DNA from: Chloroflexi bacterium OHK40 | GTDB lineage: Bacteria > Chloroflexota > Chloroflexia > Chloroflexales > Chloroflexaceae | DNA: 35,685 nt | Assembly (NCBI GenBank): GCA_004367505.1 | Contig: SFCB01000211.1 | Span: forward strand, 1-35,685 | Direction of reading: 5' to 3' | Shown: positions 1 to 35,685 of the stretch, piece by piece | Layout of the letters: each line of letters opens with the position of its first letter | Position numbering within the stretch: position 1 is the stretch's first letter | Notes under the pieces: generated by a model | Told to the model about the DNA's origin: nothing | Seen by the model: the letters and a program-made list of their open reading frames with translations, nothing else | Database searches by the model: none | Position numbers and translations under genes: made by a program

Positions 1-2
1 AG

Positions 3-314
3 CCCGAGGTGCTCCCTAACGCCGCCGCGATGGTGGCCCGCCTGCGGCGCATGCGTGAGCAGCGCCAGGATGCCCTGCCGCTTTCCCCGCGCCGCCAGCA
101 ACCGAACGGAGGCGAGCCACGCTTCGCGCCAGGCGATACGATCGTCTGCACACCCTACGGTCGTGGTGAGGTTGTCTCCAGCCGGGTCGAGGATGGCCGC
201 GAGCTGCTCGTGGTGCAGTTCGACGAGCACGGTGAGTTGACGATCGACGCCGCCGTCAGCGCGGCCCGCCTGGCCGACGAGCCGCCGAGCGCTACCGCAG
301 AACCCGACTTCTGA
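3..314 (+). CDS. C-terminal fragment of an unidentified protein with a Tudor/SH3-like end domain
   Basis: The frame is open to the left edge, so this is the end of a longer gene whose start lies outside the window. An Arg-rich, probably disordered stretch is followed by a small beta-barrel-like segment (GDTIVCTPYGRGEVVSSR then VVQFDEHG). That pattern resembles the Tudor-like domain closing PcrA/UvrD helicases (GD.V.H..FG.G.V....F). A helicase or other nucleic-acid enzyme is therefore possible, but the catalytic part is not visible and the assignment is weak. The gene ends 9 bases from the end of the convergent membrane gene on the other strand. Confidence 0.6.
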   Translation, partial: PEVLPNAAAMVARLRRMREQRQDALPLSPRRQQPNGGEPRFAPGDTIVCTPYGRGEVVSSRVEDGRELLVVQFDEHGELTIDAAVSAARLADEPPSATAEPDF

Positions 315-323
315 CCGATCGTG

Positions 324-1517
324 CTAAGCCACCCAGTAGCCGTTGGCGAAGAGCACGGTGTAGAGGGCGAGGAACGCAAGCGAGACGGCGGTGATCACGC
401 GGTCGACCCAGGGCTGGCCGCCCCAGCGGGCGAGCAGCACGAAGGCGGGGAAGAGCACCCACATGTAGCGGCGCTGGCTGAAGAGCAGCCCGGAGCTCAT
501 GGGGAGGAGGACCCCGAGCGTTATCAGCAGGCCCTCGGGCCAGCGTCGCTCGGCGAGCAGCCGGAGCCCGAGGCCGAGGAAGAGCAGGACGGTAAGGAAA
601 TCGAGCCACTCATTGAGGCCGAAGCGGCCCGAGGCCAGGGCAGCGCCCCATCCGCCCGGCGGTACCCGGAAGAGCTCAGCGATGAGCGCCAACGGCGATT
701 GGGGCTCCCGCTCCCAGGCCGCCGAGGCGCGCAGGAAGGCGAGCGGGTCGCCGAAGCGGAGCTGCAAGAAGAGCATGAAGGCGAGTGTGCCAAGGGGCAC
801 CAGGCAGACGAGGGCGGCGCCGAGGAGCGGTGGCCGATCGCCCGCGCGGCGCTGGCGCCACCACTCCGCCAGGAGTACCGGCATCATTGTGATGCCGACG
901 AGCCGCGTGAGCGCCCCGGCCATACCGAGGAGCGCGCTGCTCTCCCAGAGACGGTTGCGGGCCAGCGCGAGGGCCCCGATCGAGCAGAGCAGGTAGAGCG
1001 ACTCGGTGTAGATCGCCGAGCCGAAGAGTGACGCGGGGAAGATCAGCAGGTACCAGACGGCCCGCTCGGCCACGGCGGGGCCCCACTCGGCATCGGTAAG
1101 GCGGTAGAGTAGCACCATGGCTCCGAGCAGGGCGGCGTTGCTGATGAGCACGCCGGCCAGCGCCACGTCGCCGGTGAGCGTAGCGAGGGCTCGCATCAGC
1201 AGGGGCAGCAGGGGCCAGAAGGCGGTTGAGGGGAAGGGCTCGGCCTCGTTCTGGTAGCCCTCCTCGGCGATGCTCACGTAGAAGCCTGTGTCCCAGCGAC
1301 TGGCGAACACATCGAGCAGCAGGTTGTCGGTGCCGCGCAGATGGTAGGCGTTCGGATCATCGGGCAGGAGGGCGCCACCCACATAGGCCACGGCGAAGAG
1401 CAGGCTACGGCTCAGGGCAAAGGCGGCCAGCGGTACCCAGAGCCAGCGGGCCACCCGCAGCCGCGCCCAGAGCGCGACGTGTGGCCGGGATGTACCCGCC
1501 TCGAGTGGCGTTTCCAT
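324..1517 (-). CDS. PIG-V-type membrane mannosyltransferase-like protein
   Basis: A 397-residue polytopic membrane protein with about nine to ten hydrophobic segments. After the first membrane segment comes the motif DVFASRWDTGFYVSIAEEGY, followed by FPSTAFWPLLPLLMRAL and later FPASLFGSAIYTESLYLL. These three blocks are the recognisable pattern of the PIG-V family (GPI mannosyltransferase 2-like, GT-C fold), where an acidic loop after the first helix serves catalysis. Bacterial members are thought to move a sugar from a polyprenyl-phosphate donor onto an external acceptor; the acceptor here is unknown. The start at the ATG at 1517 is preceded by a G-rich stretch. A second membrane glycosyltransferase-like gene (2308-3825) lies nearby, so the two may decorate surface proteins or glycolipids. 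Confidence 0.75.
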   Translation of the reverse strand: METPLEAGTSRPHVALWARLRVARWLWVPLAAFALSRSLLFAVAYVGGALLPDDPNAYHLRGTDNLLLDVFASRWDTGFYVSIAEEGYQNEAEPFPSTAFWPLLPLLMRALATLTGDVALAGVLISNAALLGAMVLLYRLTDAEWGPAVAERAVWYLLIFPASLFGSAIYTESLYLLCSIGALALARNRLWESSALLGMAGALTRLVGITMMPVLLAEWWRQRRAGDRPPLLGAALVCLVPLGTLAFMLFLQLRFGDPLAFLRASAAWEREPQSPLALIAELFRVPPGGWGAALASGRFGLNEWLDFLTVLLFLGLGLRLLAERRWPEGLLITLGVLLPMSSGLLFSQRRYMWVLFPAFVLLARWGGQPWVDRVITAVSLAFLALYTVLFANGYWVA

Positions 1518-1543
1518 AGCACCCCCATCCCTTCAGATGATGG

Positions 1544-1577
1544 CACAGGGCGTGGCGGCCCGCCGCCACGCCCTGTG
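1544..1577 (-). terminator. Perfect 15-bp hairpin between two minus-strand genes
   Basis: The arms at 1544-1558 and 1563-1577 are perfectly complementary (CACAGGGCGTGGCGG and its complement) around a 4-base loop. The hairpin lies 27 bases upstream of the ATG of the PIG-V-like gene and 135 bases past the stop of the small exported protein. No U-tract follows on either strand. It may end transcription from upstream or shape the leader of the glycosyltransferase mRNA. Confidence 0.5.
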
Positions 1578-1711
1578 TATGATACCGCAGCCGGCTAGAT
1601 GGAACTACCTTGAAGCGCCCGGCTACGGGGACGGGACCCGCTCGTTCGGCACCGGGGAGGCGTAGCACACCGCGTTCCCGCGCATGCGACGATCGCTAGT
1701 CGGGGTCCCAT

Positions 1712-2191
1712 TTAGCGTTTCAGGAGCGGCAGGTAGAGATCCTGCCCGGCGAGGCCGGCTGGCAGGCTGAAGGTGAGGAGCGTCTCATCGCCCTCTCGCG
1801 ATCGCTCAGCCGCGCCGGCGATCAGCTCGAAGCGGGTTGAGGCGCTGCCGCCGCCCGCGCTCGCCGTGATGCGGTAGACACCCACATCGGCATCGCCGGT
1901 GCTGATGATCACCACGAAGCTGCCCGTGTCGCCGACATTTACAGAGCCGAGCGTCACGCCGTTGGCGGCGATCGTTCCAGGCTGGCCCGCCGGGAAGTTA
2001 TAACCCGTGATCGTAAAGAAGCTCCCGGGCGCGCCATCCGGGTAGTTGACGGTTAGCACCGGTGCGGAGCCGTAGGCCCCGGCGAAGAGCCGCCAGCTGA
2101 AAGTCTCGTGGGGGAGCGCCACAAAGGGCACCAGCAGCAGCCCCGAAAGGACGATCGTGAGTGCAACAATCAGCCGTTTCCATGTTTGCAT
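1712..2191 (-). CDS. Small exported protein with an IPT/TIG-like beta-sandwich
   Basis: 159 residues from the ATG at 2191, which has GAGAAAGG eight bases upstream; an in-frame GTG at 2218 would add nine residues but lacks a comparable site. The N-terminus (TWKRLIVALTIVLSGLLLVPF) is a signal peptide or single anchor. The rest is a beta-rich domain with the pattern PVLTVNYPDGAPGSFFTITGYNF, typical of IPT/TIG or Ig-like folds in which a new strand begins GxxVTITGxxF. The C-terminus ends in a short hydrophobic run and LLKR. No catalytic residues are visible; a surface binding or structural role is likely. Genus-specific function is unknown. Confidence 0.65.
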   Translation of the reverse strand: MQTWKRLIVALTIVLSGLLLVPFVALPHETFSWRLFAGAYGSAPVLTVNYPDGAPGSFFTITGYNFPAGQPGTIAANGVTLGSVNVGDTGSFVVIISTGDADVGVYRITASAGGGSASTRFELIAGAAERSREGDETLLTFSLPAGLAGQDLYLPLLKR

Positions 2192-2307
2192 ACGGAGGGC
2201 CTTTCTCTTAAAAGCCACACCATCCGTGGGGCGCCGTTCCTGGGAGCGAACGTGCCGCGTACCCTGTGTGGCTGCGTTGTGAAGACAACCTGCTCCTACG
2301 TGCGTGG

Positions 2308-3825
2308 TCAGGGGTGTGCGCGTGGGAGCACGCGGTAGATCGGCCCGGCAGGGTCGATGCGGTAATCGTCCAGCAATTCAGCCGTTGGTGCATCGATGTA
2401 CACCGGCCGCCGGTGCAACTCGCGGGCGATCAGTCGCTCCAGGTCCTCCGGGCGGATCAGGAAGCGATTGATCGCCGTGATGTCTGGCCGGCGGCTCTCA
2501 ACGAGCTGTAGGTACTCCACCAGCGGAACCGTCTCCCAGTAGCCGAGTACGAGCCCACCGGGCGCCACCACCTCCAGCACGGCCTCGCCGCGCTCCCGGG
2601 CGCTCCAATCGTTAGCCCGGCTCACCAGATGCCAGTTCCACCCCAGGGCAGCCACGACGGCCACCGTGAGGACGCCCCGGAGGAGCCGCAGTTCGGCCTG
2701 TCCGCCGTTGTCCCGGCTCACCCAGGTAAGGAGTTGCTGGTAGCCTACCCCGGCCCAGAGCGCCCAGACGAGGTAGGTGGGCAGGTACATGGTGTTCTTG
2801 TCCACCACGCGGTAGCCGATATAGAAGCACGCGTTGGCGAGGAACATGAGCGCGAGCGCGAGACCGAGCCAGCGGTCGCGGCGCAGCAGCGCCGCCACTC
2901 CGAGCAAGCCCGGGCCGACGCCAACGGCGAAGAAACTCCGGAAGAGCTGGGCGCCGTAGGCCCCCGCCTCGCGCAGCCAGCCGGCCGGGCTGTAGCCGAG
3001 CATCTGTTCCGCGAACGAACGCCCGGTGATCAGCCACCAGAGTTGCTGGGGCTGCAGCAGGTTCACCGGGGAAAAGACGCCTGCCGCGTCGTACATGCCG
3101 ACGTAGTTGAAGGCGGGCTGGCCCAGGGAGCGGAGCGGAAGATAGAGGTAGACGGAGAGCCCGAGGAGCCCTCCCGCTACGGCAGCACCGATCGAGCGGG
3201 GAGCCAGCGCGCGGCGCGGTGCCGTCCCGACGACGAAGACGAGGCATGCTGGCACCAGCAGGGCTGTGGCCAGATGGTGACCCATACTCACGCCGCCGAC
3301 GAGCGCGAGCAGCCCCAGGCGCCGTGGGATCGGCTGCTCACGCCAGCGCAGCAGGAGCAGGATGATCCCGGCCATCAGGGCGGTGTGCAGGGTGTAGACT
3401 TCGGCGATTAGCGAGAGGGCCCAGAAGAACGGCGCTGTTGCCAGTAGCCCGAGTGCCCCGAAGGCGGCCCACGGCCCAACCCCCAGCCGGCGTAGCACTC
3501 GGTCGGCCAGGAGCACGGTTGTGGCCCCGCCCACCGCCGAGAGCAGGTTCATCCGGTAGCCCACATCGCCCACTGGGAGCTGCGCCCAGAGCCAGCCGAG
3601 CATCAGGTAGACGGGGTAGCCGGTGGCGCGCGTCAGGCCGCCGGTTGCCGCCGCCGTGGTCAGTTCCGCGCTATCCAGGTTGTAGATCGTCGGCGCCAGC
3701 GTGAGGGTGTAGAGGGCCATCGGCCCGACGAAAGCCGCAACACTGCGGACGTCGACCATCCCCAGGAGTTGCTGGAGGCTGTGCGGGCGGGCATGGCTCG
3801 GCTGAGCGGTGTGACGAATGACCAT
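2308..3825 (-). CDS. DUF2723 family membrane glycosyltransferase-like protein
   Basis: About 505 residues from the ATG at 3825; the frame is open further upstream, but that part is basic, not conserved-looking, and has no good start signal. The first membrane block reads ALYTLTLAPTIYNLDSAELTTAA, then TGYPVYLMLGWLWAQLPVGD. This is the DUF2723 (TMEM260-like) signature, in which the acidic DSAEL loop after helix 1 corresponds to the catalytic loop of GT-C enzymes. Many hydrophobic helices follow, with a soluble C-terminal domain of about 120 residues (LEVVAPGGLVLGYWETVPLVEYLQ). Eukaryotic TMEM260 is an O-mannosyltransferase; bacterial members are uncharacterised. The gene starts just after the hairpin that follows the giant oxidase gene, so O-glycosylation of exported neighbours is a reasonable guess. 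Confidence 0.78.
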   Translation of the reverse strand: MVIRHTAQPSHARPHSLQQLLGMVDVRSVAAFVGPMALYTLTLAPTIYNLDSAELTTAAATGGLTRATGYPVYLMLGWLWAQLPVGDVGYRMNLLSAVGGATTVLLADRVLRRLGVGPWAAFGALGLLATAPFFWALSLIAEVYTLHTALMAGIILLLLRWREQPIPRRLGLLALVGGVSMGHHLATALLVPACLVFVVGTAPRRALAPRSIGAAVAGGLLGLSVYLYLPLRSLGQPAFNYVGMYDAAGVFSPVNLLQPQQLWWLITGRSFAEQMLGYSPAGWLREAGAYGAQLFRSFFAVGVGPGLLGVAALLRRDRWLGLALALMFLANACFYIGYRVVDKNTMYLPTYLVWALWAGVGYQQLLTWVSRDNGGQAELRLLRGVLTVAVVAALGWNWHLVSRANDWSARERGEAVLEVVAPGGLVLGYWETVPLVEYLQLVESRRPDITAINRFLIRPEDLERLIARELHRRPVYIDAPTAELLDDYRIDPAGPIYRVLPRAHP

Positions 3826-3914
3826 ACAGGCTCGACGGTGTTGGCGTGGTCTCGTATGTAGAAACTTCAGTGGGAGCCAGAAGTTACGGGCTTGTTTCCG
3901 CAATGTGCGGGCCA

Positions 3915-3939
3915 GTGGGGTGGAGCGTGCCCACCCCAC
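3915..3939 (-). terminator. Hairpin after the giant oxidase gene
   Basis: A 9-bp perfect stem (GTGGGGTGG at 3915-3923, complement at 3931-3939) with a 7-base loop lies 19 bases past the stop codon of the oxidase gene, before the DUF2723 gene begins. There is no U-tract, as is common in GC-rich genomes. It probably separates the two transcription units. Confidence 0.5.
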
Positions 3940-3957
3940 CGGTTGTTGCGTGCCGGG

Positions 3958-6900
3958 CTATGGGAGATACTGGGTGCGAATATTCAGCATGTCGAAGCTG
4001 TCGGTGTAGCTTTTGGTCGGGTGGCTCAGGCTCACGCGCACGCGCAGCTCCCCGCTGCTCTGGCTCACGTAGCGCAGCGCCTCATTCTCCGGCGTTGCCG
4101 GGTCGTCTGCTACGGTGGCCGAGTGGGCCCCTTCCCAGGCGGTATGGGCGAAGGCTGGGCCATACACCTGGTCCCACGTACCGCTCTGGTAGTTCCAGAG
4201 ATACAGGCTCTGGGTCACCCCAGCCCGGCTGCCGCGCTCAACGAAGCTCACCTCGATCGTGCGCAGATCGCGCTGCCCGGCGGGAAGCATGAGCGTGCCA
4301 TAGCCATCGCTCATGTGTTCCCACTGGTTCAGGTCGTTGCGCAGGCGGCTCGATCGCAGCGTAAGCAGTTGGCCATCCTGATAGGCCAGCAGGTGGACAT
4401 AGCCCGCCGCGATGCCGCCTTTGGTGATCGTCCAGCGGCTCGGGCTGCTGACGAAGCTCGCTGGCGGAGAGCCGTGACCCGCCCCGTAGTTCACGTTGTA
4501 GATCCCCTCGGTCACGGCACTAGTATTGCCCGCCCGGTCGATCGCAACCACTTTGAGGGTTGTGGTGCCGCGCGCGGCGATCAGCACGGCCTGGTCGATC
4601 AGCGGGTGGCCTGTGGTGGCCGTCGGGGTACTGCCGTCCAGGGTATAGCGGAAGCGCGCGCCCGTTTCCGACTCGAGCTCCACGGGGATCGCCGAGTCGT
4701 AGCTGCCTGGCGGGGTGAGCAGCGTGGGCGCGGGGGGCGGGGTGGTGTCTACCGTGTTGTACTGCCCGAAGACAACTTCGAGCGAGGAGCCGTTGGCTGG
4801 TGCCACCAGCTTGAGCCGGGTGATCGGCGTACCGTTGGCCGCCAGAGGCGTGGTGCGGGTCCAGCCGGTAGGTGCCAGTACTTCCAGGTAGTAGGTGCGC
4901 CCGGCAGTTATTCGGAAGGCGGCATCGCCTGCGGGCCCGGTGACCAGTGTGCTCAGGACCGTCCGGTTGTTCCTGTCGTAGAGCACCACATTGCGGTTGG
5001 CCAGGGCGCCCTCGAACGGGTCCCACAGGCCGTCGCGGTCGTGGTCCTCGAAGACGCGCACCCCGACCGTGCTCAACTGGACGAAGCCGATTCGGGCGAT
5101 CCCAGTGGTGCCGGGGGCCACGGTGAGGTGCTGCGTGGGGCCCGTAGTGGGTGTCCAGGCAATCGTCGCGCCCGGCGGTGTCACCTCCACCTGGTAGCTA
5201 CGGGTCTGGCCATGGGCGGGGGCGATGTACCACGTGGCGCGGCCATCATTGCCAGTGGTGGTTTGAGCTACCACGCCGCCGTTGGCGTCGCGCAGAGTGG
5301 CCTGCCAGCCCACGAGTTTGCCTTCGCCACTCTCGCGCGTGCCATTGCGGTTGATGTCGTTGAAAGGCTCGGCCACCACCCAGTGGTTGGGGTTGTAGTA
5401 AGGCAGGGTGATCGTCTGCGCGCTATTGGCGAGCACCTCGGTGATGACGGTGTTGTCGTTGCAGGCGCTCACGCTTCCCGCCGTACCGGTTGCCACCGAG
5501 AGCAAGGGGGGCTTGCAGATCCAGTCGCGGCCAGCCCGGATCTGGACGATGTAGGTGCCGGGTAGCACACCCTGGATCTCGGGCGCCGGGTCATCGGCGG
5601 TGAAGCTTCCGGCGATACTGGTGCTACCGGTCAGCAACTGTGGCGGCAGATCGGTCGGCCCACCGTAGGCGCTGACGCGCCAGCCGCTCAGTGGCTCCTC
5701 GCCGCTATCGCGCACGCCGTTGTTGTTGCTATCGTTGAAGAGCGTGACACTCAGGCCCGCCCTGGGGGCGAACCCGGCGGAGAGTTCGATATCGTCGCCG
5801 GCGAGCGAGAGGTTCACCGGGTTCGGGCTGGTAGCGAAGTAGCCAGCCGCCGGGATGACCTCCAGGCTGTAGCTGCCTGGGCGCCGGTCGGCGAAGCTCA
5901 CCCGGCCATCGGCGCCGCTCGTGCTCGTAGCGAGGATGGTTCCACCCTGGCGGAGCCGCACGCTCCAGCCGGCCAGTGCCCCCTCGCCGCTGCCACGCAT
6001 GCCATCGCCATCGCCATCCTGGAAGAGGTCCAGGTGTACGGTCGAGAGCTTCACCAGGCCGAAGCTGCCCGTCACGAGGCTATTCTCCGCCTGGGCATCC
6101 ACCCGGAGCCTGGATGCCGTCGTGCTGCTGCGACCGGCGCCGGGTAGCACCTCCAGGTCGTACAGCCCGGCGCGCACATGGAAGCTAACGGAGCCGCTCG
6201 CATCGGTGGTCTGCGTGGCGATCACCCCGCCACCCGGGGCCAGCAGGTTCACCGCGATGCCGGCCACGCCTGCCTCGCCGTTGTTGCGGGTACTGCTCAT
6301 GTTCTGGTCGGCAAAGACGCTGGCGCTCACCGTCACCCGTTCGAGCGGCACGAGCGGGTGGGCCCCGCTCTGGTAGGGGTTGTCCTGCGCGGCGATGGCC
6401 GATGGTGCGTGCAGGGGCTGCGCTGGTGGCTGGCCGTAGACGCGGAAGATCCCCCAGAGCCCGCGCGACTCGAAGAAGTTCCGCTCGACCGAGCCATACT
6501 GATAATCGCCCGGGGCGTGCAGCATGCTGCCGGCGCTGTCCAGGTGCAGATTGAAGGAGCGGCCGACACTGACACCGCCCATGGCCCCCACCAGGCGCCC
6601 GTTGGGGTCGCCCGGGTCATCGAGCCAGGCGTGCCCGCCGATCTGGAAGACGTGCTGGCGAGGGCGGTCGCCCGTCTGGAGCAGACGCACCCGTACCGGA
6701 TCACCGGCATAGGCGCGCAGGATGGGGGTGGCCGGGTCGCCCCAGCGCCACGAACTGAAGAGTTGGGCGAGGTCGCTGCCAGTGAGCGGGTCTTCGTCGT
6801 CAGCGCCAGTTGCCACGCGCCCCAGGCGCTCGTGGAGCGGCTCGGTGCCGTAGTTGAAGCCCTTCTCGCCGATATTCTCATCGGCGCCCTCACCCGCCGG

Positions 6901-9900
6901 GTGGAGCGAGTTCACAGGCGCGCCCTCATCGTTGTGCTGTTCGTCGGGGGGCAGCACATCGTCTGGCTCGCGCACGAAGGAGCCGTCGGATCGGCGCAGA
7001 TTGAGGCCGTCCTGATAGAACACCGCGAGGTCGCGGAAGTCGGCCTGGCCTCGGACGCGCACATCCACATAGGCGCCATCGGTCACCGGCGCGCCGCTGA
7101 AGGGATCGTGGTACGTTGCACCTTTGGGGCCAACAACTAGCCCCGCGAGCAGGCCGTGGTGACGGTGACCACGCACGTCGCCGTACTCGAGCAGGTTGAC
7201 GGCGCCGAGCTCACCTGGCGTGACCTCGTCGGCGTACCAGCGGTAGGTGATGCTCCCGCCCGGGCCGACCGTCTGATCGCGGTTGTAGCCCACGGTGGCC
7301 CCATCGGAGCCGCGCACATCGTACTGGAGCAGCTGGGGGTGCAAACTCACGCGCAGCCCGCCCGGGGTACCCTCACTTGGCTCAGTGGGCATGTTCGGAT
7401 CGCCGTCGCGCACGCCGAGGGCGCCATGGCGCTCCTGCCAGCTCGGGCTGATCCGGTTGAGCAGAGTCACCTCCACACAGTCGCCCTCGTTCACCCGTAG
7501 CACCATGGGCTCGGGGTGGGCGGCATTGCGGGCCATCGCCTGCTCGACCGTCTCACCGGCGCGCACGGCGGTGTAGAGCAGGCCATAGGGGTCGTGGTAG
7601 TCGGCGCGGGTGTTGTAGGTGATCGGCGCGTCGTGGGCCACGACGGTAAAGCGCTTGACGGGCGCCTCAGGCACACAGGGAGTGCCGGGCTGGTTGGCCG
7701 GCGGTGGTGGGCTACCACTGGGCCGGAAGTTCACGTTGCCCGTCATGTCCTGCGGGCGGGTATCGGGCAGCGGCAGCAGGCCGTTGCGGTTCCGGCCATA
7801 AACGCGCAGCAGGCCCCAGGCGCCCTGGTAGATCCCGTCGGTGGCATTGAGGGTGTAGAGATAATCGCCACGGCAGTCCTCGTCCCAGCCGCAGCTCATC
7901 TGCGGTACCCTGGCGTTGAAAGCCTCGGAGATACCGATCGAGACGCTATTCACCAGTTGGGACCTAGGGTCGGCGGGCTCCTGGCGCCAGCGCATGCCGT
8001 GGATCTGGAAGGAGTGCTGTTCCTCCTGGGAGCCCTGGATGAGGCGGAACTGCACCGGGTCGCCAGCGTAAGCTTCGAGCAGCGGGGTTTTCGGATCGCC
8101 GAAGACGTGCGAACTGAAGACGTAGGCCGGGTCGACGGGCTGTCCGTTCACGCGGCGGCGCTCCTGCAGTGGGGCGTTGCGGTAGTTGATCGCGAAGGTG
8201 CCCGGGTCTTCGTCGGGGAGCATCTCCGGCATTTCCGGCGGGTTGATCGCAAAGTCGGGGTTGCGCAGGCGCTGGGCATTGCCCCAGGCGCCTGGCCGGA
8301 ACAGAGCGACGAAGTCCTGGATGGCCAGGCCGAACTCGCGGAAGTCGTCATTTGCGCCGGGGCCGATCAGGTCCATGCGGGCGCCGCGCGCTTCACCAGT
8401 GCAGGCGCTATCGCAGGGAGTGCCGTTGGCGGCACTGTTGATCGGCTGGTAGAACTCCCCGGTCACCGGGTTGCGGAAGTCGAAGCCGGCGGGCTCGACG
8501 ATCAAGGCGCCAAAGTTGCCACGGTTCTGGTCCACGGCGGCGAAGTGATGGTCGTGGGTGAAGACGGTACGCAGTTCGCTGTCGGCGTACCAGCGCTCGC
8601 GGATGGTCTGGCCGGGCCATTGCCCGCTCGACTGCGGGTGGAAGTCCGCAGGGGTGGGGAGCTGAAGGCGGCAGCCGGCCATGCTACAGCTTGCGTTCCC
8701 GGCGAGGATGTCATTCTTGAAGCGCGTCTGCAGCTGGGTAAAGGCAGCCTGCTGATAGTTCCAGCCGTTCGACGAGCCGTCGGAGGCGAGCACGTCGAAC
8801 TTCACCAGGTGGATGTGGCCCCCCATCATGTTGGTCTGGGTTAGCTGGACGAAGGCGTCGCCGCCGAACCAGTTGGGCAGGTAGTTGCTCAGGTTGAAGT
8901 TGATGCAGTCGCCCTGGTTCACGCGGATGAAGAGCGGCTCGGGGGCTCTGGTGCCGGCGAGGATTGCGTCGCGATCCTTGTCCAGCACGAGGATGCGGGC
9001 CTGGTTGTCGAACCAGCCGGCCTCGTTGTAGACGATCGGCAGCTGGATCAGCGAGACGTTGTAGGTCACCTCGCGGGCGCCGGGCGGGCATGGGTCGGTG
9101 AATGGCGCGCCGGGTTTGGCGCGGCCGCCGCTGAGCCGGGCCATGGCCGCCTCTTCGACGGCGAGCCGGGCGGCCAGATCAGGATTGAGGGTGGCGTCGA
9201 GGGCCTTGCCGGCAACCATGCGCAGGCCAGGGCTCACATCCTCGCGCTCGACGGTGCTCGGGTCGTCAGTTGCGCCATTGGGCTCGTAGATGCCGAGCGG
9301 GGGCTGGGGAGCGCGCCAGCCGAACTCGCCCGGGATGAAGCGTGGAAAGCCGGGCTGCTCGGCGCTGGCCGCCGGGGGCGTGTAGCCGTTGAGGTTGCCC
9401 GAGGGGAGCGGCTGGAGCGTGCGCACCCGAATGCCATCGGGAGTGCTCATGCTGCCGTCCTCGATGACGTCGTGTACGCGCAGCAAGGCCCAGAAGCCAG
9501 CGGCGAAGTGGGGGTAGAGGTGACAGTGGAAGATCGAGTCGCCGACGGTGCCGGGGAGGCTGCCCGCGCCGCCGATCAGGTCGGCCGTGAAACTGTCGCC
9601 CGGGCCGAAGGTCTGCGAGTCGATGATCGTGGAGTCGGAATCGTCGGGCTGGGCCCGCCACTGGTTGGCGTGGAGGTGGAAGACATGGGTCTCATAGGTC
9701 ATCGTCAGGGCGTAGCGCAGCTTGAAGCGGTCCCAGCGGTACGCCCGGGTAACATTGGCCGTCCAGCAACTCTCGGAGGTGAAGCCGGGGGTGCCGAGGC
9801 CACAGTCCTCGGGATCAGGTTCGCCGCCGTCGGCCCAGGCGGGCAGCCAGGGGCCTTCACCCGAGGCAAGCTTGACGAGGCCAGGGTCGCCGTAGACCCA

Positions 9901-11370
9901 GGAGGAGAGGCTGGTCTCCTCACCGACGCAGTCGGGGCAGAGTTGGCGGGTGCGGCTCTCGGCCGGCTCGGCGCCATAGTTGAAGCCGAAGCCGATGCCC
10001 GGGATCTCATCCTGGGCGAGTTGCACCGACTCGCGGAAGGCGCCGCCGCTGGGGGGCACGATGATCGCATCGATGTAGAGCTCGCCGCTCTGCTGGCTGG
10101 TCTGGCTACTGTAGAGCGGCGCGCCGCTGACCGGGTCGAGCCAGGTGGAGCCGGCCGGCTCGACGGCCAGCGCGCCGAAGAGCCCGTGGACGACACTGCC
10201 GCCGTCGGCTTCGCTGCCGGTGGGTGAGGCGGTGTCGCGGAAGAGGTAGAGGCCCTCCCGCTCGGGGGCAAGCCAGTAGTACTCGATGCTCTCACCCCGG
10301 CCGATGGTGGTGTCGGGGTTATAGCCGACGTTGCCGCCATCGCTGGTGGCGGCGTTGTAGGCGATGCCGATCGGGTGCATCGAGGCCCGTGGGTTCAGGA
10401 GTTCGCCGCCCCACTGGCGCTCATCGAGCTTATTGGTGAAGCGGATCTTCACGCAATCGCCGGCATTGGCGCGCAGTACGAGGGGCCGGGGGCGCAGGCG
10501 ACGGTTGTGCTCCGGCGTGCTTGAATCCAGGGGGGTGGCCCAGTTGCGATAAGCCGATTCATCGCCGGCGAGGGCGTACATCATGCCGTTACGGTCCAGA
10601 TCGCCCCAGCGATTGTAGGGGATGTGGACATTGATCGCGACGACATCGTAGCTACGCTGGTAGGGGCTGCCGGCCTGGCACTGGGCCGGGGCTGCGGCGG
10701 CGGGCGTGCTGCCGAGCAAGGCGCCGAAGGGGCTCAGGGTCATCAGCGCGGCCATGCCAGCCACCAGGGCGCTGCGGCGCACGGCGGGGCGGCCGAGCCG
10801 GCGCCCGGCAGCGGCCACGGGGGCCGGGCTGGCCTTGAGCAGCGCGGCGAGGGCGCAGATGGCCAGGTGCGCGGGGAGCAGGAGCAGGCCGTCGCGCAGC
10901 AGGGCCTGCGAAGTGGGTCCGGCGCCGGCCTCCACGCCCGCCACCGAGCAGAGGAATAGCGCGGCGGCATTGGTGGGCGCGAGCAGGCCTCGGGCGGCCC
11001 AGGCGTAGAGCGGGCCTGCCAGGCTGGCGGCCAGGCTGGTGGTCAAGGCGGTGAGAGCGGCGTGCGCCACGCTGTCGTCCGTGGCCAGGCGGCGCGTCAG
11101 GGTGCCAGCGATCAGCATGGCCAGCAGTGTGACGGGCAGTAGCACGGTCGAGTCGCGGAGCCAGGCCGCCACATCGCCCCCTGCGGTGGCGCTATGCAGC
11201 AGGTGGAGCCAGTACCCCCCGCCGTAGCTAAGCGCGGCGGCCAGGCCGAGTCGGGCCAGCGCAAAGCGCACGCCCCGGGCGATGGCATCGCGCCCACGGT
11301 TGCTCTCGCCCGCTCCTGGGGGCTGAAGGATGGCCCCGGAAGCATCAAACCGGTTCTTGCATGTTTCCAT
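3958..11370 (-). CDS. Giant MnxG-like multicopper oxidase with membrane N-terminus and SdrD-like repeats
   Basis: 2470 residues, starting at the ATG at 11370 behind a G-rich GGGGGAG site. Residues 1-230 hold four or five hydrophobic helices, the last ending in an Ala-rich signal-like stretch. Residues about 235-1650 form three related two-cupredoxin units; each opens with a similar strand and then a RANAGDCV / RVNQGDCI / RVNEGDCV block. Copper ligands of the trinuclear site are split: H562, H565, H567 and H615-C616-H617 with H621 in unit 1, and H852/H854 and H939/H941 in unit 2. The type 1 site is H562, C616 and H621 with Phe626 at the axial position. Unit 3 has lost the motifs. Five SdrD/Cna-like repeats with Asp-rich, Ca-binding-type loops follow (about 1675-2130), then a chitobiase-C-like domain (about 2210-2290) and a beta-rich tail. 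The layout recalls Mn(II)-oxidising MnxG. The substrate (Mn, Fe or organic) is not shown by sequence. Confidence 0.88.
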   Translation of the reverse strand: METCKNRFDASGAILQPPGAGESNRGRDAIARGVRFALARLGLAAALSYGGGYWLHLLHSATAGGDVAAWLRDSTVLLPVTLLAMLIAGTLTRRLATDDSVAHAALTALTTSLAASLAGPLYAWAARGLLAPTNAAALFLCSVAGVEAGAGPTSQALLRDGLLLLPAHLAICALAALLKASPAPVAAAGRRLGRPAVRRSALVAGMAALMTLSPFGALLGSTPAAAAPAQCQAGSPYQRSYDVVAINVHIPYNRWGDLDRNGMMYALAGDESAYRNWATPLDSSTPEHNRRLRPRPLVLRANAGDCVKIRFTNKLDERQWGGELLNPRASMHPIGIAYNAATSDGGNVGYNPDTTIGRGESIEYYWLAPEREGLYLFRDTASPTGSEADGGSVVHGLFGALAVEPAGSTWLDPVSGAPLYSSQTSQQSGELYIDAIIVPPSGGAFRESVQLAQDEIPGIGFGFNYGAEPAESRTRQLCPDCVGEETSLSSWVYGDPGLVKLASGEGPWLPAWADGGEPDPEDCGLGTPGFTSESCWTANVTRAYRWDRFKLRYALTMTYETHVFHLHANQWRAQPDDSDSTIIDSQTFGPGDSFTADLIGGAGSLPGTVGDSIFHCHLYPHFAAGFWALLRVHDVIEDGSMSTPDGIRVRTLQPLPSGNLNGYTPPAASAEQPGFPRFIPGEFGWRAPQPPLGIYEPNGATDDPSTVEREDVSPGLRMVAGKALDATLNPDLAARLAVEEAAMARLSGGRAKPGAPFTDPCPPGAREVTYNVSLIQLPIVYNEAGWFDNQARILVLDKDRDAILAGTRAPEPLFIRVNQGDCINFNLSNYLPNWFGGDAFVQLTQTNMMGGHIHLVKFDVLASDGSSNGWNYQQAAFTQLQTRFKNDILAGNASCSMAGCRLQLPTPADFHPQSSGQWPGQTIRERWYADSELRTVFTHDHHFAAVDQNRGNFGALIVEPAGFDFRNPVTGEFYQPINSAANGTPCDSACTGEARGARMDLIGPGANDDFREFGLAIQDFVALFRPGAWGNAQRLRNPDFAINPPEMPEMLPDEDPGTFAINYRNAPLQERRRVNGQPVDPAYVFSSHVFGDPKTPLLEAYAGDPVQFRLIQGSQEEQHSFQIHGMRWRQEPADPRSQLVNSVSIGISEAFNARVPQMSCGWDEDCRGDYLYTLNATDGIYQGAWGLLRVYGRNRNGLLPLPDTRPQDMTGNVNFRPSGSPPPPANQPGTPCVPEAPVKRFTVVAHDAPITYNTRADYHDPYGLLYTAVRAGETVEQAMARNAAHPEPMVLRVNEGDCVEVTLLNRISPSWQERHGALGVRDGDPNMPTEPSEGTPGGLRVSLHPQLLQYDVRGSDGATVGYNRDQTVGPGGSITYRWYADEVTPGELGAVNLLEYGDVRGHRHHGLLAGLVVGPKGATYHDPFSGAPVTDGAYVDVRVRGQADFRDLAVFYQDGLNLRRSDGSFVREPDDVLPPDEQHNDEGAPVNSLHPAGEGADENIGEKGFNYGTEPLHERLGRVATGADDEDPLTGSDLAQLFSSWRWGDPATPILRAYAGDPVRVRLLQTGDRPRQHVFQIGGHAWLDDPGDPNGRLVGAMGGVSVGRSFNLHLDSAGSMLHAPGDYQYGSVERNFFESRGLWGIFRVYGQPPAQPLHAPSAIAAQDNPYQSGAHPLVPLERVTVSASVFADQNMSSTRNNGEAGVAGIAVNLLAPGGGVIATQTTDASGSVSFHVRAGLYDLEVLPGAGRSSTTASRLRVDAQAENSLVTGSFGLVKLSTVHLDLFQDGDGDGMRGSGEGALAGWSVRLRQGGTILATSTSGADGRVSFADRRPGSYSLEVIPAAGYFATSPNPVNLSLAGDDIELSAGFAPRAGLSVTLFNDSNNNGVRDSGEEPLSGWRVSAYGGPTDLPPQLLTGSTSIAGSFTADDPAPEIQGVLPGTYIVQIRAGRDWICKPPLLSVATGTAGSVSACNDNTVITEVLANSAQTITLPYYNPNHWVVAEPFNDINRNGTRESGEGKLVGWQATLRDANGGVVAQTTTGNDGRATWYIAPAHGQTRSYQVEVTPPGATIAWTPTTGPTQHLTVAPGTTGIARIGFVQLSTVGVRVFEDHDRDGLWDPFEGALANRNVVLYDRNNRTVLSTLVTGPAGDAAFRITAGRTYYLEVLAPTGWTRTTPLAANGTPITRLKLVAPANGSSLEVVFGQYNTVDTTPPPAPTLLTPPGSYDSAIPVELESETGARFRYTLDGSTPTATTGHPLIDQAVLIAARGTTTLKVVAIDRAGNTSAVTEGIYNVNYGAGHGSPPASFVSSPSRWTITKGGIAAGYVHLLAYQDGQLLTLRSSRLRNDLNQWEHMSDGYGTLMLPAGQRDLRTIEVSFVERGSRAGVTQSLYLWNYQSGTWDQVYGPAFAHTAWEGAHSATVADDPATPENEALRYVSQSSGELRVRVSLSHPTKSYTDSFDMLNIRTQYLP

Positions 11371-11614
11371 CGGTCTCCCCCCTTGTTCCCCGCGTCGTTC
11401 GACAGTCTTCGCCGAGGATTCGCCCCGGGAGTTCGCCGGAGAACATCCTGTCGCGCTGTCCGCAGTTCAACGCCAATGATTGTTGCCCGCGCCGAATGGC
11501 AACGACGATCGCCCCACTCGCAGCCCCCATCTGCGACTCCCGGGGCGCCATTGCCTGATCTGTTCGTCCGGCGCGTGCCAGTACCATACGAGCGCACCAC
11601 CGTGATGGTTCGGA

Positions 11615-12187
11615 TCAATGGTGACTCGGAGCCTCGCCGAGCTGGAGCACAATCGGGTAAGCCCCGTCGTAGCGCAGGCTCAGCGTCTCGGCGTCGGCGG
11701 GCACCCGGAAGACGAGAGTGCCGGTCATCCCGCTGCCTGGTGGGACGGTCGTAGTGCCCATATCGCTGCGCAGGGGAGCGATCGGGCCCAGGCCAGGCGC
11801 GCTCACGCTAAAGCGCTCCGCCCGTACATCGAGCCCGTCGGGGCCCTGGCCTACCAGGCTCAGCAGCACCGTGAAGGTGCGCTGCCCCTCCGGCGTGCTG
11901 TCCGGCACCATCGCCGACATGGCCATGCCAAGGCGGGCGAAGCGCTCGTGATTCATCGGGGCGAGCTGTTCCGGGATCACCGCCTCCACCCGCATGCGCC
12001 CCCCCGGGAGGGCTACGTCGTCGCCGGGAGCGGCGTTCCAGGCGATACCACCGTGCCGGAGCGCCTGATCCAGCGCTGTGGTGAGGCCGAGTATGGCGAG
12101 CACGCCGATGAGCGCGGTGATGATCCTGATGGAGGATGGCCTGCCCACCCGTCCGCGCCGTTGTCTGAACGCTGCCAGGGATGCCAA
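11615..12187 (-). CDS. Anchored 190-residue protein with a Met/His-rich segment, oxidase neighbour
   Basis: I place the start at the TTG at 12187 because GGAG lies exactly 7 bases upstream; an ATG at 12217 in frame has no such site and would add ten residues. A single membrane helix (IITALIGVLAILGLTTALDQAL) is followed by an Ig-like beta domain. The segment PMNHERFARLGMAMSAMVPD is rich in Met and His, and another Met-containing loop reads MGTTTVPPGSGMTG. Such clusters often bind Cu(I), so a copper-delivery or accessory role for the oxidase encoded 244 bases downstream is plausible but unproven. The domain superficially resembles DUF4352-type exported proteins; I do not recognise a named family. 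Confidence 0.65.
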   Translation of the reverse strand: MASLAAFRQRRGRVGRPSSIRIITALIGVLAILGLTTALDQALRHGGIAWNAAPGDDVALPGGRMRVEAVIPEQLAPMNHERFARLGMAMSAMVPDSTPEGQRTFTVLLSLVGQGPDGLDVRAERFSVSAPGLGPIAPLRSDMGTTTVPPGSGMTGTLVFRVPADAETLSLRYDGAYPIVLQLGEAPSHH

Positions 12188-12270
12188 GATGACTCTCCTT
12201 TCATCTTGCCGTACCATCGCTGGAAGGCGCTGCCCGTCGCCGGGTGCGCCTTCACATCAACCGAAGTCAT

Positions 12271-12317
12271 GGGCCAGCACGCGCGCCAGGGGCTCGGGCG
12301 GCGCGCGCCGCTGGCCC
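12271..12317 (-). terminator. GC-rich hairpin directly after the 747-residue protein
   Basis: GGGCCAGC (12271-12278) pairs with GCTGGCCC (12310-12317), and inside it GCGCGCC (12281-12287) pairs with GGCGCGC (12300-12306). The hairpin begins immediately after the stop codon at 12318-12320. It has no U-tract. It may end or attenuate transcription into the downstream anchored protein and oxidase genes. Confidence 0.5.
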
Positions 12318-14561
12318 CTAGCGGACGCGATAGGTGAAGTTGAGCTGGCGACCGCCCGCGCTGGTGCAGACGCTCACCCGGTTGTTCGGGGTGGTGTTGG
12401 TGATCCGCGCCGGGCCCGTCTGGCGGATCTCCCAACCCTCCACCGCCACCACATCGGCAACACCGATGAACTGGGGAACGTCGGTGCGGAGACCGTTGGG
12501 GCCAGCCGGGCAGGTGGTGCCCTGGTAGACATAGGCCCGGTTGCCCTGACCCTCGATCGCGGCCGTCCCGCGCACGCGCCACTGCTGCGAGGTGGCGGTA
12601 TACTGGGCGCTCACGATCGTCACACTATCCACGCGCGAGGTGATCTGCACCGTGTCGGTGTCGCTGCCACCCGGGCCGTTGACAGTGAGGGCTAGCACGA
12701 TGGTTGTGGCCGTGTCGGCGCTGCTGTAGTCGGTGCGGAGCGGGAAGACGAAACTCGGCGTAGCTGTGCTGGCACCGGTGAGCACAACACTCGGCCCGCT
12801 CTGCTGCGTCCAGCTGTAGCTGACGGCGTTTGTCGATGCCGAGGCGTCCAGGCGCACCGTGGCACCGCGCACCGCCTGCTGGTCCGCCCCGGCGTTCGCC
12901 TCGGGCGCAGCCGTCGCCGGGACCGTCACCGTCACTTCGTTGCTGCTGGGGCCGCCAGGACCCTCGACCGTCAGGCTGAAGCGTAGCGTCATCGGCTCTG
13001 TGCCGGGGTTTGCGGGGGCCGTGAAGGTGGTCACAGGGCTATTCGGGCTGCTCAGCGTGACGCTCGGGCCCTCGATCTGCGTCCACTGCCAGTCCGTCAC
13101 CTCGCCCTGGGACTGGTTCCCATCGAGAGTCACGAGGCTGCCCTGGATGGCGGTCTGGTTGGCGCCGGCCGCCGCCACAACCGGAATAGGCGGGTAGGTA
13201 TCGCCGCCAACGCGGACCTGCTCGGTATCCCAGCCTCCGGCCGTCGAGCGGACGGTGACATACTGGGGCGGGGCGGTCATATTCGTGATCGTGGCCTGAC
13301 CGTTGACGAGGGCAACGTCGCGGCCTTCGATCGTCAGGACCGGGTCGTTGAACTGGTCGCTGGACGAGGCCTCCACCACCAGCGTGCCGAGCGTAGCGCC
13401 TGTTGTTGCGTTGTGAGCGATCGTGTACTCGGCCCGGCTAATGGTGACGATATCGATCGGGGTGGCGGTCTTGGAGACGGGAGGGGTGTCGCTGCGGTTC
13501 CAGACGGTCACCTGTTCGGGTGCGGCATTGGCGGGGAGGGCGATGCTCGCGAAGTAGTTGCCGCCTTCGCCAATCGCCTGGGTGCGCGCGAAGCTCGCGC
13601 CATCCACCTCGATCGCCTGACCGGACTCGGAGGTGGCGTAGACGTGCAGCGTGGTCGCGCCGGTGCTGCTGCGGTTGTAGAGCGTGGAGACGATATCCAC
13701 GCCGGCATTCGTCGCGTACTTGCCAGAGAGCGCAAAGAGATTGGTGTAGGCGCAGTTGGGGTCGCTCTCGCGGCCAGGGCAGCCGTTGGGGTCGCCGGGC
13801 TGGCGCAGGCCGGGGCCCTCAATCATAAAGAAGTTCGTGTTGTAGGGCGAGCCGATGACCGGGTGCTCGATTCCTGGATCACCGATATAGCCAGTGGGCG
13901 CGGCGGGGCTCACCGCCGGGTCCCACCTGAGGAAAGGCCCGATCCGGCTATTCAGTGGGCCGGTGTAAGCACCGATGCCGATATCTTCGGTGAAGTTGAT
14001 ATCCTTCACCACATCCTCTTCAACGGTGAAGGTATCCACACCATAGGGGTGGGTGATCCGGTAGGTTTGGCCGAGTTGCAAGTTCTCCACGCGGATACGC
14101 ACCCGCCCGAAGGCCACCTGATCGCCCTGGATGGGGTTCTCGTTGGCGAAGGCGGCCTCAAGGGCTAGCACCAGGGCCGCATTCACGCCGCCGGGCACCT
14201 CGATGAACGAGTCGGCCGCCATCCAGAACGCCTCAGCAGGAAAGTTGCCGGTATGGACGCTCAGCGGCTGATCAGGGAAGGGCACATCGGCGTTGGTGAG
14301 CAGGCAGTAGGTATCAATATCGAGGCAGAGCTCCAGGCGAACGTTGTTCGTGTCTTTGTACCAGACGGGGAACCCATGCTCGCTGGCCACCGGGCCGACA
14401 GCGGCGAGGCCGTCCTGGCCATTATTGTGGAAGGCGCCAAAGGCGACCAGGCCCGAGGTCGCCAACGCGGCGATCAGCCCGGCGATCACGATGATCGCAA
14501 ACCGAGAGCGACGTTGGGGGTGGCGGTGGTTCAGCGGTTGTGGTGCAGGACGCTTGTTCAA
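12318..14561 (-). CDS. Anchored surface protein with PKD/REJ-type domains, oxidase-locus partner
   Basis: 747 residues starting at a TTG at 14561; AAGGAG lies 7 bases upstream and fixes this start. A basic N-terminus and one helix (FAIIVIAGLIAALATSGLVAF) anchor it. Residues about 55-330 form an unrecognised domain beginning FPVWYKDTNNVRLELCLD with a nearby second Cys and several aromatic/Pro-Gly motifs (THPYGVDTF). Two PKD/REJ-type domains follow at about 462-550 and 556-640, each with a GANQ/GADQ opening, the pattern S-Y/W-x-W-T-Q and GPSV. A short module starting VTI-x-x-A-x-YT occurs twice, before the first PKD domain (about 374) and after the second (about 645). It probably sits on the outer face of the membrane and may scaffold the giant oxidase. 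No enzyme motif is visible. Confidence 0.75.
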   Translation of the reverse strand: MNKRPAPQPLNHRHPQRRSRFAIIVIAGLIAALATSGLVAFGAFHNNGQDGLAAVGPVASEHGFPVWYKDTNNVRLELCLDIDTYCLLTNADVPFPDQPLSVHTGNFPAEAFWMAADSFIEVPGGVNAALVLALEAAFANENPIQGDQVAFGRVRIRVENLQLGQTYRITHPYGVDTFTVEEDVVKDINFTEDIGIGAYTGPLNSRIGPFLRWDPAVSPAAPTGYIGDPGIEHPVIGSPYNTNFFMIEGPGLRQPGDPNGCPGRESDPNCAYTNLFALSGKYATNAGVDIVSTLYNRSSTGATTLHVYATSESGQAIEVDGASFARTQAIGEGGNYFASIALPANAAPEQVTVWNRSDTPPVSKTATPIDIVTISRAEYTIAHNATTGATLGTLVVEASSSDQFNDPVLTIEGRDVALVNGQATITNMTAPPQYVTVRSTAGGWDTEQVRVGGDTYPPIPVVAAAGANQTAIQGSLVTLDGNQSQGEVTDWQWTQIEGPSVTLSSPNSPVTTFTAPANPGTEPMTLRFSLTVEGPGGPSSNEVTVTVPATAAPEANAGADQQAVRGATVRLDASASTNAVSYSWTQQSGPSVVLTGASTATPSFVFPLRTDYSSADTATTIVLALTVNGPGGSDTDTVQITSRVDSVTIVSAQYTATSQQWRVRGTAAIEGQGNRAYVYQGTTCPAGPNGLRTDVPQFIGVADVVAVEGWEIRQTGPARITNTTPNNRVSVCTSAGGRQLNFTYRVR

Positions 14562-15118
14562 GGCAGCACTCCTTCGGGTATGCTAACCAGACGTCCGCAT
14601 CGTGTCTGGAGCCTGAGGGGGGGCAAGCCCCAGACACAACGCGAAGCCCACGCCGTCAGATCCGTGGGAAGCCAGCCCCAGGGGGAGGCGGGGTGCAGCC
14701 ATCCCGCGCATCTACCGGGCGCCGCCCTTGCCGGGTGAAGCTGCCGTCCGGTTGGGCGTGACGGTACGGATCAACAGGTCTGCTCTGTGGTGCGGGTACG
14801 TAAGGCCCATTATGGCAGTCAGCCACCCCGAAGGGAGCGGGCGAAGGCCTCAGCGTGTCGCCCGACTTCCGTAGATAGGGCGTTTGACGAAGGTCAGACA
14901 CGGCTGGACCTGGTATATAGGACCAATGGACGCATGCGGGGGCCTGTCCAAAGTCGGGGGTGTTCCGGGTGGCTACCCTGCCATTAGTCGGGCTCGGCAT
15001 CCCACGGAAGCACACAGCAACTGCCGGTATTTCGCCCGGTGTCAGCAGCCCGCTAGAAGCGCTACGATGTGACTCGGGGCGGCCAGGTGCCGCCTGGTGG
15101 TTCTGACAGAAACGACCT
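14562..15118. other. Divergent intergenic region
   Basis: 557 bases separate the minus-strand oxidase locus from the plus-strand receiver gene, so promoters for both should lie here. On the minus strand, GTGTCTGG at 14602-14609 pairs with CCAGACAC at 14630-14637, forming a leader hairpin with a G-run loop about 40-75 bases upstream of the 747-residue gene. On the plus strand an extended -10-like TGGTATATA occurs at 14911-14919 without a convincing -35. I see no gene, tRNA or known riboswitch. Confidence 0.5.
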
Positions 15119-15550
15119 ATGGACGCTTCTATCCGCATCGTGATCGCTGATGACCACCACGGATTCCGGACTGGTGTGGCCGAGTTGCTGAGCGGCGAAC
15201 CAGACATGTGCGTGGTTGGGCAGGGGGCCAGTGCGGCGGAGGCGGTCGACCTTGCTACCACTTGCCGGCCAACGCTTGTGCTGCTCGACCTGGACATGCC
15301 CGGTGGCGGGATCAACGCCCTGCGTGCCATCCAACAGGCCTCGCCGCTGGTCAAGGCGGTAGTCTTGACGGTCTCGGCGAGTGAGGATGACCTGCTGGCC
15401 GCGTTTCAGGCCGGGGCGAGCGGGTATATTCTCAAGGGTGTGAGCGCGCGCCAGCTGACGGGCATTCTGCGCGCGGTTGCCACTGGTGGCAGCTACGCGC
15501 CCCAGCCGTTCACCGCATTGCTCGCCAATGATCGAGTGACAAAAATGTAA
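15119..15550 (+). CDS. Stand-alone receiver (CheY-like) protein of the NarL family
   Basis: 143 residues with a complete receiver domain: acidic pair D11-D12, phospho-acceptor D57 in VLLDLDMPGGG, the Thr of VVLTVSA and the Lys of GYILKGVSA. It resembles the receiver half of the regulator at 17289-17945, but the protein stops right after the receiver where the linker to the LuxR helix-turn-helix should begin. No DNA-binding remnant is visible in the 260 bases downstream; a strong hairpin follows instead. It may act as a phosphate sink or competitor for the adjacent kinase, or be a truncated regulator. SD is weak (AGAAACGA region). Confidence 0.75.
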   Translation: MDASIRIVIADDHHGFRTGVAELLSGEPDMCVVGQGASAAEAVDLATTCRPTLVLLDLDMPGGGINALRAIQQASPLVKAVVLTVSASEDDLLAAFQAGASGYILKGVSARQLTGILRAVATGGSYAPQPFTALLANDRVTKM

Positions 15551-15576
15551 CCTCCTGTCATAAACTGCTCCAGAAG

Positions 15577-15603
15577 ACGCGCCAGGTGGAAAACCTGGCG
15601 CGT
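15577..15603 (+). terminator. Perfect 11-bp terminator hairpin after the receiver gene
   Basis: ACGCGCCAGGT at 15577-15587 pairs perfectly with 15593-15603 around the loop GGAAA, 26 bases past the stop codon. A weakly T-rich stretch (TGTGTTGCT) follows. It isolates the receiver gene from the kinase promoter. Confidence 0.75.
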
Positions 15604-15616
15604 TGTGTTGCTAAAG

Positions 15617-15634
15617 GCATAGCGATCGCTATGC
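15617..15634. promoter_or_regulatory. Perfect 18-bp palindrome, candidate operator
   Basis: GCATAGCGATCGCTATGC reads the same on both strands with no spacer. It lies just past the terminator and 50 bases upstream of the -35 box of the kinase promoter, in a short AT-richer stretch. Its centre is the octamer GCGATCGC. A dimeric regulator site is the simplest reading; the binding protein is unknown. Confidence 0.45.
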
Positions 15635-15683
15635 TCCATGCAAAAATAAAAGAAGCGTCAATAAAACCTGACAGGCTCACCTC

Positions 15684-15713
15684 TTGAAAGGGGGAATTAT
15701 GACGTGCTATAAT
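15684..15713 (+). promoter_or_regulatory. Sigma-70-type promoter of the kinase-regulator pair
   Basis: TTGAAA at 15684-15689 and a perfect TATAAT at 15708-15713 are separated by 18 bases. Transcription would start near 15720, giving a leader of about 94 bases before the kinase ATG at 15814. It lies in an intergenic stretch that is markedly more AT-rich than its surroundings. Confidence 0.75.
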
Positions 15714-15813
15714 AACGGCCATCTAGCGCGTCCTGATGAGCAATTCCTAACTTTTCTATAACCCTTGCTCTCAGCTACAGTGCGCCCTCCCCAGCGCAGG
15801 TGAGCGTCCTACC

Positions 15814-17292
15814 ATGTCCGTAGCGATCGACGAGCAGGCGTCTATGCTGCCAGCACCCGAGGCTTCGGCGCCCGTCGCCCATGTGCGGTCGAGGCCACTC
15901 CTGAGCGGGCTGACACCAGCACAGCGCTTTATGATCGCGAGCTTCGCGATTCTGCTCGCTGGCATGGCGGGGATCGGATGGTGGATCAGCACGCAGATCG
16001 AGCGCAGCGTTCTCAATCGGACTGCCTTTACCACCGCCCTCTACGTTGACAGCTTTGTAGCTGGCCCCTTGCAGGAGCTTGTCAGTCGCGACACCCTCTC
16101 GCCGGCCGCCGTCGCGGAGTTGCGCCGCCTGCTCGACGGCACTGCTCTTGGCAAGGAAGTGGTGGCCTTCAAGGTGTGGAACCGTGAGGGTGAGGTGATC
16201 TACAGCGCCGACCCGGCGCTGATCGGTCGGCGCTTTCCGATCGAAGGGGAGCTCCAATACTCGTTGAACGGTCGCGTCGCTGCGGAGTTGAGCGATCTGG
16301 ACGAGGCGGAAAACGTGAACGAGCGCACCCGGGCCGACCGGCTGCTCGAGATCTACAGCCCCGTTCGGGCCGAGGGCGATGGCCGTGTGATCGCCTCGGT
16401 GGAGTTCTACCAGCGCGTCGATGAGCTCGAGGCGCTGATCGCCGGCGCGCAGCAGCGCTCCTGGCTGATCGTGCTCGCCGTAACGGCGGCCATGTATCTC
16501 CTCCTTGGCGGCTACGTCCACCGCTCGAGCCGTACGATCGTCCGCCAGGACGCCGAGTTGCAGGCGCAGGTGGCCCGCCTGACGGAGGTGCTCGCCCAGA
16601 ACGAGGAGCTCACTGAGCGGCTCCGCAGGGCCGCGGCCCGCGCGACCGCCTACAATGAGCGCCTCCTGCGGCGGATCAGCGCCGAGCTCCACGATGGGCC
16701 GGCGCAGTACCTTGGTCTGGCTATCCTCCGGCTGGATCGCGTAGCGGCCGCTGTTGAGCAGTTGCCCGCCGCTACCACTACCCTCGGCGACGATCTCGAC
16801 GCCATCCAGAGCTCGCTCACCCAGGCCATGCAGGAGGTGCGGGCGATCTCGGCAGGGATCGGGCTGCCCCAGCTCGACCAGTTGAGCCTCGCCGAGGTGG
16901 CCAGCCGGGCTGTGCGAGCCCATGAGCGCCGTACACGCACCAGTGTCGATCTGTGTGTCGCCGACCTCCCTGAGCAGGCCCACGCTTCGGTCAAAATTGC
17001 GGTCTACCGGGTGATCCAGGAGGGCCTGAACAACGCTACACACCACGCGGGTGGTGCTGGCCAGCGCGTCGAGCTCCGTAGTGCCGGCGACAGCGTGCAG
17101 CTCTGGGTGACCGACGCGGGGCCGGGTTTCGCGCCTCCGCCCCCCGGCGATTGGGGTGAGCACATGGGCCTCGCCGGGATGCGCGAGCGTGTTGAAAGCC
17201 TCGGCGGCGAGTTCGCGCTGCTCAGCCAGCCCGGCGACGGCACACGTATCTTTGCTTCGATCCCGCTCCAGATCCGCCAGGAACTGCTATGA
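15814..17292 (+). CDS. NarL-type sensor histidine kinase
   Basis: 492 residues. A cytoplasmic N-tail leads to a helix at about 40-60 (FMIASFAILLAGMAGIGWWI), then an extracytoplasmic sensor of about 150 residues resembling a dCache/PAS-like fold, and a second helix at about 225-240. A coiled coil (AELQAQVARLTEVLAQNEEL) joins it to the HisKA_3 dimerisation domain with phospho-acceptor H293 in ELHDGPAQ. The HATPase domain shows the N-box NNATHHA at about 406-412 and the G-box DAGPGF, then GLAGMRERV. It autophosphorylates on H293 and should pass phosphate to the regulator encoded next, with which it overlaps by ATGA. The signal sensed is unknown. Confidence 0.92.
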   Translation: MSVAIDEQASMLPAPEASAPVAHVRSRPLLSGLTPAQRFMIASFAILLAGMAGIGWWISTQIERSVLNRTAFTTALYVDSFVAGPLQELVSRDTLSPAAVAELRRLLDGTALGKEVVAFKVWNREGEVIYSADPALIGRRFPIEGELQYSLNGRVAAELSDLDEAENVNERTRADRLLEIYSPVRAEGDGRVIASVEFYQRVDELEALIAGAQQRSWLIVLAVTAAMYLLLGGYVHRSSRTIVRQDAELQAQVARLTEVLAQNEELTERLRRAAARATAYNERLLRRISAELHDGPAQYLGLAILRLDRVAAAVEQLPAATTTLGDDLDAIQSSLTQAMQEVRAISAGIGLPQLDQLSLAEVASRAVRAHERRTRTSVDLCVADLPEQAHASVKIAVYRVIQEGLNNATHHAGGAGQRVELRSAGDSVQLWVTDAGPGFAPPPPGDWGEHMGLAGMRERVESLGGEFALLSQPGDGTRIFASIPLQIRQELL

Positions 17293-17945
17293 GCCAGCCG
17301 TTGCGTGTGGTGATCATTGATGATCACCCGCTCTTCCGCGAAGGGGTTGTCCACATTCTGAAGAGCGACCCCGGGATCGAGGTGGTGGGCGAGGGCGAGT
17401 CCGCCGAGGATGCGCTATGCGCGCTGCGACAGTACCAGCCCGATATTCTTCTGCTGGATCTGGATATGCCTGGCGGGGGGCTGGCAGTGGTGGCACGGGC
17501 CGCCGAGGTGGCACCGGCGACGAAGGTGGTGGTGCTTACCGCCTCGAGTGATGAGGAGCACGCCATCGCTGCCTTCCGCGCCGGGGTGCGTGGCTACATT
17601 CTCAAGGGGGTTAGCTCCCGCGAGTTGGTGGCGATTCTGCGCAGCATCCACGCCGGGAAAGGCTATGTCCCTCCGAGCCTTGGCGCACTTTTGATCAGCG
17701 GGCTCGCTTCGCCTGCACCGCGCCCGGCCGCGCCCACGCCGCTCGTCGATCTGACCCCCCGCGAACAACAGATTCTGCTCCAGATCGCCGCCGGGCTGAG
17801 CAACAAAGAGATCGGCACGGCCTTCAACCTCACCGAGAAGACGGTGAAGTATTACGTGTCCAACATCTTGCTCAAATTGCAGGTGCGCAACCGTGTCGAG
17901 GCGGCCCTGCTTGTCCAGAAGCTGCAAGCGGCGGGGCAGCTCTGA
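17289..17945 (+). CDS. LuxR/NarL-family response regulator
   Basis: 218 residues, the usual family length. The receiver (1-125) has D11-D12, acceptor D57 in LLLDLDMPGGG, the switch Thr in VVVLTAS and Lys in GYILKGVS. A Pro/Ala linker leads to a GerE/LuxR helix-turn-helix at about 150-215 (LTPREQQILLQIAAGLSNKEI, then TEKTVKYYVSNILLKL). Its start codon overlaps the kinase stop (ATGA), so the two are translationally coupled and almost certainly form a cognate pair. Target genes cannot be read from the window. Confidence 0.93.
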   Translation: MSQPLRVVIIDDHPLFREGVVHILKSDPGIEVVGEGESAEDALCALRQYQPDILLLDLDMPGGGLAVVARAAEVAPATKVVVLTASSDEEHAIAAFRAGVRGYILKGVSSRELVAILRSIHAGKGYVPPSLGALLISGLASPAPRPAAPTPLVDLTPREQQILLQIAAGLSNKEIGTAFNLTEKTVKYYVSNILLKLQVRNRVEAALLVQKLQAAGQL

Positions 17946-17984
17946 GACGCCACCGATTCCCATCTCCTCACCGGCCCGATCTTG

Positions 17985-17993
17985 TGGTATGAT
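17985..17993 (+). promoter_or_regulatory. Extended -10 promoter candidate for the acyl-CoA ligase gene
   Basis: TGGTATGAT combines the TG extension with a 5-of-6 match to TATAAT. No good -35 box is present 17 bases upstream. Transcription would begin near 18000, about 120 bases before the ligase start. Confidence 0.35.
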
Positions 17994-18121
17994 CCACGCC
18001 CATTTCCCACAGCGCAGCCTGGGCATAGCGCAGGCCGGTCCGCTGCGGGGCTGGTTCGTGTCCGCTACGATCCAGCCCCGGCCAGCCCGGCGCCAGGCGC
18101 CAACCGTCTGGGAGGTCCCGC

Positions 18122-19786
18122 GTGGAACGACCCTGGCTCCGGCACTATGATGATGGGGTCCCGGCAACCCTGAGCTATCCGCGTGTCCCGCTCTACCGGC
18201 TGCTCGACGATACAGCCGCCCGCGCGCCCCGGCGGACGGCCACCCGCTTCTTCGGGCGCTCACAGAGCTACGGGGCTCTGCGTCAGGCGAGCGACCGGCT
18301 AGCCTATGCCCTGCGCGGCCTCGGGGTGGCCCAGGGCGACCGGGTGGCCCTGCTGCTGCCGAATGCGCCGCCTTTCCTGATTGCCTACTTCGGCGTGCTC
18401 AAGGCCGGCGCCGTTGTGGTGGCGCTCAACCCTCTGGCCAGTGCCGATGAGCTTGCGGCCCAACTCGGCGATTGCCGCGCCGAGACGTTGATCACCATCC
18501 CGCTTTTTGCCGCCACCGCCGCCGCGCTACGCTCGCGCTCCAGGGTGCGCCGGATCGTGGTGGCACGCCTGGCCGATTATCTACCGCTCCCGGCTGGCCT
18601 GCTGATGAGCCTGCGCGAGAGCCGACAGCTCAGCGCCGCCCGCGAGGCCCGGCCCCTGGAGCTGCGGGCGCTGCTCGCCTCACCCCCGCCCCCCGGCTAC
18701 GCGCCCACGCCGGTCGATCCCGGGAGCCTCGCGGTGCTGCTCTACAGCGGTGGCACCACCGGCGCCGCCAAAGGGGTCATGCTCTCCCACGCCGCCTGCG
18801 TGGCCAATGCTCACCAGATCTGTGCATGGGGCCAGCTCACGCCCGACGACCGCATCCTCGCCGTGCTGCCACTCTTCCACGGCTATGGCATGAGCGTGAA
18901 TATGAACGCCGCGCTGCTCGCTGGCGGCTCGATCGTGCTGGTGCCACGCTTTCAGGCGCGGGATGTGCTGCGGACGATCCAGCGCGAACGCCCCACCTTC
19001 CTCACCGGGGTGCCCACCATGTTCGTCGCATTCAGTGGGGTGCGCAACCTGAGCCGCTACAAGCTGAAGAGCCTGCGCGGGATCTTCGTGGGCGCCGCGC
19101 CGCTCACCCGGGCGCTCAAGGAGGAGTTCGAGGGCCGGAGCGGCGCCCGGATGATCGAGGGCTACGGGCTCACCGAGGCGGTGACGGCGATCATGTCGAA
19201 CCCCTTCCACGGCACCCATAAGCTCGGTAGTATCGGCATCCCCTTCCCCGATGTGGATGTGCGCGTCGTCGATCTGGAGCATGGACACCCACTGCCCCCA
19301 GGAGAGCTCGGGGAGATCGTGCTGCGCAGTCCCTCGCTCATGCTTGGCTACTACCGGCGCCCCGAGGCCACCGCCGAGGCCATCCGCGATGGCTGGCTCC
19401 ACACCGGCGATATCGGCTATATGGACGAGGATGGCTACTTCTATCTGACCGACCGCAAGAAAGACCTGATTATCGTCGGTGGCTTCAACGTCTTCCCCCG
19501 CGAGGTTGAGGAAGTGCTCGCTCAGCATCCGGCCGTACAGGAGGGCGCGGTGGTGGGCGTGCCCGATAGCTACGCCGGTGAGCGGGTGAAGGCCTATGTG
19601 GTGTTGCGCCCGGGCGCCCAGGCCAGCGAGGCGGAGATCATCGCGTTCCTCGCCGAACGCCTGACGCGCTATAAGGTGCCCGTGAGCGTTGAGTTTCGTA
19701 CCGAGTTGCCCAGGTCGATGATCGGCAAGGTGCTCCGCCGGGCCCTGCGAGAGGAGCCCACCCGGGAGCGCAGTGTGGCCGGGTAG
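18122..19786 (+). CDS. Long-chain-type acyl-CoA ligase (AMP-forming)
   Basis: 554 residues from a GTG at 18122 preceded by GGGAGG. It is a complete ANL-superfamily enzyme: phosphate-binding loop YSGGTTGAAKG at 208-218, the A5 motif GYGLTEA at 347-353, the hinge region TGDIGYMDEDGYFYLTDRKK at about 432-451 followed by GGFNVFPREVEEVL, and the catalytic Lys in RSMIGKVLRRAL near 536. It activates a carboxylic acid, most likely a medium or long fatty acid, to acyl-AMP and then acyl-CoA. It resembles FadD-type ligases more than acetyl-CoA synthetases. It stands alone, between a two-component pair and an amidase gene, with a hairpin after it. Exact chain length cannot be judged. Confidence 0.9.
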   Translation: MERPWLRHYDDGVPATLSYPRVPLYRLLDDTAARAPRRTATRFFGRSQSYGALRQASDRLAYALRGLGVAQGDRVALLLPNAPPFLIAYFGVLKAGAVVVALNPLASADELAAQLGDCRAETLITIPLFAATAAALRSRSRVRRIVVARLADYLPLPAGLLMSLRESRQLSAAREARPLELRALLASPPPPGYAPTPVDPGSLAVLLYSGGTTGAAKGVMLSHAACVANAHQICAWGQLTPDDRILAVLPLFHGYGMSVNMNAALLAGGSIVLVPRFQARDVLRTIQRERPTFLTGVPTMFVAFSGVRNLSRYKLKSLRGIFVGAAPLTRALKEEFEGRSGARMIEGYGLTEAVTAIMSNPFHGTHKLGSIGIPFPDVDVRVVDLEHGHPLPPGELGEIVLRSPSLMLGYYRRPEATAEAIRDGWLHTGDIGYMDEDGYFYLTDRKKDLIIVGGFNVFPREVEEVLAQHPAVQEGAVVGVPDSYAGERVKAYVVLRPGAQASEAEIIAFLAERLTRYKVPVSVEFRTELPRSMIGKVLRRALREEPTRERSVAG

Positions 19787-19820
19787 CGCGGCGCGTGGTG
19801 CTTACGCCCTGGTGGGAAGT

Positions 19821-19863
19821 GGTGCAGGTGGGGCCGCGCCAGCAGCCCCAGGGCTGCTGCACC
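19821..19863 (+). terminator. Terminator hairpin after the acyl-CoA ligase gene
   Basis: CAGCAGCC and GGCTGCTG (19840-19847 and 19852-19859) form the core stem, and the flanking GGTGCA at 19821 can pair with the TGCACC at its far side. The hairpin lies 35 bases past the stop. There is no clear U-tract. Confidence 0.5.
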
Positions 19864-19977
19864 GTCGCCCGTCCCCCTCACCCCCGGCCCCGCTCCCACA
19901 AGGGGAGATGGGAGAATTCGCATCGGGAAGCCTTCCGCTCCCCCGCTCCCAGAACGGTAGCGGGAGGCTTGCCTCCG

Positions 19978-20104
19978 CGCAGGCGGGCGTCCAGGGCGGG
20001 GCGCCTGCGGGCCTGCCCCCGCGCACGCGGGGGTGCGGATGACAGTTGTGGCACCTGCCTAGAACGTGCTGGCCTGCCCCGCGCACGCGGGGGTGCGGGT
20101 CAGG
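19978..20104. repeat. Dispersed GC-rich palindromic repeat block
   Basis: Two near-identical copies of GCCTGCCCC(C)GCGCACGCGG followed by GGGTGCGG lie 61 bases apart (from about 20011 and 20072). Each contains the hairpin CCCCGCGcaCGCGGGG. The first copy is preceded by CGCAGGCGGGCGTCCAGGG plus CGGG, which recurs exactly, inverted, at 35238-35260 together with GCCTGCCCCCGCG. This is a REP-like repeat family. Confidence 0.65.
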
Positions 20105-20139
20105 AGGTTGCAACAGCCCTGCGCCCGCAGCCCCCCTGT

Positions 20140-20168
20140 TTGCCTACCCCTGCCCCTCGTGTTAAGAT
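20140..20168 (+). promoter_or_regulatory. Probable promoter of the amidase gene
   Basis: TTGCCT at 20140-20145 and TAAGAT at 20163-20168 are 17 bases apart, each a 4-of-6 match to the sigma-70 boxes. The start of transcription would be near 20175, leaving a leader of about 38 bases that carries GAGGAGG before the ATG at 20213. Confidence 0.45.
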
Positions 20169-20212
20169 AGCGTTATCCCCACCCCGGGAACTGAACAGCG
20201 AGGAGGCAGGCC

Positions 20213-21874
20213 ATGGCGGAAGATCGGGCCAGCATGAGCCGGCGGTCGTTCTTGCGCGCGAGCGCGCTCGCCGTAGCGGTGCCGGCAGCGGCGGGCGCGG
20301 CTGCGGCCGAGAGGAAGCCGGCAGGGATGGATAGCTCCACGATTGGCGCCGCCATCTACGAGGCGAGCATCGCCGGCCTCGGCCAGGCGATGGCCGCCGG
20401 CGAGTTGAGCGCGCGTGAACTGGTGCGCGCCTGCCTTGAGCGGATCGCCCAGTTGGACCAGAGCGGTCCGACGGTGCGCTCGGTGATCGAGGTCAATCCC
20501 GAGGCGCTGTCGATTGCTGACGCCCTCGACGCTGAGCGTCGGGCCGGGCGTGTGCGCGGCCCCCTCCACGGGATGCCCATCCTCCTGAAGGATAATATCG
20601 ATACCGTTGACCAGATGCTCACCACCGCCGGCTCGCTGGCGCTGGTGGGCTCGCGGCCTACCCAGGACGCCACGGTGGCCGCCCGGCTGCGCGCGGCGGG
20701 CGCCATTCTGCTCGGCAAGACCAATCTAAGCGAGTGGGCCAACTTTCGTTCGACCCAGTCGTCGAGCGGCTGGAGTGGGCGCGGGCGCCAGACGAAGAAC
20801 CCCTACGCCCTCGACCGGAACCCGTGCGGATCCAGCTCGGGATCGGCCGCCGCCGTGGCAGCAAGCCTCTGCGCTGCAGCCCTGGGCACCGAGACCGATG
20901 GCTCGATCGTGTGCCCCTCCTCGCTCTGCGGTGTGGTGGGGATCAAGCCGACCGTTGGCCTTACCAGCCGCGCCGGCGTGGTGCCGATCGCGGAAACGCA
21001 GGATACCGTTGGCCCCCACGCGCGCTCGGTGGCCGACGCGGCCCTGGTGCTCAATGCGCTGGTCGGCCCCGACTCGCGCGATAGCGCGACGGCGGCCAGC
21101 GCCGGACGCTACCCGGCCGATTACACCGCCGCGTTGCAGCGTGGTGGGCTGCGCGGTGCCCGCATCGGCGTGATCCGTAATCCCGGCACGGTGGGCTACA
21201 GCCCTGAGGCAGACGCCATCTTCGAGGCGGCCCTTGGAACGCTGCGTGGGCTGGGCGCTGTGCTGATCGACCCGCTGCCGATCCCCGACGACGTGATTGG
21301 ATTCATCCCCGAGGAGTTTACCGTCCTGCTCTACGAGTTCAAGGCCAATCTGAACGCCTACCTGGCTACCCGCGAGCCGAACCCGCGCTTCCCGCGAGAG
21401 CCGTTCCTGCGCACCCTTGAGCAGATCATCGGCTTTAACGAGGCGGTCAAGGCGGTGGAGATGCCCTACTTTGGCCAGGAGCTCTTCCTGCTGGCCCAGG
21501 CGACCGGCGGCCTCGACGATCCGGCCTACCGCGAGGCGCTGGTGAAGAGTCGTGATGGCGCCCGCGCCGGCATCGATACGGCCATCGCTGAGAACCAGTT
21601 GGACGCGATGCTTGCCCTTACTGGCCAGCCCGCCTGGCCGACCGACTTGATTAACGGCGATCACTTCCTGGGCGCGAGCTCGTCGGGGGCCGCGCGGGCT
21701 GGCTACCCGCTGCTCTGCCTGACGGCGGGCTACGCATTCGGCCTGCCGGTCGGGATCACCTTTATGGGCGGCGCCTACAGCGAGCCGACGCTCATCCGCC
21801 TGGCGTACGACTTCGAGCAGGCGACGAACCTGCGGCGCGCGCCTCAGTACCTCCCCACTCTGCCCCTGCCTTGA
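20213..21874 (+). CDS. Tat-exported amidase-signature family hydrolase
   Basis: 553 residues. The N-terminus has a twin-arginine signal (SRRSFLRA) followed by a hydrophobic Ala/Val stretch, so the folded enzyme is exported. The amidase-signature triad is complete: K126 in LLKDNIDT, cis-Ser S207 in GSSSGSAAA, and nucleophile S231 in GTETDGSIVCPSS, with the 24-residue spacing usual between the two serines. GVVGIKPTVGLTSRAGVVPI follows, as in the family. It hydrolyses a C-N amide bond. Its substrate is unknown, and it is not the GatA of tRNA amidation because that is cytoplasmic and accompanied by GatB/GatC. A GAGGAGG ribosome site fixes the start. Confidence 0.9.
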   Translation: MAEDRASMSRRSFLRASALAVAVPAAAGAAAAERKPAGMDSSTIGAAIYEASIAGLGQAMAAGELSARELVRACLERIAQLDQSGPTVRSVIEVNPEALSIADALDAERRAGRVRGPLHGMPILLKDNIDTVDQMLTTAGSLALVGSRPTQDATVAARLRAAGAILLGKTNLSEWANFRSTQSSSGWSGRGRQTKNPYALDRNPCGSSSGSAAAVAASLCAAALGTETDGSIVCPSSLCGVVGIKPTVGLTSRAGVVPIAETQDTVGPHARSVADAALVLNALVGPDSRDSATAASAGRYPADYTAALQRGGLRGARIGVIRNPGTVGYSPEADAIFEAALGTLRGLGAVLIDPLPIPDDVIGFIPEEFTVLLYEFKANLNAYLATREPNPRFPREPFLRTLEQIIGFNEAVKAVEMPYFGQELFLLAQATGGLDDPAYREALVKSRDGARAGIDTAIAENQLDAMLALTGQPAWPTDLINGDHFLGASSSGAARAGYPLLCLTAGYAFGLPVGITFMGGAYSEPTLIRLAYDFEQATNLRRAPQYLPTLPLP

Positions 21875-22331
21875 TCTGAGCGCCGCACGCCGCGAACCGT
21901 CGCCCCGGGGCTTTGCCCACGCCCATACTGTGCGTGGGCTTCCACCGGCACGGGGCGGCCAGCCCCGCGACGGATGGCTACCACCGCAGTAGTCCCTACG
22001 GCCAGCATTCGGAGACCTGCCCGATGCACGCGCTTCAGGCCTGGTTGAAGCTCACACGCTTCCGCTCGGGCCGGGTCTTCCGTGCCGTCGACTCGCTCGG
22101 CAATCGTTGAAATCGGGCCAGAGCCATGGCGCTACGGCCAGAGAAGGGCGGCCCGGCGCCCTGGCTAGCGATTCTTTGTGAAATCCTTGCGCCGCGTGGC
22201 GATCTTTTTCCGGTACCGGCGGGCGATGAACCGTATACTGCGCACGGGGATCGCGGTGAGTTGCAGGGCCGCCACGCGTGACGGCCCCGCGCTCGGATGA
22301 CGCCATCCGGGGATAGTCGAAGGAGCGCGGC
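21875..22331. other. Intergenic region before the decarboxylase operon
   Basis: 457 bases. A long hairpin (21897-21912 with 21961-21973, enclosing GCCCACGC/GCGTGGGC at 21915-21922 and 21932-21939) follows the amidase stop and should act as its terminator. A TATACT box at 22234-22239 is a possible -10 for the operon, about 93 bases before its GTG start, but no good -35 is visible. I see no gene here. Confidence 0.5.
21897..21973 (+). terminator. Compound hairpin after the amidase gene
   Basis: Outer arms near 21897-21912 and 21961-21973 (CCGTCG...GGGGCT with AGCCCC...CGACGG) enclose a second 8-bp hairpin, GCCCACGC/GCGTGGGC. It starts 23 bases past the stop codon. Confidence 0.5.
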
Positions 22332-23876
22332 GTGGAGAGTCGTCTGGAGCGCCTGCGGGCCCTGCGTGAGGAGGCCCGGCTCGGTGGCGGCGTGGAGCGC
22401 ATTGCGCAGCAGCACCGCCGGGGCAAGCTCACCGCCCGCGAGCGCCTCGCCCTGCTGATCGATCCGGGATCGTTTCAGGAGCTCGGCGCCCTCGCCCGAC
22501 ACAGTATGAGTGACTTCGGCCTCGCCGAGGAGCGCTACCCCGGCGATGGAGTCGTCACTGGCTTCGGCAAGATCCATGGCCGGCGCGTCGCCGTGTTCGC
22601 GCAGGATTTCACCGTGCTCGGCGGCTCCTTCTCCGAGGTGCAGGCCCAGAAGATCACCCGCCTGCAGGACCTGGCCCTCGAGAGCGGTATCCCCGTGATT
22701 GGCCTGAACGACTCCGGCGGCGCTCGCATCCAGGAGGGTGTGCGCAGCCTCGCGGCTTACGGCGAGGTCTTCTTGCGCAATGTGCTCTCCTCCGGCGTCA
22801 TCCCCCAGATCTCAGTGATCCTCGGCCCCTGCGCCGGCGGCGCCGTCTACTCGCCTGCCCTCACCGATTTCGTGATCATGGCCCGCGATACCGGCTCGAT
22901 GTTCCTGACTGGCCCGGAGGTGATCCGCGCGGTTACTGGCCGTGCGGTGACGGCCTGGGAGCTCGGGGGGGCCGAGGCCCACCACCGGCGCAGCGGGGTG
23001 GCCCATCTGGTGGCGCCCGACGAGCGTGCCGCCCTGGAGCAGGTGAAGTTGCTGCTCAGCTACCTGCCCCAGAACAACACCGAAGATCCGCCTCAGCTTG
23101 CGCCCTTCGACCCGCCGGATCGCATGGAGCCAGCGCTCGATACCCTCGTGCCCGAGGATGAGCGCGTGGCCTACGATATGCAGCGCGTGATCGATCTGAT
23201 CGTCGACGAGGGGAGCTTTCTGGCCATCCAGCCCGAGTACGCGCCGAACGCGATCGTTGGCTTTGCCCGCCTCGAAGGCTACGCCGTGGGCGTTGTGGCC
23301 AACCAGCCTGCGGTGCTCGCCGGGGCGCTGGATATCGACTCGTCGGATAAGATCGCCCGCTTCGTACGCATCTGCGACGCCTACAACCTGCCGGTGGTGA
23401 CGCTGGTGGATACCCCGGGCTACCTGCCAGGGGTGGAACAGGAGCACGGCGGCGTGATCCGCCACGGCGCCAAGATCATCTATGCCTACGCCGGGGCCAC
23501 GGTGCCCAAGATCGCCGTGGTTGTGCGCAAGGCGATCGGTGGGGCCTATGTGGCGATGAGCAGTAAGCAGATGCGCTGTGACCTGAACTTCGCCTGGCCT
23601 ACCGCGCAGATCGCGGTGATGGGCGCCGAGGGAGCCGCCCGCATCCTCTGGCGCGATGAGTTGCGCCGGGCCGAGGACCCGGCCGCCCGCGAGCAGGAGT
23701 TCATTGCCGCCTATCGCGAGCGCTTCTTTAATCCCTACCACGCGGCTGATCTCGGCCAGATCGATGAGATTATTGAGCCCCACGAGACGCGCCCGCGCCT
23801 CATCCGCGCGCTGGAGATCCTCCGGACGAAGGTTCAGGCCAACCCGCCTCGGAAGCACGGGCTTATCCCGCTCTAG
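22332..23876 (+). CDS. mmdA: Methylmalonyl-CoA decarboxylase alpha (carboxyltransferase) subunit
   Basis: 514 residues from a GTG at 22332. It is a full carboxyltransferase: the N-terminal segment RERLALLIDPGSFQELG, GLNDSGGARIQEGV, GPCAGGAVYSPALTDF in the first half, and VDTPGYLPGVEQEHGGVIRHG, then KAIGGAYVAMSSKQM and NFAWPTAQIAVMGAEGAA in the second half. By sequence alone it could be the beta chain of propionyl-CoA carboxylase, which is the same family. The neighbours decide: no biotin carboxylase gene is present, while a biotin carrier and the beta and delta membrane subunits of a sodium pump follow. It moves the carboxyl group from (S)-methylmalonyl-CoA, or a similar acyl-CoA, to biotin. 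Confidence 0.87.
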   Translation: MESRLERLRALREEARLGGGVERIAQQHRRGKLTARERLALLIDPGSFQELGALARHSMSDFGLAEERYPGDGVVTGFGKIHGRRVAVFAQDFTVLGGSFSEVQAQKITRLQDLALESGIPVIGLNDSGGARIQEGVRSLAAYGEVFLRNVLSSGVIPQISVILGPCAGGAVYSPALTDFVIMARDTGSMFLTGPEVIRAVTGRAVTAWELGGAEAHHRRSGVAHLVAPDERAALEQVKLLLSYLPQNNTEDPPQLAPFDPPDRMEPALDTLVPEDERVAYDMQRVIDLIVDEGSFLAIQPEYAPNAIVGFARLEGYAVGVVANQPAVLAGALDIDSSDKIARFVRICDAYNLPVVTLVDTPGYLPGVEQEHGGVIRHGAKIIYAYAGATVPKIAVVVRKAIGGAYVAMSSKQMRCDLNFAWPTAQIAVMGAEGAARILWRDELRRAEDPAAREQEFIAAYRERFFNPYHAADLGQIDEIIEPHETRPRLIRALEILRTKVQANPPRKHGLIPL

Positions 23877-24065
23877 TGGCTGGCCTCGCTGCTGGCGCGG
23901 GGTGGCAGGGCTTGTTCAGGGAGCGTCCCGGTACCACCACGAGGACCCAGTTGCGTGGCGAGCCCTTCGCCGGGCTGGATCGCCGGAGCGGGGTGCCCAC
24001 AGGGGGGCTCGCACGGGCGGGAGCGCCGGTTAGCGGGGCAATGGCAAGGAGGAGCTGAGTATCCC

Positions 24066-24425
24066 ATGGACAACCTGATCGCTGGTTTGCAGGTGACGGC
24101 CCTCGGAATGGGTCTGGTGTTCGGGCTGCTGGCCGCGCTCTGGGGCCTGCTGGCGCTGGCGGGCCGTCTGGAGCCGCCACCCACGCCACCAGCCGCGCCC
24201 CGGGTGCCTCCGGCCCTGCGAGTAACGGGCGGTGGCGCCGATGAGCTGACGCCCGAGACGCTCGCCGCGATCACCGCAGCGGTGCTGATCCACATCGCAT
24301 CCCGGCGGCGTCAGGCTGCGCCGGAGATGCGCAGCTCCTGGCCCGGCAGCCTGCTCTTCGCCAGCCGATGGGTTGCTGCCGGCCGTACCCGCCAGACGCG
24401 CCCCTACCGGCGTGAGCGAGGGTAG
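24066..24425 (+). CDS. mmdD: Small membrane subunit of the sodium-pump decarboxylase (OadG/MmdD-like)
   Basis: 119 residues from the ATG at 24066, which follows AAGGAGGAG. A single helix at about 5-30 (LQVTALGMGLVFGLLAALWGLLAL) is the OAD_gamma signature. It is followed by a Pro-rich linker, the helical segment ELTPETLAAITAAVLIHIA and a basic tail. In related pumps this chain ties the carboxyltransferase to the membrane beta subunit. It follows mmdA after 189 bases and precedes the biotin carrier by 2 bases. Confidence 0.8.
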   Translation: MDNLIAGLQVTALGMGLVFGLLAALWGLLALAGRLEPPPTPPAAPRVPPALRVTGGGADELTPETLAAITAAVLIHIASRRRQAAPEMRSSWPGSLLFASRWVAAGRTRQTRPYRRERG

Positions 24426-24427
24426 CT

Positions 24428-24907
24428 ATGCGCCGCTATACGCTACAGGTCGGTGATCGCACGGTGGTGGTCGATGTCGCCGAGCAGGGGGCCGAGCGAT
24501 TCCGTGTGACCGTGAATGGCCAGACTTACGAGGTGGCGCTCAGGAGTGTCGAGGCTGAGGCTCAGCCCGCCGTGACGCCCATGGTCTATGGCTTCATCGC
24601 CGGGGCGAGCAGCGCTGCCGATGAGCGTGCCCCCGCGCCACCGCCCGTCGAACTGCCGCCAGCCCCCCCGCCATCTGCCACCCCGGGGCTGCTGGCCGCG
24701 CCGATGCCCGGCACGGTGCTGGCCGTAGCGGTCACCCCGGGCCAGCAGGTGCGCCGGGGCGACCCTCTGCTCACGCTGGAGGCCATGAAGATGCAGAACA
24801 TCATCCGCGCACCTGCCGACGCCATCGTGGCTGAGGTGCTCGTGGCCCCGGGCCGGTCGGTGGGCTTCGGCGAGGGGCTGCTGCGCTTCGAGACAGGTGC
24901 CGTATGA
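24428..24907 (+). CDS. mmdC: Biotin carrier subunit of the sodium-pump decarboxylase
   Basis: 159 residues. An N-terminal beta-rich part (YTLQVGDRTVVVDVAEQG) is joined by a long Pro/Ala linker to a biotinyl domain with the classic LEAMKMQN motif; the biotinylated residue is K121. The domain has the usual paired half-barrels and the second turn IVAEVLVAPGRSVGFGEGLLRF. It carries CO2 from the carboxyltransferase to the membrane beta subunit. Its stop overlaps the beta-subunit start (ATGA), and it begins only 2 bases after the delta gene. Confidence 0.9.
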   Translation: MRRYTLQVGDRTVVVDVAEQGAERFRVTVNGQTYEVALRSVEAEAQPAVTPMVYGFIAGASSAADERAPAPPPVELPPAPPPSATPGLLAAPMPGTVLAVAVTPGQQVRRGDPLLTLEAMKMQNIIRAPADAIVAEVLVAPGRSVGFGEGLLRFETGAV

Positions 24908-26025
24908 GCGCTGAACTGCTCACGCGCCTTGCCCATGGCCCCCTCGGCCTCAGCTGGCAGGCGCTGGTGATGCTGGCCGTGGCGGGCCTGCTGATCTACC
25001 TGGCGGTTGCCCGGGACTACGAACCGCTCCTGCTTCTGCCGATCGGCGCTGGCTGCATGCTCGCGAACCTGCCCCACTCCCCGATGCTGGCGGAGGACGG
25101 CATGCTCCGCGTGCTCTACGACTCGGGTGTGGCCAACGAGCTCTTCCCGCTGCTCATCTTTATTGGGATTGGCGCCCTCACCGACTTCGGCCCCTTGCTC
25201 GAGAACCCCCGCGTTGTGCTCCTCGGCGCCGCCGGCCAGTTTGGCATCTTCGCCACCCTGCTGCTGGCGCTGGCGCTCGGCTTCACGCCCAACGAGGCCG
25301 CCTCGATCGGGATCATCGGCGCGATCGACGGGCCGACCTCGATCTACGTGAGCGGCATCCTCGCGCCACAGCTGCTCGGCCCGATTACCGTGGCGGCCTA
25401 CAGTTACATGGCCCTCGTCCCGGTGATCATGCCGCCAATCATCCTGGCCCTCACCAGCGCCCGTGAGCGGCGCATCCGCATGCCCTACAGCCAGCGCCCG
25501 ATCAGCCGGCGTATCAGGGTGCTCTTCCCCATCGCCACCACCGTGATTGTCGGGACGCTGGTGCCCTTTGCCATTCCCCTGGTGGGGACGCTCATGCTCG
25601 GCAACCTGATGCGCGAGTCGGGCGTGGTGGAGCGGCTCACGAAGACCTCTGCAAGCGAACTGGCGAACGTCGTGACGCTCTTCCTGGGCCTCGCGGTGGG
25701 CTCGACCATGGTGGGCGAGCAGTTTCTGCGCCTTTCCACGCTGGCCATTCTGGTGCTCGGCATCCTCGCCTTCGGCATCGACACGGCGGCCGGGCTGCTC
25801 TTCGGCAAGCTGTTGAGCCTGCTCAGCCGTGGCACGATCAACCCGATCATCGGCGCGGCTGGGATCAGTGCCTTTCCGATGGCGGCCCGGGTGGTGCAGC
25901 GGGTGGCCCACGAGGCGGACTTCGAGAACTTCCTGCTCTTCCATGCGATGGGCGCCAACGCCGCCGGACAGATCGCCAGCGTGGTGGCCGGGGGGGTGCT
26001 GCTGGCGCTGATGGGCGCCGGATAG
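24904..26025 (+). CDS. mmdB: Sodium-pumping decarboxylase beta subunit
   Basis: 373 residues, about nine membrane helices, the usual length of OadB/MmdB. Family signatures are present: GIGALTDFGPLLENP, GIIGAIDGPTSIYVS (with the conserved Asp used for Na+ binding), PITVAAYSYMALVPVIMPP, GNLMRESGVVERL and a C-terminal MGANAAGQIASVVAGGVLLAL. This chain decarboxylates carboxybiotin and moves Na+ outward. The order alpha, delta, biotin carrier, beta is that of mmdADCB in Propionigenium. A large inverted repeat covers its last codons. Confidence 0.92.
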   Translation: MSAELLTRLAHGPLGLSWQALVMLAVAGLLIYLAVARDYEPLLLLPIGAGCMLANLPHSPMLAEDGMLRVLYDSGVANELFPLLIFIGIGALTDFGPLLENPRVVLLGAAGQFGIFATLLLALALGFTPNEAASIGIIGAIDGPTSIYVSGILAPQLLGPITVAAYSYMALVPVIMPPIILALTSARERRIRMPYSQRPISRRIRVLFPIATTVIVGTLVPFAIPLVGTLMLGNLMRESGVVERLTKTSASELANVVTLFLGLAVGSTMVGEQFLRLSTLAILVLGILAFGIDTAAGLLFGKLLSLLSRGTINPIIGAAGISAFPMAARVVQRVAHEADFENFLLFHAMGANAAGQIASVVAGGVLLALMGAG

Positions 26026-26064
26026 GCGTGCCGCGCGGCCAGCCTACCGGCGCCCATCAGCGCC
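26004..26064. terminator. Long bidirectional terminator overlapping the beta-subunit stop
   Basis: The left arm 26004-26027 includes the last seven codons and the stop of mmdB. It pairs with 26042-26064 across 23 positions with a single-base bulge. The 14-base loop itself holds the palindrome GCCGCGCGGC. The esterase gene ends on the other strand at 26090, so the hairpin can serve both convergent genes. Confidence 0.75.
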
Positions 26065-26089
26065 CCCGGGTTGCGCGTTACCGATCGCC

Positions 26090-27106
26090 TCAGGACGCCT
26101 GGCCCGCCACCGTTGCGCCAAAGGTGCCCTGGCTCGTGCCCCAGTGGCGATGAACGAAAGCGAGCTTGGCCTGAACCTGGAAGGTTCCGCCGCCCTCGTG
26201 GTGGTTGTACTGCCAGACCTCGATCTGCTTTGGCCCGCTGTAGTGGTTGTAGGCGGCGAAGACCGTCGAGGGCGGGCAGATCTCGTCCATGAGCGCCACC
26301 GAGAAGAGGGCCGAGGCGCGGGCGCGGGCCGCGAAGTTTACGCCATCGAAGTAGGCCAGGGTCGCGAATACGCGGTCCACGCTCGCGCGGTGCGCCATGC
26401 AATAGCGGGCGATCTCCTGGTACGGATGGGCGTCCGTAATCTCAGTGGCCCGCCGGTAGTGGCAGAGAAAGGGCACATCGGGCATGGCCAGTTGCACGTC
26501 GGGCACGAGGGCCGCAGCGGCCAGGGTGATCCCCCCACCCTGGCTGCCACCCGTCACCGCGATACGGCCCTGGTCGATCGCGGGGTGGGCGCGGGCGGCC
26601 TCGATCGCGCGAACGGCATCGGCGAAGACCCGGCGGTAATAGTAGCTCTCAGGGCTGGCGATACCGCGAGTCATAAAGCCGGGGAAGTGGGGGTTCGCGC
26701 CGTCGGGCTCCGGGTCGGGCGTATTGCCGGGAAGCCAGACACTCCCCTGACCGCGTGTATCCATCACGAGGTGGGCATAGCCAGCACTCGCCCAGAGCAG
26801 CCAGTCGCTTGGGAAGCCGCGCCCGCCGCCGTAGCCGATGAACTCGACCACGCAGGGGAGCGGGCCGCTTCGCTGCCGGGGCAGGTTGAGCCAGCCTTTG
26901 ACTGGCTGGCCGCCGTAGCCGGCGAAGGTCACGTCGAAGGTTTCGAGGGCATGCAGGCCGCTCGCGTAGGGGGTGAAGGTCGCGTTCAGCAGGTGTGACC
27001 GGGTAGCGGCCAGGGTGGTTGCCCAGAAGGCGTCGAAGTCGGCGGGTTCGGTGCGCTCGGGGCGGTAGGTGGTGAGTTGTTCAAGCGGCATGTCGAAGCG
27101 GGCCAT
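26090..27106 (-). CDS. Acetyl xylan esterase / cephalosporin-C deacetylase family hydrolase
   Basis: 338 residues from the ATG at 27106, which has AAGGAG eight bases upstream; longer frames upstream lack this. The protein is an AXE1-family alpha/beta hydrolase: GYGG oxyanion region, DTRGQGSVW, nucleophile S188 in VTGGSQGGG, D274 in MDEICPP and H303 in HHEGGG. This triad matches the S181-D269-H298 layout known from the Bacillus enzyme. It removes acetyl groups from sugars or small acetyl esters, in the cytoplasm because there is no signal peptide. It is convergent with the decarboxylase operon. Confidence 0.88.
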   Translation of the reverse strand: MARFDMPLEQLTTYRPERTEPADFDAFWATTLAATRSHLLNATFTPYASGLHALETFDVTFAGYGGQPVKGWLNLPRQRSGPLPCVVEFIGYGGGRGFPSDWLLWASAGYAHLVMDTRGQGSVWLPGNTPDPEPDGANPHFPGFMTRGIASPESYYYRRVFADAVRAIEAARAHPAIDQGRIAVTGGSQGGGITLAAAALVPDVQLAMPDVPFLCHYRRATEITDAHPYQEIARYCMAHRASVDRVFATLAYFDGVNFAARARASALFSVALMDEICPPSTVFAAYNHYSGPKQIEVWQYNHHEGGGTFQVQAKLAFVHRHWGTSQGTFGATVAGQAS

Positions 27107-27222
27107 GGCTGCTCCTTGGCGGCAGGCGATCCCAATGCCGCCAAGGATACCATGGGCCGGAGGGGCGAGACGCAGCGCTGTGGCGGGGTGTCGGATGCCG
27201 TTGCGAGGCTCACAGCCGGGTT

Positions 27223-27252
27223 CTGACAGCTCCACGAGGATCGGGCTGTCAG
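27223..27252 (-). terminator. Hairpin between the dioxygenase-like and esterase genes
   Basis: CTGACAGC at 27223-27230 pairs exactly with GCTGTCAG at 27245-27252 across a 14-base loop. It lies after the end of the dioxygenase-like gene (27394) and upstream of the esterase start. It could end the first or regulate the second. Confidence 0.35.
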
Positions 27253-27393
27253 CCTGCCTGTGCGGCCTGGATTGCGGGGGCTACTCTCCGCATGGAGTTG
27301 CCAGCCGGCCCTGCCTGAGACACCCGGCGCGCGGGGTACGGCCAGATAGAGTGCCAGCCCCGAAGGCGGATCGACGCGCGCCATGGGGTGGGT

Positions 27394-28341
27394 TCAGTCG
27401 AGCGGCTTCAGGTTGGCCAGGATCTCGGCCCGCCGGGGCTCCAGGAAGGGCGCCAGCACCACCTTCTCGCCAAGGGTCGCCTCGTCCTCATCGACCGCGA
27501 AGCCCGGCCCGTCGCTGGCGATCTCGAACAGGATGCCGCCCGGCTCGCGGAAGTAGAGGCTCCGGAACCAGTAGCGGTCCACCTTGCCGCTGTTGGGGAT
27601 GCGCAGCGCATTCAGGCGCTCGGCCCAGGCCTCGTAGTCATCGTCTGGCGTGCGGAAGGCCACGTGGTGACCCCCCCCCGCGCCGGGCTGGGCTGGCGGG
27701 AGGCCCGGCTGCACCGCCACGTGGAGCTCGGCTGCGGGGCCGCCTGGCCCCATCTCGTAGACGTGAACGGTGTGCTGCGGGTTGTCGGGGTGGGCGTACT
27801 CGCGCACGGGGCGCATATGCAGCGCGTGCTGAAGCACCACGTCGGTGGGCCGCAGCTCGGGCACGCTCATCATAATCGGCCCCAGGCCGCGCACCTGGTA
27901 TGGGGCCGGCACAGGGCTGCGCTCCCAGGGGAAGGCCTCCCCCGTACCGCCATCGTCCACGAGCGCCAGACGCTGGCCCTCGGGGTCCTCGAAATCGAGG
28001 GTCAGGCGGCCGTCACGCTCGACGATCGGGCCAGGCCCCACGCCTAGCTCGCCCAGGCGAGCCGCCCACCACTCCAGGGCCTCGCGGCCCGCCACGCGCA
28101 GGAAGGTGCGGGTGATCGAGCGGGTGCCCCGCCGCTCGCGCGGCACCGGCCAGTCGAAGAAGGTCAGGTCGCTCCCCGGGCTACCCTTGGCGTCGGCGTA
28201 GAACAGATGGTAGGCGCTCACATCGTCCTGGTTGACGCTGCGCTTCACCAGGCGCATCCCGAGCGTCTCGGTGTAGAAGCGCTTATTCGCGCGGATCTGA
28301 GACGACACGGCCGTCAGGTGGTGGATTCCTGTCAGGTTCAT
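27394..28341 (-). CDS. VOC-family ring-cleaving dioxygenase-like protein
   Basis: 315 residues with two glyoxalase/VOC modules. The N-terminal GIHHLTAV, the central [10 protein letters not shown] and the C-terminal [15 protein letters not shown] supply the two His and one Glu that hold Fe(II) in the PcpA/LinE type (hydroquinone-cleaving) dioxygenases. It may open a substituted hydroquinone ring, but many relatives have no assigned substrate. A MarR gene lies 134 bases upstream on the same strand; MarR proteins commonly respond to phenolics or quinones, which supports the aromatic reading. Confidence 0.8.
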
Positions 28342-28475
28342 GGGTTCCTCATCTGGCGAAGGGCCGGACGGGCAGCCCCGTGGGCGAAGCTCTGCCCGGC
28401 GCCTTGCATACTTCTGCTCACAGCCGTTCGCGGCGCATGCAGGCTGGTCCGGATGGCGCCAGCCCGAGCACGGCG

Positions 28476-28925
28476 CTACGGCTCAAGGCTACGATCCAGC
28501 TTACGCAACAGGCGTAGCAGTTCGGCCTGCTCATCGGGCGCGAGCATGGCGAACAGGCCGGCGATGTAGGCCTCGTGCTGCGGCACCAGAGCCGCGTAGA
28601 GCGCCCGGCCCTGCTCGGTGAGCGAGAGGCAGTTCCGCCGCCCCTCCTGGCGCCGCTCGATCAGCCCCTGGCGCTCCATCCGGGTCAGCAGCTGCGAGAT
28701 GTTGCCCTTGGTGACCAGCAAGGTTTTGGCCAGCTCCTGCTGGGTGATGCCGCTGTGACCCCCGACCGTGGCCAGCACGTCGAACTGGGCCGTGTTCAAA
28801 CCGGCTGCTCTGAAGCGCCGCTCGGAGTGGCCATCGATCTTCTGATAGACCCGCGCGAGCCGCAGCCACGCGAGCACTGCCGCCTGCCGCAACCCGCCGC
28901 TCCCGGAGATGTTGTGCGCGCTCAT
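28476..28925 (-). CDS. MarR-family transcription regulator
   Basis: 149 residues, the usual size. A winged helix-turn-helix spans about 45-110, with [33 protein letters not shown] and the wing [12 protein letters not shown]- and C-terminal helices form the dimer interface. The ATG at 28925 lies 6 bases past a palindrome that covers the -10 box, so it should repress itself and, through read-through, the dioxygenase-like gene downstream. There is no ribosome site because the message appears leaderless. Confidence 0.9.
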
Positions 28926-28931
28926 AGCGAT

Positions 28932-28959
28932 AGTTTAGCACTAAACTTTAGCCTGTCAA
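28932..28959 (-). promoter_or_regulatory. marR promoter with overlapping palindromic operator
   Basis: On the minus strand a perfect TTGACA (28954-28959) is followed after 16 bases by TAAACT (28932-28937). The palindrome AGTTTAG-CA-CTAAACT (28932-28947) covers that -10 box. The expected start of transcription falls on or next to the start codon at 28925. Confidence 0.75.
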
Positions 28960-29342
28960 GGGGCCAGGGCGCCCGGGGTGTGAGACTAGGATCGGTTCAC
29001 GCGGGCGCTCCTCGCCGACGGGGGTTAGCGCGCATGGGGCCACGCGCGGCCACCGCCAGGCCAGGCAGGTACAGGGCCGATCGCGCAGGGGCGTCTGAGC
29101 GAGGTGCTGGCGGAACAGCGCCAGGACAACGGGCGCATCACCGGGACGACTCGGGGCGCTCGGGTGGCTTGCGGCTGGGTTACCCCCCTTCGCCAGGGTG
29201 TGCCGTACCGTTCTGTATGGGCCAGCGGCCCACGTAAGCCGCCGCTTGCGCGGGATCGAGGAACGCAGCCCATCAGGAAGCGGCAAACCGCCGAGGGAAC
29301 AACCGGCACATCAACGCGGGGCCAGCCCCCGCAAGCGCTGGG

Positions 29343-29368
29343 TTCCCGCAGAAGCGGGAACGACACCT
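29343..29368. repeat. REP-like hairpin repeat
   Basis: GTTCCCGC and GCGGGAAC flank AGAA, followed by GACACC. The same core, CCCGCNNNNGCGGGAACGACAC, occurs inverted at 35183-35204 with the spacer CTGC. It lies between the marR and protease genes. Confidence 0.6.
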
Positions 29369-29447
29369 GAGCGGTTGGTGGGCCAGCGACGGGCGGGCGC
29401 GGGCCCGTGCCCTGTGCTGTCCGTCACACCGCGCGCGCCAGTTGCCA

Positions 29448-29476
29448 TTGCGGGCGCGCGCGGGAGTAGGTATACT
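29448..29476 (+). promoter_or_regulatory. Weak promoter candidate for the protease-MoxR cluster
   Basis: TTGCGG at 29448-29453 and TATACT at 29471-29476 are 17 bases apart. The -10 box is a 5-of-6 match, the -35 only 3-of-6. Transcription would begin near 29483, about 90 bases before the protease start. Confidence 0.35.
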
Positions 29477-29574
29477 GAGGTTACCAGCGATCGAAAGCAA
29501 CCCGTGGTGGCCAGGCGTAGCCAGTAGCCCGAGCCGTGGCGCGCTCCCCACATCCATCCAGTAGCCGAGGCTCC

Positions 29575-30405
29575 ATGGCAGCACCAGCGGACCCTCACGT
29601 GCCTTCCCGGCGCGGGCCTACGAGCCGCCTGCGCACCTGGCTGCGCTCGGCGGGCCTCGCTGGTGCCGGGGCGCTCGTTGCCCTCCTGTTCGCCCGCTTC
29701 GCCCTCCCTGCTCCCGCGCCACTTGTCCCGGCCGAGGTGGCCGCCATCGTTGCCACACAGATGGCCGAAGCCACGCCCCGCCCGGCCCAGTCGGCCCTGG
29801 TGTACCAGGCCATTGCGCCTTCACTCGTAGTGGTGCAGACGCGGCGCGCAGAGGGAGGCGCTGCTGGGGCCTTTACGATCGGCAGCGCGGTGGTGGTGAG
29901 CGAAGCCGGTGATATCCTCACCAGCCTGCACGTCGTCGCAGGCGCGGAGGAGATCCTGCTCACCTTCGCCGACGGCAGCCAGTCGCCGGCCGCGCTGGTC
30001 GTGGAGCAGCCCGCGATCGATATCGCCGTCCTGCGCGCTGTGCGTCCGCCCGATGTGCTTATCCCGGCAACCCTCGGTAACCCCGCTGCTGTGCGGGTCG
30101 GCGATGAGGCCTTTGTTGTCGGCAACCCGCTCGGGCTGGCCGGCTCACTGAGCGCCGGGGTGATCTCCGGCCTCGAGCGCAGCTTCCAGCCTGAGTATCG
30201 TGCTGAGCCCCTCACTGGTCTCATCCAGGTCGACGCTGCCGTGAACCCGGGGAACTCGGGAGGGCCGCTGCTCAACCGCAACGGCCAGGTGATCGGCATC
30301 GTCGCCGGGCTCGTGAACCCCACCGAGCAGGAGGCCTTCGCCGGGATTGGCTTTGCCGTCCCGATCACGGTGGCCGGGTCGGCGGCTGGCCTGCCGCCCT
30401 ACTGA
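29575..30405 (+). CDS. Membrane-anchored trypsin-like serine protease (HtrA type, no PDZ)
   Basis: 276 residues from the ATG at 29575 behind GAGG; a GTG at 29536 would extend it by 13 residues without a ribosome site. A basic N-tail and one helix (LAGAGALVALLFARFAL) anchor it with the protease outside. The triad is H119 in TSLHVVAGA, D149 in PAIDIAVLRA and S228 in NPGNSGGPLL, all in DegP-type contexts, with GNPLGLAGSLSAGVISGLER. The protein ends after the protease fold; the PDZ domains of DegP are missing. It lies 13 bases before the moxR start, so it probably belongs to that operon. Confidence 0.87.
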   Translation: MAAPADPHVPSRRGPTSRLRTWLRSAGLAGAGALVALLFARFALPAPAPLVPAEVAAIVATQMAEATPRPAQSALVYQAIAPSLVVVQTRRAEGGAAGAFTIGSAVVVSEAGDILTSLHVVAGAEEILLTFADGSQSPAALVVEQPAIDIAVLRAVRPPDVLIPATLGNPAAVRVGDEAFVVGNPLGLAGSLSAGVISGLERSFQPEYRAEPLTGLIQVDAAVNPGNSGGPLLNRNGQVIGIVAGLVNPTEQEAFAGIGFAVPITVAGSAAGLPPY

Positions 30406-30418
30406 GAAGGAGCCATGG

Positions 30419-31429
30419 ATGGCCCAGCCGATCCCCGCCGACAGCGCGGCGACGATGGAGCGGGTGCTGTTCGAGGTCAAGAAGGTGATCGTCGGCCAGG
30501 ACCAGTTGCTCGAGCGGCTGCTGGTGGCCCTGCTGGCCCGGGGCCACATCCTCGTTGAGGGTGTGCCCGGCCTCGCCAAAACCCTGGCGATCAAGTCGAT
30601 GGCGGCGGCGATCGGTGGTGAGTTCAAGCGCATCCAGTTTACGCCCGACCTTGTGCCCGCCGACCTGGTGGGGACCCGGATCTACAACCAGAAGACTGCC
30701 GAGTTCACCACGAGCCTCGGCCCGGTCTTCACCAACCTGCTGCTCGCCGACGAGATCAACCGCGCACCGGCCAAGGTGCAGTCGGCCCTGCTTGAGGTGA
30801 TGCAGGAGCGTCAGGTGACGATCGGGCGCGAGAGCTTCCCCGTGCCACAGCCCTTCCTGGTGCTCGCCACCCAGAACCCGGTGGAGACGGAGGGCACCTA
30901 TGCCCTGCCCGAGGCCCAGGTGGATCGCTTTATGCTCAAGGTGCTGGTGGGCTACCCGAGCCGCACCGAGGAGTTCGTAATCGTCGAGCGGATGATCGGC
31001 AAGCTCGCGCCCGTGCAGCCCGTGCTCAGCACCGAGCAGTTGGTGGCCTTCCAGAACCAGGCCGATGCGGTCTATGTGGATCCGGCCCTGATCGAGTACG
31101 CGATCGCGCTGGTGACCGCCACGCGCCAGCCGGCCTCGGTAGGGCTGGGTGACCTGGCCCGCTACCTGAGCTTCGGCGCGAGCCCCCGCGCCTCGATCAA
31201 CCTGATCCTTGCTGCTCGCGCCCTGGCCTTCGTGCGCGGCCGTCCCTACGCGCTGCCTCGGGACGTGCGTGAGCTGGCGCCCGATGTCCTCCGGCACCGC
31301 CTGGTGCTCTCCTACGAGGCGCTCTCCGACAGTGTGAGCGCCGACGATCTACTCGGCCAGATCTTCGAGCGCGTGCCCATGCCAGAGGTCTCACTCCATG
31401 ACTACGCCGCGCGCCGCGCCAACCCCTGA
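30419..31429 (+). CDS. MoxR-type AAA+ ATPase
   Basis: 336 residues. The ATG at 30419 has GGAG at 30408-30411; the overlapping ATG at 30415 is out of frame. Walker A is GVPGLAKT (48-55), Walker B LLLADEIN with D111-E112, followed by ALLEVMQERQVTIG, sensor-1 VLATQNPVETEGTY and the PEAQVDRFMLK sensor region. MoxR ATPases act as chaperones that activate partners, usually with DUF58 and von Willebrand proteins, exactly the genes that follow. The end overlaps the DUF58 start by 32 bases. Confidence 0.92.
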   Translation: MAQPIPADSAATMERVLFEVKKVIVGQDQLLERLLVALLARGHILVEGVPGLAKTLAIKSMAAAIGGEFKRIQFTPDLVPADLVGTRIYNQKTAEFTTSLGPVFTNLLLADEINRAPAKVQSALLEVMQERQVTIGRESFPVPQPFLVLATQNPVETEGTYALPEAQVDRFMLKVLVGYPSRTEEFVIVERMIGKLAPVQPVLSTEQLVAFQNQADAVYVDPALIEYAIALVTATRQPASVGLGDLARYLSFGASPRASINLILAARALAFVRGRPYALPRDVRELAPDVLRHRLVLSYEALSDSVSADDLLGQIFERVPMPEVSLHDYAARRANP

Positions 31430-32297
31430 GCGCATCCTGCAGCGCCTCGACTGGCAGGTCGTCCGGCGTCTCGACGGTCTGCTCCAGGGCAACTACCATA
31501 GCCTCTTCTACGGCGCCGGGATCGACTTCGCCGACCTGCGCGAGTACCAGGCCGAGGACGATGTGCGCGCGATCGATTGGAATGTGACGGCGCGCATGCA
31601 GACGCCCTATGTGCGCCAGTATATGGAGGACCGCGAGATCAGCGCCTGGTTCCTGCTCGATCTGAGTCCCTCGATGGACGTGGGGCCGCTGGAGAGCCAG
31701 AAGCGCACCCTGCTGATCGATCTGGTCGGCGTGTTTGCCCGGCTCCTCACCCGCCACGGCAATCGGGTGGGTGCAATCTGCTACGGTAGCGGGGTGGATC
31801 GAGTCATCCCCGCCCGCAGCAGCCGTATGCAGGTGCTGCGCCTGCTCGATGTGGTGCTCAAGCAACCGCGCCTCACCAGGGCACCGCTGACCAGCCTCGC
31901 GCCCCTGCTCGAAGCGGGGATGCACAGTATCCGCCGGCGCTCCCTGGTCTTCGTGGTCTCCGACTTCATCAGCGCGCCGGGTTGGGAGCGGCCCCTCAGC
32001 CTGCTCGCGCAACGCCACGAGGTGCTCGCCCTTCGCCTGTACGACCCCCACGAGGTCGAGCTGCCCAACATTGGCCCGATCATCGTTGAGGATGCCGAAA
32101 CCGGCGAGCAACTCTACGTGGACACGCGGGACCGCCGGCTGCGCGAGCGTTTCCGCGCGGCGGCCGCGCGCCGCGTGGCGGCCCTCGAGGCTTCCTGCCA
32201 GCGGGCTGGCGTTGATGTGCTGGCCCTCTCGACCGCCGAAGATTTGACGCGCGCGATCGTGCGCTTTGCCGCGCAACGGCGCCAGCGCAGGCGCTAG
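31398..32297 (+). CDS. DUF58-family protein with von Willebrand-like fold
   Basis: 299 residues. The DUF58 signature GIDFADLREYQAEDDVRAIDW and NVTARM appears at about 38-66, followed by the metal-site-like DLSPSM (D88, S90, S92). It has no membrane helix. It is the standard partner of MoxR ATPases in complexes that mature or assemble other proteins. It overlaps the moxR gene by 32 bases and precedes the two von Willebrand membrane proteins. Confidence 0.9.
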   Translation: MTTPRAAPTPERILQRLDWQVVRRLDGLLQGNYHSLFYGAGIDFADLREYQAEDDVRAIDWNVTARMQTPYVRQYMEDREISAWFLLDLSPSMDVGPLESQKRTLLIDLVGVFARLLTRHGNRVGAICYGSGVDRVIPARSSRMQVLRLLDVVLKQPRLTRAPLTSLAPLLEAGMHSIRRRSLVFVVSDFISAPGWERPLSLLAQRHEVLALRLYDPHEVELPNIGPIIVEDAETGEQLYVDTRDRRLRERFRAAAARRVAALEASCQRAGVDVLALSTAEDLTRAIVRFAAQRRQRRR

Positions 32298-32384
32298 CGC
32301 GGCTCCGGCTGGTGCGTCCGGGTGCGGCCATGCGCGCGTGGCGCCCCCCAACCGGCTGGCTCAGCTCTGGCCCGAGGGATGCCT

Positions 32385-33365
32385 ATGAGCTTCACCTGGC
32401 CCGCCATGCTGCTCTCGCTGGCGCTGCTGCCTTTCCTGGTTGCGCTCTATCTGCGCCTCCAGGTGGCCCGGCGGCGCCGCGTCCATGCGCCAGTGAGCTT
32501 CGGCTTGCTGCGAAATGCCGCCGCTCAGGGGCCCGGGGCCATCCGCCATCTGCCACCGCTGTTCTTCCTCCTCGCCTTCGCCGCGCTCGCCCTCGCCCTG
32601 GCCCGGCCCCAGGCCACAGTGAGCTTGCCGCGCCTGGAAGGGACACTGCTGCTCGTCTTCGATGTCTCGGCCAGCATGGCCGCCGATGACGTCCTGCCTA
32701 CGCGGTTGGGGGCGGCCCAGGCCGCCGCCGAGGAGCTCTTGCGGAGCCAGCCGCCCACGGTGCGGATGGGCGTGGTGGCCTTCAGCGACGGTGGCCTGAC
32801 CGTACAGGCGCCTACCAGTGACGCAGCCGCCATCCGCGCGGCTATTGGTCGTCTGAGCCCGCAGCGGGGCACTTCGGTGGGCGAGGGCTTGCTGGCGGCC
32901 CTCGATGTGCTCGGAGTTGAGTTAACGAGCACCGCGCCCGGGATGGATGCTCCTGCCGCACCTGCACCACTGGCCGAGGGCACGGCGGCGATCGTGCTCC
33001 TCTCTGACGGTGAGAACAATGCTCAGCCCGACCCACAGGCGGTGGCGTTGCTCGCCGCCGAGCAGGGTGTGCGGATCTACACCGTGGGTGTTGGTAGCAC
33101 AGCCGGCACCACACTCCAGCTCGACGGCTTCAGCGTCCATTCGCGGCTCGAGGAGGCCACCCTTCAGACGATCGCCCGGCTCAGCGCGGGTGCATACTAC
33201 CCGGCCGCTGCCGGGGGCCTCGCCGGGATCTACGACGACCTGCGGGCCGAGATGGTTGTGCGGCCCGAGCAGACCGAGATCACGGCGCTGTTCGTGGGCG
33301 CTGGCCTGTTCTTGCTCCTGGTCGGCGCGCTCTGCTCGCTGTTCCTGCTCGGCCGGATACCCTGA
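32385..33365 (+). CDS. BatA-like membrane von Willebrand protein
   Basis: 326 residues from the ATG at 32385 (GAGGG eight bases upstream); an ATG two codons earlier is possible. Two helices near the N-terminus (residues 4-25 and about 58-75, LFFLLAFAALALALA) and one near the C-terminus flank a von Willebrand A domain. The metal site is DVSASM (D93, S95, S97), with GTSVGEGL supplying the Thr and LLSDGENN the later Asp. Aerotolerance (Bat) proteins of this kind work with MoxR and DUF58 at the membrane, though their task here is unknown. Confidence 0.85.
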   Translation: MSFTWPAMLLSLALLPFLVALYLRLQVARRRRVHAPVSFGLLRNAAAQGPGAIRHLPPLFFLLAFAALALALARPQATVSLPRLEGTLLLVFDVSASMAADDVLPTRLGAAQAAAEELLRSQPPTVRMGVVAFSDGGLTVQAPTSDAAAIRAAIGRLSPQRGTSVGEGLLAALDVLGVELTSTAPGMDAPAAPAPLAEGTAAIVLLSDGENNAQPDPQAVALLAAEQGVRIYTVGVGSTAGTTLQLDGFSVHSRLEEATLQTIARLSAGAYYPAAAGGLAGIYDDLRAEMVVRPEQTEITALFVGAGLFLLLVGALCSLFLLGRIP

Positions 33366-33380
33366 GACTGGAGAGCGCTG

Positions 33381-34430
33381 ATGGAGATGATCTGGCCCGC
33401 GTCGCTGCTTCTGCTGGGGGCGCTGCCATTGCTGCTCGCGCTCTATCTCTGGCAGCTTCGGCGCCGCCGGCGCTACGCGGTGCGCTATTCGAGCCTCACG
33501 CTCCTGCGCGAGGCGATCATCCCCGGGTCCCGCTGGCTGCGCCACCTCCCATTCGCGCTCTTTCTGGCGGCCCTCGCCGCCCTCGTGGTGGCCATGGCCC
33601 GCCCGGTGGCCGTGGTCCAGGTGCCTACCAACCAGACGGCGATCATCCTGGCGATTGATATCTCACGGAGCATGTGCGCGACTGATATTCCACCCAACCG
33701 GCTCGCCGCCGCCGAGGCGGCTGCCCTGCAGTTCATCCAGCGCCAGCCTGCCGGTACCCGGATCGGGGTCGTGGCCTTCGCCGGCTTCGCCCAGCTCGTC
33801 CAGGCCCCCACGACCGACCTCGCCGCGCTCGAGGCTGCCATCGATGGGCTCACGACCGGCCGAGGGACGGCCATCGGTACCGGGATTCTCGAGTCCCTTG
33901 ATGCGATCGCCGCCCTGAATACCGGCGTGGCGCCTAGCGTCCGTGACCTTGATGCGGCGCCCCCGGTCGAGCCCCGGCCCCCCGGCGCCTACGCGCCCGA
34001 GGTGATCGTTTTGCTCACCGATGGGGTGACGACGACCGGTACCCCGCCGCTGGAGGCCGCCCGGCAGGCCAGCGAGCGTGGCGTGCGGGTCTACACGATT
34101 GGCTTTGGTACAGCTGGTGGCGGCCCCTTCGACTGTGGCGGGCAGTTCGGCGGCGGGCAGTTCGGCGGCGGGCAGTTCGGCGGCGGGCAGTTCGGCGGCT
34201 TCCGCCGTGGGATCGATGAGGAGACACTGGTTCAGGTGGCCCAGCTCACCGACGGCGAGTATTTCGCGGCCTCCAGCGCCGGTGAGCTCCAGGAGGTCTT
34301 CGCGAACCTTCCGATCACTTACACTACCGTGCGCGAAACCACTGAAGTGAGTGCTGGCTTCGCTGCCGCTGGCGCCATCCTTGCGCTCTGCGCCGTGGGG
34401 CTCGCGCTCCTCCGAAGCCCGCTCCCATGA
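33381..34430 (+). CDS. BatB-like membrane von Willebrand protein with GGQFG repeat
   Basis: 349 residues, a paralogue of the preceding protein with the same helix layout and the same metal-site position (D93-I-S95-R-S97, DISRSM), then GTAIGTGIL and LLTDGVTTTG. Unlike its neighbour it carries an insert at about 253-272: four tandem GGQFG units preceded by a Cys. The insert lies between the VWA core strand VRVYTIGFGT and the helix EETLVQVAQL, at the place where the paralogue has a short loop. The end overlaps the next gene by ATGA. Confidence 0.87.
   Translation: MEMIWPASLLLLGALPLLLALYLWQLRRRRRYAVRYSSLTLLREAIIPGSRWLRHLPFALFLAALAALVVAMARPVAVVQVPTNQTAIILAIDISRSMCATDIPPNRLAAAEAAALQFIQRQPAGTRIGVVAFAGFAQLVQAPTTDLAALEAAIDGLTTGRGTAIGTGILESLDAIAALNTGVAPSVRDLDAAPPVEPRPPGAYAPEVIVLLTDGVTTTGTPPLEAARQASERGVRVYTIGFGTAGGGPFDCGGQFGGGQFGGGQFGGGQFGGFRRGIDEETLVQVAQLTDGEYFAASSAGELQEVFANLPITYTTVRETTEVSAGFAAAGAILALCAVGLALLRSPLP
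34137..34196 (+). repeat. Four tandem 15-base repeats in the BatB-like gene
   Basis: Four identical copies of GGCGGGCAGTTCGGC encode four GGQFG units in frame. Identity at every third position shows recent expansion by slippage rather than protein-level selection alone. Confidence 0.9.
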
Positions 34431-35125
34431 GCCAGCACACCCCCTTCTTCGAGCTCCAGGCCGCCTTTGGTGGCCCAGGCTGCGCAATCTGCGCGCTCAC
34501 CGTGCGCACCCTCGAGCGCTACTTCGCCGGCCTGGTCTATGAGAAGGTCAACGACATTCGCACCCGTGAGAGCATCCGCCGGGCCTACGGGTTCTGCGCC
34601 GCCCACGGCGCTATGCTCCGCTCCGCCCGGAGTGCCCTGGGTGTCGCGATTGTCCAGCGCGATGTGCTACGGGCCGCCGCTGCCGCCCTCGCCGCAGCTC
34701 CCCCGTCTGCTGCTCCCCAGGGCTGGCGCGCCGCGCTGCCCGGTGCTCGCCGCCAGTCCGGCGCGCCGCTCGATCCGCGGCACCCCTGCCCCGCCTGTGA
34801 GCTTGCCGCCGCCACCGCCGCCGGCTGGGTGCAGACCCTCGTGCGCGACTACTCTGGCCTGCGCCCCGCCCTTCAGGCATCCTCCGGCCTCTGCCTTGAC
34901 CACCTGCGGGCAGCGCTTGCCCACTCCGAGCTTGCTACCGCCGCCGAACTTCGCGAGGACCAGCTGGCGATCTGGGCCCGCCTTGAGGCCGAGCTCGATG
35001 AGCTCATTCGCAAGCACGATCACCAGTTTGCCGCCGAGCCCGTGGGCGCCGAGCGAGATGCCTGGGCCCGCGCGACCGAGTTGCTCGCGGGCGACTGGCG
35101 CGTGACGGGGAGTAGCCGGGGGTAG
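34427..35125 (+). CDS. DUF6062-like cysteine-rich protein
   Basis: 232 residues. Cys/His pairs recur in two halves: CAIC near residue 20 and GFCAAH near 57, then CPAC near 123 and GLCLDH near 155. Such spacing suggests two similar metal-binding or helical modules, as in the DUF6062 family. There is no signal or membrane segment. The start overlaps the BatB-like stop (ATGA), so it is co-translated with the MoxR/DUF58/Bat cluster. Its function is unknown; Zn or Fe-S binding is an inference from the cysteines. Confidence 0.75.
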   Translation: MSQHTPFFELQAAFGGPGCAICALTVRTLERYFAGLVYEKVNDIRTRESIRRAYGFCAAHGAMLRSARSALGVAIVQRDVLRAAAAALAAAPPSAAPQGWRAALPGARRQSGAPLDPRHPCPACELAAATAAGWVQTLVRDYSGLRPALQASSGLCLDHLRAALAHSELATAAELREDQLAIWARLEAELDELIRKHDHQFAAEPVGAERDAWARATELLAGDWRVTGSSRG

Positions 35126-35182
35126 CGGGCCGCCGCCACTTGCGCCGGGTGGCCTGGCACCAAGGCCAGCTTCCCGCCCATG

Positions 35183-35260
35183 TGTCGTTCCCGCGCAGGC
35201 GGGTACTCAGCGCACGCGGGGGCAGGCTCGTGGGCCTCCCGCCCTGGACGCCCGCCTGCG
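35183..35260. repeat. Inverted copy of the dispersed palindromic repeat
   Basis: The minus strand carries CGCAGGCGGGCGTCCAGGG plus CGGG (35238-35260), then GCCTGCCCCCGCG, matching 19978-20024, and further on CCCGCCTGCGCGGGAACGACAC, matching the 29343-29368 type. It joins both repeat types in one place. Confidence 0.65.
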
Positions 35261-35296
35261 ACGTTGCTCAAGCCCTGTCCCCGGCTGGCAGACAAC

Positions 35297-35325
35297 TTGA
35301 CAATTCTGCGCGATTAACTTATTAT
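35297..35325 (+). promoter_or_regulatory. Strong sigma-70 promoter driving the SAM riboswitch
   Basis: A perfect TTGACA at 35297-35302 is separated by 17 bases from TATTAT at 35320-35325. Transcription should start near 35332, about 20 bases before the aptamer. Confidence 0.85.
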
Positions 35326-35351
35326 GCCCGCCACAATAACTGCATAGCAAC

Positions 35352-35526
<175 letters not shown>

Positions 35527-35544
35527 CGGGCGAGCCTGGATACA

Positions 35545-35573
35545 CGCCCCTTCCACATACCGTGGGAGGGGCG
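35545..35573 (+). terminator. Expression-platform terminator of the SAM riboswitch
   Basis: CGCCCCTTCCAC (35545-35556) pairs with GTGGGAGGGGCG (35562-35573) over 12 pairs with one G-T wobble and a 5-base loop. Bases GGAAG just before P1 closes (35517-35521) and GGGCG (35528-35532) could pair with the left arm as an antiterminator when SAM is absent. Confidence 0.75.
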
Positions 35574-35618
35574 TTGTGCTGAACCGCGAGCCGCCCGCGC
35601 TCAGCACGGGAGACCCAC

Positions 35619-35685
35619 ATGCTCGCCCAGGCCACCGCACGCCAGGCTACGATCACCCCGGAACTGCTTGGCCACGATACGCTCC
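35619..35685 (+). CDS. Start of a SAM-riboswitch-controlled gene, cut by the window edge
   Basis: The ATG at 35619 has GGGAG seven bases upstream; the visible residues read MLAQATARQATITPELLGHD and run off the edge. The SAM-I switch implies a gene for methionine, cysteine or SAM synthesis, or transport of their precursors. The 22 residues visible are not enough to name it; they do not match the usual starts of MetK or MetE. Confidence 0.7.
   Translation, partial: MLAQATARQATITPELLGHDTL

Follow-up and report, generated by a model that had tools for sequence, protein, structure and literature searches.

Gene content of the locus and domain architecture of the oxidase

The window, i.e. the whole stretch of 35,685 nucleotides that was analysed (contig SFCB01000211.1 of Chloroflexi bacterium OHK40), contains on its minus strand, at 3958-11370, a single uninterrupted frame of 2470 codons. 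From the frame itself, the NCBIfam model NF041487 and PDB entry 9bxa, it was identified as a whole gene for a six-domain multicopper oxidase (MCO) of the MnxG family. On the same strand, 11615-12217 codes for a DUF4352-like protein of 200 aa, hereafter called the partner, and 12318-14561, located upstream of the partner gene, for a surface protein with a PKD domain. Profile matches on the plus strand revealed a NarL-type pair made up of a sensor histidine kinase (15814-17292) and a response regulator (17289-17945). A short plus-strand ORF at 15119-15550 was strongly similar to this regulator and represents a lone or truncated regulator copy.

The nearest solved protein to the 2470-aa product was MnxG of Bacillus sp. 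PL-12 (PDB 9bxa; phmmer, E 2e-214), the Bacillus Mnx complex being the sole MnxG structure in the PDB copy searched. The NCBIfam MnxG model (NF041487, 1894 positions) matched in five stretches (E 9e-127), which places the protein in the same family as P. putida MnxG over all domains. However, its score of 424 bits was well under the curated equivalog cut-off of 3100, so it is not P. putida MnxG as such. A structure model of the core (residues 240-1430, 33 sequences; pLDDT 87, pTM 0.87) displayed a predicted MnxG fold, with 9bxa as top match (TM 0.77; Z 33.7; 2.5 A over 978 residues, 41% identity) and a runner-up at Z 24; coagulation factor Va, ceruloplasmin and two-domain laccases were further matches (Z about 23-24). 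The initial annotation had proposed a surface MCO related to MnxG, and these homology and fold matches bear it out: judged from sequence and modelled fold, the product is a surface MCO of the MnxG family. Its gene is patchily distributed in the phylum, since an mnxG-type gene was sought in 60 relatives and found in none but the window's own genome; when 400 genomes were sampled from the phylum, eight gave any match to the gene at E 1e-30.

The protein begins with a membrane domain (residues 1-232; 10675-11370, on the minus strand like all features of this gene), in which a hydropathy scan predicted several hydrophobic helices, three of them clearing a strict Kyte-Doolittle cut, and which ends in TPAAAAPAQ. 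Residues 235-1650 are composed of three mutually homologous units of two cupredoxin domains each, as initially annotated. Unit 1 (domains 1 and 2, about residues 235-650; 9421-10668) and unit 2 (domains 3 and 4, about residues 770-1200; 7771-9063) were delimited by alignment and model, and unit 3 (domains 5 and 6, about residues 1240-1650; 6421-7653) by alignment. BLASTP gave E values of 1e-12 between units 1 and 2, 9e-22 between units 1 and 3 and 7e-36 between units 2 and 3. All three aligned end to end with equal start and end domain boundaries, and 9bxa MnxG was aligned over all domains. The tail is formed by SdrD B-like repeats (about residues 1684-2180; 4831-6321; Pfam PF17210, E 4e-40, four stretches) and a chitobiase/beta-hexosaminidase C-terminal-like domain (residues 2220-2287; 4510-4713; Pfam PF13290, E 2e-11). 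Tandem DNA repeats were searched for in the tail region with TRF and none were returned. Unlike MnxG of Bacillus sp. PL-12, the window protein is thus equipped with N-terminal membrane helices and an SdrD-like and chitobiase-like tail, and it is twice as long. Just downstream of mnxG, two minus-strand ORFs (324-1517 and 2308-3939) code for a PIG-V mannosyltransferase-like protein and a TMEM260-like membrane glycosyltransferase, for which surface glycosylation of the adhesin tail is a possible role.

Copper ligands and layout of the active site

Ten His and one Cys make up the full set of copper ligands, correcting an earlier count of eight His and one Cys. Domain 2 holds the HxxHxH motif (HVFHLH, residues 562-567; 9670-9687), with H562 as T1 ligand and H565 and H567 as trinuclear ligands, and the HCHxxxH motif (HCHLYPH, residues 615-621; 9508-9528), with H615, H617 and the T1 ligands C616 and H621; the T1 axial position is occupied by F626 (9493-9495). 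Domain 3 holds two HxH motifs with trinuclear ligands, GHIHL (H852/H854; 8809-8817) and THDH (H939/H941; 8548-8556). The positions 562-621, 852/854 and 939/941 given in the initial annotation were therefore confirmed: the T1 ligands are confined to domain 2, HCH occurs nowhere else, the HxH pair is found only in domain 3, and the trinuclear ligands are shared out between these two domains. In the phmmer alignment with 9bxa, from which the MnxG residue numbers were counted, the ligands land in the same order on H281, H284 and H286, on H334, C335, H336 and residue 340, on H529 and H531, and on H575 and H577. Residue 340, aligned with H621, is Ala in 9bxa; as this entry is titled 'Mnx H340A complex', the Ala is an engineered change.

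An alignment was built from the cores of 80 loci of the genome collection (designated below by L numbers), the Rubrobacter plasmid and the window, giving 85 rows, of which 84 were complete. All 11 ligands were identical in 84 of the 84 complete rows, although the locus search pattern contained H852 and H854, so that the invariance of these two was partly selected for. Such identity indicates that the motif layout is not due to chance. The T1 axial position was Met in 66 rows, Phe in 17 (the window among them) and Tyr in one. An MnxG relative on a Pseudonocardia plasmid (L010:4995-8765) displays WRYAPHD in place of HCHxxxH and lacks the second HxH; it is a copper-free or degraded homologue.

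In the trimeric two-domain laccases, the copper site arises where domain 2 of a chain meets domain 1 of its neighbour. The window protein resembles these enzymes (SLAC, Ssl1; Z about 23 over about 245 residues) in its repeating unit but, unlike their separate chains, its units are fused and two of the three sites are gone. Six-domain proteins have been derived from a tripled two-domain ancestor, with possible joints 6/1, 2/3 and 4/5, and in every bacterial six-domain MCO analysed the trinuclear ligands came from domains 2 and 3, the T1 site being restricted to domain 2 (PMC3600357). Ceruloplasmin is likewise a ring of six cupredoxins paired into three two-domain units (Z about 24), but its trinuclear site lies at joint 6/1 and T1 sites are found in domains 2, 4 and 6 (PMC3600357). 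This ceruloplasmin/hephaestin arrangement (trinuclear site at 1/6, T1 in domains 2 and 6) was not found in the window protein, where the trinuclear site is at 2/3, T1 is in domain 2 only and domain 6 has no HCH. Of the three joints, ceruloplasmin retains 6/1 and MnxG retains 2/3. The order of HCH before HxH is thus what results when three two-domain units are fused, the three joints so created being equivalent. A trinuclear site formed where unit 1 ends and unit 2 starts, as originally suggested, agrees both with the published layout and with 9bxa. In the model, where the fold match to 9bxa stands in for ligand distances, the copper site must lie at this domain 2/3 joint.

The initial annotation had further taken this order for a permutation peculiar to the protein. 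This part did not hold, because the same order is present in 9bxa MnxG and in all bacterial six-domain MCOs of PMC3600357: the domain 2/3 layout is the already published, standard MnxG arrangement, neither permuted nor new. A truly permuted MCO would have had its domains reshuffled, the HCH-bearing domain now standing ahead of the HxH-bearing one, and the chain order is indeed the reverse of that of three-domain laccases. However, the units have identical domain boundaries and align over their whole length, the order is common to all relatives, Bacillota included, and the positions of the vestigial His residues in domains 4 and 5 match a second joint predicted by the fused-trimer model. A permuted copper site was rejected on account of these common unit boundaries and the common order among relatives, and a reshuffled ancestry is scarcely credible.

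Complete copper motifs were looked for in the remaining four domains, and none was present; unit 3, where the initial annotation had named full motifs as contrary evidence, was included. Five His residues of the window protein outside the active site were nevertheless kept in more than 85% of the rows: H1119, H1124, H1344, H1402 and H1580. The first two are in domain 4 (7999-8016; His in 84/85 and 75/85 rows, respectively), and H1344 (7339-7341; 76/85) and H1402 (7165-7167; 82/85) in domain 5 of unit 3. In domains 4 and 5, which make up the ring's third joint, these four coincide with the positions of the copper ligands and may represent a reduced metal site or structural His residues. The pattern was weaker in domains 1 and 6, whose ligands have decayed, domain 1 retaining only H332 and position 1578 of the window protein being Gly. 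Unit 3 thus lacks a full motif, but given the conserved single His residues of domains 4 and 5, the earlier view of unit 3 and the outer domains as inert may not hold.

Loss of the oxidase function is another way of reading the protein, which would then be structural or adhesive, its copper motifs being remnants. The large adhesin-like tail and the lack of an HCH motif in the Pseudonocardia relative speak for it, but the 11 ligands are intact in the window as in all complete rows while those of domains 6 and 1 have decayed, and a conserved, probably copper-handling partner has been retained. We consider this reading very improbable.

A distinct branch with a DUF4352-like partner

A quick maximum-likelihood tree computed from 40 cores placed the window, with full support, in a set of 16 rows whose other members come from Actinomycetota and Chloroflexota. 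The Rubrobacter marinus plasmid (NZ_CP045122.1, L007) and loci L015-L027, L048 and L067 displayed about 53-63% core identity to the window and shared with it the membrane helices, the axial Phe (Tyr in L067) and a DUF4352-like neighbour; the R. marinus frame is interrupted in the record. Clade members with an intact start carry N-terminal hydrophobic helices, mostly four or five predicted. Many are long-tailed, but the tails vary between SdrD-like, Ig-like and fibronectin type III domains, SdrD-like repeats and the chitobiase-like domain being found in the window, L021 and L024, and fibronectin type III in L067. Axial Phe is typical of the clade, as opposed to Met in Bacillota MnxG, including that of strain PL-12. 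Bacillota MnxG of the MnxE/F type have neither N-terminal helices nor such tails, and at most Bacillota loci MnxG is flanked by MnxE and MnxF genes. This gene arrangement of the Bacillus MnxEFG complex was absent here: no MnxE/MnxF-like ORF was detected in the window or found in its branch. Next to their MnxG locus, a Chloroflexi MAG (L018:493-6135) and genome G350 (L138:5779-11478) encode another, divergent MCO with six domains and about 1900 aa.

Where Bacillus MnxG has MnxE and MnxF, the window protein has the DUF4352-like partner. Sequence and model point to one N-terminal membrane helix followed by a beta sandwich (pLDDT 86.6), with a Met-rich loop (MNHERFARLGMAMSAM) and a His tail (SHH). 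The best fold match of the model was yjhA (3cfu, Z 12.4), other DUF4352-like proteins scoring Z 11-12. Its DUF4352 (PF11611) score was below the Pfam gathering score (20.6 vs 25.9 bits), and a weak DUF4352 match was obtained for eight of 13 homologues. Similarity to the copper chaperone PCuAC domain of Cu-bound PmoF1 (Z 7.5 over 99 residues) was under the tool's informative level. Sequence searches against solved structures gave no match for the single protein and none below E 0.18 for the profile.

In 15 of the 16 clade rows, a small DUF4352-like membrane protein is encoded near MnxG, mostly by the adjacent gene; in the sixteenth genome, the DUF4352-like match sits on another contig. The 60 relatives without MnxG gave only short or weak matches (E 3e-5 or worse, vs 1e-64 in the window). 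Members of the partner family possess a loop with two to seven Met in 25 residues and, for the most part, a His tail, and in L026 and L027 the partner is fused to a C-terminal plastocyanin-like cupredoxin. MnxE and MnxF bind copper, and active Bacillus MnxG requires both (PMC5622069). These data suggest that the DUF4352-like protein is probably a copper chaperone, or a subunit or stabiliser standing in for MnxE/F. Composition and the cupredoxin fusion make a copper role probable, whereas by fold the partner is closest to generic DUF4352 proteins. No paper linking MnxG with DUF4352 was found in the literature searched.

Other neighbours were also recurrent. Homologues of the PKD protein, whose N-terminal part of about 460 aa has no Pfam match, occur by mnxG in L021, L026 and G350 as well as in eight Bacillota loci (L030, L042, L052, L058, L062, L072, L078 and L091), making it a candidate Mnx-associated surface protein. 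A similar kinase/regulator pair is found near MnxG in L007 and G350. Copper-handling genes also accompany MnxG in L007 and L019, in keeping with the main reading of the oxidase. The order in the latter, a genome of the window's phylum, is kinase, regulator, DUF4352-like protein, MnxG of 2558 aa and PKD protein.

The membrane-anchored, adhesin-tailed, axial-Phe branch, with a different partner and without MnxE/F, seems to be new. More tentatively, and at somewhat less than even odds, it may be seen as an undescribed MnxG branch that acts at the membrane in Actinomycetota and Chloroflexota, in which a dedicated DUF4352-like copper chaperone or subunit would replace MnxE/F and the 4/5 joint would keep a second metal site in reduced form (H1119, H1124, H1344 and H1402), perhaps for Mn or extra Cu.

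Proposed mechanism, substrate and significance

Taken as a whole, the data are best explained by a membrane-anchored surface oxidase of MnxG type with its copper site at the 2/3 joint and a DUF4352-like partner, a reading to which we give a probability of about 0.8. The NCBIfam score below the equivalog cut-off and the lack of nearby MnxE/MnxF, required by the Bacillus enzyme, speak against it. The three fused units would form a six-cupredoxin ring resembling a two-domain laccase trimer in one chain, with a full copper site kept at the 2/3 joint alone of three equivalent joints. T1 copper would be held in domain 2 by H562, C616 and H621, with F626 in axial position, and the trinuclear site by H565, H567, H615 and H617 of domain 2 together with H852, H854, H939 and H941 of domain 3. 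Electrons would be donated at T1 by a metal substrate, with Mn(II) as the most likely candidate, and would reach the trinuclear site over the His-Cys-His bridge, O2 being reduced there to water. The N-terminal helices would anchor the enzyme in the membrane, and its SdrD-like and chitobiase-like tail may extend into wall, matrix or mineral. The DUF4352-like membrane protein would provide copper or stabilise the enzyme, replacing MnxE/MnxF.

Mn(II) oxidation by this enzyme appears reasonably likely from homology and modelled fold, but six-domain MCOs can also act on different substrates, the ferroxidases being an example, and the axial Phe could alter the preference. With the same fold and copper site, the substrate might instead be Fe(II), Cu(I) or organics, the enzyme being then a ferroxidase or a copper-detoxifying oxidase. 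Copper-handling CopC/CopD genes near MnxG in L007 and L019, the presence of the ferroxidase ceruloplasmin among the next fold matches and Phe rather than Met at the axial position are in line with a substrate other than Mn. However, a Mn oxidase is by far the closest solved relative (Z 33.7 vs about 24), and the ZIP and CDF metal transporters encoded beside the L007 gene suit Mn as well as other metals, which leaves a non-Mn substrate rather unlikely and Mn(II) the preferred one.

Bacterial Mn oxide formation drives metal and carbon cycling, and few Mn oxidases have been characterised. Actinomycetota and Chloroflexota carrying this gene, including relatives of Rubrobacter and Cellulomonas, are candidate Mn oxidisers. 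Moreover, as the same catalytic core occurs without MnxE/F and beside a different small protein with copper-handling appearance, the branch with this other conserved partner offers a testable route to the role of MnxE/F.
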